Positions 1 to 64,000 of a DNA stretch of 64,000 bases are shown piece by piece. The notes beneath the pieces were generated by a model. It had not been told where the DNA came from, searched no databases, and saw only the letters and a program-made list of their open reading frames with translations. Origin of the DNA: Natrinema sp. DC36 (GTDB lineage Archaea; Halobacteriota; Halobacteria; Halobacteriales; Natrialbaceae). Position numbers and translations under genes: made by a program. Within the stretch, counting starts at the first letter, position 1. Every line of letters begins with the position of its first letter. The stretch covers positions 124,001 through 188,000 of the forward strand of contig NZ_CP084472.1 in NCBI RefSeq assembly GCF_020405225.1. Direction: 5' to 3'.

Positions 1-42
1 GACGTATCGGCCGAGCGTCATTGGTGGGAGTAGAGTGTAACG

Positions 43-1704
43 TTAGTTCGGACGGACGTACTCGTCGGCGATCGTCTCCTGAAACGACTCGCTCGCGTAC
101 TCCTCGAGCAGCGGTGAGACCGGCGTGTACGCCAGTTGGCCGATGCCGCGGTAGACGTTCTCGAGGATTCGTTCGCGCGGAAGCAACATGTTACAGCCGC
201 GACGGACCGACCGCTCGGAAAACGGCGCGCGGTAGGTGGGGTAGATCACCATATCGAAGCCGCCGCCGACGTGGCGCCCGACACCGTAGGCCGCGTCGCT
301 CTCGAAATCGGCGACGCTCGCCGACGGCACGCCGTAACTGAAGTGGATGTTCCCGGCCTCGAGTGCGCCCTGTCGGGACGACTTCTCGGTGATAATCTCG
401 AGCGTGACGGTTTCGATCGGTGCCGTCTCGGGGACCGCTTTGTTCCCCTCGAACCAGTGATCGTCGAAGCGCTCCATTCGCCAGTGGTTGTCGCTCTCGT
501 GTTCGACGAACCGGTAGGGACCGGTTCCAACGGGCTCCGACTCGAGGTCGTGTTCGCCGTCGATCACCGCCATCGGAACGATCGAGACGTTGAACAGCGC
601 GCTCTCGAAGGGGCCGTACTCCCGCGAGCAACTGATCTCGATCGTCTCGTCGTCGACGACTTCGCTGGTCTCGTACCAGTCGTAGACGTCGTTCTCTCGC
701 GGCGTTCCCTCGTAGCGCTCGAGCGAGCCTCTGACGTGGGCCGCAGTGAGCTCTTCGCCGTTGTGGAACCGGACGCCCTCGCGGAGGGTGAATCGATACG
801 TCATCCCGTCGCCTCCCCCGTCGTCGATCCGTTCCCAGTCGGTGGCGAGCATCGGTCGAATCTCGCCGTCGAAGTCGACGCCGACGAGTTGCTCGTAAAG
901 CAGCGCCGTCGCCTGACTGGAGACGGTCCCGTTTATCGTGACGGGATCGTAGTTCGTGACGTCGCTCCCGAGGTCGCCGACGAACTCGGACCCCTCTTCG
1001 AGTTCGGTGTAGACCCCGGCCCAGGGCGCGTATATCGCGTAGTACGTCCCCGGCCGAAGCGGATACGTCTCCCAACCGCTGACGACGTCGCCGTCCCAGA
1101 CGTGAGTCGCTTCGCTGAAGCGAACGAACGACGCCGGCGAGTCGGCGACCAGTTTCTCCTGCAGGTTTCGGTAGATCTCGACGCGGTCCTCCTGATTGGT
1201 TTCGGTGAGACCGGCGTTGATATACTCGTCGACGGTCTCATCGGAGTAGTGGCCGACGTTGGATCCGTTCGGCGTGTGATCGTCCGAGTGAAAGAGCATG
1301 TCGACGTAGTTGCTCGGATCCCAGCCGCCGGTCCAGCTCGAGACGAACATGGCGTTTTCATTTTGCTCGGCCGCGGCGAACATCATATCGACGTGGGAGC
1401 CGAAATCCTGAGAGGTGATCGAGATGTCGAAAAAGCCGGTCCCGTTGAGTTCGCTCCGGAGAAGCTGTGCGAACTTGTTTCGTTCCTCGTCTTCGGTAAT
1501 AGCGATCGTGGTTTCGAACGGCGGCTCGACGTCCGCCGCCTCGAACCCCTCCTGTATCAGCTCCTCGGCTGGGCCGTCGGCCGTGACGCTGTTGGATCTG
1601 ATACAGCCAGCGAGTCCCGCGATCCCGGCCGCCCCCGCACGCTTCAGGAGTGAACGCCGTCGCAGACGACCGCGTTCACTCGGCCCGACACTATTCCCTG
1701 ACAT
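43..1704 (-). CDS. ABC transporter solute-binding lipoprotein, family 5 (peptide/nickel type), apparently circularly permuted
   Basis: Extracellular solute-binding protein of the SBP_bac_5 (DppA/OppA/NikA) family, which hands peptides or metal chelates to an ABC permease. Tat signal with RRR at 15-17 and lipobox LAGC ending at Cys34, so it is probably membrane-anchored outside the cell. The lobe order is unusual. Residues about 44-225 resemble what is normally the C-terminal lobe (GWDPSNYVDMLF; RVEIYRNLQEKLVADSPASF). Residues about 237-553 resemble the normal N-terminal part (YDPVTINGTVSSQATALLYE; YRFTLREGVRFHNGEELTA; PVGTGPYRF; a terminal VRRGCNMLLPRERILENVYR). The protein ends about where the canonical family would continue into the segment found here at residue 44. 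The 553-residue length is normal. No permease genes lie upstream; any downstream partners would be outside the window. Confidence 0.85.
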   Translation of the reverse strand: MSGNSVGPSERGRLRRRSLLKRAGAAGIAGLAGCIRSNSVTADGPAEELIQEGFEAADVEPPFETTIAITEDEERNKFAQLLRSELNGTGFFDISITSQDFGSHVDMMFAAAEQNENAMFVSSWTGGWDPSNYVDMLFHSDDHTPNGSNVGHYSDETVDEYINAGLTETNQEDRVEIYRNLQEKLVADSPASFVRFSEATHVWDGDVVSGWETYPLRPGTYYAIYAPWAGVYTELEEGSEFVGDLGSDVTNYDPVTINGTVSSQATALLYEQLVGVDFDGEIRPMLATDWERIDDGGGDGMTYRFTLREGVRFHNGEELTAAHVRGSLERYEGTPRENDVYDWYETSEVVDDETIEISCSREYGPFESALFNVSIVPMAVIDGEHDLESEPVGTGPYRFVEHESDNHWRMERFDDHWFEGNKAVPETAPIETVTLEIITEKSSRQGALEAGNIHFSYGVPSASVADFESDAAYGVGRHVGGGFDMVIYPTYRAPFSERSVRRGCNMLLPRERILENVYRGIGQLAYTPVSPLLEEYASESFQETIADEYVRPN

Positions 1705-1933
1705 AGTCGTAGAGTTCTGATCCTGCGAACATATTCCTTGTGTTGGCTAGACACGGAACGGCTCGAAATCCCCGAACGCGAGTCCCAATCCCGGCCGCAA
1801 TCTGTTGACCGGTCGTCGATATCGCGATTCGCCGGACCGTCGCGGGTGATCGGACGAAGACAGCGGGACACGTCCCTCGGTTCCGGTCAATTCGTGTGAT
1901 AGGCCGTTCGACGACCCGCCCGCCGGCGATCGC

Positions 1934-2503
1934 TTACTGATCGCCTTCCTCGTCGACGATGACGACCTCGCCGTCGACGACGTCGACGTTGATTAGCGTC
2001 TTGACGTCGTAGCCGGCGTCGTCGACCTTGTTCTCGCCGCCGACCTTCTTGATCACGGCCACCGTGTCGACGACCTCCGCGCCGATCTCGTCGAGCGCGG
2101 TGAGCACCGACGCGAGCGTGCCGCCCGTCGAGAGGACGTCGTCGAGGACCAGGACGCGCTCGCCCTCGCGGACGTCGTTGATGTACATCTCGTTTTCCGA
2201 GTAGCCGGTCTTCTGGGAGATCGCGACCTCGTCCTCGAGGCCGTACTTGCGCTTCCGAATCACGGTCAGCGGGATATCGGTCATCAGCGAGACGGCGGTG
2301 GAGATGTGAATGCCCATCGCCGCGGGGGTCACGATCCGATCGACCTCCTCGAGCTCGGCTTTCCGGATGATTCGGATGACGATCTCGCGGAGCAGCCCCG
2401 GATCGAGTTTCGGGAGCCCGTCGCTGATCGGGTGCACGAAGTAGTGATAGCCGTTCTTCTCGATGATCGGCGCCTCGAGGAGGGACTGCTTCAGCTGATC
2501 CAT
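1934..2503 (-). CDS. hpt: Hypoxanthine/guanine phosphoribosyltransferase (archaeal type)
   Basis: Cytoplasmic purine-salvage enzyme that transfers phosphoribose from PRPP to hypoxanthine or guanine (189 aa, usual length for the archaeal group). The PRPP-binding signature [13 protein letters not shown] lies at about 115-127, preceded by the flexible-loop region around [13 protein letters not shown]. The N-terminus [19 protein letters not shown] is a typical start for this family. It sits alone on the minus strand, with a DUF7344-type regulator upstream. Some archaeal members accept adenine or have unclear substrates, so the base specificity is inferred from the family rather than seen. Confidence 0.9.
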
Positions 2504-2618
2504 GCTGTGGGTCGAACCGTCGCGGAGTAAAAGTTGACGATCCGAGCGAGGGAGCCGCGATATTTCTCGACCGGAAGATCGCCACCCGTTTCGACCTGCC
2601 GGACCGTTCGAGGACCGA

Positions 2619-3287
2619 TCAGTCGTCGGCGCTGAAGCTCAGTTCCGGTGGCTGGTCGCCGTGACCGAGACGCATGTTTCGCTCGTGGTAGATGTGGACG
2701 ACCGCAGTGAGCGTGAACGTCCCCGCGATGGCGGCCGTCCAGGTCAGCTCCGAGAGATGCGTCAGCGGATAGATCTCCAGCCACAGCGCGGCGACGAGCG
2801 CACAGCTGATCGCGCCCAGCGAGAGGTACAGTTCGCGCCACGCGAACTCCCGGCCGGGGACGATTTCGAGGTAGACGCTGATGTCTCCGGTTCGATCGGT
2901 CCCCTCGATGACGCCTCGATCGGCGTCGAAGCAAAGAATGCCGGTCGCGTCCATCTTCGGAAGGTGGGTCTGTTGGAGCGTCGTGTAGACACGCTTTCGC
3001 TGCTCGGGGGTGACGCCCTCGAGGGTCGTGTCGTACTCCCAGGCGGCGATCTGCTGGGCGAGATCGCCGAGTTCGACGGGCCGGTCGTCCTGTTTGAGGT
3101 ACTGCAGGATATAGCGACGCCGTTGATTCCGCAGCACTTCGAAGATCTCGCCTTTGGAGAGCGCTTCGTCGGGCGGGTCGTGATCGTCGTCGGGCGCGTC
3201 ATCGCCGCCGGTGTCGGGAGTGTCATCGCCGCCGGTATCGGGGGTGTCGGCGTCGTCGGTTCGGTGTCGTTGCGCCACGTCGGTCAC
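2619..3287 (-). CDS. DUF7344-type winged-helix protein with C-terminal membrane helices
   Basis: Probable membrane-bound transcriptional regulator of a haloarchaeal family. An acidic linker with repeated DTPDTGGDD is followed by a winged-helix domain at about residues 45-140 ([18 protein letters not shown], then [14 protein letters not shown]). Two hydrophobic segments follow ([17 protein letters not shown] and [17 protein letters not shown]). The frame stays open to 3440 but would then run into coaBC; no ATG is available, so the GTG at 3287 is chosen (222 aa; the GTG at 3278 is an alternative). It is clearly paralogous to the genes at 31722 and, more distantly, 32401. Target genes are unknown. 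Confidence 0.75.
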
Positions 3288-3402
3288 CTCGGGGTACCGG
3301 ACGGCTCCGGTCGTTCGATCGCGTTCAAACCAGGTCGAATACCCATTAGTTCGGTCGGATGAACCCCACCCATATAATTCTCCTGACGGGCGCGCTGACC
3401 GC

Positions 3403-4575
3403 TCAGTCCGTCGCCGGCCTCGCCCCGAGCACCGCCGCAATCGAATCGGCGATCTCGCCGCCCAGCCCGGCTTTCGTTCCCTCGTAGCGTGCGACGTCGC
3501 TCGCGTGGACGAGCAGCGCGCTCGTCGTCTCCGCCCCCATCACGCTCGCGTCGTTGGCGACGACGAACGCGAGATCGGCCCGCTCGAGGGTCGTTCTGGC
3601 CTGCTCGATCATCGCCCCGTCGTCGCCGGAGGTCTCGGTCTTGAAGCCGACGATCGGCAGGTCGGGGTAGTCGGCGCGAATCTCGTCGATGAGCTTCGGC
3701 GTCGGCTCGAACTCGAGCGTGAACTCCTGACCCGAGCGGATCTTCTCGTCGCTTCCCTCGACGGTGTAGTCGCCGATCGCGGCGGCCGAGACGAGCGCGT
3801 CGGCGTCCGCACAGGCCTCGCGCGTGGCCGCGAGCATCTCGCTCGCGCTCTCGACCTCGCAAACGTCGGCGTAGGGCACGTCGGGCCCGTCGTGGACGAG
3901 CGTCGCGTCGGCTCCGCGGACGTAGCAGGCTTTCGCGACCGCTCGCCCCATCTTGCCCGACGATCGGTTCGTGATGACCCGGACGGGGTCGATCGATTCG
4001 CTCGTCGCGCCGCTCGTAACGACGACGTGCTCGCCCTCGAGCGGCCGGTCGCCGGCCGCGCGGGCCACGTCGCAGACGATCGCCTCCTCGCTCGCGATCT
4101 TGGCCTTTCCCTCTTCGATGCGGGGATCGACGAAGTCGACGCCCCACTCGGAGACGGTGTCGATGGCCTCGAGCACGCCGGGGTGGTCGTACATCGGTTC
4201 GTGCATCGCGGGCGCGATCACGACCGGCGTGTCGGCACCGAGCGCGGTCGTGGCACACGTCGTGACGGGCGTGTCGTCGACGGCACCCGCGATCTTGCCG
4301 ACGGTGTTGGCCGTCGCGGGTGCGATCAAGAACACGTCGGCCCAGCCCTCGTAGCCACAGAGATCGACGTGTTCGACGCCGCCCGTGATCTCCGTGACGA
4401 CCTCGTTTTCGGTGGCGAACTCGACCGCCCAGGGGTGGATGATCCCCTGCGCGCTGCCGGTCATCACGCCGCGAACCGCCGCTCCGTGGCGTCGCAGCTC
4501 GTGGGCCAGTTCGACCGTCCTCACGGCCGCGATCGACCCCGTGATCCCGAGCGCGACGTTGACTCCCTCGAGCAT
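3403..4575 (-). CDS. coaBC: Bifunctional phosphopantothenoylcysteine decarboxylase / phosphopantothenate-cysteine ligase
   Basis: Two-step enzyme of coenzyme A synthesis: it joins cysteine to 4'-phosphopantothenate and decarboxylates the product to 4'-phosphopantetheine. The N-terminal flavin-dependent CoaC half (about 1-180) starts GVNVALGITGSIAA and has the FMN-pocket segments LIAPATANTVGKIA and APAMHEPMYDHP. The C-terminal CoaB half (about 185-390) has VVTSGATSESIDPVR, ITNRSSGKMGRAVA and VVANDASVMG. The 390-residue length matches archaeal fusions. It lies just upstream of the DUF7344 gene on the same strand and downstream of the CinA-type gene, with no overlap. Confidence 0.95.
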   Translation of the reverse strand: MLEGVNVALGITGSIAAVRTVELAHELRRHGAAVRGVMTGSAQGIIHPWAVEFATENEVVTEITGGVEHVDLCGYEGWADVFLIAPATANTVGKIAGAVDDTPVTTCATTALGADTPVVIAPAMHEPMYDHPGVLEAIDTVSEWGVDFVDPRIEEGKAKIASEEAIVCDVARAAGDRPLEGEHVVVTSGATSESIDPVRVITNRSSGKMGRAVAKACYVRGADATLVHDGPDVPYADVCEVESASEMLAATREACADADALVSAAAIGDYTVEGSDEKIRSGQEFTLEFEPTPKLIDEIRADYPDLPIVGFKTETSGDDGAMIEQARTTLERADLAFVVANDASVMGAETTSALLVHASDVARYEGTKAGLGGEIADSIAAVLGARPATD

Positions 4576-4639
4576 TCGTCTGCTAGTCTCTCTCGGGGTA
4601 TGTTAAGCGTAGCGAGGCGTCGCCGCGGGTCGGGTTCGC

Positions 4640-5374
4640 TTACTCGCTCACGTCGAGGTCGACTCGTTCGGCGAGCCACTCGAGCGCCGCGTCGACGGTC
4701 TCGGGATCGGTGCCGGTCACCTTCAGCCGGTTTCGCCGCTCCGTGTCGGGGTAGCTGCCGATCGTCACGTCGAAGCGTTCGCGTACGCCGTCGATGGCCG
4801 CGGCCATCGAACCCTCCGGCTGGGGCGTGTACGCCACCCGCGAGACGGCGTTGCCGCTGAACTCCGCGGCGACGCGCTCGAACAACGCCTGCATCTCCGC
4901 GGGTACGCCCGGGAACGCGTAGACGTTCTCGAGCACGCAGCCGGGACAGAGCCCCTCGGGATTGAGTACCGGCCGACTGCCCTCGGGCAGCGCCGCCCAG
5001 GCGTCGACATCTACGTCCAGGTCGTCGGCCGTTACCGTCTTCGGATCGAGGTCCCGGTAGTCCGCGACGGTTTCGAGGACGTCCCGTCGAACGGACTGGT
5101 CGACGACCAGCTCGCGGTCGAACGCGTCTGCCAGCGCGTCGGCGGTGACGTCGTCGTGGGTGCCGCCGAGGCCGCCGGTCACGACCACGGCGTCCAGGGC
5201 GTCCGTCCACGTTCGGATCGTCGCCGCGATGCGGTCGCGATCGTCCGGAATCGTCAGAATGCGGTCGACGGTCGCGCCGTTGTCGGTCAGCCGGGTCGCG
5301 AGCCATTGGGCGTTCGCGTTCGCGATGTCTCCGGCGAGCACTTCGTCGCCGACGGTGAGGATGGCGACCTCCAT
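4640..5374 (-). CDS. CinA-type competence/damage-inducible protein (molybdopterin-binding fold)
   Basis: 244-residue protein with a MoCF_biosynth (PF00994) domain over most of its length: VAILTVGDEVLAGDIANANA at the N-terminus, then VVTGGLGGTHDDVTADALA around residues 65-85. In CinA relatives this fold carries nucleotide or ADP-ribose pyrophosphatase activity, but the C-terminal amidase domain of full CinA is absent. Its function here is therefore only generally inferred. The open frame extends upstream to 5509, but the family start MEVAILTVG fits the ATG at 5374. It is encoded upstream of coaBC with a 64-bp gap, possibly co-transcribed. Confidence 0.85.
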   Translation of the reverse strand: MEVAILTVGDEVLAGDIANANAQWLATRLTDNGATVDRILTIPDDRDRIAATIRTWTDALDAVVVTGGLGGTHDDVTADALADAFDRELVVDQSVRRDVLETVADYRDLDPKTVTADDLDVDVDAWAALPEGSRPVLNPEGLCPGCVLENVYAFPGVPAEMQALFERVAAEFSGNAVSRVAYTPQPEGSMAAAIDGVRERFDVTIGSYPDTERRNRLKVTGTDPETVDAALEWLAERVDLDVSE

Positions 5375-5496
5375 CGACTGACTCGACGCGGGCAGCCGGC
5401 AAAAGGATATGGCCCAGCGCGCCTCCCCCTGACACAGCCGTATTGGGAGCGCGTTTTTCTGCAGACTGACCGTGTGACGGGCGCTCGATGAAGGGG

Positions 5497-5736
5497 AACC
5501 ACGTATCACTCCGGACCAGCCAACCGGCGTGCGGCGGCGCGCGCTGGGCCGCGGCGAACGGAGGCGAGGCGTGAACGAAGTGAGCGCCTCGGAAAGCGAA
5601 CGGTGACCGCAGGGAACCGTGAGCCGTGTGAGCCGCGGCTCGAAGCCGTGCGAGGGATGAGTGAGCGCCGCGAGGCGCGAACGAATCGGCTGGGGAGGGT
5701 GTGGCCATTCCGTGTTACCACGATAGCAGGACGCTT
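5497..5736 (-). repeat. Dispersed repeat family 1, copy A (inverse orientation)
   Basis: About 240 bp matching copies B (6711-7119) and C (48267-48580) in reverse complement. Shared blocks include GTGACCGCAGGGAACCGTGA, CGGCTGGGGAGGGTGTGGC and the end block GTTACCACGATAGCAGGACG. It has no convincing coding frame. The 475-bp gap 5375-5849 otherwise holds only the presumed cinA-like promoter region. Confidence 0.8.
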
Positions 5737-5849
5737 CTATCGCTGCTTTCCCGGTAGATCGGCTGTTCCATACACTGGTGGGTTGGGAAAAGCTGGCACT
5801 TTCCGTTCGGGTTGTTGGTCACCGACTGTCGGGAGGGAACTACCTACTG

Positions 5850-6587
5850 CTAGTCTTCCGCGACGCTCGGGTGCATCGTCGGCACCTCGTCGAGCGGTTC
5901 CTCGAAGGCCTCGAGCAGGCGGGCTCTCGCTTTGTCGTCTCGTTCCCGCCGTTCCGCGTCGTCGATCTCCTCACAGCCCGGCGGCACCTCGCGCCCGCGG
6001 CCGGTGAAGTAGCCCTCCGGCGCGACCCAGTCGTGATAGAAGTTCGCGTCCGAATCGTGGATCGCGGCGAGGGCGACCTTCGCACCGTGGCCCGCTGCGA
6101 CGATCGTCTGGTGGGGTTCCTCCGCGAGTCGGCCCGCGGCGTAGACGCCGTCGACGGCCGTCCGGCCGGCCTCGTCGGTGTCGACGAAGTGCTTGCTCCC
6201 GCGCTGGATGCGACCCACGTCGAGCGGGACGAGATACTCGCTGTCCGACCACGAGGCCGCGATCACCCGCCGCGCCTCGAGCGGGTCGCCGCCCTCGGTC
6301 TCGAGGACGAAGCCGGCCTCGAGGTCCGTCTCGTCGACCAGTTCCGTGCTCGTGACCCGACCGAGTTCGAACTCGGCGCCGGCGTTGCGGGCCTGTTCGC
6401 GGCTCAGTTGCAGGTACCTGCGGGCGTCGAGGCCCTCGGGAAAGCCGGGGTAGTTCTCGAGGCTGGCGTTGCGCTCGAGGATCGATTCGCCCCCGTCGAT
6501 GACGAGGGTATCCAGTCCCGCGCGTGCGGTGAAGATCGAGGCGGCGAGGCCGGCGACGCCTCCGCCGACGATACAAACGTCTCGCAT
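5850..6587 (-). CDS. Thioredoxin-reductase-like FAD-dependent oxidoreductase lacking the redox CxxC
   Basis: Flavoprotein related to the FAD domain of thioredoxin reductase (245 aa). The Rossmann motif VCIVGGGVAGLAAS is at 4-17. GLDTLVIDGGES supplies the second strand, and the closing FAD motif TAVDGVYAAGRLAE is near 145-158, followed by QTIVAAGHGAKVA. There is no CxxC and the NADPH-binding insertion is missing or very reduced, so normal thioredoxin reduction is unlikely. The C-terminal ~60 residues are charged and unique. The gene stands alone between inverted copies A and B of a dispersed repeat, which suggests it may have moved as a unit; that is inference. Confidence 0.75.
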   Translation of the reverse strand: MRDVCIVGGGVAGLAASIFTARAGLDTLVIDGGESILERNASLENYPGFPEGLDARRYLQLSREQARNAGAEFELGRVTSTELVDETDLEAGFVLETEGGDPLEARRVIAASWSDSEYLVPLDVGRIQRGSKHFVDTDEAGRTAVDGVYAAGRLAEEPHQTIVAAGHGAKVALAAIHDSDANFYHDWVAPEGYFTGRGREVPPGCEEIDDAERRERDDKARARLLEAFEEPLDEVPTMHPSVAED

Positions 6588-6710
6588 GCTCGCTCGTTGC
6601 CGGCCGCGAGTATAGAAGGTTGCCGTCTTCCGTCTGTTCGTGCTTGCTGTTTTCCGTCTGTTCGCGCACGGGACAGTTGTGAATGGGGAAGCGGGTTCCG
6701 GTGAGGATGA

Positions 6711-7119
6711 ATGAGACGAAGCGTTCTGCTACCGTGGCAACACGGAAGCGCCACGCCCTCCCCAGCCGATTTCTCCTCACGGGCGCTGCGAGGCGGTGAA
6801 ACCGCCTCGACGGTCGCGGCGCGTAGCGCCGCGCTCTGCCCGTTCGGATGGTTCGCGGGACCGTCGGTCCCGCGCTAACGCTCACGCCTGACGGCGTTCG
6901 CTCATCCACTGTCAGAGCGAGCTCTGACAAGCCTTCCCTCACTCCGTTTGCGAAGACCTCGCGCAGCGTCGTGCCGCGGTTCACCGGTGGTTCGCGGTTC
7001 CCTGCGGTCACCGCTCACACCATCGAGGCCGTCACTTCGTTCAGGCCTCGCAGTTCACCGCGGCACAGCGCGCGCCACCGCTGCCGGGTGAGCAATCTGG
7101 TGCAGTACGTAGATAACCT
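6711..7119 (+). repeat. Dispersed repeat family 1, copy B
   Basis: About 410 bp beginning near GAGACGAAGCGTTCTGCTAC and ending near GTACGTAGATAACC; homologous to copies A and C and in inverted orientation to A. It fills most of the 647-bp gap 6588-7234. Just before it, two copies of TTCCGTCTGTTCG (6628-6640 and 6652-6664) lie 24 bp apart. No gene is evident in the gap. Confidence 0.8.
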
Positions 7120-7234
7120 CTACTGATCGGATATCGCCGACAGATTCTGGCTACGGACCCACAGCAGGGATTACGGCTCCGAGTCGTGTGTAAATCCCAA
7201 CACTATTTTGATATGTGATATCGAATCGACGACT

Positions 7235-8422
7235 ATGCTCGCTGCTGCTGCGTTCGTCCTCGTCCTTGCGGTCGGGCCGTTCCTCGGGTTTCGAGCGTAT
7301 GCCCGCCGCGTCGAGGCGATGGACGGACCGGTCGAAGACCGCTTGCACCGACTCAATCGCGTCCAGCAGGTCGGCGGATTCGGATTGCCGATCGTCGCCA
7401 TTCTGGCCGGCTACACCCTCGGACTGGTAGATCGAGCGACTGCCGCCGTCGGGACGGGCGGCGTCGAACTGTTCGGCATCGCGTTCCTCGAGTTCGCAGT
7501 ACTCATCGCGGTCACCTTCGGGATCGTTACCGTTCCGATCGTGTCGATGGCCCTCGGCACGTATCCCACGGTGCGCTCGCTGCGGGAGACGTCGGCGTCG
7601 ATGTGGCGGGTCGCGAAAGGCACGGTCACGGTGATGGCGGTCGCCGTCGGCTCGGCGATGATCGGGGTCGGGGGTTTCCTCGCGGTCATTTCGGTCGTCG
7701 GGTCGTCGGCCCCGGTGCTCGTCGCCACTCTCGGTGCGATCGTCTTCGCCAGCTTCGGTCTCTCTCCGTACCTGATCGTACTCTTCCGGGACCGCGTTCC
7801 GCTCGAGGGGCAGCGTCGCGAGCGCGTCGAACGGCTCTGTACGGAGTTGGGCTACAGACCCCGCGGACTGTTCCTGCTCGAGGGCGAGTCCACCAAGACC
7901 GCGAACGCGCTCGTCGCGGGCACGGTTCCCGGGCTGCGATACGTCTTCCTGACCGACTACTTGCTCGCGGAGTGCGACGACGACGAACTGCGCTCGATCC
8001 TCGCCCACGAGTTCGGCCACGTCGCCGGCCGCTACCTCTGGCAGCGCGGCCTGCTGACGGTCGCCGTCTTCGGAGCCTGGATCCTCGGCGTCCAGCGGTT
8101 CGGACTCGGCGGGCTCGAGGAGCGCTTTGGTTTCGTCGGCTTCTTCGTCCCGTTCATGGCGCTGTACGCGCTCTACCACGTCGTCCTGCTGGGTGGGCTC
8201 GCGCGATGGCAGGAGTTCCGGGCGGACTCGTACGCGGCCCGGGAGGCCGGTCGAGAGGCGATCAGCAAGGCCCTCGAGACGCTGGCCGACGCGAACGATA
8301 CTCGCCGCGAGGCGGGCCTGTTCTACAGCCTCGCGACCCATCACCCGCCGATCGCCGACCGAATCGATGCGATTCGGGACGACGCCGAGGGAGAGGGGGC
8401 TCGGGCGACGCCGAGCGATTGA
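7235..8422 (+). CDS. HtpX-like M48 family membrane metalloprotease
   Basis: Integral membrane zinc endopeptidase of peptidase family M48, of the type that degrades damaged membrane proteins. Residue 1 opens a hydrophobic helix (LAAAAFVLVLAVGPFLGF), with further membrane segments near 50-75, 85-105 and 150-195. The catalytic motif HEFGH appears in ILAHEFGHVAGRYLW at about residue 256, followed by two more hydrophobic stretches and the downstream Glu-containing segment ARWQEFRADSYAARE, the usual third zinc ligand region. The ATG at 7235 is preferred over the upstream TTG at 7208 because it begins the first transmembrane helix. Target proteins are unknown. Confidence 0.88.
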   Translation: MLAAAAFVLVLAVGPFLGFRAYARRVEAMDGPVEDRLHRLNRVQQVGGFGLPIVAILAGYTLGLVDRATAAVGTGGVELFGIAFLEFAVLIAVTFGIVTVPIVSMALGTYPTVRSLRETSASMWRVAKGTVTVMAVAVGSAMIGVGGFLAVISVVGSSAPVLVATLGAIVFASFGLSPYLIVLFRDRVPLEGQRRERVERLCTELGYRPRGLFLLEGESTKTANALVAGTVPGLRYVFLTDYLLAECDDDELRSILAHEFGHVAGRYLWQRGLLTVAVFGAWILGVQRFGLGGLEERFGFVGFFVPFMALYALYHVVLLGGLARWQEFRADSYAAREAGREAISKALETLADANDTRREAGLFYSLATHHPPIADRIDAIRDDAEGEGARATPSD

Positions 8423-8494
8423 TGCGGAGGACCCCGTATGAGCGGTACTCGACGCTATGGAAATCCTTACTTTCGGCTCCGTCGTACGGCGGGT

Positions 8495-9016
8495 GTGGAC
8501 AGAATTCTCCTCAGTACGCTCGCCCATCGGTCGCCCGAGGAGGTGTTTCCGTACGTGGAGTCGTTTACCGACTACCCGCGGTACACGGACCACCTGAAGG
8601 AAGTGCGCGTCAACGGGAACGGCGGCGTCGGTTCCGTCTACGACCTCAAACTGGCGTGGTGGAAGCTCAGCTACACCGCCCGCTCGAGGGTGACCGATAT
8701 CTCCCCGCCCGAGTCGATCACGTGGGAACTGGTCAACGATCTCGACGCCCGCGGCGAGTGGCGCGTCGAACCGGAACCCGAATCCGCGCCGGCGGACGTG
8801 GAGACGGCGAGTCGGATCTACTTCGAGGCCGTCTACGATCCCCACTCGGCGGACGAGAACGCGATCTCGCTGCCGCGGTTCGTCTCGCTGGACTGGGTTA
8901 TCCGGAAGGTCGAACCCAAACTTATCGGCGAGGCTGAGACCGTCGTCCAGCGGCTGGTCGCGGACATCGAGGGTCGGCCGCGGGAGGTGGAGTTGACGGT
9001 TCACGAAATGCCGTAG
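8495..9016 (+). CDS. SRPBCC (START/polyketide-cyclase-like) family protein
   Basis: Small cytoplasmic protein (about 173 aa) of the SRPBCC ligand-binding fold, similar in layout to ubiquinone-binding COQ10-like proteins. The N-terminal strand and helix DRILLSTLAHRSPEEVFPYV is followed by SFTDYPRYTDHLKEV and LAWWKLSYTARSRVTDI. The C-terminal long helix includes VVQRLVADIEGRP. A GTG at 8495 gives a family-like N-terminus (VDRILLST); the ATG at 8438 would add a basic 19-residue leader. It follows the M48 protease on the same strand with a short gap. The ligand is not predictable from sequence. Confidence 0.8.
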   Translation: MDRILLSTLAHRSPEEVFPYVESFTDYPRYTDHLKEVRVNGNGGVGSVYDLKLAWWKLSYTARSRVTDISPPESITWELVNDLDARGEWRVEPEPESAPADVETASRIYFEAVYDPHSADENAISLPRFVSLDWVIRKVEPKLIGEAETVVQRLVADIEGRPREVELTVHEMP

Positions 9017-9168
9017 CTCCGTCCGCTCCCCTCGACTATGTGCGCGGACGTTCTCGCTGCGCCCGGTCCTAACGCAAGGCTAACCCACTACTGTCCGGCG
9101 ACCGATACCGATACTATGACCCGGATCAGCGTCGTTCCGAGGCCGCGATCTTCGCGGGTGAGACGCCG

Positions 9169-10506
9169 GTGCGCGTAATCGTCGTCGGTGCGGGCCAGGT
9201 CGGGTCGAACATCGCTGCCAGCCTCGACGACGAGCACAACGTCGTCGTGGTCGACACGGATCCCGAACGAGTCGAGTCGGTCACCTACTCCCACGACGTG
9301 TTGGCGATCCGGGGGAACGGGACCGCCCTCGGGACGCTCGAGGAGGCCGGCGTCGAGGAGGCCGATATGGTCATCGCGAGTACCGACATCGACGAGACGA
9401 ACATCGTCGTCTGCGGGGCGGCGAAGGCCGTCGCCGAGCCGTTCACGATCGCCCGCGTCAAGAAGACGAACCTGTTGCGGACGTGGGAGCAGTCCAGAGG
9501 CGCGTTCGGCGTCGATTTCATGGTCTGTACGGATCTCCAGACCGCCGAGACGATCGTTCGGATCGCCGGCTTGCCCGGCGCTCACGACGTGGAGACGTTC
9601 GCCGACGGGCTCGTCCAGATGGCCGAGTTCGAAGTCGGACCCGACAGTCCGATCGCCGGCGACACGGTCTCCGAGGCCGACCGCTTCGAGTCGTTGACCT
9701 TCGCGGCGCTGTTGCGCGACGATGAGATCGTTATTCCACGCGGAGAGACCGTCATCGAGGCGGGCGACGCCGTCGTCGTCATCGGTTCCGGGTCGAGCGT
9801 CCGCGAGTTCGCGGGCATCCTGACGCCGGGGCCGTCCCTCGAGGACGCCAACGAGATCGTCATCGTCGGCGGCACCGAGATCGGCTACCAGACGGCGCGA
9901 CTCTTCGAGGCCGAAGGGCTCGAGCCGCGACTCGTCGAACGGGATCCCGAGCGGGCGCGGGAGCTGGCCGAGAAACTGCCGGGAACGCTGGTTCTGCAGA
10001 GCGATGCGACGGACATCGACTTCCTCGTCCGCGAACACGTCGACGAGTCCGACATCGTCGTCGCTGCGGTCGAGGGCGACGAGAAGAACCTGCTCATCTC
10101 GCTGCTCGCGAAACGACTCGGCGTCGAGCGCACTATCGGCATCGTCGAGGTCGGGGAGTACGTCGACCTCTTCGAGACCGTCGGGATCGACGTCGGGGTC
10201 AACCCGCGGCTCGTGACCGCCGAGGAGATCACCCGCTTCACCCGCAAGCGACAGACCGAGAACGTCGCCATGCTCGAGTCCGATCGCGCCGAGGTCCTCG
10301 AGATCGAGGTCGGTTCAGAGAGCGCGCTCGCCGGCGAGCGGATCCGGGACGCGATGGCCGGCCTTCCCGCCGGAATCGTCATCGGAGCGATCACCCGCGA
10401 TGGGGAGCTGATCACCCCGCGAGGGGAGACCAAAGTCGAGAGCGGCGATCACGTGGTCGTCTTCGTCGATACGGCGGTGCTGGAGGAGGCCACGTCGGCC
10501 CTGTAA
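9169..10506 (+). CDS. trkA: Trk potassium uptake system NAD-binding regulatory protein TrkA
   Basis: Peripheral regulator of a TrkH-type potassium channel; potassium uptake is central to salt-in haloarchaea. The 445-residue length is the classic two-repeat form: RCK_N Rossmann domain 1 (VIVVGAGQVGSNIA, residues 3-16), TrkA_C near 140-220, a second RCK_N domain (IVIVGGTEIGYQTARLFE near 231) and a second TrkA_C ending the protein (ITPRGETKVESGDHVVVF). The start is a GTG at 9169. No trkH gene is adjacent in this window. Confidence 0.95.
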   Translation: MRVIVVGAGQVGSNIAASLDDEHNVVVVDTDPERVESVTYSHDVLAIRGNGTALGTLEEAGVEEADMVIASTDIDETNIVVCGAAKAVAEPFTIARVKKTNLLRTWEQSRGAFGVDFMVCTDLQTAETIVRIAGLPGAHDVETFADGLVQMAEFEVGPDSPIAGDTVSEADRFESLTFAALLRDDEIVIPRGETVIEAGDAVVVIGSGSSVREFAGILTPGPSLEDANEIVIVGGTEIGYQTARLFEAEGLEPRLVERDPERARELAEKLPGTLVLQSDATDIDFLVREHVDESDIVVAAVEGDEKNLLISLLAKRLGVERTIGIVEVGEYVDLFETVGIDVGVNPRLVTAEEITRFTRKRQTENVAMLESDRAEVLEIEVGSESALAGERIRDAMAGLPAGIVIGAITRDGELITPRGETKVESGDHVVVFVDTAVLEEATSAL

Positions 10507-10517
10507 CTCCGGTCGTC

Positions 10518-11570
10518 TCACCCGGCGTCGGCGACTCGCTCGCCGACCTCGAGCCCGTTGCGAAGCGCCGCGTGGAGTCGGGCCTCGCCGGCGACCCAGT
10601 CGCCGAGACAGTACAGCCCCTCGCGTTCGGCGCGCTCTAGCACTTCGCCGGGGAGGCCGTCCTCCGGGAGCGCGTGCCGCCACCCCTGGTAGTCGATCCA
10701 GTCGGGTTCGCGCAGGCGCTCGTCCCCGATGAGGTCGGCGGTCATCGCCGCGAGTCGTTCGCAGTTCTCTGCTGGTCGTTCGTCGTAGCGGTCGACGGAC
10801 CACTCGTGGTTGGCCTGGACGACCAGCACCGATTCCCCGTCGGGGACGTGGCCGGGTTTGCACTCCTCGCGGGCGACCCAGCCGATCTCGTGGGCCTTGT
10901 CCGTGTTGACCAGCGCGTAGTAGGGACGCTCGAGTTCGAACGGATAGTGGAAGATCCCGGTCCAGATCGTCCGGAAGGGGACCGCTTCGACGGCGGCTGC
11001 GAGCGACTCCCACGTATCGGTGCCGCTCGACCAGTCGGCCGACCGCAGCAGGTCGGCCGTCTGCGGTGCCGGCGGATTCAGGAGCACTGCGTCGAATGGG
11101 CCCCAGCGGGTTCCGGACGCGTCCTCGAGTCGCCAGCTCCCCTCTCCGTCGTCGGGTTCACGAACTAGTGTTTCTACTCGCGTCTCCCGGTGGACGCTCG
11201 CGTCGGTACGGGTGAAGAGTCGCTTCGCGATCTGGGTCAGCCCCTGTCGGTAGGTCCACTTATGATCGTCGCGGCCGTCTCCCGGCGACACCGTACCCGC
11301 GCGATCGAACGTCCAGACCGGCTCCGTCACGTCGACCAGTCCCTCGTCGTCCAGTGTCTCCGTTAGTAGTTCGACCACGCGCTCGTCGTCCGACGTGACG
11401 TAGTTCGCGCCGTAGTCGTAGACGACGTCGTCGCGACGCCTCGTCGCGGCCCGGCCACAGAGACCGCGAGACTTCTCGAGAACAGTGACTTCCGTTTCGG
11501 TCGGCGCTCCGTCGATGGCGTAGGCCGCGGCCGCCGCGGCCGCCCCGGCACCGACGATTCCGATTCGCAT
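10518..11570 (-). CDS. Renalase-like FAD-dependent amine oxidase family protein
   Basis: Flavoprotein of the NAD(P)/FAD amine-oxidase fold, 350 aa. The dinucleotide motif IGIVGAGAAAAAAAYAI is at residues 3-19, followed by TVLEKSRGLCGRAATRR (the second half of the FAD site) and the family motif YDYGANYVTSDD. The C-terminal FAD motif is LYCLGDWVAGEARLHAALRNG. This layout matches renalase-like proteins, which oxidise mis-reduced nicotinamide isomers in some organisms; the substrate here is not established. The ATG at 11570 is chosen because it starts directly at the Rossmann strand, leaving 81 bases of spurious upstream frame. It is convergent with trkA. Confidence 0.85.
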   Translation of the reverse strand: MRIGIVGAGAAAAAAAYAIDGAPTETEVTVLEKSRGLCGRAATRRRDDVVYDYGANYVTSDDERVVELLTETLDDEGLVDVTEPVWTFDRAGTVSPGDGRDDHKWTYRQGLTQIAKRLFTRTDASVHRETRVETLVREPDDGEGSWRLEDASGTRWGPFDAVLLNPPAPQTADLLRSADWSSGTDTWESLAAAVEAVPFRTIWTGIFHYPFELERPYYALVNTDKAHEIGWVAREECKPGHVPDGESVLVVQANHEWSVDRYDERPAENCERLAAMTADLIGDERLREPDWIDYQGWRHALPEDGLPGEVLERAEREGLYCLGDWVAGEARLHAALRNGLEVGERVADAG

Positions 11571-11775
11571 CACGATCGCAGTTCGACTCGAGGGATCAAG
11601 TAAGCCGGCCCGAACTGCAGTGGTCCGAACGCTCGGCGGCCCGTCGACCACGCCGCTCGCCGGTCATCGATGTCGGCCGACGTGTGGGCGTCACCGCCCC
11701 GTCTCGAGCGATCGGACGGTCACGCGAACCGTCGGATCGAACGGCTTTTGCAACGTCGGCAGGTAGGAGCGGGCG

Positions 11776-12588
11776 ATGGACGTACTGATCGTCGGCGCGG
11801 GGTCGATGGGGACGTGGTTCGGGGACGCGATCGACGCCCGGGTCACGTTCGCCGATCTCGACCGAGACGCGGCGGCGACCGCGGCCGAGGCGGTCGGGGG
11901 GGATGTCACCGACCTCGAGGGGGAGACGACGTTCGACGTCGTCTGTCTCGCGGTGCCGATGACTCACGTGACCGACGCGATTGCCGACCAGGCCGACCGC
12001 GCCGAGCGGGCGGTCGTCGACGTGTCGGGCGTGATGGAGCCCGCGATAGCGGCGATGGAACGTCACGCCCAGGAACTGGAGCGCGTGAGCCTGCACCCGC
12101 TGTTCGCACCCGAGCGGGCACCCGGCTCTATCGCCGTCGTCCGGGCTCGTTCGGGGCCGGTAACTGACGAGCTACTTGCGGCCCTCGAGGAACGGGGGAA
12201 CGAACTACTCGAGACGACGGCCGCGGAACACGACGAGGCCATGGAGACCGTTCAGGCGGCGACCCACGCCGCGGTTTTCTCTTTCGCCCTCGCAGCGGAA
12301 TCGGTCCCTGAGGGGTTCGAAACTCCGATTTACGAGGATTTGCGGCGACTCGCCCGACAGGTAACCGCGGGAACGCCGCGTGTCTACGCCGACATTCAGG
12401 ACACGTTCGACGGCGCGGATGCCGTCGCCGACGCCGCCGACGAAATCGCCGCCGCCGGACCCGAGGAACTCGAGGCGCTGTACCGTGAGGCGGCCGCGAA
12501 CTGGCACGCCGAACGCGACGAACGTGACGAACACGACGAAGGTGTCAAACACGACGAACGACGCGATACCGGAGGGAACACCACGTGA
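11776..12588 (+). CDS. tyrA: Prephenate dehydrogenase
   Basis: Tyrosine-pathway enzyme that oxidatively decarboxylates prephenate to 4-hydroxyphenylpyruvate with NAD(P). The Rossmann motif VLIVGAGSMGTWFG opens the protein. The middle has DVVCLAVPMTHVTDA, VVDVSGVMEPA and RVSLHPLFAP, whose Ser-Leu-His-Pro matches the dehydrogenase active-site histidine. It has 270 residues; the C-terminal ~25 are a charged tail rich in Asp, Glu, Arg and His (DERDEHDEG) that looks non-essential. The stop overlaps the start of the Rsm22-type gene by four bases, so the two are probably translationally coupled. Confidence 0.9.
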   Translation: MDVLIVGAGSMGTWFGDAIDARVTFADLDRDAAATAAEAVGGDVTDLEGETTFDVVCLAVPMTHVTDAIADQADRAERAVVDVSGVMEPAIAAMERHAQELERVSLHPLFAPERAPGSIAVVRARSGPVTDELLAALEERGNELLETTAAEHDEAMETVQAATHAAVFSFALAAESVPEGFETPIYEDLRRLARQVTAGTPRVYADIQDTFDGADAVADAADEIAAAGPEELEALYREAAANWHAERDERDEHDEGVKHDERRDTGGNTT

Positions 12589-14162
12589 GCGACCATCGCG
12601 ACGCCGTTCGATCGAACGCGAAGTATCTGCGCAACGTCCGACCGATCGACCCCGAGGAGATCTGCGAGTACGTCGAGGGGAACCCCCATCCGGCGGTAGT
12701 CAGACAGCTCCTCCGCGAGGAGGCCGCCGACCTCGGACTACTCGAGCGGGACGACGGGCTGTTCGTTCCGGTCGACGACGAGCCGGTTCGACCCCTGCGG
12801 GGACCGATCGAACGGCTTCCGACCGACTACGAACGCCGGCTCGAGGACCTGCTCGCCGATCGGTACGGCCCGAACTGGGAGGGCGGCGCGTCGGGGGACC
12901 TGCTCCGCTCGACGATCCGTCGGTTCAAAGCGAGCTACCTCGACGGTCAACCGGTCGAGTACGACGACGACGTGGCCGCGGGGTACGCGATCTACCACCT
13001 TCCGGGGTACTACGCGGCGGTGCAGTACGCGCTCGACGATCTCGCGGAACGAGGGCTGCTGGGCCGGAAGCTTCGGGTCCTCGATATCGGCGCGGGCGTC
13101 GGCGGCCCCGCGCTCGGCCTCTGTGACTACCTCCCCGACGATTCCTTGCTCGAGTACCACGCGATCGAGCCCAGCGCGGCCGCGGACGTGCTCGAGGAAC
13201 TGCTCGCGGAGACGGGGCGGAACGTCCACACGACGATTCACCGGACGACCGCGGAGGCGTTCGATCCGAGCGAGGCCGTGAACGGTGGCGGTGACAGTGG
13301 CGGTTCCGGCGACGGGTTCGACCCCACTGCACCGGACGACGGCTTCGATCTCATTCTCGGCTGTAACGTCCTGAGCGAACTCGAGGACCCCGCCGAAGTC
13401 ACGCGATCGTTCCTCGAGACGCTCGCGCCGGACGGCGCGCTGCTCGCGATGGCCCCCGCGGACAAGAACACCAGCGTCGGACTGCGCGAGGTGGAACGGG
13501 ACCTCGAGGGCGAGCGTCTCTGGGACCGAGCGGCGATGGATTTCGACGCGACTGGCGATTCCGATTCGGCAACCTATCGACGCGGGGAGGTGACGGTTTA
13601 CGGCCCCACCGTCAGGCTCTGGCCCGGCGAAACCCCCTCGGATCGCGGGTGGTCCTTCGATGTCCGGTCCGATCTGGAGGTACCGGGTTTCCAGCGGCGA
13701 CTCGACGAGGCCGCGCCGGCCGACGACGACGATCACGCGCCCGGCGAGTTCGTCAACGTCGACGTCCAGTTTTCCTACTCGCTCCTGCGTCTCGACGGCC
13801 GTCGGCGGATCGATATGGCGCTCGAGACGAACGAGTGGGCGAAGATGGCCGAGATGGAACGCCACGTCACGAACCGGATCGACATCGTGGCGGCGAAGCT
13901 TAGCCGGTCGTTAAGCGGTGACGGCGACGGGAACGGCGGCCGCGGCGGCCGGTCGAATCCGCTGTTCAAGATCAGCGACGGCAGCGAAGCCGTCGATCAC
14001 TACGCCGTCGTGACGAACGAAACGTCGCTCAACGGACCGCTGCTCGAGGCCGACTACGGCGAGGTCTGCACGTTCGAACGCATCCTCGCGCTCTGGAACG
14101 ACGACGAGGAAGCCTACAATCTGGTCGTCGACGAGGAGACGGTCGTCGATCGAATCGGCTGA
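12585..14162 (+). CDS. Rsm22-family ribosomal small-subunit methyltransferase-like protein
   Basis: 525-residue protein of the Rsm22 family, linked in mitochondria to small-subunit assembly. The class I SAM-binding motif VLDIGAGVGGPALGL lies at about 165-179, after the family segment AIYHLPGYYAAVQYALDDL. LILGCNVLSELEDP near 262 is the usual post-motif, and a C-terminal domain follows after residue 340. A Gly/Ser/Asp-rich insert (about 235-252) interrupts the methyltransferase domain, and a second Gly-rich stretch is near 445. Start ATGA overlap with tyrA. The RNA target is unknown in archaea. Confidence 0.85.
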   Translation: MSDHRDAVRSNAKYLRNVRPIDPEEICEYVEGNPHPAVVRQLLREEAADLGLLERDDGLFVPVDDEPVRPLRGPIERLPTDYERRLEDLLADRYGPNWEGGASGDLLRSTIRRFKASYLDGQPVEYDDDVAAGYAIYHLPGYYAAVQYALDDLAERGLLGRKLRVLDIGAGVGGPALGLCDYLPDDSLLEYHAIEPSAAADVLEELLAETGRNVHTTIHRTTAEAFDPSEAVNGGGDSGGSGDGFDPTAPDDGFDLILGCNVLSELEDPAEVTRSFLETLAPDGALLAMAPADKNTSVGLREVERDLEGERLWDRAAMDFDATGDSDSATYRRGEVTVYGPTVRLWPGETPSDRGWSFDVRSDLEVPGFQRRLDEAAPADDDDHAPGEFVNVDVQFSYSLLRLDGRRRIDMALETNEWAKMAEMERHVTNRIDIVAAKLSRSLSGDGDGNGGRGGRSNPLFKISDGSEAVDHYAVVTNETSLNGPLLEADYGEVCTFERILALWNDDEEAYNLVVDEETVVDRIG

Positions 14163-14336
14163 GACGGTCTCCTGACAGTCAGTTCCGGCGCGCCCGCATG
14201 ACGGGTCGCGGGTGCGTCGGGACACGGTGACAGCGGACCGTCTGAAACGGTCGGCTAAACCGCCCGAGATAACCGATCGAACCGCCCGAGACGGGAAAGC
14301 GGTGGGCTTTTCGCACCGCCGACCGACCGGCGTGAC

Positions 14337-15125
14337 ATGAGCGACGACCTCGAGATCCTGTTGACCAACGACGACGGGATCGACAGCACCGGTATCAGGG
14401 CGCTGTACGACGCCCTTTCCGAGCACGCCAACGTGACCGTCGTCGCGCCGGCCGACGACCGAAGCGCCTGCGGCCGATCGCTTTCCCACGAAGTCGAGGT
14501 CGACGATCACGAACTGGGCTATGCGGTCTACGGGACCCCTGCAGACTGCGTCGTCGCCGGTCTCGCCGAACTCGGCCCGTTTCCGGACCTCGTCGTCGCC
14601 GGCTGTAACAAGGGGGCAAACCTCGGCGAGTACGTCCTCGGTCGCTCGGGGACGATTAGTGCGGCCGTCGAGGCCGCCTTCTTCGACGTTCCCGCGATCG
14701 CGACCTCGCTGTACGTCCCCGTCGACGACACCCCGTTCGCGGAGACGGAGGTAACCACCGACGACTACGCCGAAGCGACCCGCGTCACGACCTATCTCGC
14801 CGATCGAGCGCTCGAGGCCGGCGTCTTCGACCACGCCGCCTATCTCAACGTCAACGTTCCGCTGCCGGACGGTGAACCCGCCCCGATCGATGTCACGCGC
14901 CCCTCGAAACGCTACGAGATGGACGCCGAACGCGACGGCGCACGCGTCACTCTCCACGACCGCGTCTGGGAGGATATGACCCCCGACAGGCTTCCCGATC
15001 CCGAGGGCACCGACCGCCGCGCGGTCGTCGAGGGTCGTATCAGCGTCTCACCCCTGACCGCACCTCATTCGACGAACCACCACGAGGCGCTCGATGCGCT
15101 CGCTGACACTTACAGTAGTCTCTGA
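14337..15125 (+). CDS. surE: 5'/3'-nucleotidase SurE
   Basis: Metal-dependent nucleotide phosphatase (survival protein E family), 262 aa. The N-terminal signature ILLTNDDGIDSTGIRAL carries the metal-binding Asp pair. It is followed by VVAPADDRSACGRSLS and by the family motif GTPADCVVAGLAEL. A second metal and substrate segment is VVAGCNKGANLGEYVLGRSG. SurE enzymes remove phosphate from 5'- or 3'-nucleoside monophosphates and sometimes polyphosphate. The gene has its own 174-bp upstream region and no partner on the same strand downstream. Confidence 0.93.
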   Translation: MSDDLEILLTNDDGIDSTGIRALYDALSEHANVTVVAPADDRSACGRSLSHEVEVDDHELGYAVYGTPADCVVAGLAELGPFPDLVVAGCNKGANLGEYVLGRSGTISAAVEAAFFDVPAIATSLYVPVDDTPFAETEVTTDDYAEATRVTTYLADRALEAGVFDHAAYLNVNVPLPDGEPAPIDVTRPSKRYEMDAERDGARVTLHDRVWEDMTPDRLPDPEGTDRRAVVEGRISVSPLTAPHSTNHHEALDALADTYSSL

Positions 15126-15597
15126 CGCGGGGGAATTCGCATCTCGTGGCAGCGGCGTGATCGGATGCGGTGACGGTCACGTCTCGGCTCGCTCGAAAGC
15201 GGGACGACTCCGCTGATAGCTGACGGCGTGGTGCCTGGTGCGAGCGAGTCGCGTCGACACCAACTCGAACTGTCGACGCGTGCTGCGTGTCGCAAGTGGT
15301 AATAGTGCTCGCGCGTTACGGCCAGTAACAGGGCTCGAGACGGGGAAATCGGTGACTACCGCAGTATCGAGCGTGTGGTAGATGAGCGCCTCGATCGGAA
15401 TCGCGTTGTCGGCGTGCCTGTCGGTCGCTCAAAGTGATAACTGGCTTGCGGGTCGCAAGGCAGCCGCTATTCGATGACGGAACCGTCACGATAGTCACGC
15501 CGTAATCGCCGGGTCGTAACCATGTCATTCCCAAAACATAAAACCAAGGTAGGTGGGCGTTCAAGTTGTGATAGTTCCAATGGAGCGTGATCAATAG
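15126..15597. other. Intergenic region without a recognised gene
   Basis: The 472 bases hold no convincing coding frame; a 92-codon minus-strand frame lacks a plausible composition. An AT-rich box (about 15534-15546, AAAACATAAAACC) is the likely promoter of the gene at 15598, which would leave a short leader. Confidence 0.5.
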
Positions 15598-15993
15598 ATG
15601 GTATTCAATACACTCTGGGCTCGTATCTCCTCTCTCTGGAGCGGTTCGGCCGACGAGTCCCGAGCGAGCGAGTCCGCATCGACATCGAGCGAGGAAACAA
15701 GCGAAGAACCCGACGACGAAACGTTAAGCTATGCCGAAGAAATCGAGTACGGCGTCGACGAACACGATCTCCCCGACGAAGACAAAATTCTCCGACTGCT
15801 CGTCAAACGCGGCGGCCGCGTCGACCAATCGACCATTCGCGAGGAAACGGGGTGGTCGACGGATCGACTCGAGGACGTCATCGACCGTATGGAGGACGAC
15901 GACCAGGTCAGCGCCATCACCGTCGGCCGCAAGCGCGTGATCTGCCGGCGCGGGTTCGAACCGAAGGGCTATCGCGGCCACCTCAACGAATAA
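15598..15993 (+). CDS. Winged-helix DNA-binding protein (DUF7343-like)
   Basis: 131-residue protein with an acidic, Ser/Glu-rich N-terminal half (about 18-60) and a C-terminal MarR-like winged helix (about 58-120). The helix-turn-helix core is KILRLLVKRGGRVDQSTIRE followed by ETGWSTDRLEDVIDRM and a wing (QVSAITVGRKRVIC). The pattern is close to the domain in the protein at 21897. The N-terminus MVFNTLWARISSLWS is amphipathic. Probably a small local transcription factor; its target is unknown. Confidence 0.75.
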   Translation: MVFNTLWARISSLWSGSADESRASESASTSSEETSEEPDDETLSYAEEIEYGVDEHDLPDEDKILRLLVKRGGRVDQSTIREETGWSTDRLEDVIDRMEDDDQVSAITVGRKRVICRRGFEPKGYRGHLNE

Positions 15994-16165
15994 CGGCTCG
16001 GTCCCCCGTCCCAAATGACGGCGCAGCTCTCCTCCCCCCGAAACGGCGGCGGATTCGATCGGCACGAGTCATCCGTTCTCCCTCTCCGTCCCGACGAACG
16101 CTGTCACCAAGTTATCTCCCAGCCCACGTTTATACGCGGTGTCGGCATATGCGGAGCCGAGTTTG

Positions 16166-16333
16166 ATGGCTCTCACGATCGAAAACGCGCGGGTCCTCGT
16201 CGACTACGAGGGGACCGACTACGCTTTCGAGGTCGTCGGCGACACCGAACTCGAGTACGCGGAGACGAGCGTGCCGGAGGCGACAATACCTGACGAGGAA
16301 CTCGAGACGCAGGGGGTACATCGTTTACCGTGA
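16166..16333 (+). CDS. Small conserved-looking acidic protein (55 aa)
   Basis: Small acidic frame beginning MALTIENARVLVDYEG and rich in beta-forming residues. A TATA-like box TTTATACGCGG about 30 bases upstream of the ATG at 16166 fits a leaderless transcript, which supports this start over the in-frame upstream codon at 16139. No domain is recognised and no function can be assigned. Confidence 0.5.
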   Translation: MALTIENARVLVDYEGTDYAFEVVGDTELEYAETSVPEATIPDEELETQGVHRLP

Positions 16334-16437
16334 CTGATGTCGGTAGCGTCGTTCCGGTACGCAGCGCATCCGCTTTCGTGACACTCCCCGTCGAGTGGAA
16401 ACCTTCATTCCGGTGTTTTTCCAACGTGCTGGTGGGG

Positions 16438-16629
16438 ATGGCACACAAAGACGATGTAACGAGGGTACTCGCAGCGTGTACGGCATGTGGATCCGCCTAC
16501 GCGGCACGGCGGTGGCCGGACGGCGAGATTCAGATTATCGGGCAAGACGGCTGTTCGTGCGGTTCGACCGACTTCGAACTGGTCGACGATTCGAATGACG
16601 GTCTCGGGGCCGACCCCGACGGCGGTTGA
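16438..16629 (+). CDS. Small zinc-ribbon-like protein (63 aa)
   Basis: Short protein with CTAC at residues 13-16 and CSCG at about 41-44, a spacing that would suit a single zinc ribbon. The ATG at 16438 (MAHKDDVTRVL) is chosen because the upstream extension to 16330 has no protein-like composition. The end is acidic. Such small haloarchaeal zinc-finger proteins are often regulatory or ribosome-associated, but the role of this one is unknown. Confidence 0.55.
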   Translation: MAHKDDVTRVLAACTACGSAYAARRWPDGEIQIIGQDGCSCGSTDFELVDDSNDGLGADPDGG

Positions 16630-17196
16630 TCCGAGCGTGCTGTCGAGGATAGAAGCGCGTGAACCGCCTCGGTGTCAAGTGGTTCGAGACGCCAACGATG
16701 CCTCGTCATCCCGAGAATCGAAGATTCTCGGACGACTCCGAGTCACTCGGCCTGCTCCGCCTGTAGAGAGACAGTGACTACTGTAGTCGTCGCTCAGCCG
16801 GTACTCAACGGGGCCTGACGGTATCCGAAACAGTATCGCCGGTCCGAATCAACGGCGGCAATCCACGTCATTCAGGCTCTGAGCGAGGGCAATTGTCCGA
16901 TCAAAACGGCTTTATGATCCGTATAGTGAACCGCCGAACAGCGAAAGTATCCCGTAATGAAATCTCGCATACCCGTCCGAGACGGGCAGCACGACCGGCA
17001 CAACGCCTCGAGCGGCCGTCTAAATCGACATTCGTCCGAGAACGTGGTCGTTCCGACAGCGGAAACTGATCGCTCGAGGGCGGAGACCACGGACTGGCCG
17101 CCCGCGGTCCGACGACGACTGACAGTCTCAGCGATCAGCGAGACGACGAGTGCGTAACCCACTGATCACCGGATTGCAATCCTTCAATTACCGATA
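16630..17196. other. Intergenic region with a hairpin and no clear gene
   Basis: 567 bases. Apart from the hairpin at 16711-16731, there is only a 66-codon frame at 16957 with basic, low-information composition that was not accepted as a gene. Confidence 0.4.
16711..16731. other. Perfect hairpin, possible transcription end or RNA structure
   Basis: CCGAGAATC and GATTCTCGG form a perfect nine-base-pair stem with a three-base loop. It lies 80 bases after the small zinc-ribbon gene. No run of T follows, so it does not look like a classical archaeal terminator. Confidence 0.4.
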
Positions 17197-18204
17197 ATGA
17201 GCCGCAACACCCAACAACACGGAACGAAGACCCGATCGATTCAGAGCAGCGTCCAGGTTATACTCACCGTCAGTGGCATCCTCTTCCTCCTGGCCGGGCT
17301 GGTACTCGCTGCGAGCGGGGCATCCGTCAGTAGCGCGATCGGGTCTGTCACCGACCGATTTGACGACTCGAGCCAACCGGCTGACGACGATATCGATTCG
17401 TCGAATGGTGACGCTGCGAGCGGTGGCGGTGGTAACGAAACCGATGATACTGACGGCGGTGATAGCGATACCGGCGACGGTGGTGACGGCAATACCGGTG
17501 ACGGAGGTGACAGTGATACCGGCGATAGCGGTGACGGCGATACCGGCGATGGTGGTGACGGCGATACCGGTGACGGCGGTGACGGCGATGGCGACAGTGG
17601 CGATGGCAATACCGACGGTGATGATAGCGACGGTGGTGACAACGGAGATGGTAGCGGCGGCGACGACGGAACACACGCGTTGACAGTGTCCGTAGTAGAT
17701 CAAGACGGTAATGCGGTCGACGGAGCCGACGTGAGCCTTGATGACCTCTCCAGCGACGAGAAAACGACCGGCGGAGATGGCGAGGTCGAGTGGGAGGTCG
17801 AGGACGGCACCTACAGCGTTACCGCGAATGCGGACGGATACCAGTCCGCTGAAGACAGCGTCGAGATCGACGGCAGCGACGAATCGATCGAACTGACGCT
17901 CGAGGAAGAAGGCGATAGTTCGGGCGATGACGACTCGAGCGACGGCAGTAACACGGTCACGTTCGTCGTGGAAGACCAGAACGGCGACCCGCTCGAGAAC
18001 GCGACCGTTGCGCTCGAGGAGCAAGCGCTGTTTGGGGGGAAAGAGGAGAAAACCGTCGACGAGAATGGCGAGGTCGAATTCGAGCGCGAGAACGGCGAAT
18101 ACTCGTTCACCGTGACCGTAGACGGGAACGAATCGGACGAATACACCGTCGAAGTCGATGGCGACACGAGACAGGTCGTGACGTACGAGACGACTGACGG
18201 CTAG
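17197..18204 (+). CDS. Membrane-anchored Asp/Gly-rich surface protein with two carboxypeptidase-regulatory-like domains
   Basis: 335-residue cell-surface protein. An uncleaved N-terminal anchor or signal spans about 19-44 (ILTVSGILFLLAGLVLAASG). A very acidic Gly/Asp/Thr linker built of units such as GDGDTGDG runs from about 53 to 160. Two beta-sandwich CarboxypepD_reg-like domains follow (about 161-232 and 248-335); each has VxDQxGxxxxxAxVxL followed by a Y-rich strand (GTYSVTANADGYQS; GEYSFTVTVDGNES). Such domains usually act as stalks or adhesins. No C-terminal sorting signal is present, so the N-terminal helix is the likely anchor. It has no operon partner. Confidence 0.7.
   Translation: MSRNTQQHGTKTRSIQSSVQVILTVSGILFLLAGLVLAASGASVSSAIGSVTDRFDDSSQPADDDIDSSNGDAASGGGGNETDDTDGGDSDTGDGGDGNTGDGGDSDTGDSGDGDTGDGGDGDTGDGGDGDGDSGDGNTDGDDSDGGDNGDGSGGDDGTHALTVSVVDQDGNAVDGADVSLDDLSSDEKTTGGDGEVEWEVEDGTYSVTANADGYQSAEDSVEIDGSDESIELTLEEEGDSSGDDDSSDGSNTVTFVVEDQNGDPLENATVALEEQALFGGKEEKTVDENGEVEFERENGEYSFTVTVDGNESDEYTVEVDGDTRQVVTYETTDG
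17455..17640 (+). repeat. In-frame tandem repeats coding for Gly/Asp/Thr
   Basis: Imperfect repeats of about 15-30 bases around GGTGACGGCGATACCGG encode the acidic linker of the surface protein. The array is a probable site of length variation. Confidence 0.8.
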
Positions 18205-19218
18205 AGACGGTCCGGTCCGAACGCGTTTTACCGCTCGGTTTCACTGCTTTTTCGAGTAGCCGTGCCGTCTGGTTCGCCGATCGACCGCCTGCTCGCTGTC
18301 GACGCGACTCTGGATCTATTCTCGTACTGGTAGAAGCAACACTCGCTACTCCGTTCGTTGATCGGGGTTCGAACGCGACGCAGAGCCTCGAGCCGTCGCA
18401 AATCCCCTTCGGCACTCGTTTTATCGACACCGTCTCATCGACATCCGTCCCAGTGGCCCCTGATCCATCATTCGATCACCTGTCGAGACCATCGATGATC
18501 GTGTTCGCTGGACATCGAGGGCAGGAAGCAGTGCAAAGGCGGTGCCAACGTGCGTCCCTCTCCCCTCGAGGACTCCTCGTGATCGATCGGATATCGGACA
18601 CGTGAAGCGAATCCTCGTGACCACTCGAGAGGAGTGGCATCCTGTACCCGGCGCGTACCACGCCTACTGCGGCACGGTACGGAGATCGGTGGCGCACTCG
18701 AGTGAGAACGGTACGAGCGATGAAGGGATCGTTCCGCCATCGTCGCTTCGATACTCGGATCGCGAACACGTCGAGTAGCGATCGTCTCGCATCGGACGAT
18801 CGTGGCTGTCACCGCTCGAATCTCGACATTCCGAGTGTCCGTGATTGCTCAGCGTTTCGGGTGTACATGGCTACTTGGCGTTTCGGGTATGCCTGGCTGT
18901 CTGCTGTTCCATAGTAACGACTGAAACGATTCACACTGATCGCACAGCAGTCGTGCGATCGGATGTGCAGTGACTTTCAGTGGCTACTATAGGTGTGCGT
19001 GACCACTCGATGTTCCAGGTATGTGTGACCACTACCGTCGTCTCTCGGCCGTTCGAACGGACGGGCGGGCCGTCACCTGTGATCCAGTCGCTCCTCGAGC
19101 GATGTGACTCACTGTTCGCTGGATACACGCGACCGTTTCCGTACGGTATTCGTTTCAGAACTGCCGCAGTCGGTGTCGAACGGCGCGTTGAAAAGACGTT
19201 ACTCGAAAAACGAGACGA
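18205..19218. other. 1-kb intergenic region containing a MITE
   Basis: No credible gene. Two imperfect direct repeats (GTTTCGGGT at about 18857 and 18882) lie just before MITE copy 1 (18911-18991). Just after it, GGTGTGCGTGACCAC and GGTATGTGTGACCAC form another short direct repeat. Confidence 0.5.
18911..18991. mobile_element. MITE family 2, copy 1 (short form)
   Basis: About 80 bp. The left end ATAGTAACGACTGAAA and the reverse complement of the right end ATAGTAGCCACTGAAA are near-perfect inverted repeats, each followed inward by a GATCGCAC block. There is no coding capacity. It matches the ends of the elements at 21541 and 40368. Confidence 0.75.
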
Positions 19219-21030
19219 TCATTCGACCGTGACGCTCTTTGCGAGGTTGCGCGGTTTGTCGATCGGGCGGTCGAGTTGCTTTGCGGCGTAGTAGGAGAGC
19301 AACTGAAGCTGAACGTTGGCGAGCAGGCCCGCCCAGACGGGGTGGGTGTCGGGCACCGACAGGTGTGCGTCGGCGACGTCGACGAGGGATTGGTCGTCCG
19401 GTCCGACGGCGACGATCGGCGCGCCGCGGGACTTGGCCTCGATCGCGTTCGTCTTCGTCTTACTGTCACTGTCACTACCGGTCGAGACGGCGAACACCGG
19501 CGTCTCATCGGTGACGAGGGCGAGCGGACCGTGTTTGAGTTGGCCGGCAGCGAACCCTTCCGCGTGCTCGTAGGTGATCTCCTTGAACTTCAACGCACCC
19601 TCGAGGGCCACCGAGTGACCGAGCCCGTGACCGATGAAGAAGTACGACTTACTATCGAACACGTCTCGGGCGAGCGCCTCCGCCCCACTCGTCTCCAGGA
19701 CGGTCTCGACGTGTTGTGGGAGCTCCTCGAGCGCCTCGAGCATCCCCGCTCGATCGTCGGCGGGAGTCCCCTCCGGGACGTCCGCCGCGATTCGCTGGGT
19801 GAGCAGGGCGAGCGTGACCGCCTGCGAGGAGTACGTCTTCGTCGCCGCGACGCCGACTTCCGGGCCGGCGCGGATGTAGATCGCATCGTCGGCTTCGCGC
19901 GCGGCCGTCGAACCGACGACGTTAGTGACGGCGAGCGACCGAGCACCGCGCTCGGTCGCTTGCCGGACCGCATCGAGGGTGTCGGCGGTCTCGCCGCTCT
20001 GGGTGACCGCGATGACGAGCGTGTTCTCGTCGACCGGCCCGGACGTGGATTCGTACTCGCTCGCGCGGAGGACCTCGGTCCGGAGGCCGGCCTCCCGGGT
20101 CAACTGTGCGCCGTACATCGCCGCGTGGTAGGATGTCCCGCAGGCGACGAACTGGACGGTGTCGATATCGTCGAACGAGCCGGGCGGGAGGTTCTCGAAG
20201 GCGACGTCACCGTCCTCGATTCGGCCCTCGATCGTATTGGCGAGGGACGCCGGCTGGTTGTTGATCTCCTTCAGCATGTAGTGGTCGTACTCGCCTTTGC
20301 CGGCGTCCTCCGGATCCCAGTCGACGGTGTCGATCGATCGCTCGATCGGGGTGCCATCGAGATCGCTAATTTGGTAGGAATCTGGGTCGAGAACCACGAT
20401 ATCGCCGTCCTCGAGGTAGATTACCTCGTCGGTGTGTTCGAGGAACGCCGGCACGTCGCTCGCGAGGTACCATTCCTCGTCGTCGAGACCGAGGACGAGC
20501 GGCGACCCCTTCCGTGCGGCGTAGACCGCTTCCTCGCCGTCGACGATCGCGGCGATCGCGTAGCTCCCCTCGAGCGTGTCGACGGCCCGGCGGACTGCTT
20601 GTTCGGTGTCACCGGTTTCGTCGCGGTATTCGTCGATGAGGTGCGGGATGACTTCCGAGTCGGTGTCGCTCTCGAACTCGTGGCCCTTCGCTCGGAGTTC
20701 GTCCTTGAGCTCGTCGTAGTTCTCGATGACCCCGTTGTGGACGACCGCGACGTCGCCCGCCGTATCCGTATGCGGATGGGCGTTTTCGTCGGTCGGCGGC
20801 CCGTGGGTGCTCCATCGGGTGTGACCGATCCCCATGTTTCCGTGCGGTTGTCCGTCCAGGTTCGACTTGAGGCGGGACACCTCACCCGAACACTTGTGCA
20901 CCTTGACGCCGGAGCCGTTCTGGACGGCGATCCCCGCCGAGTCGTAGCCCCTGTACTCGAGGTTCTCGAGCCCCGAGATGAGCGTGTCTGCGGCGTCCCC
21001 GTGACCGATCCGTGCGATAATACCGCACAT
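19219..21030 (-). CDS. glmS: Glutamine-fructose-6-phosphate aminotransferase (isomerizing)
   Basis: First enzyme of hexosamine synthesis: glucosamine-6-phosphate from fructose-6-phosphate and glutamine, feeding UDP-GlcNAc for glycan assembly. 603 aa, normal length. The class II glutaminase domain starts MCGIIARIGHGDAA with catalytic Cys2 and has GHTRWSTHGPPTDENAHPH. Two SIS isomerase domains follow (FVACGTSYHAAMYG near 304; SQSGETADTL type loop as TQSGETADTLDAVR; GHGLGHSVALEGALKFKEI near 475). The end PRNLAKSVTVE is the typical C-terminal tail. The ATG at 21030 is required by Cys2. The nucleotide-sugar dehydrogenase cluster starts 1.9 kb away on the other strand. Confidence 0.97.
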   Translation of the reverse strand: MCGIIARIGHGDAADTLISGLENLEYRGYDSAGIAVQNGSGVKVHKCSGEVSRLKSNLDGQPHGNMGIGHTRWSTHGPPTDENAHPHTDTAGDVAVVHNGVIENYDELKDELRAKGHEFESDTDSEVIPHLIDEYRDETGDTEQAVRRAVDTLEGSYAIAAIVDGEEAVYAARKGSPLVLGLDDEEWYLASDVPAFLEHTDEVIYLEDGDIVVLDPDSYQISDLDGTPIERSIDTVDWDPEDAGKGEYDHYMLKEINNQPASLANTIEGRIEDGDVAFENLPPGSFDDIDTVQFVACGTSYHAAMYGAQLTREAGLRTEVLRASEYESTSGPVDENTLVIAVTQSGETADTLDAVRQATERGARSLAVTNVVGSTAAREADDAIYIRAGPEVGVAATKTYSSQAVTLALLTQRIAADVPEGTPADDRAGMLEALEELPQHVETVLETSGAEALARDVFDSKSYFFIGHGLGHSVALEGALKFKEITYEHAEGFAAGQLKHGPLALVTDETPVFAVSTGSDSDSKTKTNAIEAKSRGAPIVAVGPDDQSLVDVADAHLSVPDTHPVWAGLLANVQLQLLSYYAAKQLDRPIDKPRNLAKSVTVE

Positions 21031-21896
21031 CAGCCGATCACCTCCGTTCGAGCGGTGGCCAGCGACCACGCTACGCTCTCGGAGCGATGGTCGGCGGGGC
21101 GATCGGCGGTTGTGACGGACGTAGCGAGTCGGCTCGAGACCGCTGCCTTACGTGGAGGACTGTTCCGTGTCATTGGTATCATTGATCCCATCCGTTCACT
21201 GCCGACGGATCGGGCGTTACTCCTACCACGGACAACAGCGGGCATTACTATGCCACGAATAAGACCGTACTGCGAATATCACGCGAGCTATCGAGTGCAT
21301 AACACCCCATTCGTTATTTCCAATTCCGGCTTCACGGCTCACTCAGCCCGTTGTCCCAGCAAAACGCGACATTCGTACAGTTCCGCTCGTGCCGGGGTGA
21401 GAGACCGATTCGAGACAGGTGAACCGATTACATTGACGGCCATCGCCGGCCGAGCGGGTATCCGAGACTGGTTGTCGATTCGACACACTGACTCAGCCGT
21501 ACGGATTCCTGTGAAAGTACGAACTGCTACGCGAGGCGCTATGGTAGCCACTGAAACGAGTTACATAGTGATCACAACGCGGTTCTCACTCACTACGTTC
21601 GCTCACGGCTCGCTTTGCTCGCCGTTCGCGTCCCCGCGGTTCTCGCTCACTACGTTCGCTCCGAACCGCGCTCGCTCCGAACCGCGCTCGCTCCGAACCG
21701 CGCTCTCATCGTTCGATCAAGTGTCCACCGATGTTGAGTGGCTACTATCGTTGGTACCTCGCGGTTCAAAACGGGGCTTCGTTCGAGGACTGAGTTCGAA
21801 ATCGCATCGCTGCCGTAGCGATGCGGTCGGTGGAACACGATTCGGTCCGTAAAACAACGCTATTCTCGGTTGGACACTGCTGTGGTCGTCAGGTGC
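21031..21896. other. Intergenic region containing MITE copy 2
   Basis: 866 bases with no credible gene. The right half is MITE copy 2 (21541-21748); the left part holds the presumed glmS promoter region. Confidence 0.5.
21541..21748. mobile_element. MITE family 2, copy 2 (extended form)
   Basis: The left end ATGGTAGCCACTGAAACG and the right end AGTGGCTACTAT form the same terminal inverted repeat as copy 1. The interior carries an extra ~130 bp shared with copy 3, including GCTCGCTCCGAACCGC-type tandem units at 21656-21713. Non-coding. Confidence 0.75.
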
Positions 21897-22544
21897 TTAC
21901 GGCTGAGGATTCCCGATCTCGGTAGACCGCGTCTCGTCGTTGGGTAGTGGTTCGGAGAAGACGATGAGGTTCTCTCGACCGACCGACTGCTTTTCAATCG
22001 TCCCGTCGGCGTGCATCTGCGAGCAGATCCTGCTGACTTTCGACTTCGACCAGCCCGTTTCGTCGGCGATCTGGTGCTGGCGGATGCGACCGTCGTTTGC
22101 GACGAGCAGTCGGACGACCTTTCCCTCGTCGCTCAGGAGTTTCGGTGGCGTTTCGGGCGACAGATACGATTCGGACGCCCATTGATCGTTCGTGTGCGTG
22201 TGGACTGATTCGTCCGTGTCACCTGCTGCGTTCACGATAAACGGGAGCGACGACATCTTGAGCTCGCGTTTCGACAGCACGTCGCCCATGCGAATCCCGA
22301 TGAGTGCGCTGATTAGCAGGAATAGAACCGCGATCAGGGCCGTTTCCCAGAATGACGACACGCGAAGCAGTTGTATCGCGGACAACGGTCCATCGGGTTG
22401 ATCGCCAGCCCCGAGGGAAATAGCCCTCGAGGGAATTGCGTGAGTCCCCTGGTGGTGAGTCGAAGCCGGACCCGGTCCGATCGAGACGGCGCTGTGAATC
22501 GATGCGAGCTGGGCTCCGACTCCGATCTGGGGATTGGACACCAT
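21897..22544 (-). CDS. Membrane-anchored winged-helix regulator (DUF7343-type)
   Basis: About 215 residues. A Ser/Gly/His-rich N-terminal segment (about 1-60) precedes one strong transmembrane helix (FWETALIAVLFLLISALIGI, about 65-84). The C-terminal winged helix lies at about 135-200 (KVVRLLVANDGRIRQHQIAD; ETGWSKSKVSRICSQMHADG; QSVGRENLIVFSEP), close to DUF7343/MarR-like domains. The layout suggests an external or periplasmic-side sensor part with a cytoplasmic DNA-binding part. The ATG at 22544 is preferred, although the frame opens at 22586. It lies divergently from the glycan operon, and a regulatory link is possible but unproven. Confidence 0.7.
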   Translation of the reverse strand: MVSNPQIGVGAQLASIHSAVSIGPGPASTHHQGTHAIPSRAISLGAGDQPDGPLSAIQLLRVSSFWETALIAVLFLLISALIGIRMGDVLSKRELKMSSLPFIVNAAGDTDESVHTHTNDQWASESYLSPETPPKLLSDEGKVVRLLVANDGRIRQHQIADETGWSKSKVSRICSQMHADGTIEKQSVGRENLIVFSEPLPNDETRSTEIGNPQP

Positions 22545-22898
22545 GATTACGCGGTTCTGTGACGGCCGGTGCGTGAGCCGAGTCACGATGACGTGAACTC
22601 GCCGACCGTACTGGTACTCCGGCTCTGGGGACCTTCATTATGAGTTCGTATAGGAGCGTTTAACAACGGTTTAAGCTCTCATCCGGTCACCGAGCCGTTG
22701 ACTGGTCACTACCGTCGATAGCGCCCGCCCGTTCCCGGTTTCACTGCGTGGAACGCTTGCAATCGTTTATCCGGGGTATAGTAAACCCCCGACGGCGGCT
22801 TCTCGATTTTACGGCGCGCCCAACCGATGGCGGGCGTCCACTCTCGAACAGTCACCGTCGCACTCGGTCGTGTGACGGTCACGCGATAACAATCACTC
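22545..22898. promoter_or_regulatory. Divergent promoter region between the membrane regulator and the glycan operon
   Basis: 354 bases with no gene. GGGGT...ACCCC around 22783-22799 (GGGGTATAGTAAACCCC) can form a short stem. No clear TATA box is visible close to the start at 22899. Confidence 0.35.
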
Positions 22899-24299
22899 AT
22901 GACCACGATAATTGGCGATACGGAAGAGCGAGCGGACGAGCGAGCGAGCGGTCAGTACGCGCTCGAATCGAGCGGTGAGGGAACCACCCTCGAGCACACG
23001 ACGGAGCAATCGACCCGCGAGGCGACGATCTGCGTCGTCGGACTGGGATACGTCGGGCTCCCGCTCGCGGTCGGATTCGCGCAGTCGGACTACCGCGTGA
23101 TCGGCTACGATGTCGACGACGTGACGGTCGACCGACTGCAGGAGGGTATCGACACGACCGGTGACCTCACGGACGAAGCAATCCAGGACGGTGATATCTC
23201 CTATACGACCGACGCGACCGCGATCACCGAAGCCGACTACGTCATTATCGCGGTTCCCACCCCGATTGACGACGACGAGCGGCCGGACCTCGGCTACATA
23301 GAGAGCGCGGCGACGACCGTCGGGTCGAAAATGGATCCCGGCACTACCGTCGTCCTCGAGTCGACCGTCTACCCGGGCTCGACGCGAGAGGTCCTCGTCC
23401 CGGCGCTCGAGGACGCGTCCGGGCTGAGCGCGGGCGAGGATTTCTTCGTCGGCTATTCGCCGGAACGCGCGACGCCGGCCGACGACGACCACGGTCTCGA
23501 GGACGTCGTCAAGGTGGTCGGTGCGCAGAACGACAAGGTCCTCGAGGACGTCGCGACGCTGTACGAATCGGTCGTCGACGCGGGCGTCCACCCCGCCCCG
23601 TCGATCGAGGTCGCCGAGGCGTGCAAGGTCATCGAAAACATCCAGCGTGACGTCAATATCGCGCTCGTCAACGAGCTATCGATGGCCTTCGAACAGATGG
23701 GCCTTGACACGCGAGAGGTGCTCGAGGCGGCGCGGACGAAGTGGAACTTCCACGACTACCGGCCGGGACTCGTCGGCGGGCACTGCATTCCGGTCGACCC
23801 CTACTTCTTCGCCCACCGCGCGAAGCGAGCGGGGGCGGATCCGGAACTGATGCTCACGAGCCGGTCGGTCAACGAGTCGATGCCGAACCACGTCGCCGAG
23901 TTGACGATCAAGGCGCTCAACGAGTGTCACAAGACGTTGCGAGAGAGTCGCGTGCTAGTGCTCGGACTCGCGTACAAGTCGGACGTGGGTGACATTCGCA
24001 GTTCGAAGGTTGCCCATGTCATCGACCATCTCCGCGAGTTCGACATCGATATCGAGGGATACGATCCGCACGCGGACGACGACGAGATCCGAGCGTCGTT
24101 CGATATCGACGTTCAAGAATCGCTCTCGTTCGACGGGTTCGACGCCGTCATCCTCACCACCTCGCACTCGGCGTTCGAGGATATCGAACTCGACGACGTT
24201 GCGGCGGCCCTCAACGACGACGGCGCGCTAATCGACATCGCGGGCGCGTTCGAACCGGGCGATGCAGCCGACGCCGAACTCGTCTACCGCAGTTTATAA
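22899..24299 (+). CDS. Nucleotide-sugar dehydrogenase (UDP-glucose/UDP-ManNAc dehydrogenase family)
   Basis: NAD-dependent oxidation of a UDP-sugar C6 alcohol to a uronic acid. 466 aa with an unusual acidic N-terminal extension of about 40 residues. The Rossmann motif CVVGLGYVGLPLAVGF is at about 48-63, followed by AVPTPIDDDERPDL and the catalytic region GGHCIPVDPYFF, whose Cys is the nucleophile. The C-terminal UDP-binding domain contains VLVLGLAYKSDVGDIRSS. The GGHCIPVDP form is typical of the UDP-N-acetylmannosaminuronate/WecC group, but the exact sugar is not decided by sequence. It is the first gene of the operon; its stop overlaps the next start by one base. Confidence 0.92.
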   Translation: MTTIIGDTEERADERASGQYALESSGEGTTLEHTTEQSTREATICVVGLGYVGLPLAVGFAQSDYRVIGYDVDDVTVDRLQEGIDTTGDLTDEAIQDGDISYTTDATAITEADYVIIAVPTPIDDDERPDLGYIESAATTVGSKMDPGTTVVLESTVYPGSTREVLVPALEDASGLSAGEDFFVGYSPERATPADDDHGLEDVVKVVGAQNDKVLEDVATLYESVVDAGVHPAPSIEVAEACKVIENIQRDVNIALVNELSMAFEQMGLDTREVLEAARTKWNFHDYRPGLVGGHCIPVDPYFFAHRAKRAGADPELMLTSRSVNESMPNHVAELTIKALNECHKTLRESRVLVLGLAYKSDVGDIRSSKVAHVIDHLREFDIDIEGYDPHADDDEIRASFDIDVQESLSFDGFDAVILTTSHSAFEDIELDDVAAALNDDGALIDIAGAFEPGDAADAELVYRSL

Positions 24300-25357
24300 T
24301 GTATCGAAGACACACGATCGGCGTGATCGTCCCGGCGTACAACGAGGAAGATCACGTCGGTGACGTCCTCGCGACGATGCCCGACTTCGTCGACCGCATC
24401 TACGCCGTCGACGACGACTCGACGGACGACACCTGGCGGATCATCCGGACGTACGCGGCCGCCTCGAAAGAGGACGATCAGTCCGCCGAAGACGAAGCGC
24501 CCGAAAACGGTGTGCCCGAGGACGAGAGCGAGCGCCTCCGCGCGTCCCTCCCGGACGGCGGCGCCGTCGTGGGACCGGAAATCGTCCCCATTCGACACGC
24601 GGAGAACCAGGGTGCCGGCGGCGCGCTCAGGACCGGCTACGTCCGCGCGCGCGACGACGACATCGATATTACGGTTACGATGGACGCTGACGGGCAGATG
24701 GACCCGGATCAGCTCCCGAAGCTATTGGATCCGATCGTGGAGGGGGACGCCGACTACACGAAGGGGAACCGACTCGCCGATCGCGCCTCGCGTCGGGAGA
24801 TGCCACCGTTCCGGTTGTTCGGGAACTGGGTTCTGACCCAGCTCACGAAAATCGCGAGCGGGTACTGGCGCCTGCAGGACCCTCAGAACGGGTACACCGC
24901 GATTTCTCACGACGCGCTATCCGCGATCGACATCGAGTCGCTTCCGGACGATCACGAGTACCCAAACGACCTGCTCGTCCGGCTGAACGTCGCGGAGATG
25001 CGCGTTGCAGACGTGTCGATGCCGGCCGTCTACGCCGACGAGGAGAGTACGATCCAGTATAAGACCTTCATCCCGGTCACCTCGATCACGCTACTGCGTG
25101 GCTTCTGTCAGCGGCTGAAAACGCAGTTCGCCGCCGATAGACTGCACCCTACCGTCCTCTGTTACGCGGCGGGGATCGCCGTGCTGGCGGCCGCAGCCGC
25201 GATCGGGATCCTGGGTGGCGTAAACGCGGTCGACGGCGAGGCATCTGTGCGCGAACCGACTGCGGCCGCGTTCGCGCTCCTCACCAGCGTCGGGCTGTTC
25301 CTGGTCGCGATGCGAACTGACGCGAGGGACAACGCCGAACTGGGGGTGCGTCGCTGA
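24299..25357 (+). CDS. Family 2 glycosyltransferase with C-terminal membrane helices
   Basis: Polyprenyl-phosphate-type GT2 enzyme, 352 aa. The N-terminal GT-A domain has IGVIVPAYNEEDHVGDVL, YAVDDDSTDDTW and the metal-binding region VTMDADGQMDPDQL, followed by KGNRLADRASRREMP and LQDPQNGYTAIS, as in dolichol-phosphate sugar synthases. An acidic insert of about 35 residues (near 60-95) interrupts the fold after the second strand and is probably a halophilic surface loop. Two hydrophobic helices close the protein (AAGIAVLAAAAAIGILGG and AFALLTSVGLFLVAM). It overlaps both neighbours by one base (TAATG/TGATG), so it is tightly co-translated. Confidence 0.88.
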   Translation: MYRRHTIGVIVPAYNEEDHVGDVLATMPDFVDRIYAVDDDSTDDTWRIIRTYAAASKEDDQSAEDEAPENGVPEDESERLRASLPDGGAVVGPEIVPIRHAENQGAGGALRTGYVRARDDDIDITVTMDADGQMDPDQLPKLLDPIVEGDADYTKGNRLADRASRREMPPFRLFGNWVLTQLTKIASGYWRLQDPQNGYTAISHDALSAIDIESLPDDHEYPNDLLVRLNVAEMRVADVSMPAVYADEESTIQYKTFIPVTSITLLRGFCQRLKTQFAADRLHPTVLCYAAGIAVLAAAAAIGILGGVNAVDGEASVREPTAAAFALLTSVGLFLVAMRTDARDNAELGVRR

Positions 25358-26427
25358 TGCGTGCGATCGTGACGATCCAGCATCCGGGTCACGTCCACTT
25401 CTTCAAGCACGCGATCCGGGAACTCCAGTCGCAGGGCCACGAACTCCACGTCTTCGCCCGCGAAAACGAGGTCACAGTCGAACTGCTCGAGCGCGCGGGA
25501 ATCGATCACGAGGTGCTGGCCGGCGAGTCGAACTCGCTGTTCTCGCTGGCGGCCGTGCAGGCGACCTACGAGACGCGGCTCCTGCGGCGGGCGCGACGGA
25601 TCGGGCCGGACGTGATCACGGCGATCGGCGGCGTCGCCGCGGCTCACGTCGCGTCGGTGGTTGGTGCGAAGAGCGTCGTCTTCTACGACACGGAACACGC
25701 GACGATCATCACGAAACTCGCGTATCCGTTCGCCGACGTCGTCTGTACGCCCGAGTGCTATCAGGGTGATATCGGTCCGAAGCACCGCACGTACCCCGGC
25801 TATCACGAACTCGCGTACCTGCACCCCGACCGGTTCGAGCCCGATCCCGCGGTGCTCGAGGACGCCGGGCTGGAGCCGGACGACACGCTCGTGGTGATGC
25901 GCCTGAGCAGCTGGGACTCCTCGCACGACGTTGGACAGGGCGGATTCGACGATCCCGTCGACGTCGTCGAACGCCTCGAGGACGCCGGCGCGACCGTCTT
26001 GCTCACGTCGGAGGTCGACCTCCCGGCCGAACTCGAATCCCGCCGATACACGATGGCGCCGGACCGGATGCACGATCTGCTCGCCTATGCGGACTGCTTC
26101 GTCGGCGAGGGTGCGACGATGGCCGCCGAGGCGGCGGTCCTCGGGACGCCGGCAGTGTACGTGAACTCGCTCGCGCTCGGTTACGTGACCGAACTCGACG
26201 AGGAGTACGATCTCGTGTTCAGCTACAACGGCGAGGATCGCCACGCGAAATCGCTCGAGCGGGCGGTATCGATCGTCGAGGACGGCGACCAGTCGACGTG
26301 GCAGCGCCGGCGTGACCGGCTCCTTGCCGACCGGGTCGACGTCACCGACGTCATCGTCCGGGAAGTCGAGATAGCCGGTTCCGGAACCGATCCGAACAAA
26401 TCGACGCTCGCGTCGAATCCAGGCTAA
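25357..26427 (+). CDS. DUF354 family glycosyltransferase-like protein
   Basis: 356-residue protein of the DUF354 family, which shares the two-domain GT-B fold of UDP-GlcNAc 2-epimerases and MurG-like transferases. The start is TIQHPGHVHFFKHAIRELQ, with VITAIGGVAAAHVA and YDTEHATIITKLAYPFAD in the N-terminal half. The C-terminal half has FVGEGATMAAEAAVLGTPAV, a nucleotide-sugar-binding style segment. DUF354 genes commonly lie in archaeal surface-glycan clusters, and the position here between a GT2 and a GT4 supports a glycan role. The reaction is not known. The start overlaps the preceding stop by one base. Confidence 0.8.
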   Translation: MRAIVTIQHPGHVHFFKHAIRELQSQGHELHVFARENEVTVELLERAGIDHEVLAGESNSLFSLAAVQATYETRLLRRARRIGPDVITAIGGVAAAHVASVVGAKSVVFYDTEHATIITKLAYPFADVVCTPECYQGDIGPKHRTYPGYHELAYLHPDRFEPDPAVLEDAGLEPDDTLVVMRLSSWDSSHDVGQGGFDDPVDVVERLEDAGATVLLTSEVDLPAELESRRYTMAPDRMHDLLAYADCFVGEGATMAAEAAVLGTPAVYVNSLALGYVTELDEEYDLVFSYNGEDRHAKSLERAVSIVEDGDQSTWQRRRDRLLADRVDVTDVIVREVEIAGSGTDPNKSTLASNPG

Positions 26428-26429
26428 CT

Positions 26430-27392
26430 ATGCACGTCCTTCATCTCATCACCTCCACGCGGTCGTTCTTCGAACAGCAGATATCGGTCCTCGAAGACCG
26501 CGGTATCGAGTGTACCGTCATCGGCGTTCCCGGGGAGTACAGTGCCGACTCTCCGCGGACGCCGCTGGATTACCTTCGCTTTTATCCGCGAGTCCTCTCG
26601 CACGTACTGTCGGACGAGTACGATCTCGTCCACGGCCACTACGGCCTCGTCGCGCCGTTCCTCCTCGCTCAGCCGACCCGTCCCGTCGTGTTGAGCCTCT
26701 GGGGGACGGACCTGATGAGCGATATGGGATGGCTCCGTCGGATCAGCCGGTACGGCGCTCGGTTCGCCGACGCGACGATCGTCCCGAGTCCGGCGATGTC
26801 CACCGAACTCGACGCCGAACACGTCGAGATCCCGTTCGGCATCGACACGGAGCTGTTCAGACCGATCCCGCGCGAGGAGGCTCGCGATCGAATCGGGTGG
26901 GACGCCGACGCGCGGATCGCACTGTTTCCGTACGATCGGAGTCGGGATGTCAAGGACTTCCCGCGAGCCGAACGCGTCGCCGAGCGCGCCGACGTCGACC
27001 TCGAGGTACGGACGATCGACGACGTCTCCTACGAAGAAATGCCCTACTACATGAACGCGAGCGATGTCCTCCTCGTGACCTCGACACGTGAGAGCGGGCC
27101 GCTGGTCGTCAAGGAGGCCGCCGCCTGTAACGTCCCGATCGTCTCGACCGACGTCGGCTTCGTCCGCGAGACGATCGGCGATGTCGACGACTGTGTCGTG
27201 GGGACGGCCGACGACGAACTCGCCGCCGGCCTCGAGCGCGTCCTCGACGGCCCCCGTCGATCGAACGGGCGCGAAGCGATCGACGGGCTCGGACTCGAGG
27301 CGATGGGCGATCAGCTCCTCGACGTGTATCGTCGCGTCCTCGAGCGACCGACCGGGACGCCCCATCGAGCGGGGGTCAGCCATGAGGTTTAG
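26430..27392 (+). CDS. Family 4 glycosyltransferase
   Basis: GT-B fold retaining glycosyltransferase, 320 aa. N-terminal domain: HVLHLITSTRSFFEQQISVL, YDLVHGHYGLVAPFLLA and VVLSLWGTDLMSD. The C-terminal donor-binding domain has MNASDVLLVTSTRESGPLVV followed by KEAAACNVPIVSTDVG, the usual GT4 ExxE-like region with Glu in RESGPLVVKEAAA. It would add a sugar from a nucleotide donor to a lipid-linked glycan at the cytoplasmic membrane face. It starts two bases after the DUF354 stop and overlaps the next gene by 11 bases. Confidence 0.87.
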   Translation: MHVLHLITSTRSFFEQQISVLEDRGIECTVIGVPGEYSADSPRTPLDYLRFYPRVLSHVLSDEYDLVHGHYGLVAPFLLAQPTRPVVLSLWGTDLMSDMGWLRRISRYGARFADATIVPSPAMSTELDAEHVEIPFGIDTELFRPIPREEARDRIGWDADARIALFPYDRSRDVKDFPRAERVAERADVDLEVRTIDDVSYEEMPYYMNASDVLLVTSTRESGPLVVKEAAACNVPIVSTDVGFVRETIGDVDDCVVGTADDELAAGLERVLDGPRRSNGREAIDGLGLEAMGDQLLDVYRRVLERPTGTPHRAGVSHEV

Positions 27393-29364
27393 CTCGCTGT
27401 CGGAACTGCGGCCGCTGCGACTCGACACGCTCGCGGCGATCGCTGGGTTCCTGTTCGCAGCGCTGTTGTTCCCGCTCCGATTCCTCACGTCGCAGCTGTA
27501 CATCAATACCGTTCCGCTGGTACTCGGAACCGCGTGTGCGCTGTATCTCCTCTCCCTGTACCAGCAGCGGGACGAGTCGCAGACGTTCCCGACCCTCCCG
27601 TCCGCGGTGACGATGGCACTCCCGAGCGTCGTACTGGTCGGACTCGCCGCGCTCGTGACGCTCACAGTCGTCCAGGGGGTACGGACGCCGCTCTTCTTCG
27701 GACTGGCGGGTGTCGTCGGGACCCTCGTTATCGGCCAGATCCTCTTCGCGAACGATCGCGACCTCCACCCCGGACTGCTGGTGTTTCAGATCATCTGCTT
27801 CGCGTTCGTCTTCCGGTTTACCGCACTGTACGCGACGCCGGGATACGTCGGGATCGACATCTGGACGCATCAAGGGCTCGTCGACGCTCTTCTCAGGGAA
27901 GAATCACTGAGCGGGATCTCTCACGACAAACACTACGGATCGCCGTTCTACCACCTGCTGGTGGCCGCCTCGTCACTGCTGTACGACGTTCCGGTTCGCG
28001 CTGCGCTGTATCTCTCCATCGGGATCGTGATGCCCCTGGCAGCCCTGCTCGTCTACTCGACGACGAACCTGCTCGTTCCGGTGCGGTGGGCGGTGCTGGC
28101 GACGGCGCTCTACGCGTTCTCGAGTCACGTCGCGAGGTGGGGAATGCACATCATCCCGACGAGTCTGGGTCTGGTCTTCTTCCTCGGGATGCTGTACGCA
28201 CTGATCCGGGTGATGCGGATCGAGTACACGATTCGGGACTTTTCTCTCCTCCTCCTGATGAGCGTCGCCGTCATCCTCACGCACCAGGTGTCGACGTTCA
28301 TCATGCTCGTGTTGCTACTCGCGGCGTTCCTCGCGCAGGTGGTGTTCGTGATCGGTCCGCTGGGGCTGACGCGGCTCGATACGAGCGTCTTCCGGACGAA
28401 GAAACCGGTCAACCTCGTCGGCCTCGTCGTCTTCAATCTGGGGCTGACGATCTTCGTCTGGTCGCTCACGCCGTACGGACAGGGGTCGTTCCTGGCCACG
28501 GTGCTGAGCTACTTCTCGGAGACGCTCGAGGAGAGCGCCGGCTTCCTCAATATCGCGAGCGCGTCCTCGTCCGACGGCGGCGAGGCGGGGGCCGAGGCTG
28601 CACCGTCGCTGATCGACCAGGTCGTTCCCTACGTTGACGCGCTCGGCTTCTTGTTCCTGCTTGGAGCGACGTTCGTCGGCTGTCTGTACGTCGTCCACAG
28701 GAGACGCGCTGAACAGTCGGTGTTCACCCTCCTGCTTGCGGCGGCGTTCATGCTCGTGTTCGTCCTCGGATTGCCGATGTTCGGCATCCGGAACTTCATC
28801 CCGACGCGCTGGTTCGCGTTCCTCTACGCGCCGATGGCCATCCTCGGTGCGATCGGACTGCAGACGCTTCGGGGGAGCCTGACGCCGGCACTCGCCGTCA
28901 CCGTGTTGATCGTGTTCTCGCTCGTCTTTCCCGGCGCGATGGTCCTCGCTCCCGGGAGCAACGCCGACAACCCGGTGTTTTCGGATCACCACGAGCGCCT
29001 CGCGTACGACGAGACGGAACTCGCCGCGGCGCAGGCGATCGGCGAACTGACCGGCTCACCGGACGGTGACGAGATCCGTAGGGATCAGCAGCTCCACACC
29101 GATCATCCCTATCAGACGCTGATCAGTCGGACCGGCGCGTATCAGTCAACGACGACCGCGACGGTTCCTGACGGCGGCGCAACGAATCACAGCTACACGG
29201 TCTATCGAACGGAGCAATCGACCGACGCGGTGTTCTTCCCGGACGCCAACGGGAACGCGGAGATAATGAATCCCTCTCGAGAGCAAATCTGCCGTCCGGA
29301 TCAGGGGACGGTCTACACGAACGGTGACGTAACGTTCTGTACGCCCTCCCCGGCCGGGAACTGA
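27382..29364 (+). CDS. Large multi-pass membrane protein of the glycan operon
   Basis: 660-residue integral membrane protein with about a dozen hydrophobic segments (for example LAAIAGFLFAALLFPLRFLT, LLLLMSVAVILTHQVSTFI) and an ending of about 120 soluble residues. The ATG at 27382 gives a membrane-protein N-terminus and overlaps the GT4 gene by 11 bases; the longer frame back to 27088 is a shadow of the GT4 gene. An extracytoplasmic region near residue 175-190 (YVGIDIWTHQGLVDALLREE) follows early helices, a layout seen in GT-C-type transferases and O-antigen-polymerase-like proteins. No catalytic motif is certain, so polymerase, GT-C transferase or transporter roles are all open. Confidence 0.7.
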   Translation: MRFSSLSELRPLRLDTLAAIAGFLFAALLFPLRFLTSQLYINTVPLVLGTACALYLLSLYQQRDESQTFPTLPSAVTMALPSVVLVGLAALVTLTVVQGVRTPLFFGLAGVVGTLVIGQILFANDRDLHPGLLVFQIICFAFVFRFTALYATPGYVGIDIWTHQGLVDALLREESLSGISHDKHYGSPFYHLLVAASSLLYDVPVRAALYLSIGIVMPLAALLVYSTTNLLVPVRWAVLATALYAFSSHVARWGMHIIPTSLGLVFFLGMLYALIRVMRIEYTIRDFSLLLLMSVAVILTHQVSTFIMLVLLLAAFLAQVVFVIGPLGLTRLDTSVFRTKKPVNLVGLVVFNLGLTIFVWSLTPYGQGSFLATVLSYFSETLEESAGFLNIASASSSDGGEAGAEAAPSLIDQVVPYVDALGFLFLLGATFVGCLYVVHRRRAEQSVFTLLLAAAFMLVFVLGLPMFGIRNFIPTRWFAFLYAPMAILGAIGLQTLRGSLTPALAVTVLIVFSLVFPGAMVLAPGSNADNPVFSDHHERLAYDETELAAAQAIGELTGSPDGDEIRRDQQLHTDHPYQTLISRTGAYQSTTTATVPDGGATNHSYTVYRTEQSTDAVFFPDANGNAEIMNPSREQICRPDQGTVYTNGDVTFCTPSPAGN

Positions 29365-29775
29365 TCACCGCTCTCGTCGGCGGTTCCATTCGTCTGCGTT
29401 CGAATCATTGACGCAGATCAGACGACGAATCCAATCAGCTGCTTCTTTCGGTTGCGTCTCGCCGATCTCAGAACGGTCAGTACTATTTTTCGATCAGCCC
29501 GCGTATTTCATCCGCATCGTCTCGAGGCCGAGAAGCGCTACGCTGTTGCGGCCAATGTGTCGACCAGCAGTGCTCTCGAGCGAACACGTAGCGGCACAAC
29601 TGTGACCCGTGGTCACGGCTGACGGTTCAGGTACTTGCCCGTCGTTCGCCCGGTCGACTAACGGATAACGCGGCTAAGAGAACAGCTGCAGTAGCGAACG
29701 CAGCGTCTCGAGAACGAACACTGTCGAATATGTCGTGGCTCGCTCGAGACTGTTCCGACGCCGCTCGATTGCCGC
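29365..29775. other. Intergenic region, nothing recognised
   Basis: 411 bases between two converging genes. No credible reading frame, RNA gene or repeat was seen. Confidence 0.4.
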
Positions 29776-30354
29776 TCACTGCCGTCTTTGGGCGTGCAAC
29801 CCTCGCCAGACGTCAGCAGCGACCGGCGCACCGTCGAACAGCCAGAGCACCAGGACGGCGAGACCGAGCAGCGACTGGAAGACGATCTGCGGCGTCAGTC
29901 CGCCGGCGACGATCGCGTTCACGTACCGGATGAAGTAGCGGGCGAAATGATCGATGAAACCGCCCTGCGTGGCCGGTGGCGGTGATTTGATTGGCCAGAG
30001 AACGATCCGCAGGTCGACTGGTCGTCCCCTGAGTACGCGGTTGAGCAGATCGGCAACCGGGTGCGAGAGATGTGCGAACGCGAAAGCACCCGCGAGGATT
30101 CGGTTTCCTCGACGAGCGGCCACTACATACGCTGCAAGAATGATGAACGGCGCGGCAAAAATCGAGTGTCCGACAGCGTATCCGGTGTCTATGACTCCGA
30201 ACGTCCAGGCGAGCGGCTTGTCGAGCAGATCCGGAAACTGTGAGCCGACAGCGACGGCGATCGTTTCCTGGGCCGAGGGTGATGTCCGGGAGAGCACGTT
30301 CCTGGCCAGCGAGTACAGGACGTACGCGAACGCGAGATGCTCCCACGGCCACAT
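29776..30354 (-). CDS. Membrane-bound metal-dependent hydrolase-like protein (DUF457/YdjM type)
   Basis: 192-residue membrane protein. Histidines and acids typical of the DUF457 family appear at the ends of helices: WEHLAFAYVLYSLARN at the N-terminus, VGSQFPDLLDKPLAW, VGHSIFAAPFIILAA and AFAHLSHPVADLLNRVLRG. These E/H/D clusters suggest a metal site at the membrane, like phosphatases or hydrolases of the LexA-inducible YdjM group, but no activity is established. The gene directly follows the DUF1616 gene (start one base beyond its stop), so the two are probably one operon. Confidence 0.75.
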   Translation of the reverse strand: MWPWEHLAFAYVLYSLARNVLSRTSPSAQETIAVAVGSQFPDLLDKPLAWTFGVIDTGYAVGHSIFAAPFIILAAYVVAARRGNRILAGAFAFAHLSHPVADLLNRVLRGRPVDLRIVLWPIKSPPPATQGGFIDHFARYFIRYVNAIVAGGLTPQIVFQSLLGLAVLVLWLFDGAPVAADVWRGLHAQRRQ

Positions 30355-31344
30355 CTATGAGACCTCGATCGGCAAGTGAAGTTTGCGATAGGCGTTCTCA
30401 GCCGTCGGCTCCGCCGGTGGCTCGCCCTCGTAAAGCAATAGGGTCAGCCGAAGATCGTTCCCTCGCATCGTCGGCGTGATCTCGAGGGGCTGCTGGTGAG
30501 AGTCACCATCGGCGACTGTTGCATTTTTCCTGTCCATCTCGACCGACTCGTTGACGGTCACGGTCTCACCGTCGGAACTCACCCGCTGGAGCAGTACCAC
30601 GGTCGTGTACCGCTGCTCTTCGTGTTCCTGATTCGTGATCGTCGCCTGCAGTTCCTGGCTCTCTCCCGCGGTATACGTCGAGTCGTAGATCGTTTCGGTG
30701 TCGCCGGTAACGTTGTCCGTTTCCACGGAAATCTCCGTATATCCATCGTGCTGTGGTGGGTTCGCGAGGGCGAACCCAGCGCTCGCGAGCAAGAGGCCGA
30801 CTCCGATCACGATGGCGATGTTGTACGGGCGAACGTCGATTCGCCCATACGGGCTTGGTCGTCCTCGGGTAAAGAACGGGGATATCGACGAAACCGCGGG
30901 AACGAACCGTCTATCGGGCGGACAGCGGTAGCGAGATCCGATCGCGAGAAGTGCCAGGACGACGGTGACTACTGCAAGCCCGGAGAGTACCGGTTCAAGC
31001 GTCAAACCCCTAGGGGTCAAGCTTGAAAAAAGGGTGATCGCGGGAACGAGTGCAACGCTAAAGACAACTGATAGGATGGTTCGTTCGATCGTCTGGAGTC
31101 CGCCACTGACTAACAGCGGATTGCCGAGGCCAGTTTTTTCCTGATCGAAGGAGCGATAGTCGTCGTTAGGTTTGTCCGGAAAGAGGGCAGAGACGAGTGC
31201 ATACCCCGGAAGAAAGAGAATAAGTGGAATCGATAACGCGATTCGTATCGCTCCGGATACTCCCGAAAGAATACCGAGCGTGAGGGCGCCAGTGACTGCG
31301 ATGACGACTGCCAGATCGAGATACCACAAGTGGTTGTCGCTCAT
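30355..31344 (-). CDS. DUF1616 membrane protein
   Basis: 329 aa. Two pairs of hydrophobic helices at 9-50 (LAVVIAVTGALTLGIL; IPLILFLPGYALVSALF) and 90-160 are followed by a fifth near 198-218 and a C-terminal beta-rich extracellular domain with Asn-X-Thr sites (NVTGD, NATVAD). The LPGY motif after the second helix is characteristic of DUF1616. Family members often lie in archaeal S-layer glycosylation or polysaccharide regions, although no function is known. A TATA-like box lies at about 31368-31380 in the AT-rich divergent region. Confidence 0.8.
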   Translation of the reverse strand: MSDNHLWYLDLAVVIAVTGALTLGILSGVSGAIRIALSIPLILFLPGYALVSALFPDKPNDDYRSFDQEKTGLGNPLLVSGGLQTIERTILSVVFSVALVPAITLFSSLTPRGLTLEPVLSGLAVVTVVLALLAIGSRYRCPPDRRFVPAVSSISPFFTRGRPSPYGRIDVRPYNIAIVIGVGLLLASAGFALANPPQHDGYTEISVETDNVTGDTETIYDSTYTAGESQELQATITNQEHEEQRYTTVVLLQRVSSDGETVTVNESVEMDRKNATVADGDSHQQPLEITPTMRGNDLRLTLLLYEGEPPAEPTAENAYRKLHLPIEVS

Positions 31345-31721
31345 TGTCCCATCACGAGGGGACGGTGGCGGTTTATTATCGCCAATATAAGCCCGATATA
31401 ACGGCCGGTCTGACGGTCGTCTGACGCTGAGTTATAACGATCCCGACACCGAATCTACTCCGTTTTCGTGCTCTGATGCTTGAGCGCTATAGGACCGTGA
31501 ACGATCTGAAAATCTGGATAATCCGCGTAGAGTATCTTCTCGAAATAAATGCCCTACCCCCTATCCAAATCGCTCTATTTAGGCCATCTACCCGGCTATA
31601 TGGGCGTATAAAAACAACTAAAAGGTAAATCGGCAGTTGTGAAATCACGTAAATCAAGTAATTCTCAGATACACGATTTCTATCCTTTATTACCCTCTCC
31701 TGAATAGGGTTGATTGTCGAA
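31345..31721. promoter_or_regulatory. AT-rich divergent promoter region
   Basis: 377 bases, clearly richer in A+T than the genes. CGATAATAAAC (read on the minus strand, about 31368-31378) sits about 27 bases upstream of the DUF1616 start. CCTTTATTACC (31684-31694) sits about 30 bases upstream of the DUF7344 start at 31722. Both fit leaderless transcripts. Confidence 0.5.
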
Positions 31722-32333
31722 ATGAACGCGAAACATATCAGCTCCGAAGAGAAAGTTGAGAAGGGTGTGACCGATGACGCTCAGGACGAGGCTGACGAAG
31801 CTGATTGTCCCTCCGAGGAGCAGACGTTTTCGAAAGACGATGTCTTTCATCTCCTCCAGAACGAACGGCGTCGGATGGTCCTCCGGTACCTCCGCGGCTC
31901 TGACGGTCCCGTACGCATGCGCGACGTTGCAGAGCAGGTTGCAGCGTGGGAGCACGATACGACCGTCGAAGAGCTCACGTCCACGGAGCGCCAGCGCGTC
32001 TACATCCCGCTCTATCAGTCGCATCTCTCGAAGCTCGACGAGGCTGGCCTGATCGACTACCAGCAAAACCGCGGTATCGTCGAGCGAAAGCCCCTCGCCG
32101 ATCGCGTCGACAAATACCTCGAGCTGGATTCGACCGACGAATCGGTCGACGAGACGGGCCCTGAGAGCCCGGAGTGGGATGACTACTATATCGGTGCAAC
32201 GGTGCTCTCCTATGCGATCCTCCTCGGTGCAGTGATCGAGCTGCCGTTTACCTCGTTCCTCTCGGGGATCGGCCTGAGCGCACTCATCCTGTCGCTCTTT
32301 ACGGTGCTTACGATCAGTCGGCTCGTCAACTAA
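31722..32333 (+). CDS. DUF7344 winged-helix regulator with C-terminal membrane helices
   Basis: 203 residues. The acidic N-terminus is followed by the winged helix DVFHLLQNERRRMVLRYLRG at about 36-55, VRMRDVAEQVAAWEHDTTVE and YIPLYQSHLSKLDEAGLIDY. Two hydrophobic C-terminal segments follow (YIGATVLSYAILLGAVIEL and SALILSLFTVLTI). The whole layout is shared with the protein at 2619-3287. The ATG at 31722 is better placed relative to the TATA box than the TTG at 31710. It is probably a membrane-attached transcription factor of the glycan region; no target is known. Confidence 0.75.
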   Translation: MNAKHISSEEKVEKGVTDDAQDEADEADCPSEEQTFSKDDVFHLLQNERRRMVLRYLRGSDGPVRMRDVAEQVAAWEHDTTVEELTSTERQRVYIPLYQSHLSKLDEAGLIDYQQNRGIVERKPLADRVDKYLELDSTDESVDETGPESPEWDDYYIGATVLSYAILLGAVIELPFTSFLSGIGLSALILSLFTVLTISRLVN

Positions 32334-32400
32334 CGACGATTAGTGAACTGTTCTCGCTACAGCGTGACCGATACAGGAACGGGACTCGTCGGTTTTGCCG

Positions 32401-32886
32401 TTACGAAATGAGAACAAACGCCGAGACGAACACGATGAGCACGAGCAATAACCCGACCGAGATCGCTGCAAGCCTCGCTCGTGAGAAGGACCGGCTCTCA
32501 CCTGATTGATCCGTCGACCGCTCGATCAACCCCTGTGTTTCGTCGAACTCGATGGCACCCTTCGCGTCGAGTGCCGGTAGGCGGTTCTGATGCAGTCGTT
32601 CGTGGATAGTCGCCCACGTTTCGATCGATGGGCGAGCCGGTTCGATCAGCGTATCGGTAACTTCGTCGACGGTCACCGGGGTGCTCATCTCGTCGAGGAC
32701 GGCGACGAGGGCAGCGTCGGATTCCGGAATGAAGTCCCTGATACGGGTGTCGATCGTACCGTCCCCCGAGAAATCGCTTCCGGGAGCGTAGACCATCGTC
32801 ACTCCGGAAAGCGCATCGGAATCCTCGGACTGCTCTTCGGCGGAATCTGCCGACGAAGAGCGCAACCAAGACGGCGTCAGACGCAT
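32401..32886 (-). CDS. DUF7344-like protein with one C-terminal membrane helix
   Basis: 161 residues, a divergent member of the same family as the genes at 2619 and 31722. The wing region TIHERLHQNRLPALDAKGAI aligns with their [11 protein letters not shown] and SHLSKLDEAGL segments. The usual NERRR helix is replaced by SDAALVAVLDEMS. The C-terminus is a single transmembrane helix (LAAISVGLLLVLIVFVSAFV). A good TATA box (CTTATATACC on the minus strand, about 32909-32918) lies about 27 bases upstream of the ATG, which supports the start. It converges on the previous DUF7344 gene with a 67-bp gap. Confidence 0.65.
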   Translation of the reverse strand: MRLTPSWLRSSSADSAEEQSEDSDALSGVTMVYAPGSDFSGDGTIDTRIRDFIPESDAALVAVLDEMSTPVTVDEVTDTLIEPARPSIETWATIHERLHQNRLPALDAKGAIEFDETQGLIERSTDQSGESRSFSRARLAAISVGLLLVLIVFVSAFVLIS

Positions 32887-33040
32887 ATTGCGCGCTAAAA
32901 CACCGCGGTATATAAGGGTTCTTACGGTTTAGCGCTCGTGAACGGAATAAAGGGGTGTTAGTGCGTTTTCAAAGGTGATAATGATTATTGGAGTCGAAAT
33001 CTAGCTACTCCCGTACACCCGTCGGGACGAGTAGAACGTG

Positions 33041-34744
33041 TTACGCGACTAGTGGATCCGGTGGCCGGAGCCACGGGACCAGTTGCTCTTGTAACTCAGA
33101 CCTGCACTCAAGCCACCCGCGGAGGTCAGTGAGCCTGAGCTTGTGTCTGGCCGGCAGGCCGTGGACGTGCTCGAGGTCGCCCAGTAGCCGTCGATCGAAG
33201 TCGTGGCGTTCGAAGAGCGTCTTCCGGTCCGGCCAGGGCGGTTCGAACGACGAGAGAAACGGCGTCTTCCGGCGAAGGAACCCTTCGACCTCGTTGAGTA
33301 GCGTCGCATCGTACGGTCGATCGGGCGGTCTGTGTCGCAGGATATCGTCGTCGACCTGCTCGCACGCGCGGAGGAATGTTTCCGTCGTTCGGAGTTCCGG
33401 CGGCGTCCGGAGATGCCAGTCGATCAGTTCGCGATCCGTCGCCAGAAACGACGTCACGAAGTGATCGGAAAGGTGATTGTGAAACGGGATCGACGGCTGG
33501 TTCGCGATGCCACAACAGGACAGCGCGTTCTGTACTTGGTCCGCGCGCCATCGTTTCGAGTCGAATTCGTCGGCGATAGCCGCCCTGACGAACGCGTCCG
33601 GATCGACGTCGAAGGACGTTCGGTCGGCCAACTGGAGGCTGGCGTCGCGGCTGTACCCGAACTTCTCGAGGAACACTTCGACGGGGTCGGGATCGGACTC
33701 GAGTCCGCCGGTCGGGATGCGCTTGTCGAGGACGTCGACGGTCTTCGAGGCGGTGAAATGGCCCCGGAAGAACGTGTCACAGAGGAGGCCGTGATACATC
33801 GTATCGACTCCGATCTCGTCCGTATAGCCGGCGTGGTGGATGTGCAACGATTCCTTGATCCCCTGTGAGTACGGGATCTTCGACTCGTCCGGCAGGAGAT
33901 ACCGCTCGTCCGGGGGGAAGGCGGTGTGACTCGTGCCATACTGAGCGGCGAGCGATCTCGCGGCGCGGACCTCCTGTGCGTCCAGTGAGCCGACCGTGTA
34001 ACTGCAGTCGATATTATTGACCTGTGAGAGGACGATCCGCGAGTCGTAGCCCGCCGAGAGGAGAATTCCCTTTTGTCCGGGCAGCGACGACCGCCGTTTG
34101 ATCGCCCGTTCGAGGCGATCGGCGAGCTCGGCGACGACGTCGAATTCCGAAGACGATTGTGGATCGTAGACGAACCGTTCGAACGAGTCGACCGACGCGG
34201 GCTCGAGTCGGCTGTCGATCGGCAGTCGGTGGAGTCCCGTAACGGCCGTCTTCTCGCCGAGCGTCACCCCCAGGTGCAGGTACTCGAGGATTCCGTTCCG
34301 ATGCAGCGTCGGGTCCGTCATCGTGCGTGCGACTTCGGCGGAATCTGTTCCGAAGACGCGAGTTCCGGACTCGTCGGTGTAAAAGCACTCTCGAGACCGA
34401 ATCGGATCCGTCGCGACGAACGCCTCATCGCTCGCTTCGGTGTCGATCACGGCCAGATATGAGCCGTTGAGACGCTCTAGTGCGTCGACCCCTTCCGACT
34501 CGTAGTGCTCGAGGAGCCAGCGAGCGGTGTTGGGCTCGTCGTCGGGAACGTACGCCTCCCCCCAGATGAGACAGTAGCCGTCGTCGCGAGTGTACGTCGC
34601 GCTCCAGCCGGGCGTCCCGAGATCAGAATCCCTGATTCCGACCGTGACGGTCGATCCGGTGAGTACTTCGTCGAAGTCCTCACTGGATCTGAACCGTTCG
34701 AACGCATCAATACCGCCGAATACACCGAAGAGTTCCCTGTTCAT
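33041..34744 (-). CDS. Asparagine-synthase-like protein without the glutaminase cysteine
   Basis: 567 aa in the AsnB fold. An N-terminal glutaminase-like domain (1 to about 190) contains RWLLEHYESEGVDALERLNG. A C-terminal ATP-pyrophosphatase domain has LLSAGYDSRIVLS at 228-240, a variant of the usual SGGxDS loop. The protein starts MNRELFGVFG, so the catalytic Cys2 of class II amidotransferases is absent and glutamine hydrolysis is unlikely. AsnB-like paralogues in polysaccharide loci are thought to amidate sugar acids or use free ammonia; that would fit the uronate-forming dehydrogenase in this cluster, but it is inference. It is transcribed divergently from the deacetylase gene at 34966. 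Confidence 0.8.
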   Translation of the reverse strand: MNRELFGVFGGIDAFERFRSSEDFDEVLTGSTVTVGIRDSDLGTPGWSATYTRDDGYCLIWGEAYVPDDEPNTARWLLEHYESEGVDALERLNGSYLAVIDTEASDEAFVATDPIRSRECFYTDESGTRVFGTDSAEVARTMTDPTLHRNGILEYLHLGVTLGEKTAVTGLHRLPIDSRLEPASVDSFERFVYDPQSSSEFDVVAELADRLERAIKRRSSLPGQKGILLSAGYDSRIVLSQVNNIDCSYTVGSLDAQEVRAARSLAAQYGTSHTAFPPDERYLLPDESKIPYSQGIKESLHIHHAGYTDEIGVDTMYHGLLCDTFFRGHFTASKTVDVLDKRIPTGGLESDPDPVEVFLEKFGYSRDASLQLADRTSFDVDPDAFVRAAIADEFDSKRWRADQVQNALSCCGIANQPSIPFHNHLSDHFVTSFLATDRELIDWHLRTPPELRTTETFLRACEQVDDDILRHRPPDRPYDATLLNEVEGFLRRKTPFLSSFEPPWPDRKTLFERHDFDRRLLGDLEHVHGLPARHKLRLTDLRGWLECRSELQEQLVPWLRPPDPLVA

Positions 34745-34965
34745 CGTCGAAGACCACCGCGTAGATGACGTCCGATCGGAGCGTGGAATACGCTCGCCCC
34801 CACCCCACGTACGGACGCCTTCGTGGTCTTCTCTTTGCGGGAGTTCTCAATAACTATGCGACTATTAAGTACTGAAACGGCCGTTGAGCGCCGATGCGAG
34901 CGGCCCCCGATCCCGACTATTAGATCTATAATAATAGGATTGCTGGCAGTACCATCGGATCGCTA

Positions 34966-36291
34966 ATGTCACGGAAACGCGCGACACGACGACGGTTCCT
35001 CGCACTATCGGGTGCAGCCGGTCTCACCGGGATGGCGGGCTGTGCAGAGCAGATCAGGTCTGCGACCGGTACGGGGAACGGGGACTCATCGGACGACACG
35101 ACGGACGATTCGGACAGCTCGGTACCAGGGTTGGCTGACGGCGTTCCGCCGCTCGAAACGGAATTCAACAGCAGGGAACGGCTTCGCCAACCCGGTAAAT
35201 CGTTCGACAATTTCAGCGATCTCGAGCCTTGGACCGTCGAGCAGGGATCGGGCGAAGCGGACACGGACGTCGTCTTCGACGGCGAGCAGAGCTTCAAGCT
35301 CCAGTCGAACGGCAGCGAGAACGTCGTTGCCCAGCGAAGTCTCGGGGGCGAGGACATGACGGGGACGGACCTGTCCTTCGCCATTCGGACGACGACCCCA
35401 GAGAGCATCACGGTCAACCTGCGTCTCGTCGATCGGTTCGGGAGCTCGAAAGTGTACTCGCTCCGCGAAATTACGTACCGTTCGCCCGACGTCGGCTGGT
35501 TCCGGGCGAGCCCCGGGGTCTTCAAGCAGAGCGAGTACGAACCCGACCTCGATAACCTCGATCGGCTCGAGATCCAGCTGCTTCACTCCATGCCGGAGGC
35601 CGAGGTCTGGATCGACGACCTGCGCACGCACGAGACGCCCGATCAGGGGTACGTCATGCTGAGCTGGGACGACGGGATGCTCGACTACTACGAAACGGCC
35701 GCGCCGCTCCACGACGAGTACGGGTTCCAGACGGTGCAGGCACCGGTTCCGCGGTGGGTCGAACAGGGCGAAGACGGAACCATGTCGCGCTCGGAGCTCA
35801 TAGAGCGCCAGGAGGCGGGCGATCAGATCGTCGTCCACGGGACGCACGATCCGATGGCTGAAACCGACGAATCGAAAATCGAAGGCAGACTCAAGGCGGA
35901 CAAGCAGTGGTACATCGACAACGGGTTCGAAGGGGCGAACTACATCGTCTACCCGCACAACAGCTACGACAAGGCGAGCCTCAAGCAGACCGCCAAATAC
36001 CACTACTGCGGCGGCTTCAATCAGGCCGGCAACGTCAACACGACGAACGTCTACGGCTTCGATCCGCTCGCGTTACCGCGGACGATCGGGCACGACCTCG
36101 AAATCTCGAAACGGTGCGTCGATCTCGCCGCAGCGCACAACCAGTGTACGATCCTGAACTTCCACACCTTCGAAGCCGACAACACGATGCCAGAGGGTGA
36201 CTACGAGACGTTACTCGAGCACATCGATAGCTCCGATGTCGAGGTTATTACCTTCGACGATCTCTGGAAGATGCGGACGAGCAACCTCTGA
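34966..36291 (+). CDS. Polysaccharide deacetylase-like Tat lipoprotein
   Basis: 441 residues. A Tat signal with RRR at 8-10 and a lipobox Cys26 are followed by an acidic linker and a carbohydrate-binding-like beta domain (about 65-220, ending VWIDDLRTHE). A NodB-like domain runs from 228 to the end. It retains WDDG at 234-237, VVHGTHD with His291 and His294, and a late NFHTF motif, so a metal-dependent deacetylase is plausible outside the cell. Typical substrates are N- or O-acetylated glycans. A TATA-like stretch CTATAATAATAGG lies about 28-40 bases upstream. It belongs to the glycan region and has a degenerate paralogue at 39115. Confidence 0.8.
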   Translation: MSRKRATRRRFLALSGAAGLTGMAGCAEQIRSATGTGNGDSSDDTTDDSDSSVPGLADGVPPLETEFNSRERLRQPGKSFDNFSDLEPWTVEQGSGEADTDVVFDGEQSFKLQSNGSENVVAQRSLGGEDMTGTDLSFAIRTTTPESITVNLRLVDRFGSSKVYSLREITYRSPDVGWFRASPGVFKQSEYEPDLDNLDRLEIQLLHSMPEAEVWIDDLRTHETPDQGYVMLSWDDGMLDYYETAAPLHDEYGFQTVQAPVPRWVEQGEDGTMSRSELIERQEAGDQIVVHGTHDPMAETDESKIEGRLKADKQWYIDNGFEGANYIVYPHNSYDKASLKQTAKYHYCGGFNQAGNVNTTNVYGFDPLALPRTIGHDLEISKRCVDLAAAHNQCTILNFHTFEADNTMPEGDYETLLEHIDSSDVEVITFDDLWKMRTSNL

Positions 36292-36445
36292 TCGGCGACG
36301 GTCGGCTCACCCGCTCGGTGCGTGCGGACTACTTCTCGAAACGGTCGGTGTCCCGTAGAAACTGCCGCTGTTCACGAGCCGGAAGCGACGGTGCTCCGGC
36401 CGTGGCTGCCGTCGTGGTCGCGCGGTTGGCCCGACACTCAGCGGA

Positions 36446-37765
36446 TCAGCAGTTCGTCGCGAGCGTGATCCGGGCGGTGTCGGTCGAGCCGTCTTCGTCG
36501 ACGATTCGCAGTGCGACCGGGTGTTCGCCGGGTGCGCTGACCGTCACCTCGACCGTTTCGCCGGTCTCGTCGAACGAGCCGTCGTTGCCGACGCACCACT
36601 CGTAGCCGACGAGTTCGCCGTCCGGATCGGACGACCCCGACGCGTCGAGCGTGACCGTCTGGCCCGGCTCGATCGCCGTTTCGCTGGTCCACGTCGGACG
36701 AACCTCGATCTTCGCGGCCGGTGACTCATCGCTTGCGGACTCACCGTCGTCGTCCGAAGACTCGTTACCGTCCTCGTTTGAGGCCTCATCACCGGCCTCG
36801 TTTCCGGGCGCTTCGGTATCATCGTTAGCGTTGTCGTCCGCGGGCTCAGGCTCGGGTTCGGGTTCGGGCTCTGGCTCGGGCTCTTCGGGTTCCTCGGGCT
36901 CGGGTTCGGACTCCGCCGGCTCCTCGTCGACCGGTTCGTCGGGAGTACTGCCGCTGTCGGAGTCCTCGAGGAGCAATTCGCCCTCCAGGAGCCGCTCGAC
37001 GATGGCCGTATGCCACCTGACGCGCGTCTCGAGCTCGACGTCGGTCGAAACGGTTTCGGCGAGGAATCCGTCGGCGTTCAGATCGCGCGCGGCCTTGTGA
37101 GCGAGCAAGCCACTCGGGTCGGTGTCGGGCATGGAGAACGGCCCGGTCTGGAACGCGAGATTGGGGTCGTCTACGTAGTTCCGAGTGACGTAGTCGGCCG
37201 CATCCGCGGCGGCAGCCGCCTCATCACCGCTGGAGTGGAAAATCGCTTGCCCGACCCCGTCCATGGGGTCGCCCGCGTAGATCCCCGTCGACTCGTGGAG
37301 ATCGATCATGATGTCCGGGTCGTACTCGCTGACGACCTCCCAGATGGCGCGTGCGAGTGCCGTTTCCGGCGTTTCCCCCTCGTGGAACTGTCGGTTGAGG
37401 TTGTTCCCCTCGTCGTCGTTCCTGGTCCCGCGCTCGATCGCGACGGCATTCGCCTCGGGGATCGCCACGAGCGTGCCGGCGTCGATCGTCCAGTCGGCGA
37501 TCTGCCCCGCGGCCGTATAGCCCGCGGTCTCGTTTCCGTGCAGTCCGCCGACGACGATCGCTGTCGGTCCCTCGGCGTCAGCGCTCGTCACGTACGCCGT
37601 CGTCTCCTCGTCCGTTCCCTCCCGAATGACGATGGAGTCTCGACTGACGCTCCCCTCCTCGTTTTGGATCGCACCGCCGACGACGCTGGCGGCACTTGCA
37701 CTCGCGAGTGCAAACCCGGCTGTCGCTCCCAGTACCGATCTCCGTGAAAGTGAATCGCGTCTCAT
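36446..37765 (-). CDS. Exported aspartoacylase/M14-like protein with C-terminal PKD domain
   Basis: About 439 residues from the ATG at 37765, which opens a Tat-like signal (RRDSLSRRSVLGATAGFALA). The catalytic domain of the succinylglutamate desuccinylase/aspartoacylase group has the zinc motif GGLHGNETAG and a second ligand region MIDLHESTG, consistent with a zinc carboxypeptidase or amidohydrolase. A Pro/Glu linker (EPEPEEPEEPEPEPEPEPE) and an Asp/Glu/Ser-rich stretch lead to a PKD domain at the end (VTLDASGSSDPDGELVGYEW). Being outside the cell, it may trim a glycan- or peptide-linked amide; the substrate is unknown. Confidence 0.75.
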   Translation of the reverse strand: MRRDSLSRRSVLGATAGFALASASAASVVGGAIQNEEGSVSRDSIVIREGTDEETTAYVTSADAEGPTAIVVGGLHGNETAGYTAAGQIADWTIDAGTLVAIPEANAVAIERGTRNDDEGNNLNRQFHEGETPETALARAIWEVVSEYDPDIMIDLHESTGIYAGDPMDGVGQAIFHSSGDEAAAAADAADYVTRNYVDDPNLAFQTGPFSMPDTDPSGLLAHKAARDLNADGFLAETVSTDVELETRVRWHTAIVERLLEGELLLEDSDSGSTPDEPVDEEPAESEPEPEEPEEPEPEPEPEPEPEPADDNANDDTEAPGNEAGDEASNEDGNESSDDDGESASDESPAAKIEVRPTWTSETAIEPGQTVTLDASGSSDPDGELVGYEWCVGNDGSFDETGETVEVTVSAPGEHPVALRIVDEDGSTDTARITLATNC

Positions 37766-37905
37766 CCGTTCGGCCCCTCGGTTGCGGTCGGCTTTACTAC
37801 AGGTACGGTAACCGATGGAAACGGAATTGTTCCGGTTTTGCAATGGTTCGCGGCAAGAGAACGCACACGCTGTGGTCGAAAGCGATCAGCCGCGAACGGG
37901 CCCAT

Positions 37906-38880
37906 TCACCGAGAACGTGTGCGCTGACTGAATATGAGAGCGACGAGCAGGAAGCCGAGCGCGAAGACGACCGGAAGCGGTCGCCGACGAACCCCAGTGC
38001 CGGTGACCCAGCAGATACCGGGGTACGACCGCGGCGACGTGGCGGCGTTCCGCAAGTGCCACGCCCCTCGCAGGAATCGTCCCTCCGCGAGGTACCGCTT
38101 CGCGAGGATGAGTTCGTGGCTCGAGCGAATCTCGTACCCCTCCTCCTCGAAGCGTTCGACCTCGTCTTCGTACGCCGAGAGATACTGCTCGCTCGCGTTT
38201 TTAATGACGTCAGCTGACGGGTGGCCGGTATCGTCGCGGTAGACGAGAACGTTGTCGACGCAGGCGAGTTTGCCCTGCTCGAGGACGCGCAGACAGAACT
38301 CCGGGTCCTGGAACCGATCCAGGTCCTCGTCGAAGCCGCCGGCCTCCCTGGCAACCGCCGTGCGGACGAGCAGTGTCGAGCCGGCACCCGGCTGGACGTT
38401 GTCGGCGAGAATCTCGCCGACCAGCTCATCGTTGCCCTCTTTCGTGGGTTCGCCATCCCGGCGAGCGAGCACGGATGCGGCGGTCGATCGGAGCCAGCCG
38501 CTCGTTCCGGACAGATCGTACGTCGTGTCGCAGTAGGCCCCGACCCAGATGCTCGAGCGATCTTCGAGAGCCGCAAGCTGGCGCTCGAGTTTCTCAGGGA
38601 GCCAGATGTCGTCCGAGTCGAGGAAGGCGACGTACTCTCCGCGTGCGTGTTCGAGACCCGTGTTCCGGGCGACGTTCGCACCCTGGTTGGTCGCGTGAAT
38701 GACGGTCCGAACCCGCGGATCCTCGTACGCGGCCAGCACCGACTCGGTGTCGTCGGTCGAACCGTCGTCGACCACGACGACCTCGAGGTCGTCGATCGTC
38801 TGTTCGAGCGCGCTGTCGATCGCGCGTTGAAGCGTCGCTGCTCTGTTGTACGTCGGGATGATGACGCTGACTCGAGTCAT
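37906..38880 (-). CDS. Family 2 glycosyltransferase
   Basis: 324-residue GT2 enzyme. The GT-A domain has VSVIIPTYNRAATLQRAIDS, VVVVDDGSTDDTESVLAAY and the DxD-type motif YVAFLDSDDIWLPEKLE. GAGSTLLVRTAVAREAGGFD and EDLDRFQDPEFCLRVLEQGK are the usual acceptor-side segments. The C-terminal region ends in one transmembrane helix (PVVFALGFLLVALIFSQR), which anchors it to the cytoplasmic face. It lies between the aspartoacylase-like gene and the second deacetylase-like gene. Confidence 0.9.
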   Translation of the reverse strand: MTRVSVIIPTYNRAATLQRAIDSALEQTIDDLEVVVVDDGSTDDTESVLAAYEDPRVRTVIHATNQGANVARNTGLEHARGEYVAFLDSDDIWLPEKLERQLAALEDRSSIWVGAYCDTTYDLSGTSGWLRSTAASVLARRDGEPTKEGNDELVGEILADNVQPGAGSTLLVRTAVAREAGGFDEDLDRFQDPEFCLRVLEQGKLACVDNVLVYRDDTGHPSADVIKNASEQYLSAYEDEVERFEEEGYEIRSSHELILAKRYLAEGRFLRGAWHLRNAATSPRSYPGICWVTGTGVRRRPLPVVFALGFLLVALIFSQRTRSR

Positions 38881-39114
38881 TTGCCGGTCGTACCTGTCCC
38901 GATCGGTTTATTATCGCGTGGCTAAACGCCGTCGCCCCTCGTCGTCTCGCGTGGTGGCGTGCACGTAGTGCCTGTCGGTACCGTTACCCCGAGACGAACC
39001 GGTACGGCTGTAGCGACCGACCATCGCTCGAGGACAGCCGACCGGCTCTCATCGGTCGACAGGGCCCAACTAACAACTGTATAAGAAAGATCAAACGATC
39101 CGTCGACGTGGGTA

Positions 39115-40371
39115 ATGACGAACAGAAACCGACGATCGTTCGTGACGACCGTTGCAGCGGCTGGAACGCTCGGACTCTCCGGTTGTCTCTCGCAGTTGCG
39201 GGAGTGGCGTGGCGGCAATACCTCGTCGCCGGCGGAGTCGACGCCGAGCGGAGACGCCGATCAGCCGAGCGCCGACGGACTGCCCGAGCTCCCTGGTGAA
39301 TCGATCGATGACTTCGAGTCCCTCGACGACTGGATCGCGATGATCGACGGCGGCACCCTCGAGGCCGGGACTGACGATCCGTACGGCGGATCGCAGTCGG
39401 CTCGCCTCACCGCGAGCGAGGACACGGAGTACGCGGCAATCTACAAGGTGGTCGACGGGTTGGACCTGCGCAATTCGAACCTCTCGCTTGCCGTGAAGTT
39501 CACCGGCCGCGAGCAGCTCCGGCTCTCGCTCGAGTTATTCGCGCCGAACTCGCGGAACGCTCACGTGCTGCAGCGGACGCTCATCGGCCCGTCCGATCGG
39601 TGGGTTCGCGTCGATTTCGGCACCGGTCAGATCGAGGAGCAGCCGGATTTGACGGACGTCAGCGAGATTCGATTGACCGCCCGTCGGCGCGGTGACACGT
39701 CCGGCTCGATCGACTGCCAGGTCGACGATCTCCGCGTCGTCGACCGACCGGAGAGGGGTAACGTGATGCTCCTGTTCGATGGGATGCTCGAGAGCCACTA
39801 CACGGAGGTCTTCGATCGGATGGAGTCCTACGGGTACGCGGGCGTCGAAGCCGTCATGCCCGAAGCCATCGGTGAGGGAGAGCGACTCACGATCGACAGG
39901 CTCGAGGAACTGAGCGACGCGGGCTGGGACATGGCGGCTCGGCCGCGAACCGGCGCTCACTTTCTCCACGAGTATTCCCCCGAAGAGCAAGCGCGGATGA
40001 TCCGAGACACGAAGCTGTACCTCGAGAGCCGCGGCTTCGAGGACGGCGCGAAGCACTTCGTCACCCCGCGGAACGTGCTCAGCCCGACCGCTCGCGACCT
40101 CGTTGAGGAACACCATGAACAGGCGTTTCGGTTCGGCGGCGGTCCGAACGGGCTGGCGCTCACCGATCCCTACAACGTAGGATTCTTCGCCGGCGACGCC
40201 GGCAACGAAACGGAAACGTACATCGACTACGCCGCCGAGTACGGCCAGCTCGCGGTGTTGCAGTTCGATTACATCGGCGAGGACGGGATGAGCGTGCAGG
40301 CGTTCGCGGACCTGCTCGAGTATATCGACGAACAGAACGTGGATGTCGTTACTGCGACGGACCTGTTGTAG
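39115..40371 (+). CDS. Degenerate polysaccharide-deacetylase-like Tat lipoprotein
   Basis: 418 residues, same architecture as the gene at 34966: Tat signal with NRRSF and a lipobox Cys24, Ser/Asp linker, beta domain (about 65-210, ending CQVDDLRVVD), then a NodB-like domain. The metal site looks damaged. FDG at 221-223 replaces the WDDG of its paralogue, the HGTHD segment is replaced by ARPRTGAH, and LQFDY replaces NFHTF. It may therefore be a binding protein rather than an enzyme. A TATA-like box GTATAAG lies about 30 bases before the ATG. Its stop codon TAG falls inside the left end of MITE copy 3, so the C-terminus may have been set by that insertion. Confidence 0.75.
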   Translation: MTNRNRRSFVTTVAAAGTLGLSGCLSQLREWRGGNTSSPAESTPSGDADQPSADGLPELPGESIDDFESLDDWIAMIDGGTLEAGTDDPYGGSQSARLTASEDTEYAAIYKVVDGLDLRNSNLSLAVKFTGREQLRLSLELFAPNSRNAHVLQRTLIGPSDRWVRVDFGTGQIEEQPDLTDVSEIRLTARRRGDTSGSIDCQVDDLRVVDRPERGNVMLLFDGMLESHYTEVFDRMESYGYAGVEAVMPEAIGEGERLTIDRLEELSDAGWDMAARPRTGAHFLHEYSPEEQARMIRDTKLYLESRGFEDGAKHFVTPRNVLSPTARDLVEEHHEQAFRFGGGPNGLALTDPYNVGFFAGDAGNETETYIDYAAEYGQLAVLQFDYIGEDGMSVQAFADLLEYIDEQNVDVVTATDLL

Positions 40372-40580
40372 TAGCCACTGCAACGATTTCCACGCTGATC
40401 GCACAGTCCGCAGTTCTCACTCACAGTGCTGGCTCACGGCTCGCTTCGCTCGCCGTTCGCGTCCCCGCGGTTCTCGCTCACTACGTTCGCTCCGAACCGC
40501 GCCCGCTCCGAACCGCACTCGCTCCGAACCGCGCCACTCTCATGCAATCAGGTGTGCCGTGACTGTCAGTGGCTACTATA
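40368..40580. mobile_element. MITE family 2, copy 3 (extended form)
   Basis: The left end TAGTAGCCACTGCAACG and right end CAGTGGCTACTATAG are inverted repeats of each other. The interior shares the extended block of copy 2 (GTTCTCGCTCACTACGTTCG, and GCTCCGAACCGC repeats near 40490-40535). The copy begins at the stop codon of the preceding gene. With it, the gap 40372-40730 contains no gene. Confidence 0.75.
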
Positions 40581-40730
40581 GCTGGTGTCTGACCGGTTGT
40601 GACGAATGACTGGCTGTGACGATGATGTGCCGATAGTATCGCTGTGGTGACCGAGGGCGTGACGGAGCCGTCTGCCGCTTCAGGGAGAACGTGCGGTTGT
40701 CGGAACAGTGTTCGGTAGCGGTCGGGGGTC

Positions 40731-41419
40731 GTGTTTAGTTTGTAGCATTGTGCCAGACGGCGAAGGCTTGGAGCCACGATTCGGCTGTTGATGGTTGTGC
40801 GTGACTGAAACAGTTTGAGAATGAGGAGGTACGTCGCTTTATCTCGCGGAAGACACGTTCCGCCGCGTTCCGATTTCCATGTTTTTCGTATCGAAAACGG
40901 AGCCCAGATCGACGGAGTGCAGTCTGGAGATGTTTCGCTCCATCAACGAGAAACACGGCATCATCAAGATCATGTTTCTCAGTGAGTTCGTGCAGGAACC
41001 GTTCTGTCAACGCAGTCGTAGTCGTCGAATACAGCCGTATATGGAGTATGTTGTTCGTTTCTGGATCGACAGCGGTGTACAGCCAATAGCGATGTTCGTT
41101 AAGTTGAATCACCGTCTCGTCAAGTGCGACGTGATTCGGTTCCTCGTCAACTGTCGGCTGTATATCGCATTTGTGAACCCAATCATGGACTGCTTTGCGA
41201 CTGCGCTCGACACCGAACCTCTCTAATTCTCGAACGGTATTCGAAAGCGATAATCCAGCAAGATGGAGTCGAATACCGAGCTCCATCAGCCGACGCGGTG
41301 TCCGTTCTCGCTCCACAAAATCCAAATCAATCCAGTCGCTACTACCGCTGAGGCGTGCGATTTCTGCCATGAACCAGCTGAAAATCAGCACGCCTCACTT
41401 TTCACGATTAACTAAACAC
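40731..41419 (-). mobile_element. IS6-type insertion sequence, copy 1
   Basis: About 690 bp, bounded by GTGTTTAGTT on the left and AACTAAACAC on the right, perfect inverted repeats. It holds one transposase gene on the minus strand. No eight-base target duplication was recognised at the edges. A second, decayed relative in opposite orientation lies at 43296-43982. Confidence 0.85.
40735..41370 (-). CDS. IS6-type DDE transposase, intact
   Basis: About 211 residues, usual for haloarchaeal IS6-family enzymes. A helix-turn-helix region (LAGLSLSNTVRELERFGVER, then KAVHDWVHKC) precedes the catalytic core. The three acidic residues are visible as HVALDETVIQL, AVFLVDGAKHLQTAL and the Glu in NRNAAERVFREIKRRT. 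The ATG at 41370 (MAEIARLSGSSDWIDLDFVE) is preferred to the upstream in-frame codon at 41391. The reading frame is unbroken, so the element could be active and might act on the decayed copy in trans. Confidence 0.9.
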   Translation of the reverse strand: MAEIARLSGSSDWIDLDFVERERTPRRLMELGIRLHLAGLSLSNTVRELERFGVERSRKAVHDWVHKCDIQPTVDEEPNHVALDETVIQLNEHRYWLYTAVDPETNNILHIRLYSTTTTALTERFLHELTEKHDLDDAVFLVDGAKHLQTALRRSGLRFRYEKHGNRNAAERVFREIKRRTSSFSNCFSHAQPSTAESWLQAFAVWHNATN

Positions 41420-41479
41420 GGCCGTTCCAGCGGCGTTGTCTGGTTAAGCCAGTGTGTGAACCCTAATCCATATTAATCA

Positions 41480-41842
41480 TCAGGAATCGCGAACAGTCTC
41501 CCAGTCATGCTGGGAGATATTTACCAAGGTGCTCGCGGTCCACCACAAGGAAACGAGAGCGATCATAATGCCAAACCAGGCAGGGATACTTGCGCTTACA
41601 AACATAATAGCACCTCCCGCGATTCCGAAGATGAATACGCCCAACTTCACATACCGTCTATCACCATTAATGATATCGACTGTTGCGAAGGCAAGGGAAA
41701 CTAGCGCTACGACAACGGGACCGATTATTGATATATACAGGTCTCCTGTAGCCAGATACAGAACAAGCGAGACGACCGGTAGGACAACTATTTCCCGAAC
41801 CCCGATCCGCTCAATCAGTTTTCTAAAGTCGGGATCTACCAT
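41480..41842 (-). CDS. Small four-helix membrane protein, candidate halocin immunity or export factor
   Basis: 120 residues from the ATG at 41842 (MVDPDFRKLIERIGVRE). Four hydrophobic segments follow: IVVLPVVSLVLYLATGDL, YISIIGPVVVALVSLAFATV, YVKLGVFIFGIAGGAIMFV and WFGIMIALVSLWWTASTLV. The frame extends upstream to 42028, but that part overlaps the precursor gene and lacks protein character. A TATA-like GATTTATTACT (minus strand, 41864-41874) is about 22-32 bases upstream and fits a leaderless transcript from this ATG. Base composition is more AT-rich than the chromosome. Being directly downstream of a halocin-like gene makes an immunity or transport role attractive, but no homology was recognised. 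Confidence 0.6.
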   Translation of the reverse strand: MVDPDFRKLIERIGVREIVVLPVVSLVLYLATGDLYISIIGPVVVALVSLAFATVDIINGDRRYVKLGVFIFGIAGGAIMFVSASIPAWFGIMIALVSLWWTASTLVNISQHDWETVRDS

Positions 41843-41863
41843 AGGGAATGTTTCTCCATGAGA

Positions 41864-41874
41864 AGTAATAAATC
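41864..41874 (-). promoter_or_regulatory. TATA-like box for the small membrane protein
   Basis: GATTTATTACT on the minus strand, 22-32 bases before the ATG at 41842, the spacing expected for a leaderless archaeal transcript. It would let the gene be expressed separately from the precursor. Confidence 0.45.
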
Positions 41875-41979
41875 TATCGGCAGAATTCTGGATATATATT
41901 TCACCAGTAATTGTTCGGAATCTGTAAACACCAATGCCACACCGAAGATATTTAAATGTTGGATTGGTGAGTGAATCGA

Positions 41980-42999
41980 TCAGCAGCCGAACGCGCCTGC
42001 ACAGATAATTGCTGGCGACGCTGCACAAAGTGCTGCTCCCTGCACGGTAGTTACGTATCTACAAAAGACTCCGCAAGCCCCCGCTAGCACTGGATAAGTT
42101 GTAGCGTATGGGACACACCGGGTTGCACAACCGTAGAAGCCAAGTTGCGACGTGCCAGCACATATCGCAGGAATGACCGCAGTACAGGTGGTACAGCCGA
42201 TCCTACCGGCTAGACCCTGTGTGCTAACACCAGTATCATTTTGATAGCTCTCAACCACCTCAGGCGTGAGGCTAGATGGCAATTCGGAACTCTGGCTACT
42301 TACGGTACCAACCGGTTCAGTAGTATTGGGTAGTTGTCCCTGCTGTTGGTTCTGGACGACTTCATTACCCTCCTCGTAGCTGAAGAGTTCATACTGGACC
42401 TCGTCATTTGACTCGGCAGTCTTGTGTGTCCTATCTTTGGATCGACTCAAACTGGCACTATCAGAGGAATTACCGTGAAGAGTAACTGCTCCGGCAGAGA
42501 CAGGAATTCTACCGGTTCCATCATTGGCCTGAACCGAATCGCCTGAGTTGACTCCAGACTCCGGTTCGTCGACAACACCTGCCACTAGCACACCGAGATC
42601 TTGAGGAGTAGTGTTCTCCCATGGGGTACTGGTATCTTTCAGGAGTGAAACGGCGAGCGAGGGATTGAGTGCGTTGACGTCTTCATTATTCGTCGTAAGT
42701 TCGAGCGACAGTGGGAGCACATTTTCCACCGTCCGTCCTGTACTATCACTTATTTTTTGGCGAAGATCGCGAAGAGCGTTAGACTCCTTTATCACGGAGA
42801 CGTCGCCAAGAGCCGCTGGGCGTTTCTTGAAGCGTGAGTTGGCAAACTCTTGATCAGCATTCCCAGATGCCTCCCAATCCAACTGCGCTGAGCCAGTGCC
42901 GACAGCCCCGGTCAGAGTAGCGCCTCCGATGGCCATTCCCCGGAGGACTTTTCGTCGATTTATACCGTTTCCGTACGTGGTATAGTCATCGTATACCAT
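41980..42999 (-). CDS. Halocin C8-like microhalocin precursor (Tat-exported, ten-cysteine C-terminal domain)
   Basis: 339-residue precursor. A Tat signal with Arg15-Arg16 (INRRKVLRGMAIGGATLTG) ends near Ala38. A hydrophilic, cysteine-free middle part (39 to about 265) follows. The last 74 residues (266-339) carry ten cysteines at 269, 272, 280, 291, 295, 309, 313, 325, 333 and 339, starting GCTTC and ending GAFGC, amid Gly/Ala-rich hydrophobic stretches. Known halocin C8 is a 76-residue, ten-cysteine peptide starting with a GCSAC motif, cut from a Tat-exported proprotein whose N-terminal part acts as immunity protein. The architecture matches closely. Processing near residue 260-266 is inferred. 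The frame opens with a TTG at 43002, but ATG 42999 fits the TATA box. Confidence 0.85.
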   Translation of the reverse strand: MVYDDYTTYGNGINRRKVLRGMAIGGATLTGAVGTGSAQLDWEASGNADQEFANSRFKKRPAALGDVSVIKESNALRDLRQKISDSTGRTVENVLPLSLELTTNNEDVNALNPSLAVSLLKDTSTPWENTTPQDLGVLVAGVVDEPESGVNSGDSVQANDGTGRIPVSAGAVTLHGNSSDSASLSRSKDRTHKTAESNDEVQYELFSYEEGNEVVQNQQQGQLPNTTEPVGTVSSQSSELPSSLTPEVVESYQNDTGVSTQGLAGRIGCTTCTAVIPAICAGTSQLGFYGCATRCVPYATTYPVLAGACGVFCRYVTTVQGAALCAASPAIICAGAFGC

Positions 43000-43020
43000 C
43001 AACCTAATTTATAATATGGG

Positions 43021-43030
43021 GATATAAAAA
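43021..43030 (-). promoter_or_regulatory. TATA box of the halocin-like gene
   Basis: TTTTTATATC on the minus strand, 22-31 bases before the ATG at 42999; fits a leaderless transcript. A second AT-rich stretch, ATTATAAATTA, lies nearer the start, at about 43006-43016. Confidence 0.55.
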
Positions 43031-43031
43031 A

Positions 43032-43295
43032 CTAACTCCTGTATCTAATTCTACTTAATAGATTAGAATCGAGAACATCGTCTCCCACCGTCGCTGTGGA
43101 TTTCTCTGCCGACACGAGACTGTCTTGTTGAATCCAGTGGCGACGTAACGGTGGCTGTTTGATGGGTTGTTCGAGGGTGTAGACTGCGGAGATGAACACC
43201 AACTCACAAAATCCTCGGTACAAGTACGTGGCCTGACAGCGAATCCATACCAGCGCTTGATGGCTGAGAAGGCGGTTTCAATTATCCAGCGGGCG
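43032..43295 (-). pseudogene. Remnant of a second transposase (IS4/IS5-like C-terminus), frameshifted and truncated
   Basis: Read on the minus strand, RWIIETAFSAIKRWYGFAVR leads, after one frameshift near 43223-43230, into YRGFCELVFISAVYTLEQP. This W-E-F-K pattern is the C-terminal end of DDE transposases of the IS4/IS5 type common in haloarchaea. The N-terminal part is missing at the junction with IS6-type copy 2, which seems to have inserted into the older element. There is no full frame, so it is a dead fragment. The exact IS family is uncertain. Confidence 0.65.
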
Positions 43296-43982
43296 CTGTT
43301 TCGTTAAGCGTGAAAAGTGAGGCGGTACGATTTTATGGTGTCCATGCCACAAATCGACCGCCTCAGCGGGTGTAGCGACTGGATTGATTTGGGTTTTGTG
43401 GAGGGAGAGCGGACACCGCGTCAGCTGATGGAACTCGGTATTTGACTCCATCTTGCTGGCCTATCGCTTTCGAATACCGTTCGAGAATTAGAGAAATTCG
43501 GCGTCGATCGCTGTCGAAAGACAGTCCACGATTGGGTTTACAAATGCGATCTACAGCCGGCAGTTGACGAGAAACCGAATCACGTCGCGCTTGACGAGAC
43601 GGTGATTCAACTTGACGAACATCGCTATTGGCTGTACACTGCTATCGATCCAGAAACAAACAATATACTCCATATACGGCTGTATTCGACGATCACGATC
43701 GTGTTGACAGAACGGTTCCTGCGGGAGCCCACCGAGAAACATGACCTTGACGATGCTGTGTTTCTCGTTGAGGGAGCAAAACATCTCCAGACTGCACTCC
43801 GCCGATCTGGACTCCGATTTCAATACGAAAAACATGGAAATCGGAACAGTATTGAACGTGGTTTCTGTGAGATAAAACGTCGTCTATCTTCGTTATCAAC
43901 AGTTTTAGCCACGCACAACCGTCGACAGCAGAATCGTGGCTCCAAGCCTTCGCCGTCTGGCACAATGCTACAAACGAAACAC
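43296..43982 (+). mobile_element. IS6-type insertion sequence, copy 2 (decayed)
   Basis: About 687 bp, from CTGTTTCGTTAAGCG to GTTTCGT-type sequence read on the opposite strand (AACGAAACAC). It is similar in sequence and length to copy 1 and lies in the opposite orientation, so the pair encloses the halocin-like cassette. Its transposase is broken. Confidence 0.8.
43344..43975 (+). pseudogene. IS6-type transposase pseudogene
   Basis: Same protein as the intact copy: starts MPQIDRLSGCSDWIDLGFVE and keeps HVALDETVIQLDEHRYWLYT and the AVFLVEGAKH region. Damage is visible. A TGA at 43443-43445 replaces the Arg codon of ELGIRLHLAG. The second catalytic segment reads VEGAKH where the intact copy has VDGAKH. 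A one-base frameshift after RRLSSLS shifts the C-terminus out of frame; the expected ending SHAQPSTAESWLQAFAVWHN is still readable in another frame. The normal stop codon is also lost (CTAA to CGAA). Confidence 0.85.
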
Positions 43983-44139
43983 GACCGTTCCAGCCGAATG
44001 GAGGACGGACGGTTCCGAACCACGGCCGTCGGTCGTCGTTCGAGGCATCGGGTATCGTCTCGCGATGCCGAGTGAGCCGAGACCGATCCGCACCCGGCTG
44101 CTGTGACGCGCAACGTTTATCACACGTCTGTCAGTAGTA

Positions 44140-44607
44140 GTGTCTATCTCATCGACATCTCTCCGTCGGTCCGGAACTGTCGCTGCCGGCACCGCGCTGT
44201 TGGGTGTGGTCAGCCTCCTAACCGCGGCGTTGCTGTTCGCGGCGATTCCAGAAAACCCGCCCGGTGACGGGTTCGCGGCCGGTCTCACCGGAATCTTCGT
44301 GTTGCTATCCGTGATTGCGGGTATCCTCGCGCTCGCGGAGGCGGGGATCCTGTACTTCAGTATTCGTCTGCGGGAGCCGTCCGAACGGTCGCGACGGGTA
44401 CTCACGATAGGGGCCGTCGCCGGGAGTCTCTCAATTCTCCTGCTGGTCGTCCCCGTGCTGGTCGCACGAGTGTTCGATATGTTGGTCCCCGGTCCCGCGT
44501 GGGGGCCCGGAATCGGGCTCGTACTCGTCCCGATCGGGATCGGCTGCTCGGTGCTCGGCGTCGTCCTGCAACTCTTCGACGGATCGCGGACTCGAGCCCG
44601 CACGTAA
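44140..44607 (+). CDS. Four-helix membrane protein of unknown function
   Basis: 155-residue hydrophobic protein with four likely transmembrane helices (GTALLGVVSLLTAALLFAAI; IFVLLSVIAGILALAEAGIL; IGAVAGSLSILLLVVPVLVA; IGLVLVPIGIGCSVLGVVLQ). It starts with GTG at 44140; the TATA-like ACGTTTATCAC at 44112-44122 is spaced for a leaderless transcript. Arginine-rich loops face one side. No family was recognised. It lies just beyond the mobile island, with ordinary chromosomal composition, and ends 14 bases before the zinc transporter operon on the other strand. Confidence 0.65.
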   Translation: MSISSTSLRRSGTVAAGTALLGVVSLLTAALLFAAIPENPPGDGFAAGLTGIFVLLSVIAGILALAEAGILYFSIRLREPSERSRRVLTIGAVAGSLSILLLVVPVLVARVFDMLVPGPAWGPGIGLVLVPIGIGCSVLGVVLQLFDGSRTRART

Positions 44608-44621
44608 CGGTTCGCGGCCCG

Positions 44622-45641
44622 TCAGTGAGTCGAAATGGCGGCTGTCGACCGGCTCGAGGCGAAGATCGCGAGCAGGTAGCAGACGATGGCGACGACGACG
44701 ATCGAGCCGCCGGTGGGCAGCCCCTGGGAAATCGAGAAGACGAAGCCGCCGATGACCGCCACCTGTCCGAAAAGGATCGAACAGTAGAGCGTCTCCCGGA
44801 AGCTGTGGGCGATCTGCGTGGCCGCGGCGACGGGGACGACGAGCATCGCGGCGACGAGGATCACGCCGAGGATCTGCATCGCGCCGACGACGACGACGGC
44901 CGTCATCACGATCAGCAGGGTGTTGTACCACGTCACGTTGAGCCGCGCGACGCGGGCGGCCTGTTCGTCGAAGGTGATGAACAGGAGTTGCTTGTAGGTC
45001 GCGACGGTGACGACCACGACGACCACGGTGATGACGGCCATCAGCCGCGCCCCCGAGGGGGTGACGACCGAGATGTTCCCGAATAGATAGCCCTCGACGT
45101 TGAACCCGGTCATGCCGCGGCCGTAGCTGATGATCAGCGTGCCGACGGCGAAGCTGCCGGTCAGCATGATCGCGATCGGCACGTCGCCGTAGGTGTCGGT
45201 CCGTTCGGTCAGCCACTGGACCCCGAGCGCACCGAGGACGCCAACGATCAGCGCGACGAGCATCAGCGAGCCGTTCCAGCCGGTCGTCGCGCTCACAACC
45301 AAGCCGACCGCGACGCCGGCGAAGGCCGTGTGGGCCAGCGTCTCGCCGATTAGCGCCATCTCGCGGTGGACGAGATAGGTCCCGACCAGCGGCGCGACGA
45401 CCCCGATCAGGATTCCGGTCGCGATCGAGCGCCACATGAACGGATGGTAGAAGACGTTCGTCCCGAGGTAGTGATCCGCCCACCAGCCCGCAATTCGGGC
45501 CTGTTCGTACAGCACGCCGACGACGGGCGCTTCGCGCAACGCGTCGATAGTTAGCAGGCCGACCATCGCGACCGCGAGGATCGCGGTGAGGCCGATTCCG
45601 ACGTGCTCGAGCCGACGACGGAGAGAGTGATGCTGCGTCAT
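44622..45641 (-). CDS. znuB: Zinc/manganese ABC transporter permease (ZnuB family)
   Basis: Integral membrane permease of the metal ABC-3 family, 339 aa with about eight to nine helices. Typical segments: GILIGVVAPLVGTYLVHREM, ALIGETLAHTAFAGVAVGLV (a family signature) and MLVVPVAAATQIAHSFRETL near 240-260. It would form the channel through which the cluster A-9 binding protein delivers Zn2+ or Mn2+. It is the last gene of the znuA-znuC-znuB operon, with a 5-bp gap to znuC. The C-terminal tail is Ser/Ala/Thr-rich. Confidence 0.92.
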   Translation of the reverse strand: MTQHHSLRRRLEHVGIGLTAILAVAMVGLLTIDALREAPVVGVLYEQARIAGWWADHYLGTNVFYHPFMWRSIATGILIGVVAPLVGTYLVHREMALIGETLAHTAFAGVAVGLVVSATTGWNGSLMLVALIVGVLGALGVQWLTERTDTYGDVPIAIMLTGSFAVGTLIISYGRGMTGFNVEGYLFGNISVVTPSGARLMAVITVVVVVVTVATYKQLLFITFDEQAARVARLNVTWYNTLLIVMTAVVVVGAMQILGVILVAAMLVVPVAAATQIAHSFRETLYCSILFGQVAVIGGFVFSISQGLPTGGSIVVVAIVCYLLAIFASSRSTAAISTH

Positions 45642-45646
45642 CGATA

Positions 45647-46384
45647 TCAGTGGTGGTGATGGACGACCTGGCCCGTCGCGCCGTAGGCCTCGGTCAGGGC
45701 GTCGCTCTCGACGAACGATTCGGTGTCGCCGTGGTGGTAGAGTTCGGTGTTGATGCAGGCGATCCGGCTCGCCCGGTCCGTGACGACGCCGATGTCGTGT
45801 TCGATCAGGATGATCGCGATCCCCGACTCGTTGAGTGACTCGAGCAACTGGTAGAACGCGTCGCGGGACTCGGCGTCGACGCCGACGGTCGGCTCGTCGA
45901 GCGCCAGGAGGTCGGCCTCGGAGGCCAGCGCGCGTGCGATGTAGGCCCGCTGGCGCTGGCCGCCGGAGAGCTGATTGACCTGTCGGTCCGCGAGGTCGGT
46001 AATGGCGACCGTCTGGAGGGCCTCGTCGACGGCCGCGTGATCCTCGTCGGTCAGTCGGCTGTGGCCCGCGTGGGCGAACCGGCCCATGGTGACAACCTCG
46101 CGGACGGTGACCGGCATCGAGCCGCCACGATTGGTCGCCTGCTGGGAGACGTAGCCGATCCGCTCGCCGTCGTCGAATTCGTCGACGGGTTCGTCGAACA
46201 GTTCGATCGAGCCGCTGTCGGGACTGCGCAGTCCGAGCATGAGATGCAGGAGGGTGGTCTTGCCCGAGCCGTTGGGGCCGATCAGCCCGAGGAAGTCTCC
46301 CTCTTCGACCCGAAGTGAGACGTCCTTCACCGCCGGCTGCTCGCCGTAGGCGAACGTCACGTTTTCGAGGTCGACGACGGTCAC
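45647..46384 (-). CDS. znuC: Zinc/manganese ABC transporter ATP-binding protein
   Basis: ATPase of the metal uptake system, 245 aa. Walker A is LGLIGPNGSGKTTLLHLML, the Q-loop is in IGYVSQQATNRGG, the signature is VNQLSGGQRQRAYIARAL and Walker B is ADLLALDEPTVGVD; IAIILIEHDIGVVTD has the switch histidine. The end is a run of histidines (VVHHHH), which may help bind metal. The GTG at 46384 overlaps the znuA stop (GTGA), so the frame back to 46465 is not used. Middle gene of the operon. Confidence 0.93.
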   Translation of the reverse strand: MTVVDLENVTFAYGEQPAVKDVSLRVEEGDFLGLIGPNGSGKTTLLHLMLGLRSPDSGSIELFDEPVDEFDDGERIGYVSQQATNRGGSMPVTVREVVTMGRFAHAGHSRLTDEDHAAVDEALQTVAITDLADRQVNQLSGGQRQRAYIARALASEADLLALDEPTVGVDAESRDAFYQLLESLNESGIAIILIEHDIGVVTDRASRIACINTELYHHGDTESFVESDALTEAYGATGQVVHHHH

Positions 46385-47505
46385 TGTGCGTCTAGTGCCT
46401 TTTTGAACGCGGGGATGTTTATCTCTTCCATCTGCTCGACGTAGCCCCAGTCCCGCTCTTGCCACCTCGCGAGAGTCCCCGAGAGGTGCGTGATCGGCAT
46501 CGCGTCGGTCGCGTCGGTGTCCCGGAGGATGGTGTTGACCAGCGGCGGGTACTCGCCTTCGCGGTCCTCGAAGGGACTGTAGAGGATCGTCTCGATTCCC
46601 TCTTCGTCGACCAGCTCGAGCGTCGCCGAGATATCGTTATTACTCGGTTCCTGTGGGCTGACACCGGTCGGCGTGTGGATTTCGAACCCGTATCGCTCCT
46701 GTAGGTAGGTAAACGAGTCGTGACCGGCGAAGACGGCGATCTGACGGTCGGCCGCGTCGATTAGGTCTTCGAATCGCTGGTCGAGGGCTGCGAGGTCGTC
46801 CGTGTACGCGGCGGCGTTTTCCTCGTAAGTTCCGGCGTTGTCCGGGTCGGCGTCGGCGAGTCCCGACGCGATGGTATCGACGATATCCTGCGCGAGCACG
46901 GGGTCGAGCCAGACGTGGGGATCCACCGACGACCGGTCGTGATCGTGGCCGTCGTGGGTCTCGTCGCCGTGGCCGTCCTCACTGTCGTGAGAGTGGTCGC
47001 TGTGATCGCCTTCGTCCTCGTGGGAATCATTGCTGTGATCGCCTTCGTCCTCGTGGGAATCATTGCTGTGATCGTTCTCGGTCTCGTGAGCGTGGGTACC
47101 GGCGTCGGCCTCGTGGTCCCAGCCGAGCAGTTCCCCCTCGAGCCCCTCGAGCCCGTCGATCACGGCCACGGTATCGTAGTCGGTCTCGAGCGTCGCCGCG
47201 ATGTCCTGTGCCCACGAAAATTCCGGCGTGTCGAAGTAGACGAACGCGCCGGCGTCGGCGATGTCTCGAGTCAGATCGCCGCTTGGCGACCAGCCGTGGC
47301 CGGGCTGGCCGGTTCCGACCGGGTTCTCGAAATCGACCGCGTCGCCGCTCACCTGCTGGCCCCAGTCCCAGAGGGTAAAGAAGGCGGCGTAGCCGGTCTC
47401 GAGGTCCGCGTTCGTCGCGTCGATGTCGTCGAGACAGCCGGCGACGGTACCGGCGGCGAGTGCGCTGGCTCCCCCTCTGAGCAGCGCGCGTCGTGTCGGG
47501 TTCAT
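46381..47505 (-). CDS. znuA: Zinc/manganese ABC transporter solute-binding lipoprotein with histidine-rich loop
   Basis: Cluster A-9 metal-binding protein, 374 aa. Tat signal TRRALLRGG with lipobox Cys24 (TVAGC). The family His-rich acidic loop (about 145-200) contains repeats of HSNDSHEDEGD and many HDH or HSH pairs, then VDPHVWLDPVLAQDIV, where the His is a metal ligand. Later ligand regions are VFAGHDSFTYLQERYGFEI and the Glu/Asp near ILYSPFEDREGEYP. It captures Zn2+ or Mn2+ at the cell surface. The operon order znuA-znuC-znuB is compact. A TATA-like box (TTATACTCC on the minus strand, about 47526-47534) suits a leaderless start. Confidence 0.93.
   Translation of the reverse strand: MNPTRRALLRGGASALAAGTVAGCLDDIDATNADLETGYAAFFTLWDWGQQVSGDAVDFENPVGTGQPGHGWSPSGDLTRDIADAGAFVYFDTPEFSWAQDIAATLETDYDTVAVIDGLEGLEGELLGWDHEADAGTHAHETENDHSNDSHEDEGDHSNDSHEDEGDHSDHSHDSEDGHGDETHDGHDHDRSSVDPHVWLDPVLAQDIVDTIASGLADADPDNAGTYEENAAAYTDDLAALDQRFEDLIDAADRQIAVFAGHDSFTYLQERYGFEIHTPTGVSPQEPSNNDISATLELVDEEGIETILYSPFEDREGEYPPLVNTILRDTDATDAMPITHLSGTLARWQERDWGYVEQMEEINIPAFKKALDAQ
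47001..47066. repeat. Perfect 33-bp tandem duplication inside znuA
   Basis: Two identical 33-base units (47001-47033 and 47034-47066) begin TGTGATCGCCTTCGTCCTCG. They encode an exact doubling of an 11-residue His/Asp unit in the metal-binding loop. Confidence 0.95.
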
Positions 47506-47557
47506 ACTCGAGACTGGTCCCGCCGGAGTATAAGGGTTATTATCTTAGAGCCTTATT

Positions 47558-47596
47558 TTGTTAACTGCAACGCTCGATGGTCGAGTCTGTTAACAA
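47558..47596. promoter_or_regulatory. Inverted repeat upstream of znuA, possible metalloregulator site
   Basis: TTGTTAAC (47558-47565) and GTTAACAA (47589-47596) are perfect inverted half-sites, each with a palindromic GTTAAC core. Centres are 31 bases apart, about three helical turns. They lie upstream of the TATA-like box of znuA. The regulator is unknown; a Zn- or Mn-responsive repressor would be expected. Confidence 0.45.
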
Positions 47597-47689
47597 TAAC
47601 TGGCGATATAGCGAGCTGAGTTAGTAATCCGGTCGTCTCGAGCGAAGTCGATCCAGTGTCATCGACGGGTTGGGACGACCTGCGAACGG

Positions 47690-48112
47690 TCACTCGAGGG
47701 AAACCTCGAGTTGCGTTCCGTCCAGTCGACGATAGGCCGGCGGACGGTCCGAATCGGAATCGCGAATCACCTCGAACGCGTTGAATCGGATCACGAGCCG
47801 CCCGGGATCGATCGTCGCCCGGAGGACGGGGCCGCGGCTCGTCACGACGACGTAGGGCGGTCCCGCCACGGGACTCGCCCGAAGGTCGTAACCGGTTGCT
47901 TCGACCGCGTCGGCGAGGACGCTCAGCAGGGCTTCGAGTACTCCGGTTTCCTCGAGGAGTCGGCGAAGTCCGTCGGCCACCGCGTGGCTGTCCGTCGTTC
48001 TCGAGGTATCCCAGGGGTCGGCGACTGCGTCGGCGCAGGCGTCGATCCCGGCGACGATCGGCGCGTGATCCGTCTGGATCCGTCGCCGAGCGTCACGAAC
48101 TGGATGGGACAC
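47690..48112 (-). CDS. Conserved-looking haloarchaeal protein of unknown function
   Basis: 140 residues, start MSHPVRDARRRIQTDHAPIV. The N-terminal half is helical (GLRRLLEETGVLEALLSVLA, DAVEATGYDLRASPVAGPPY). The C-terminal half looks like beta strands (YVVVTSRGPVLRATIDPGR; LVIRFNAFEVIRD). It has no signal or membrane segment. Codon use and acidity match its neighbours, which supports a real gene. It lies upstream of the zinc operon on the same strand with a separate promoter region between them. No function is proposed. Confidence 0.65.
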   Translation of the reverse strand: MSHPVRDARRRIQTDHAPIVAGIDACADAVADPWDTSRTTDSHAVADGLRRLLEETGVLEALLSVLADAVEATGYDLRASPVAGPPYVVVTSRGPVLRATIDPGRLVIRFNAFEVIRDSDSDRPPAYRRLDGTQLEVSLE

Positions 48113-48654
48113 GGCTTTCGGTGGAACGGGGACTTACAAAGATGTCCCGACTCGAATCGCATCCATGGTAGATAATCACTCCCGCTGGGCCCGTTTCGCT
48201 GGATTCTGGTTGGATTATCCGTTGTATAGCCGTGTGAATAGAGCGGTGAGTTACTGATGGGTATTGGGTGAGACGAAGCGTCCTGCTATCGTGGTAACAG
48301 GGAATCGCCACGCCCTCCCCAACCGATTTCTGCTCACGGGCGTGCAGCGCCCGTTCGCATGGTTCGCGGAACCGTCGGTTCCGCGCTAACGCTCACGCCT
48401 AACGGCGTTCACTCATCCCTCGCGCAGTGGTATCGACCGACCTCACTTTGCTCACGGTTCCCTGCGGTCACCGCTCGCTCTCCGAGGCCCTCACTGTGTT
48501 CGCGCCTCGCGACGCTCGGCCGGTCGACAGCGCGCGCCACCGCACACCGGTTGGCCAGCCTGGAGTGAGACGTAGTTCACCTGTATCGCTTCTCAGATAG
48601 CAGCTCGAGACGATGAACACGTTCTCCCCCAGTCGACCGCGTACCGGTCCAGCG
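48113..48654. other. Intergenic region containing repeat copy C
   Basis: 542 bases with no gene. The right two thirds is repeat family 1 copy C; the left 150 bases show nothing recognised. Confidence 0.5.
48267..48580 (+). repeat. Dispersed repeat family 1, copy C
   Basis: About 314 bp. It begins GAGACGAAGCGTCCTGCTAT, has CGCCACGCCCTCCCCAACCG and GGTTCCCTGCGGTCACCGCT inside, and ends near GAGACGTAGTTCACC. Same orientation as copy B. Non-coding, with GC-rich internal short inverted repeats. Confidence 0.8.
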
Positions 48655-49827
48655 CTACTCGTTCCGACTTTCGACGGATCCGACGGTTAGCGTCCGGGCT
48701 CGCCGCAGGACGCCGCGCGCCCGCCGTCGCCACGACGGTCCCTGACGGGCCGCGAGCTCGCGCCGAAGCCGCTCGTTCTCGTCCTCGAGCTCTCCGTTTT
48801 CCGCCTCGAGGCGATCGATCCGCGCCTCGAGGTCGTCGACGCGGTCCTCGAGTCGGTACCGACGCGTCCGCTGGGCGTCCCGGTCGTTTCGCAACTGGTC
48901 GCGCTCCCGCCGGAGTTGGGACAGTCGAGCCTCGAGACGGTCGCGTTCGTACCGGTTCGAATCGACGAAGGGGTCGCGGTCCGCATCTTCTGGAATCCCC
49001 TCGAGCGATCCGTCTCCGGCGGCCGTCTCGTCGGATTCGATCTCGATGTGCCCCGACCGTGTCGCGTTGACGACGCCGCCCACGAGCAGTATCAAGCCGC
49101 CGAAGTAGAGCCACGTCAGTAAGAGGAGGATCGCCCCGATCGGGCCGGCCGACTCGGAGCTGCTCGAGATGGCGACGTAGATCTGGAAGAGCGCCTGAAG
49201 CGCCGCCCAGCCGACGGCGGCGACGATAACGCCCGGGAGTACCTCCCGAGCCGAGACGTCGACGTCGGGGAAGAAGTAGTACATCGGGAGAAATGCGATC
49301 GTCAGCCCGACCACGAGCAACAGCGGGTTCAACACTCCGAGGAAGGGAATGTTCGGGAAGAACGCGAACGCGATGGTGGTCATCGCCGCGGCGACCAGCG
49401 CGACGCCGATCGTTCCGAAGACGACGGCACCGTCTTGTAGTTGATCGACGAGTGAGTTCTCCTCGGTCGACGCGTAAATCTCCGAGAAAGCGGTGTCCAA
49501 TCCCCGAAAGATCTTCAATGATCCCCAGACGAGCGCGACGAGTCCGATGATCGAGGTTCCGACGCTGCCGGTATCTCCCTCGATCCCGTCCTCGAGGATG
49601 ATCTGCCCGCTCTCGGGGAGAAATCCCTCGGTCGTCGAAGAGACCTGCTGGGCGAGCGCCTCGTCGCCGACGAACGAGACGAGGAAGAAGACGAGCACGA
49701 GCAGCGGAATCAAGGAGATAAACGCCTGATAGGCGATTCCAGCGGCCATGAACGTCACGTTCTTTTCCTGGATGCCCGTCACGACCGACTTCGCGAAGGG
49801 CACCGCACCGCGGACGTTGATACCCAT
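48655..49827 (-). CDS. YihY/BrkB family membrane protein with C-terminal coiled coil
   Basis: 390 residues. The UPF0761/BrkB membrane domain covers 1 to about 270 with six helices; characteristic segments are NVTFMAAGIAYQAFISLIPL, VGTSIIGLVALVWGSLKIFR and GLDTAFSEIYASTEEN. The C-terminal ~110 residues form an Arg/Glu-rich coiled coil (RLEARLSQLRRERDQLRNDR; DDLEARIDRLEAENGELEDE), a haloarchaeal addition facing the cytoplasm. Family members were once called ribonuclease BN and are now seen as uncharacterised membrane proteins. No operon partner is evident. Confidence 0.85.
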   Translation of the reverse strand: MGINVRGAVPFAKSVVTGIQEKNVTFMAAGIAYQAFISLIPLLVLVFFLVSFVGDEALAQQVSSTTEGFLPESGQIILEDGIEGDTGSVGTSIIGLVALVWGSLKIFRGLDTAFSEIYASTEENSLVDQLQDGAVVFGTIGVALVAAAMTTIAFAFFPNIPFLGVLNPLLLVVGLTIAFLPMYYFFPDVDVSAREVLPGVIVAAVGWAALQALFQIYVAISSSSESAGPIGAILLLLTWLYFGGLILLVGGVVNATRSGHIEIESDETAAGDGSLEGIPEDADRDPFVDSNRYERDRLEARLSQLRRERDQLRNDRDAQRTRRYRLEDRVDDLEARIDRLEAENGELEDENERLRRELAARQGPSWRRRARGVLRRARTLTVGSVESRNE

Positions 49828-49894
49828 ACCGGGAGTCCATCACAGGGCCGGATAGCCCTCCGGCTTGCAGCCACGCGCCCCGTTTGACCGGCGA

Positions 49895-50872
49895 TCACGA
49901 CCGACGATGGGAACGCTCCGCTTCGAGCAGCGGAGCCACGGCGTCGCGCGTCGGTAACGCCGCCATCGCCCCCTTCGCAGTGGTCGCCGTCGCAGCGACC
50001 GCATTCGCAAACGCCACCGCGTCTGCGGGTTCTTGGTCGTCTCGCAAGGCTGCGATCGCTCCGGCGACGAACGCGTCACCGGCACCCGTCGTATCGACGG
50101 CGGCGACGTCGAATCCGGGGTGGTCGACCACGTCCGCGGGCCACGGTGCATCGTCGCTCGCGACGCCGACCGCCCCGTCGCTTCCGCGCGTCACGAAGAC
50201 GGTGTGGGGCGGTCCGTGGTCGATCGTTGCTCGCGCGATTTCGGCGGCCGAATCGCCGGAAAATCCCAGCGCCTCGAGCTCCGCCGCCGTCGCGAGACAG
50301 ACATCGACGTGAGCGAGCGCGTCGCCTACCACGCTTGCGAACGTCCCTACATTCGGCCACAGCGCCGGCCGCAGGTTCGGATCGAACGAGACCGTACAGC
50401 CCGCGGCCGCGGCTCGCTCGAGCAGGTCGAGCGTCGCCGCGCGCGATGACCCGCTCGAGAGGGTGACGCCGCCGGCGTGGACCCACTCGCAGTCGGCCAG
50501 CGTCTCATCGTCGATCCGGTCGGGCTCGAGGCGTGTGTCGGCGGTTCCATCCCGGTAGAAGGTGAACGCGCGCTCGCCGGTCTCGTCGTGTGTGACGAAC
50601 GCGAGCGTCGTCTTCGCGCCCGGATCGCGCTCGACGAACCGAATGGGGAGACCGTTGTTCTCGAGGACGCGCTCGAGGTACCGGCCGAACGGATCCGCCC
50701 CGACGCGAGTCCAGAACAGCGGTTGGCCCTCGAGACGGGCGAGCGCGACGGCGACGTTCGCCGGGGCCCCGCCAGGGCGGCGTTCGAAGCCGGCGACGTC
50801 CTCGAGCGGGCCGGCCCGTTCGGGTACCCAGTCGATGAGCGTTTCGCCGGCGACGAGGACGTCGTGAGACAT
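49895..50872 (-). CDS. PfkB-family carbohydrate kinase (fructokinase/KDG kinase type)
   Basis: Ribokinase-fold sugar kinase, 325 aa. The substrate-binding start is DVLVAGETLIDWVPERAG, with the N-terminal signature RRPGGAPANVAVALARLEG. The C-terminal PfkB motif AVDTTGAGDAFVAGAIAAL holds the catalytic Asp in GAGD. Closest in layout to fructokinases and 2-keto-3-deoxygluconate kinases; the exact sugar cannot be decided. The ATG at 50872 begins the first strand, so the frame back to 50971 is discarded. It is divergent from the lipoprotein gene at 50956. Confidence 0.9.
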   Translation of the reverse strand: MSHDVLVAGETLIDWVPERAGPLEDVAGFERRPGGAPANVAVALARLEGQPLFWTRVGADPFGRYLERVLENNGLPIRFVERDPGAKTTLAFVTHDETGERAFTFYRDGTADTRLEPDRIDDETLADCEWVHAGGVTLSSGSSRAATLDLLERAAAAGCTVSFDPNLRPALWPNVGTFASVVGDALAHVDVCLATAAELEALGFSGDSAAEIARATIDHGPPHTVFVTRGSDGAVGVASDDAPWPADVVDHPGFDVAAVDTTGAGDAFVAGAIAALRDDQEPADAVAFANAVAATATTAKGAMAALPTRDAVAPLLEAERSHRRS

Positions 50873-50955
50873 GCTCGAGCGTCCACCGCCGACGGCGGTA
50901 GTTCTGTCGACAGAGAAGCTATATACGAGGCCGATTACAAACGGGATATGCTCGT

Positions 50956-52086
50956 ATGAAACACAGTTCACGACGCAGACTTCTCGCGGCCGGGGCGAGC
51001 CTTACCGCACTGAGTGCGGGCTGTCTCGACCGCCTTTCAGATGACGAGGCCGCTGACTCGGAGGAACCGGACGAGAGCGACGAGAACAACGGGAGCGACC
51101 TGTCTCCCCTCGTGCGCTGGGTCCCCGCATCGGGGAGTTCGGAGCTTCTGTTTCACTACCGGGACCTCACCGCGGTTCGGCAGTACGAGAACGCCTTGCG
51201 AGCGGACGTGGTCGAATCCGTTCCGACGCTCCCGGACGGAGAGAGTCGCGAGTTCGTCGAGCAGGTCACGGACGGCGAGTCGGCAGTGGACTCCGTGTGC
51301 AGGTTCGGTTCCGAGGGCGTTACCGGAAACGTCTTCGTTTCCGGCTCGTTCGATCCCGGTGCGGTCGACGCCGACCTCGAGTCGGCGGCCGGCGCGTTCG
51401 GGATCTTCGAGCGCGACGACGTCTCGATCGCCGTCTCCGGGGAGACGGTCGTCGTAAGCCCCGCCGACGGCGCGGATCTCGAGGCGATCCTCGCGGCGGG
51501 CGTCGAGGGAACCGATCGCCGAATCGATGCGCACGGGAATTTCGCGCAGTTGACCGAGCGAGTCGGCGACAGCGCCTTCCTGTGGGGCGAATACGAGGGC
51601 AGTGATGACGGTGCCGGGGCCGCCTTCTCGTGGACGTTCGGTGCCGAGACGACGACGTATTCGACGATCGCCGTCTATACTGACGCCGATGAGACGGACG
51701 AGTTCGAGGAATCGTTCGCGGACCAGCCCGACGACGTGACGGTCGAAACGGACGGCAACGTCGGTATCGCGACGAAAACGATCCCGAGCGAGGAATACGA
51801 GTATCAGGACCTGTTCGCCGAACGCGGAAGCCAACCGACGGAACCGTACGCGGGGGTGAGCCTCGATACCAATCGGAAACCGAACGCGGTCGTCGTGACG
51901 TATCACTCCAGCGGCACCGCCGATCGAGTCGAGGTGCGCGACGAGAGCGGGGTCCGCGTCGAGTTGACCGAGGTCGGCCAGGCCGAGACGATCGAGTACG
52001 AGTCCGGTACGTCGGCGACGATCACCGTCGTCGCCGTCGGAGACGGCGAGGAGAACGTCCTCATAACCGAACCCGTCTCGTTCTGA
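50956..52086 (+). CDS. Exported Tat lipoprotein of unknown function
   Basis: 376 residues. The signal SRRRLLAAGASLTALSAGC has a lipobox Cys23, followed by an acidic linker (about 27-50). The main domain (about 52-290) is unknown; it contains PDGESREFVEQVTDGESA and VSIAVSGETVVVSPADGA and would face outside. The C-terminal ~80 residues resemble the beta domain found in haloarchaeal type IV pilin-like proteins (KPNAVVVTYHSSGTADRVEV, RVELTEVGQAETIEYESG), so a surface or adhesion role is possible. A TATA-like CTATATACG lies about 30-38 bases upstream. Confidence 0.75.
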   Translation: MKHSSRRRLLAAGASLTALSAGCLDRLSDDEAADSEEPDESDENNGSDLSPLVRWVPASGSSELLFHYRDLTAVRQYENALRADVVESVPTLPDGESREFVEQVTDGESAVDSVCRFGSEGVTGNVFVSGSFDPGAVDADLESAAGAFGIFERDDVSIAVSGETVVVSPADGADLEAILAAGVEGTDRRIDAHGNFAQLTERVGDSAFLWGEYEGSDDGAGAAFSWTFGAETTTYSTIAVYTDADETDEFEESFADQPDDVTVETDGNVGIATKTIPSEEYEYQDLFAERGSQPTEPYAGVSLDTNRKPNAVVVTYHSSGTADRVEVRDESGVRVELTEVGQAETIEYESGTSATITVVAVGDGEENVLITEPVSF

Positions 52087-52161
52087 GAGGGGCTCCGCGA
52101 GCGATTGCGAGACGGGGATGGCGTGTAGAAACCGATGGCGAACCGATAGCGATCGGCCGGG

Positions 52162-53631
52162 CTACAGGATGATGCTCTTCTCGCGCATCATCGCGTGGAT
52201 CGAGGCGTCGAGGCCTTCGCGGCCGATCCCCGAGTCCTTGTTGCCGCCGAAGGGGACGTCCCCGAGGCCGTGGCTCGGCGCGCCGTTGATCCGGACCGCG
52301 CCCGCATCGATGCGCTCTGCCATCCGCATCGCGCGTTTGTAGTCGTTCGTGAAGACTGCCGCGTCTAGCGCGAGGTCCGAGCCGTTGGCGATCTCGAGGG
52401 CCTCGGCCTCGTCTTCGAAGGTCGTGATCGCGGCGATGGGACCGAACTGTTCCTCGTCGACGATGCGGGCGTCGTGCGGGACGTTCGCGAGCAGCGTCGG
52501 TTCGAAGAACTGGTTGGCGAGTTCGTCCGGGACGCCCTCGGGGGCGCGTCGTTCGCCACCGCGGACGAGCTCGGCACCTTTCTCGAGGGCGTCCTCGACG
52601 AGCGTCTCCACCCAGTCGGCCTGGTCCTCGCTGATGAGCGGACCGAAGGCGGTGTCCTCGTCGAAGAGGTCGCCGGCCTGCCAGGCGTCCATCTGGCCGT
52701 CGATCAGGTCGACGAGGTCGTCGTGGATCGACTCGTGGGCGAGCACGCGCGAGATGGCCGAACAGCGCTGGCCGGCGTACTTGAAGGATCCTTTGGCGCA
52801 GTCGCCCGCGACGTCGGTGAGGTCTGCGTCGTCGAAGACGACCGCCGGAGCGTTGCCGCCGAGTTCCATGTGGAGGTTGACCATGCCGCTCTCGCGGGCA
52901 ACGTGTTTGCCCGCGCCCGAGGAGCCGGTCATGGCGATCGCGTTGACGCGGTCGTCGCCGGCGAGCACGTCGCCGATCTCGCTGGCCTCACCGGGGACGA
53001 AGTTGAACGCGCCGTCCGGGATTCCGTCGACGTTGGCGATGACGTCGGCGAGGATCGCCGCGGAGATGGGCGTCTTGCTGGCGGGCTTGAGCAGCACGCT
53101 GTTACCGGCCGCTATCGCGGGCGCGACCTGTAACGCCGTCGTCGCCAACGGATAGTTGTAGGGCGTGATACAGAGGACGGCACCGATCGGCTCGTGCTTG
53201 ACGATCGCCTGCCACCCCTCGTGGCCCGCCGTCGATCCCTCGCGATACTCGCCCGTGCTGACGACGTTGCGCGCTTCCTCGGCCGCTCGGTCGAAGCGCT
53301 CGGCCGCCTGTCCGACCTCGCCACGAGCCGACGAAATCGGTTTCCCCGCCTCGCGGACGATGACCTCCGCGAGCTCCTCCTCGCGCTCGCGCAGGCCCTC
53401 GGCGATCGCCTCGCACCACGTCGCGCGCTCGACGACCGTCGTCTCGCGCATCTCTGGTTTGATCTCGTGGGCGGCCGCGAGCGCTTCACGGGCCTCCGTG
53501 GGTCCTGCTGCGGCGATCTGCGCGAAGGTTCCGCCCTCGGCGAGGTCCGATACCGACAGTACGTTCTCGGTCTCGAGCCACTCGCCGCCGACGTAGAGCC
53601 GCTCTCGTCGCTGTGCGATTCTGGTTGCCAT
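52162..53631 (-). CDS. Aldehyde dehydrogenase family protein
   Basis: NAD(P)-dependent aldehyde oxidation, 489 aa, normal family length. The cofactor loop is MTGSSGAGKHVARE, the general-base Glu is in LHMELGGNAPAVVFDDADL and the catalytic Cys is in YAGQRCSAISRVLAHES; EEQFGPIAAITTF is near the C-terminus. The pattern resembles lactaldehyde, non-phosphorylating glyceraldehyde-3-phosphate and succinate-semialdehyde dehydrogenases; which one is not clear. It may work with the neighbouring sugar kinase, but the two are separated by an unrelated gene. Strong AT-rich region upstream (53632-53760). Confidence 0.92.
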   Translation of the reverse strand: MATRIAQRRERLYVGGEWLETENVLSVSDLAEGGTFAQIAAAGPTEAREALAAAHEIKPEMRETTVVERATWCEAIAEGLREREEELAEVIVREAGKPISSARGEVGQAAERFDRAAEEARNVVSTGEYREGSTAGHEGWQAIVKHEPIGAVLCITPYNYPLATTALQVAPAIAAGNSVLLKPASKTPISAAILADVIANVDGIPDGAFNFVPGEASEIGDVLAGDDRVNAIAMTGSSGAGKHVARESGMVNLHMELGGNAPAVVFDDADLTDVAGDCAKGSFKYAGQRCSAISRVLAHESIHDDLVDLIDGQMDAWQAGDLFDEDTAFGPLISEDQADWVETLVEDALEKGAELVRGGERRAPEGVPDELANQFFEPTLLANVPHDARIVDEEQFGPIAAITTFEDEAEALEIANGSDLALDAAVFTNDYKRAMRMAERIDAGAVRINGAPSHGLGDVPFGGNKDSGIGREGLDASIHAMMREKSIIL

Positions 53632-53762
53632 AGTCGTCCCTTGGAGCGCATCACTGAAAATGTTTACTCAGACTCGAAAAAACAAAGAGTATATTGATGG
53701 TGTCGTTTGGTAACAGGTACTGACTTCAGACGAATAAATCACCGCTCATCGAGAACTAGTCT

Positions 53763-53776
53763 TTAGGTATGCCAAA
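53763..53776. promoter_or_regulatory. Iron-box-like site upstream of dps
   Basis: TTAGGTATGCCAAA resembles the better palindrome at 54756 (TTAGGTGAGCCTAA) and the DtxR/IdeR half-site TTAGG. It lies about 57-70 bases before the dps ATG, upstream of the TATA-like CTTTATG (about 53798-53804). That placement would fit activation better than repression. Confidence 0.4.
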
Positions 53777-53832
53777 GAAATGTTCACTCAGGGGAAGGCT
53801 TTATGTGGAATGCGCGCCTACTCAGGAGTAGG

Positions 53833-54378
53833 ATGAGTACTCAAAAGACCGTCCGCCAATCGGCAGACAGTGTCGAAGAGAACGCGCTTCGCCTCGATCA
53901 GGAAAAGTCCGAGCAGATCGTCGACGCGTTGAACACGGAGCTGGCCAACTCCTACGTCCTCTACCACCAGCTGAAGAAACACCACTGGGTCGTCGAGGGC
54001 GCGGAGTTCCTGCCGCTCCACGAGTTCCTCGAGGAGGCCTACGAACACGTCGAGGAAGGTGCCGACGTGATCGCCGAGCGAGCGCAGGCGCTGGGCGGCG
54101 TCCCCGTTTCGGGCCCGTCGAACCAGGAGGACCGCGCCACCGTCGAGTTCGAGGGCGAGGACGTCTACGACGTCCGAACGATGTTCGAGAACGACCTCGA
54201 GATCTACGGCGACATCATCGAGTCGATGCGCGGCAGCATCGAGCTCGCCGATAACCTGGGCGATCCAGCAACCGCCGAGATCCTCCGGGAAATCCTCGTC
54301 ACGCTCGAGGAAGACGGCCACCACTTCGAGCACTACCTCGAGGACGACACGCTAGTGCTCGAGGAAGCGACCCACTGA
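53833..54378 (+). CDS. dps: Dps/DpsA-type ferritin-like protein
   Basis: 181-residue DNA-protection and iron-storage ferritin; it oxidises Fe2+ with peroxide and keeps iron as a mineral core in a dodecamer. The ferroxidase residues lie in YVLYHQLKKHHWVVEGAEFL, followed by LHEFLEEAYEHVEEGADVIA and ERAQALGGVPVSGP, as in haloarchaeal DpsA. The C-terminal helix ends EEDGHHFEHYLEDDTLVLEE. The ATG at 53833 fits the TATA box and the family start MSTQKTVRQSADSV. Neighbouring iron-box-like sites suggest iron control. Confidence 0.93.
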   Translation: MSTQKTVRQSADSVEENALRLDQEKSEQIVDALNTELANSYVLYHQLKKHHWVVEGAEFLPLHEFLEEAYEHVEEGADVIAERAQALGGVPVSGPSNQEDRATVEFEGEDVYDVRTMFENDLEIYGDIIESMRGSIELADNLGDPATAEILREILVTLEEDGHHFEHYLEDDTLVLEEATH

Positions 54379-54578
54379 GACGGTCTGCTGTCACTGATCG
54401 GGACACCCGCGACCCGCCACGGGTGCGCCGAAACCGACTGACAGTCGTCCGTATGAGAGATCGAGCACGAAACCGTGTCGACGATCGACTAGCGGAAATC
54501 GCTTTATCGCAGCACGAGAGAAAGGGCGCTCGCGGCGCGATACTGTCGCACCGATCGAGACCTCGAGTGGCGACGCGA

Positions 54579-54746
54579 TTAGCGCTCGAGGTCGACGGCC
54601 AGATCCGTCGCGATCCAGCCGTCGCAGTTGTCTCGTTCGGTAAAGACGATCTTTCCGGGGCGGGTCTCGTGACTCGTCACGACCGCCGGCGGCTCCTCGA
54701 CTGTTTCGTCGCGTTCAGGGTCCTCCCTGCGAGCGGGCGCGTCCAT
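54579..54746 (-). CDS. Small acidic protein (55 aa) under a probable iron-box promoter
   Basis: Frame of 55 codons. Reading the minus strand from the ATG at 54746 gives an acidic start (MDAPARREDPERDETVEEPP) and an ordered-looking end (VVTSHETRPGKIVFTERDN, then CDGWIATDLAVDLER), with a TAA stop at 54579-54581. Composition matches haloarchaeal genes. The promoter contains a palindromic TTAGG...CCTAA element (54756-54769) between the TATA region and the start, so it is likely repressed by an iron-dependent DtxR-type regulator. Convergent with dps. No known domain was recognised. Confidence 0.6.
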   Translation of the reverse strand: MDAPARREDPERDETVEEPPAVVTSHETRPGKIVFTERDNCDGWIATDLAVDLER

Positions 54747-54755
54747 TACGTGGAC

Positions 54756-54769
54756 TTAGGTGAGCCTAA
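54756..54769. promoter_or_regulatory. Probable DtxR/IdeR-type iron box
   Basis: TTAGGTGAGCCTAA: TTAGG and CCTAA are perfect inverted half-sites around a four-base centre, matching the core of known iron boxes. It lies 10-23 bases upstream of the small gene start (54746), next to the AT-rich TTTTTAGATTT, where binding would block transcription. Confidence 0.6.
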
Positions 54770-54917
54770 ATCTAAAAAGGTTTTGGTCGACCTAGGATAC
54801 TGAGAGCTGATAAGTTTCGGAATCGATCCGTGATTCGCGCACGTGAGTGTCAACCCTGTGAGGTCTACCTGCGCGGAAATAACATCTTTTTTCCCGATGC
54901 GACGAAATTTCCATCAT

Positions 54918-55241
54918 ATGAGTTCACACGAGAACCGCTCACAGGGAGCAATGGGTCTGCGCGGACGGAACCTGATCGCTCACCTGTTCGACGTCGACAC
55001 CGAACGCGTCGAGTCGCTGAGCTGGCCCCTCGGCAGCCGCGTAACCGTCGACGCCGGCGCGGAGTCGCTCTTTCGGCTCGCACACCGACGCTCCGCCCGA
55101 ACCGTGACCGCGTTCGAAGTGACCGACTACACGTGCATCCTCCGCCTTCGAACGCCCGTCGGTCGCGAGAAGTTTTACGGGCTCGCCAACGCCGATATCT
55201 CGCCCGGTCCGACCGGGACCGACTGGGTTCGGACGGACTGA
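54918..55241 (+). CDS. Small protein of unknown function
   Basis: 107 residues from the ATG at 54918 (MSSHENRSQGAMGLRGRNLI). The body has FDVDTERVESLSWPLGSRVT and DAGAESLFRLAHRRSARTVT, ending KFYGLANADISPGPTGTDWV. It looks like a small mixed alpha/beta protein without membrane segments. The frame opens at 54843, but that part includes a low-complexity phenylalanine-rich stretch over the promoter. It is followed 41 bases later by the macro-domain gene on the same strand. No family was recognised. Confidence 0.6.
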   Translation: MSSHENRSQGAMGLRGRNLIAHLFDVDTERVESLSWPLGSRVTVDAGAESLFRLAHRRSARTVTAFEVTDYTCILRLRTPVGREKFYGLANADISPGPTGTDWVRTD

Positions 55242-55282
55242 GACGTTCTGGTTTCATTGCGCTCCACGTGGAGCGCTCGCGT

Positions 55283-55786
55283 ATGGATTACGACGTCGTT
55301 CAGGGCGATATCGCCGGACAATCCGCCGATGCGCTCGTCAACGCCGCCGGTACGAGCCTCCGGATGGGCTCCGGCGTCGCCGGCGCGCTCCGACGCGGTG
55401 CGGGCGACGGGATTAATGAAGCGGCGATGGAGAAGGGACCCGTCGACCTCGGCGCGGTCGCGGTCACCGACGCCTACGATCTCGACGCCGAGTGCGTCAT
55501 CCACGCCGCCGCGATGCCCCACTACGGTGACGGCGAAGCGACCGCTTCGAGCATTCGTACTGCCACGCGCAACGCCCTCGAGAAAGCAGAGGAACTGGAC
55601 TGCCAGTCGCTCGTGATTCCGGCGCTGGGCTGTGGCGTCGCCGGATTCGATCTCGCCGACGGCGCTGCGATCATCGGCGGGGAGATCGCGGCGTACGAGC
55701 CCGATTCGCTCGAGGACGTGCGGTTCATCGCCTATAGCGACGAGGAGTTCGAGACCGTCAGGGAAGCGACGGGCGAAACCGGGTAG
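55283..55786 (+). CDS. Macro-domain protein (ADP-ribose-binding/deacylase type)
   Basis: 167-residue single macro domain, residues 1-165. Typical features are the first strand DYDVVQGDIAGQSADALVNA with the Asn-Ala-Ala segment (VNAAGTSLRMGSGVAGALR), VIHAAAMPHYGDG, LVIPALGCGVAGFDLADGAA with its GxGxxGF-like loop, and a final strand VRFIAYSDEEFETVREA. Macro domains bind ADP-ribose or its O-acetyl ester and may remove it from proteins or metabolites. The ATG at 55283 starts the domain directly; the frame back to 54830 belongs to shadow sequence. Confidence 0.92.
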   Translation: MDYDVVQGDIAGQSADALVNAAGTSLRMGSGVAGALRRGAGDGINEAAMEKGPVDLGAVAVTDAYDLDAECVIHAAAMPHYGDGEATASSIRTATRNALEKAEELDCQSLVIPALGCGVAGFDLADGAAIIGGEIAAYEPDSLEDVRFIAYSDEEFETVREATGETG

Positions 55787-55910
55787 TCGAGGACCGGAGA
55801 CGGAGACCCCCGATCTGTGACTCGGTTGTGGCCGCGATCGCCGCCGTGGTATCGTCCCGTAAAACGAGCCCGACCCGACGCCTCGGACCGTGCAGCCGCG
55901 TTTCCAGGGA

Positions 55911-56894
55911 TCAGGTCAGTGACAGCCCGCGAATCTCGACCGAATTCCCGTCCTCGACGCGGCCGATGAGCTGTCCGTCGGTCACCGCGACCAACGCTTC
56001 GGCGCGATCGCCCGGAAGCGCGACGACGAACCCGGTGCCCATGTTGAACGTCCGATGCATCTCCTCGTCGGTCACGTTGCCCTCCTCCTGGACGAACTCG
56101 AAGACCGGCTGAGCCGGCAGCGGATTCTCGATCACGTATTCGTGCTCGCCCATTCGCAGCAGGTTCGTCCAGCCGCCGCCCGTGACGTGGGCCGCCGCGC
56201 GAACCCCGTGCTCGCGCATCGGCTCGAGCAGATCCGTATAGATTCGAGTCGGCCGCAACAGTTCCTCGCCGATCGTCCGCTCCGGGTCCAGCGGGAACTC
56301 GTCGGTGTACTCGCGCTCGCGGGTCACCGCTTCGCGAGCGAGGGTCAACCCGTTCGAGTGAATCCCGTTCGAGGGGAAGCCGACCAGCACGTCGCCGACC
56401 TCGGCCTCGCCCTCGAAGATTTCGTCTTTGTCGGCCAGGCCGGCGCAGGTCCCCGCCAGATCGAACCCCTTCACGACCTCGGGCATGACCGCCGTCTCGC
56501 CGCCGAGCATCGTGAGATCGGCCTGCTCGAGGCCGACCGCGAGCCCCTCGCCGATCTGGTTCGTGAGCTCCTCGTCGGGCTCGTCGATTGCGAGGTAGTC
56601 GACGAACGCGACCGGTTCGACGCCCGCCGCGACGAGGTCGTTGACGTTCATCGCGATGCAGTCGATGCCGATCGTCGAGAAGTCCTCGATCGCTTCGGCG
56701 ACCAACAGCTTGGTCCCGACGCCGTCGGTCGCCAGCGCGAGATACCGGTCGCCGATGTCGAGCAGGCCGGCGTACTCGGTCCGCAGGTCGCTGCCGAAGG
56801 CCTCGAGCAGCGCCGCGGTCGCGTCCTCGCTCGCGTCGATGTCGACGCCGCTCTCGGCGTACGTGAGTCGGTCCTCGTCGTCCGTATCGGTCAT
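55911..56894 (-). CDS. purM: Phosphoribosylformylglycinamidine cyclo-ligase
   Basis: Fifth step of purine synthesis: ATP-dependent ring closure of FGAM to AIR. 327 aa, normal length. It begins with the family motif LTYAESGVDIDASEDATAAL, followed by ALATDGVGTKLLVAEAIEDF, CIAMNVNDLVAAGVEPVAFV, GGETAVMPEVVKGFDLAGTC and GFPSNGIHSNGLTLAR. The end HRTFNMGTGFVVALPGDRAE is typical. The ATG at 56894 is chosen over 56921 because it starts the conserved region. It stands alone on its strand. Confidence 0.96.
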   Translation of the reverse strand: MTDTDDEDRLTYAESGVDIDASEDATAALLEAFGSDLRTEYAGLLDIGDRYLALATDGVGTKLLVAEAIEDFSTIGIDCIAMNVNDLVAAGVEPVAFVDYLAIDEPDEELTNQIGEGLAVGLEQADLTMLGGETAVMPEVVKGFDLAGTCAGLADKDEIFEGEAEVGDVLVGFPSNGIHSNGLTLAREAVTREREYTDEFPLDPERTIGEELLRPTRIYTDLLEPMREHGVRAAAHVTGGGWTNLLRMGEHEYVIENPLPAQPVFEFVQEEGNVTDEEMHRTFNMGTGFVVALPGDRAEALVAVTDGQLIGRVEDGNSVEIRGLSLT

Positions 56895-57002
56895 ACTCGA
56901 ACGACCTCTCGGCGCGAGCAAAAGGTCACCGGTCCGGCGGAGGGATCGACACTGTCGAAGTGAGCGCTCGAGGCGTTCGTCGGGAACGGGTTCGACCGGG
57001 TT

Positions 57003-57632
57003 TCAGAAGAGCCCGACGTAGAAGACGACGAATCCGGCCAACAACACGCTCGGAACGAACACCAGTGTGAAGACGCCCTTGTGCCACTCGAGGACCGATT
57101 TCCCGTCCAGCGGTCCGAACGGGATCATGTTGAACGCGGCCAGGAAGAGGTTGATCCAGATCCCCATCTGACCGATCACACCCAGTATTCCGGGCAGGAT
57201 CATCAACGGGAGGAAGAGGAGTGCGAGCAGGAGATTCGTGACCGGTCCCGCGAGCGCGATCAGTCCGTTCTCTCGTTCGGTGATCTGACCGCGATGATAG
57301 ACGGCCCCCGGTGCGGCGAAGAGGAAACCGACGAGCGCGCCCATAATTGCCAGAAAGAGCATCTGGTAATCCGCGCGAAACTCCGCGGTTTGGCCGTGTT
57401 CGATCGCGACGACCTTGTGTGCGATCTCGTGGAGCAGGAATCCCATGCCGACGGTGACGAGACTCAACACGACCATCTCCACGAACAGCGCGACGTTTCC
57501 GCCGCGATGGATCGGCTCGAACAGGAGTGCGAACGCGGCGCTGAGTGTGAGCCAGGCCACGGCGAGATCCCGCAGCTCCGCGTCGCTGAACGACAGTTCG
57601 GGATCGGAGTTTCGATCGGTTCGATAGCTCAT
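57003..57632 (-). CDS. Site-2 protease-like M50 membrane metalloprotease
   Basis: 209-residue integral membrane zinc protease. HEIAH motif in GMGFLLHEIAHKVVAIEHGQ near residues 64-83, and the second metal motif NMIPFGPLDG near 166-175 (the N-x-x-P-x-x-x-L-D-G pattern). There are five to six helices. Such proteins cleave other membrane proteins to release domains (S2P-type regulated proteolysis). The ATG at 57632 overlaps the TraB-family stop by one base, so the two are translationally coupled. Whether it processes its partner is unknown. Confidence 0.88.
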   Translation of the reverse strand: MSYRTDRNSDPELSFSDAELRDLAVAWLTLSAAFALLFEPIHRGGNVALFVEMVVLSLVTVGMGFLLHEIAHKVVAIEHGQTAEFRADYQMLFLAIMGALVGFLFAAPGAVYHRGQITERENGLIALAGPVTNLLLALLFLPLMILPGILGVIGQMGIWINLFLAAFNMIPFGPLDGKSVLEWHKGVFTLVFVPSVLLAGFVVFYVGLF

Positions 57633-59401
57633 TAGAACAGCCCCCGAAGTAATTCGAGACTGTTTCGGACGCCCTCGAGCAGCAGCCCCATCAGCGCGTC
57701 GACGCCGCCGATCTCGGGTGCCAGCCACGGCAACACGACGAACGGGAACAGCCCGGTCGCGATCATGCTCCCGATGTTCGTGAGCGCGACGATCATAATC
57801 AACCGGAACAGCGGCACGTCGAACATCGCGGACATGGCCTCGTCGACCGGCCGCTCGGTGTCGTCGATAATCTCGTTTAACGTCTGGATGTCCCGGACGT
57901 TGACCGGCCGATGCCTGAGTTCGACGTAGCCGGCGAACCAACCCGGCGCGAGCAGCGGGTTAATGCTCGTCAACCACGCGACCGCGCCGCCGACGCCCGC
58001 GCTGGTCCAGCGCGCGCCGGCCAGTCGCGCCAGCGTGAACGCGAAGATTCCGTTGAACAGGAACCAGGCGACGAACACCTTCAGCAGGAACGCGTTCCTG
58101 ACCCCCGCCATGAGCAACAGGAAGAAGAAGGCGAAGAAGGCGACCATGATCAGGTAGCCGACGATCTTCAGCGGCGAAAACCGGCGGCTCGAGGCGGTGC
58201 CCGACAGCGACTCGATCGACGGTATCTGATCGGGGTTCAACAGGTGGCGTTCGATACCGGCTTTGTGACCGGCACCAACGACGGCGAGGACGTCGTACCC
58301 CTGTTCGCGGAGTTCGTGGAGGTTGGATGCGATGTAGGCGTCACGCTCGTCGATCAGGGCGTTCGCGCCCCCCGGACTGAACTGGCGGAACTCCTCCATC
58401 ATGGCGTCGACGACGTTGCCGTCGGTCATCTCCTCGATGTCGACCTCCTCGATTTCCTCGACCTCGCCGCCGAACGTATCCAACGAAAGACCGAGGACTG
58501 CACCGAGCGTCACGCCGATACCGAGTCCGGCCAGCGTTCCGACCGTCCCGCGGACCGCGTAGACGCCGACGTTCTCGACGCTCGCCGCGGAGAACGGCCC
58601 GACGAACGTCCCGGTGGCGACCAATGCGAGACAGCCGACGATGCCGATGGCGAGTCCGGCGAGTAGTCGCCCCGAAAAGCCGGAGAGAGAGCCGCCCGTG
58701 TACCGCTCCGCGGACTCGAGCGAGGGGAGAAAGATGAGACCGACGAAGAGGCCGGCGAACGCGCCGATGGCGGCGCCGCCGGCGTACTGCAGCGGAGTGG
58801 AGGCGAGCCCGCCGAACAACAGGAGGTCGCCGACGCCGAGTACGGGCGCGAGAAACGCGCCGAAGATGAGCCCGATGACCATCCCGGTGACGGCACCGAA
58901 GGTGAGCCCGATCGTCCGCGGATCGGTTACCCCGAGCGCGAGTCCGCCGACCATCTTCAGCTTCTCGGTGAACGACAGTCGGCTCCAGAAGCGCTGGATC
59001 GTCACCTGAATGTCGCGGTCGACCAGGGCGACGCCGCTCCCGTTCGCTTCGGCGGCCTCGATAGCGGCTCGCATGTCTGCTCCGGGCTCGATGTCGAACT
59101 GGTCGCCCAGACGGGACTGGACGTACGAGAGCATCCAGTAGGCGAGAAACTGAAAGACGGTGTTGCCCGAGAGGAGATCCTCCGCTTCGATGTCGTCGGG
59201 CGTCCCGCCTTTCATCTGCCGGTAGCGACCATCGTCGAGTTCGACGGCGACGATGTCGGGGTCCTCCCGGTCGATCGTTTCGCGAACTTCGTCGACGCTG
59301 GCTTGCGAGACGTGTGCCGTCCCGAGAACTTCGACGGAGCCGCGCTCGCGGTCGGGAGGGGCTGGCGGCTCCGGCACGTCGGCCTCGCCTGCATCGCTCA
59401 T
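57632..59401 (-). CDS. TraB/GumN-family membrane protein
   Basis: 589 residues. The soluble TraB domain starts VEVLGTAHVSQASVDEVRET, with VAVELDDGRYRQMKG; the GTAHVS and ELD motifs are the conserved metal-binding-like sites of the family. A Gly-rich repetitive membrane region (TFGAVTGMVIGLIFGAFLA, then GGAAIGAFAGLFVGLIF) splits the domain, which closes near 355-375 (VLAVVGAGHKAGIERHLL). C-terminal helices follow. Function is uncertain; bacterial relatives were linked to pheromone shutdown, and eukaryotic ones to mitochondria. It is directly upstream of the M50 protease gene. Confidence 0.8.
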   Translation of the reverse strand: MSDAGEADVPEPPAPPDRERGSVEVLGTAHVSQASVDEVRETIDREDPDIVAVELDDGRYRQMKGGTPDDIEAEDLLSGNTVFQFLAYWMLSYVQSRLGDQFDIEPGADMRAAIEAAEANGSGVALVDRDIQVTIQRFWSRLSFTEKLKMVGGLALGVTDPRTIGLTFGAVTGMVIGLIFGAFLAPVLGVGDLLLFGGLASTPLQYAGGAAIGAFAGLFVGLIFLPSLESAERYTGGSLSGFSGRLLAGLAIGIVGCLALVATGTFVGPFSAASVENVGVYAVRGTVGTLAGLGIGVTLGAVLGLSLDTFGGEVEEIEEVDIEEMTDGNVVDAMMEEFRQFSPGGANALIDERDAYIASNLHELREQGYDVLAVVGAGHKAGIERHLLNPDQIPSIESLSGTASSRRFSPLKIVGYLIMVAFFAFFFLLLMAGVRNAFLLKVFVAWFLFNGIFAFTLARLAGARWTSAGVGGAVAWLTSINPLLAPGWFAGYVELRHRPVNVRDIQTLNEIIDDTERPVDEAMSAMFDVPLFRLIMIVALTNIGSMIATGLFPFVVLPWLAPEIGGVDALMGLLLEGVRNSLELLRGLF

Positions 59402-59729
59402 TACCGGCTTAACTCGGCGGCGACTTTTACCAGTATCGAACCGCGAACACGCGTCCCACCTCGAGGCAGTAGCGCCGATCGGACGAGCGAGAATCCGGAT
59501 CAACGGGGCCGGACGACGGGCAGTCAATCGCCACCGATTCCCGCGTTCGATATCGAGTCGGCGCGTTCAGCGGACTCTTTTACGGTCTCGAGCCCGACGC
59601 CGGCAGCGTCACTACTGGCCGAGAGCGATCGCTGCTTCCCTGACGGCGATCGGCGACCGGCGACTGCTCGCAGGGAGCCGCGATCCGGTCAAAGCAAGAC
59701 TGATTGCCGGCGTCAAAAAACGTCGGCCG
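59402..59729. other. Intergenic region, nothing recognised
   Basis: 328 bases between divergent genes. Long frames cross it in several phases but show no family motif; it probably holds the promoters of both neighbours. Confidence 0.4.
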
Positions 59730-60185
59730 ATGACGGACCTCATCGAGACGGTGATCGAGAACCGCGAGATGGTACAGCCGAACCACGCCAACATGCTCGA
59801 GACGGCCCACGGCGGCCACGTCATGAAGTGGATGGACGAGGTCGGCGCGATGTCGGCGATGCGGTTTTCCGGGGAGACCTGCGTCACCGCCCGCGTCGAT
59901 CAGATGAACTTCGAGCGGTCCATCGCCGTCGGCGACACGGCGTTCATCACCGCCTACGTCTACGAGGCGGGCACCTCGAGCGTGAAGGTTAGACTGATCA
60001 CCGAGCGCGAGGACCTGCGGACGCGCGAGCGCGAGCAGACGACCGAATCGTACTTCGTCTACGTGGCGATCGACGACGATAGCTCGCCGACGACGGTGCC
60101 CGATCTGACCGTCACCACCGAGGAAGGCGAGCGGCTGCGGCGGGCGGCGCTCGAGAACGAGGCGGGAACCGCCGACAGTTCGTGA
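59730..60185 (+). CDS. Acyl-CoA thioesterase (hotdog fold)
   Basis: Hydrolyses acyl-CoA to acid and CoA, 151 aa. The hotdog helix HANMLETAHGGHVMKWMDEV and GAMSAMRFSGETCVTARVDQ match the YciA/BfiT-like group; NFERSIAVGDTAFITAYVYE and VKVRLITEREDLRTRE follow. The ATG at 59730 starts at the domain edge. The C-terminal ~20 residues are an acidic tail. No partners; the acyl chain is unknown. Confidence 0.88.
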   Translation: MTDLIETVIENREMVQPNHANMLETAHGGHVMKWMDEVGAMSAMRFSGETCVTARVDQMNFERSIAVGDTAFITAYVYEAGTSSVKVRLITEREDLRTREREQTTESYFVYVAIDDDSSPTTVPDLTVTTEEGERLRRAALENEAGTADSS

Positions 60186-60380
60186 GGGACTGGTCGAACT
60201 GCTCCGGACGTTCGTTCGCCGTCCGAGGTCGTTCGATGTCTCTCGTGACTCGAGCGCTCGCGATCTGGAACGGGTGTCGCGGATTCAGGCTGCGAACCCG
60301 AGCAGTTCCGATCGCCGTAAGTACGGAGACGTTCCGAAGCGAGTTCCGATTCGAATACGAGCGAGAGAGTCGAAACCGAG

Positions 60381-60608
60381 CTACTCGGTGTCGACCGAAT
60401 TAGTTCGCGGGTCGCGCTCTTTGGCCTCCTCGACGACGCCCTCGAGGGTTCCGCGCGTTTCCGCGACGGTGGCACCGACGAGGCCGCCGATCGCACCGCC
60501 GGTACTCGCGGCGTTTCGACTGAACAGTCCACCGATCGCCGCACCGACTGCCGCACCGATCGCTGCGTACCGTGCGCGAAGCAACACTGCCGTTATACGT
60601 TCTCTCAT
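60381..60608 (-). CDS. Small glycine-rich membrane protein (75 aa)
   Basis: After a basic N-terminus (MRERITAVLLRARYAAI) come two small-residue helices (GAAVGAAIGGLF and TGGAIGGLVGATV) with glycine-zipper spacing, then a charged tail (EGVVEEAKERDPRTNSVDTE). This resembles small membrane-inserted proteins of unknown role. A TATA-like TATTTATCC (minus strand, about 60628-60640) lies about 25 bases upstream, which supports the ATG at 60608 and a leaderless message. Confidence 0.6.
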   Translation of the reverse strand: MRERITAVLLRARYAAIGAAVGAAIGGLFSRNAASTGGAIGGLVGATVAETRGTLEGVVEEAKERDPRTNSVDTE

Positions 60609-60694
60609 ATGTTCTATATGGAGACTGTGACGGATAAATATGTCTCTTGAATGTGCGGCGAAGCAGTCGATCCGACGGGCAGACGGAGTCGACC

Positions 60695-61474
60695 TCAGAG
60701 GAGCGTGTCGACCGCGGCCAGTGACTCGAGGACGTGGTCGGGTTCGACGTCGGCCGCGGCGAGGTCGGACCGATTGGTAACCCCGGTGAGGACGAGCGCG
60801 GTCTCCATGCCAGCCCGGTTCCCCAGCGCGATGTCGGTATCGAGCCGGTCGCCGACGACCAGGGTGTTCCGGGGATCGGCCGCGAGCCGGTCCATCGCGG
60901 CCGCGGCCGCGACCGACGAGGGCTTCCCCAGGATCGCGTCCGGTTCGCGGCCGGCGACGGCTTCCATCGCGGCGAGGATCGCGCCCGAGCCCGGGATCTC
61001 CCCCTCGTCGATCGGAATCGTCGCGTCGGGATCGGTGCCGTAGAAGGGAACGTCCCCCTCGAGCGCCCGCAGCGATTCCCAGAGCGTTCCGTACGAGAAG
61101 CTCTTGTCGAACGATCCCAACACGACCTCGGCCGCATCGGGGTCGGCCGTCAGTTCGACGGCGGCGTTTTCGAGGATCGCCTCGAGTCGTTCGCTGCCCA
61201 CGAGGTAGACCCGCTCGCCGGGGTGGGTCGCCGCGAGGTACTCCGCCGAAACGGTCGCGGAGGTGAGAACGGTGGCCGGATCGATGTCGATTCCGTGAGG
61301 CGCGAGTCGCTCGCCGTAGTGGTCGGCCCCGCGCGTCGGGTTATTTGAGAAGAGAAGCCGCGAACAGCCCGCCGCCTCGAGTGCGCGCAAGCCGTCGGTC
61401 GCACCGGGGAGCAACTCCTCGCCCCGAACGATCGTCCCGTCGACGTCGAGGATCGCCGCCTCGTAGTCGGTCAT
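60695..61474 (-). CDS. HAD-IIA family phosphatase (NagD-like)
   Basis: 259-residue sugar- or nucleotide-phosphate phosphatase. Motif I AAILDVDGTIVRGEELLPGA carries the nucleophilic Asp; motif II lies in RLLFSNNPTRGADHYGERL; motif III Lys in AILGKPSSVAAAAAMDRLA; motif IV in TLVVGDRLDTDIALGNRAG. The inserted cap is of the type seen in NagD and p-nitrophenylphosphatases. The physiological substrate is not predictable. It follows a SHOCT-domain gene on the same strand after a short gap. Confidence 0.9.
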   Translation of the reverse strand: MTDYEAAILDVDGTIVRGEELLPGATDGLRALEAAGCSRLLFSNNPTRGADHYGERLAPHGIDIDPATVLTSATVSAEYLAATHPGERVYLVGSERLEAILENAAVELTADPDAAEVVLGSFDKSFSYGTLWESLRALEGDVPFYGTDPDATIPIDEGEIPGSGAILAAMEAVAGREPDAILGKPSSVAAAAAMDRLAADPRNTLVVGDRLDTDIALGNRAGMETALVLTGVTNRSDLAAADVEPDHVLESLAAVDTLL

Positions 61475-61518
61475 TGGCCGCACCTACGACCGGCCGGCGA
61501 TTGAGTGTTGGGATAACC

Positions 61519-61932
61519 TCAGCGCTCACGCTCGAGGGAGAGTTCGTCCGTCTCGACGTCGGCCTCGACGGCCCGCTCGTCGGACTCGAGCAGTCGGTCT
61601 AGCTTCGCCTCGAACTCGGCGTCGGAGAGTTCACCAGCGGCATATCGCTCCTGTAAGGTCGTCACGGGATCGGGCTCGGCGGTCGCTTCCGTTCGGTTCT
61701 CGGCCGTACCGTCCCGATCGGGATCGACTGCGCTCTCGTCGTCGGTTCCCGATCGCTCGGTGAGATACCAGAGCAGGAATCCCCCGATCACGATCAGGGC
61801 GGTGGCCGCGATGGCGTACACCGGACCGGCTAACAGCAACAACGCGATTATCAGCACGTCGGCCAGGACGAACTTCATCGCGAACAACTCGACGAGGGAG
61901 TAGCTCCGCCCGTCGGTGCTTTCGCTGGCCAT
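61519..61932 (-). CDS. SHOCT-domain membrane protein
   Basis: 137 residues. Two adjacent hydrophobic helices (FVLADVLIIALLLLAGPVYA; AIAATALIVIGGFLLWYL) are followed by an acidic linker and a C-terminal SHOCT motif (VTTLQERYAAGELSDAEFEA, KLDRLLES). SHOCT is a short oligomerisation-like helix pair found near the ends of many prokaryotic proteins. The ATG at 61932 matches membrane-protein start rules. It lies upstream of the HAD gene by 44 bases, perhaps co-transcribed. Confidence 0.8.
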   Translation of the reverse strand: MASESTDGRSYSLVELFAMKFVLADVLIIALLLLAGPVYAIAATALIVIGGFLLWYLTERSGTDDESAVDPDRDGTAENRTEATAEPDPVTTLQERYAAGELSDAEFEAKLDRLLESDERAVEADVETDELSLERER

Positions 61933-62085
61933 GTACGGTAGTTGTGTCTCGACTGGAATAACTGTAGGGTCCCGAGTCGGTGAGCCGGTATCCCGTCGCC
62001 GCGTCTCGGGTCGGTCGACGAATCCGGCGCTGACTCCGGTCGGTCGACGGGAAAACCCATACCGTTGCCGACCGAACGAGTAGAT

Positions 62086-62535
62086 ATGACACTCGATGTC
62101 GAGGTTCCCGACCCGCCGAGGCTCCGCGGCCCGCAGAATCCCGGCGATTACGACGCCGTCGACGAACCCGAAGAGCGGACGGGTAACGACACCCGCCGCG
62201 AAGATCTGGCGGACTTCCTGGACGCTGGTGCTTGGGAGGACGCCTTCGACGAATGGAGCGCGGACACGTACCTGACGGAAGACGAGTTTCGGGCGGTCCT
62301 CGAGGGTGGACTGTTCGCCGAACTCGACTTCTACTGGAACCAGTCCGCGGAAGACGTCGGCTACCGCACACCGACGGTTCCGGACGAACTGGTGGCGACG
62401 CACGACGGACTCGATCAGAGCGACATCGCCGACCTCGAGGAGGCGCTGGACTCGCTCGGTCGGACGGTGAGCGAGGTGCTCGAAAACGACTACATCCACC
62501 GCGACGGGGAGGAGTTCGGCTACACGTGGGACTGA
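62086..62535 (+). CDS. Acidic protein of unknown function, tandem paralogue 1
   Basis: 149 residues, start MTLDVEVPDPPRLRGPQNPG. Its core RREDLADFLDAGAWEDAFDE is shared with the next gene (RREELQGFLEDGAWTEAFDE), as are the later strand GGLFAELDFYWNQSAEDVGY and the last helix LDSLGRTVSEVLENDYIHRD. Both start with MTL[DE]VE[VP], so a tandem duplication is likely. No signal or membrane segment is present. Nothing more is recognised. Confidence 0.75.
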   Translation: MTLDVEVPDPPRLRGPQNPGDYDAVDEPEERTGNDTRREDLADFLDAGAWEDAFDEWSADTYLTEDEFRAVLEGGLFAELDFYWNQSAEDVGYRTPTVPDELVATHDGLDQSDIADLEEALDSLGRTVSEVLENDYIHRDGEEFGYTWD

Positions 62536-62641
62536 GACCCCCTTCCGCGTTCGCACGGCGGAATCCGTCGCGCTGGGGGTGTCGTCTGTCATCGATCGGG
62601 CGGTGAGAATTCTTATCCGGGAACCCGACCAACGACCGCGT

Positions 62642-63112
62642 ATGACACTCGAGGTCGAACCCCCCGAGCCGCCGGAACTGGAGTTCGTCGACCCGAACGA
62701 GTACGAGGACGCGACCGTCAGCGCCGACGGGGCCGAGGAGATCGACTACCGCCGCGAGGAGCTACAGGGATTTCTCGAGGACGGGGCCTGGACGGAAGCG
62801 TTCGACGAGTGGCGCGCGGACACCGATCTCGAGGAACGGGAGTACGGGATCGCCCGCGATCTCGACCTCTTCGCGGGGTTCGATTTTTTCTGGGACGATT
62901 TCGCCGATCGAGTCGGCTATCACGCGCCCGGCATTCCGGAGGACTGGCAGGCACGGGAGTACCATCCCGACCTCGATACCTGGGGGACGGTGTCGTCGAT
63001 CAACGCCGAACTCACCGAGTTCGGCCAGATCGTTTCGGTCATCCTCAAGGAGGAGTACGTCGACTGGGAGGCCGAATACGAGCCACCCGAGGATCTGCCC
63101 GACTTCGATTGA
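62642..63112 (+). CDS. Acidic protein of unknown function, tandem paralogue 2
   Basis: 156 residues, start MTLEVEPPEPPELEFVDPNE. Similar to the previous gene over the middle (FLEDGAWTEAFDEWRADTDL; RDLDLFAGFDFFWDDFADRV) and end (LTEFGQIVSVILKEEYVDWE), with a different, longer acidic tail. The gene pair is separated by 106 bases and may have one or two promoters. Function unknown. Confidence 0.75.
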   Translation: MTLEVEPPEPPELEFVDPNEYEDATVSADGAEEIDYRREELQGFLEDGAWTEAFDEWRADTDLEEREYGIARDLDLFAGFDFFWDDFADRVGYHAPGIPEDWQAREYHPDLDTWGTVSSINAELTEFGQIVSVILKEEYVDWEAEYEPPEDLPDFD

Positions 63113-63237
63113 GTCTGCAGTGGCGTCCTCGAGCGAAAGACGAGCGCAGTGAAACCGACGCGAGGACGAACCGCGCCAGCCGCACTGCCCGTCGGAGGAA
63201 CTGAACCAGCCGTCAGAGAACTGGACCGGCCGTGCCG

Positions 63238-63378
63238 TCACTCTCGTGCGACTGCGATGTTTCGGACGCGACCGTGGCACTTCGGACAGGACTCGAGCGA
63301 GTCGGTCGTCTCGCGGTGGCCACAGTCCAGGCATTCGTAGTACGCTCGTTCGGGCGTGTACGGATCGTCGTATACCAT
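63238..63378 (-). CDS. Small zinc-ribbon protein (rubrerythrin-like, DUF7129 type)
   Basis: 46 residues. CLDCGHR and CPKCHGR form two CxxC pairs 14 residues apart, the pattern of a rubredoxin-like zinc or iron ribbon. The start is the ATG at 63378 (MVYDDPYTPERAYYE). Small proteins of this kind are common in haloarchaeal genomes and may be redox or nucleic-acid-associated; the role is open. A TATA-like GCTTTTTCG (minus strand, about 63398-63406) sits about 25 bases upstream. Confidence 0.65.
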   Translation of the reverse strand: MVYDDPYTPERAYYECLDCGHRETTDSLESCPKCHGRVRNIAVARE

Positions 63379-63496
63379 GGTAGACAGCCACACATTCTCA
63401 CGAAAAAGCGTTACGTTCAAACAGTTCTCATTCGATACGAACAACTGAAGGAGGTTAAATTAGATATTATACTGACCGTTCGTCCAGAGATCGTCG

Positions 63497-64000
63497 TCAA
63501 CGCGTCGCGACGATCGCGATCGTCGCCGGTCGGTCGCAGGCCAGCTCGATGTCGAAGCCGGCGTTCGCGAGCTGGGTCGTCGCTTCGTCGAGCCCGAACC
63601 GTTCCTCGAGGGGCGGGCCAATCTCCGGATCACCGTCTGCGGACCAGTCGACCGTCACCAATCGGCCGCCGGGACGGATCACGCGTGCGAGTTCCTCGAG
63701 CGACCCGCGGTCGTCGCTCTCGGTATCTGCGCCCCCGACCGTCGTGGGCGCGTACTCGTGGTGGGTCATCGTCGAGTACGCACCGCCGAGGTGATCGTCG
63801 TCGAACGGCAGTGACGAAATCTCGGCCGTGACGAACTGGACGCTCTCGGGGACGCCCTTCTCCCGATACCGATCGTGCATCGCAGACTGCACGTCGACGG
63901 CGTACAGCGTCTCGACAAACGGGGCGACGTCGTCAGCGTAGAACCCTGTTCCGGAGCCGAGATCGGCCACGACGCCGTCGGCCGACGGCTCGAGCATCGC
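63497..64000 (-). CDS. SAM-dependent methyltransferase (class I), 5' end beyond the window
   Basis: At least 167 residues of a class I methyltransferase. Motif I VVADLGSGTGFYADDVAP is near the visible start, followed by LYAVDVQSAMHDRYREKG, FVTAEISSLPFDDDHLGGAY and LARVIRPGGRLVTVDWS, in the UbiE/menG-like order. The substrate is unknown. The first in-frame ATG in the window is at 63997, but such proteins usually have about 30-40 residues before motif I, so the true start is probably outside. It ends at 63497; the minus-strand zinc-ribbon gene follows. Confidence 0.85.
   Translation of the reverse strand, partial: AMLEPSADGVVADLGSGTGFYADDVAPFVETLYAVDVQSAMHDRYREKGVPESVQFVTAEISSLPFDDDHLGGAYSTMTHHEYAPTTVGGADTESDDRGSLEELARVIRPGGRLVTVDWSADGDPEIGPPLEERFGLDEATTQLANAGFDIELACDRPATIAIVATR

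Follow-up and report, generated by a model that had tools for sequence, protein, structure and literature searches.

The window analysed here, a 64,000-nucleotide stretch of the Natrinema sp. DC36 contig NZ_CP084472.1, carries on its minus strand an open reading frame (41980-42999; ATG at 42999, stop codon at 41980-41982) that encodes a halocin C8-like precursor of 339 residues, or of 340 if translation begins at a TTG located three bases further out. As read from the sequence, the product opens with a Tat-type signal region (residues 1-39; 42883-42999, minus strand), in which the twin-arginine motif N-R-R-K-V-L occupies residues 14-19 and cleavage might, at a guess, take place after about GSA; this RR motif is common to nearly all intact relatives of the precursor. 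The signal is followed by a pro-region devoid of cysteine (residues 40-265; 42205-42882, minus strand) and by a presumed mature peptide (residues 266-339; 41983-42204, minus strand) that has a net charge of +3 and presents ten cysteines with the spacing CX2CX7CX10CX3CX13CX3CX11CX7CX5C. These cysteines lie at precursor positions 269, 272, 280, 291, 295, 309, 313, 325, 333 and 339, with none in residues 1-268 and all ten within the last 71 residues, an outcome for which ten randomly scattered cysteines would have a chance of 1e-7. A putative TATA-like box (TTTATATC; 43021-43028, minus strand) can be read 22-29 bases upstream of the ATG. The Tat-type start, cysteine-free middle and ten-cysteine end described previously from the sequence are hence confirmed exactly at this location; the ten-cysteine end beginning with GCTTC is likewise present, but it spans 72 residues, and reaches the 74 given in that preliminary description only if counted from R266 (RIGCTTC).

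Two genomes from another family (G152 and G114) encode orthologs of the precursor (L133 and L134), with 61-62% protein identity overall, 81-82% in the cysteine domain and 56-57% in the pro-region. The corresponding dN/dS values are 0.25 for the pro-part and 0.07 for the cysteine domain, which is the part of the precursor under the strongest constraint. Because the open reading frame is conserved as a protein in these two genomes, with low dN/dS, sequence conservation identifies it as a real gene.

Directly downstream of the precursor, on the same strand (41480-41842), lies a gene coding for a 120-residue protein with four predicted transmembrane (TM) helices, here considered a candidate immunity protein, for which Pfam yielded no match. 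Both genes sit in an islet of low GC content (0.49, compared with 0.63 in the window) that is flanked by two IS copies in inverted orientation. The left copy (40727-41423, minus strand) contains an IS240-like DDE transposase open reading frame (40735-41391; PF13610, E 1.7e-7), and the right copy (43292-43986, plus strand), which is 87-92% like the left one, harbors a transposase interrupted by a stop codon and a frame break that are visible in the alignment. Beside the left copy, a lipoprotein-like open reading frame (39115-40371, plus strand) shows a weak polysaccharide deacetylase match, and the islet is adjoined on its other flank (44622-47505, minus strand) by genes that, by open reading frame reading only, probably encode a zinc-type ABC importer composed of an ATPase, a permease and a binding protein, the last of which bears a long stretch rich in His, Asp and Glu. 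Clear homologs of the four-TM protein occur in five of the 392 genomes surveyed: that of the window, the two with orthologous precursors, directly behind which they are encoded (55-59% identity; dN/dS 0.23 for the downstream gene), and two others (G276 and G392) in which the gene is an orphan. DNA similarity between the window and G152 or G114 is limited to the precursor and four-TM genes, and the chromosomal genes around the pair there are unrelated. On this evidence, the pair most likely constitutes a mobile two-gene cassette.

The relationship of the precursor to halocin C8, which had been proposed from the cysteine pattern and for which a search with the halocin C8 domain model had been suggested, is supported at the level of the family. 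The NCBIfam model for the halocin C8-like domain (TIGR04449) aligns with the whole precursor over its full length (1-69 of 69), but with a score (10.5 bits) under the curated cut-off of 24, and the cysteine domain alone, at 15.3 bits, also falls below this value, which is a software threshold and not a biological property. The family set, of 87 domain sequences (67 after removal of redundancy), displays two cysteine frames, termed here type A (the spacing of halocin C8) and type B (that of the window). A type B profile built without the window member assigns the precursor 35.9 bits (E 8e-9), with a maximum of 24.5 bits among 500 cysteine-preserving shuffles; a profile derived from type A alone does not recover it. 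Moreover, type B relatives that score above the TIGR04449 cut-off connect the window precursor to the family, and the type A and type B domain profiles match each other with a probability of 94.6%. Since the precursor matches the type B profile, its shuffled versions score lower and the two profiles match each other, these sequence comparisons make it a divergent member of the halocin C8-like family, and not halocin C8 proper. All-against-all BLAST scores, obtained without composition correction, play no part in this placement.

Like ProC8, the window protein combines a Tat-type precursor and a cysteine-poor middle with a C-terminal peptide of about 75 residues and ten cysteines. The halocin C8-like reading thus stands as regards family membership, by way of the type B profile, but not as regards the cysteine frame, in which C4 and C7 are shifted: in halocin C8, the sequence of which we take to be the tail of the type A locus L053, both lie eight residues from C5/C6, whereas in the window peptide the distances are four and four. 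The net charge of the mature peptide differs as well (+3, versus -4 for halocin C8). Other type B proteins, such as L043, L102 and L057, share the cysteine frame of the window and have a related pro-region. L102 resides on Haloterrigena turkmenica plasmid NC_013745.1, where it is annotated as a halocin C8-like domain-containing protein, and L057 belongs to Halorubrum trapanicum.

Members of the family are detected (E <= 0.01) in 59 of the 392 genomes of the order (about 15%), with a patchy distribution; a broader tally of 283 genomes was rejected as a halocin count, most of its low-scoring matches covering only the Tat region. The genome of the window contains two further family genes, one scoring 35.2 bits, above the TIGR04449 cut-off, and the other 23.3 bits, narrowly short of it. 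One paralog in this genome (L043; G000:C1:3209650-3210513) is of type B, with a bPH_2 protein and a small TM gene in convergent orientation close by, and another (L044; G000:C2:47372-47602), on contig 2, is of type A and is followed by a 57-residue, two-TM open reading frame. In three further cases (L093, L097 and L111), a halocin C8-like domain without C3 and C8 closes a much longer Tat-type protein of about 680-720 residues, so that large secreted proteins, too, employ this domain as their final part. Viral contigs scanned with several family queries contained no relative; in tblastn against plasmids, the window protein found no match, and its ortholog recovered two proteins annotated as halocin C8-like. 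A genome contig scan gave a match in Haloterrigena salina only, and Rfam, PADLOC and PHROGs gave no relevant match. The HFX_0892 precursor-protease system was considered as a model for the locus and rejected, its active part being N-terminal and its anatomy different (PMC12893001).

The complete ten-cysteine frame is present in 49 of the 67 non-redundant domains. All 16 members with eight cysteines have lost a joint pair, either C5 and C6 (four members), C1 and C10 (six) or C3 and C8 (six), though two of these losses correspond to single clades in the type B tree and the independent events are accordingly few. Only two of the 67 fall outside this pairing scheme: the first carries an additional cysteine, and the second, from a truncated gene, also lacks C4. 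In addition, C4 and C7 shift jointly, being located eight residues from C5/C6 in every type A domain and four in 15 of the 17 of type B. Because cysteines are lost as the pairs C1-C10, C3-C8 and C5-C6, and because C4 and C7 shift together, the simplest reading would be a helical hairpin braced by a ladder of five nested disulfides (1-10, 2-9, 3-8, 4-7 and 5-6), in which pair 2-9 is assigned by elimination. Type B is a cysteine frame distinct from that of halocin C8, and the simplest account of the difference is that its 4-7 rung would have moved by one helical turn, nearer to C5/C6.

Profile searches and a modest AlphaFold model point weakly to a saposin-like fold for such a laddered peptide. 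With the type A profile, nothing in the PDB is matched up to E 10 except chains of saposin A (E 0.16-0.44), on which C1, C2, C6, C9 and C10 align with saposin cysteines, and these matches are gone when the non-cysteine columns of the profile are shuffled; the type B profile has no match in the PDB. An AlphaFold model of residues 262-339, generated from two input sequences, presents five helices (pLDDT 74.8, pTM 0.58), and its best structural alignment is with the saposin-like protein Na-SLP-1 (Z 6.7, rmsd 2.6, 74 of 78 residues), the next one reaching Z 3.7. For helical bundles, Z scores under about 13 are weak. For the disulfide fold, previously put forward as a check on the halocin reading, these results lend weak support: the five-helix model lies nearest to Na-SLP-1, but Foldseek returned no match to it under E 6.9, nor anything useful from the PDB and viral models. 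The full-length precursor was modelled with a pLDDT of 33.6, and the structural alignments obtained with that model, none above Z 3.8, carry no meaning. The Pfam models SapB_1 and SapB_2 do not match the window, and SapB models applied to 54 genomes with halocin-like genes gave nothing over the cut-off and found the halocin genes no better than noise. The window peptide resembles saposin A and Na-SLP-1 in a CX2C near the start, a CX5C near the end, the predicted nesting of its disulfides and the five helices of its model, and differs from saposin-like proteins in having two extra predicted disulfides and no Pfam SapB match above noise. We consider the odds of a saposin-like fold to be about even, and do not claim common descent with saposins, given that the type B profile lacks a PDB match and that the haloarchaeal SapB matches look like noise. 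Several leaderless or circular bacteriocins (aureocin A53, lacticin Q and enterocin AS-48) have been described as saposin-like, helical and membrane-active (PMC7559574). They have no Tat precursor, and the comparison with them is one of description, not of sequence. Searches of open-access literature brought up neither a structure nor a disulfide map of halocin C8, nor any connection between it and saposins.

The fate of the four-TM gene in genomes where the peptide has been lost is informative as to its role. At the G276 locus (L176 1100-1836), what is left of a window-type precursor is a broken C-terminal piece, with the intact four-TM gene some 270 bases beyond it, and in G392 (Haloterrigena salina) the gene adjoins a transposase-like open reading frame, with no precursor. 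Because these two orphans differ from each other with a dN/dS of 0.27, the four-TM protein appears to be retained under purifying selection when the peptide is lost, as expected for an immunity protein. A second case of retention involves an intact small TM gene of G392 next to a decayed halocin fragment of the L047 type (L169 4515-4959); this convergent gene has a counterpart adjoining L047 itself. Across the family, a small same-strand TM gene lies behind the halocin-like gene in 35 of 76 loci, as opposed to 22 of 224 controls (p 7e-11), TM genes being counted by a simple hydropathy rule on open reading frames without gene calling. Such a gene is absent behind the precursor in 10 of 20 type B loci and in all six canonical halocin C8-type loci, the latter fitting the published one-gene immunity of ProC8/HalI. 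Among type B loci in general, the neighbouring membrane proteins vary from one locus to another. Separate membrane immunity proteins would thus seem to be common in the family, whereas halocin C8 makes do with one gene. Membrane proteins of the bPH_2 type, which occur near two type B relatives (L043 and L102), are also among the varied membrane proteins carried by leaderless bacteriocin loci (PMC7332713, PMC11580447), although the immunity candidate of the window is not itself of this type.

The explanation that we favour, with reasonable if not full confidence, is that the locus represents a mobile bacteriocin-immunity pair, comprising a Tat-exported precursor, a laddered membrane-active peptide and a protective four-TM protein. 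Its elements computed directly are the gene, its family relation, the cysteine frame, the paired losses, the gene pair, the retained immunity-like genes and the IS flanks. By analogy with ProC8, the precursor would exit through the Tat pathway and its pro-region would be removed outside the cell, releasing a peptide that has roughly 74 residues and is very hydrophobic and weakly basic. Five nested disulfides would staple this peptide into a helical hairpin, possibly with a saposin-like fold, allowing it to damage the membranes of related haloarchaea, its presumed target. The four-TM protein, residing in the membrane of the producer, would protect it and replace the built-in HalI immunity.

The main alternative to this arrangement concerns the seat of immunity. 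ProC8 is known to yield both HalI and halocin C8 (PMC11509114), and the middle part of the window precursor had been singled out as the natural place for a similar function, in which case the four-TM protein would have a role in export or processing or be a chance neighbour. A stepwise chain of pro-region similarity does lead from the HalI group to other type A members (98%), from these to the rest of type B (91%) and from there to the window group (98.8%), but the direct match between window-group and HalI-type pro-regions has a probability of only 0.1%. The four-TM gene, moreover, moves with the precursor between families, a helper in export or processing would not be expected to persist where the precursor is broken or absent, and the six canonical halocin C8-type loci do without such a downstream gene. 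Together with the conservation of a separate four-TM protein downstream, the lack of direct similarity to HalI speaks against the built-in immunity formerly suggested for the middle part; the comparison makes it more likely that immunity lies outside the precursor, in the four-TM protein, and leaves the alternative improbable.

Slightly less probable still is that the product is a secreted cysteine-rich protein without antimicrobial function, such as a signal or surface peptide, as might be argued from the weak family match of the window member and from type B members being without known activity; set against this are the relation to halocin C8 via intermediates, the patchy distribution of the family and the combination of mobility with a linked, separately retained membrane protein, all usual signs of a bacteriocin locus. 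The position between two inverted IS copies, one of them interrupted, and the low GC content would also befit a decaying or silent insert, but both open reading frames are intact, a TATA-like box is present and comparison with the orthologs gives a low dN/dS for the mature part and the downstream gene alike, which makes decay very improbable. The bacteriocin-immunity pair accordingly remains our preferred reading of the locus.

The halocin C8-like family was already known, and the window gene is a variant of it; what is new here is the proposed two-gene cassette of peptide and immunity protein, the type B frame together with the disulfide pattern predicted from it, and a saposin-like reading of the family as a whole. 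In its broadest form, to which we would give somewhat less than even chances, this reading tentatively regards the family as disulfide-laddered, saposin-like, membrane-active archaeal peptides that parallel eukaryotic effectors and bacterial bacteriocins, with type B sliding one rung by one turn and swapping built-in immunity for a four-TM protein in a mobile two-gene cassette. The family comparison yields concrete predictions for the disulfide map and structure of halocin C8, and the window offers a defined pair of peptide and putative immunity protein, for which there are orthologs as well as genomes that naturally carry the immunity-like gene alone. Finally, larger membrane proteins are encoded downstream of the precursor at two other loci of the family, L155 (3369-4040) and L107; these proteins, of 223 and about 240 residues, respectively, present TM helices followed by an apparent winged-helix domain, with weak TrmB/HTH matches in the case of L155.
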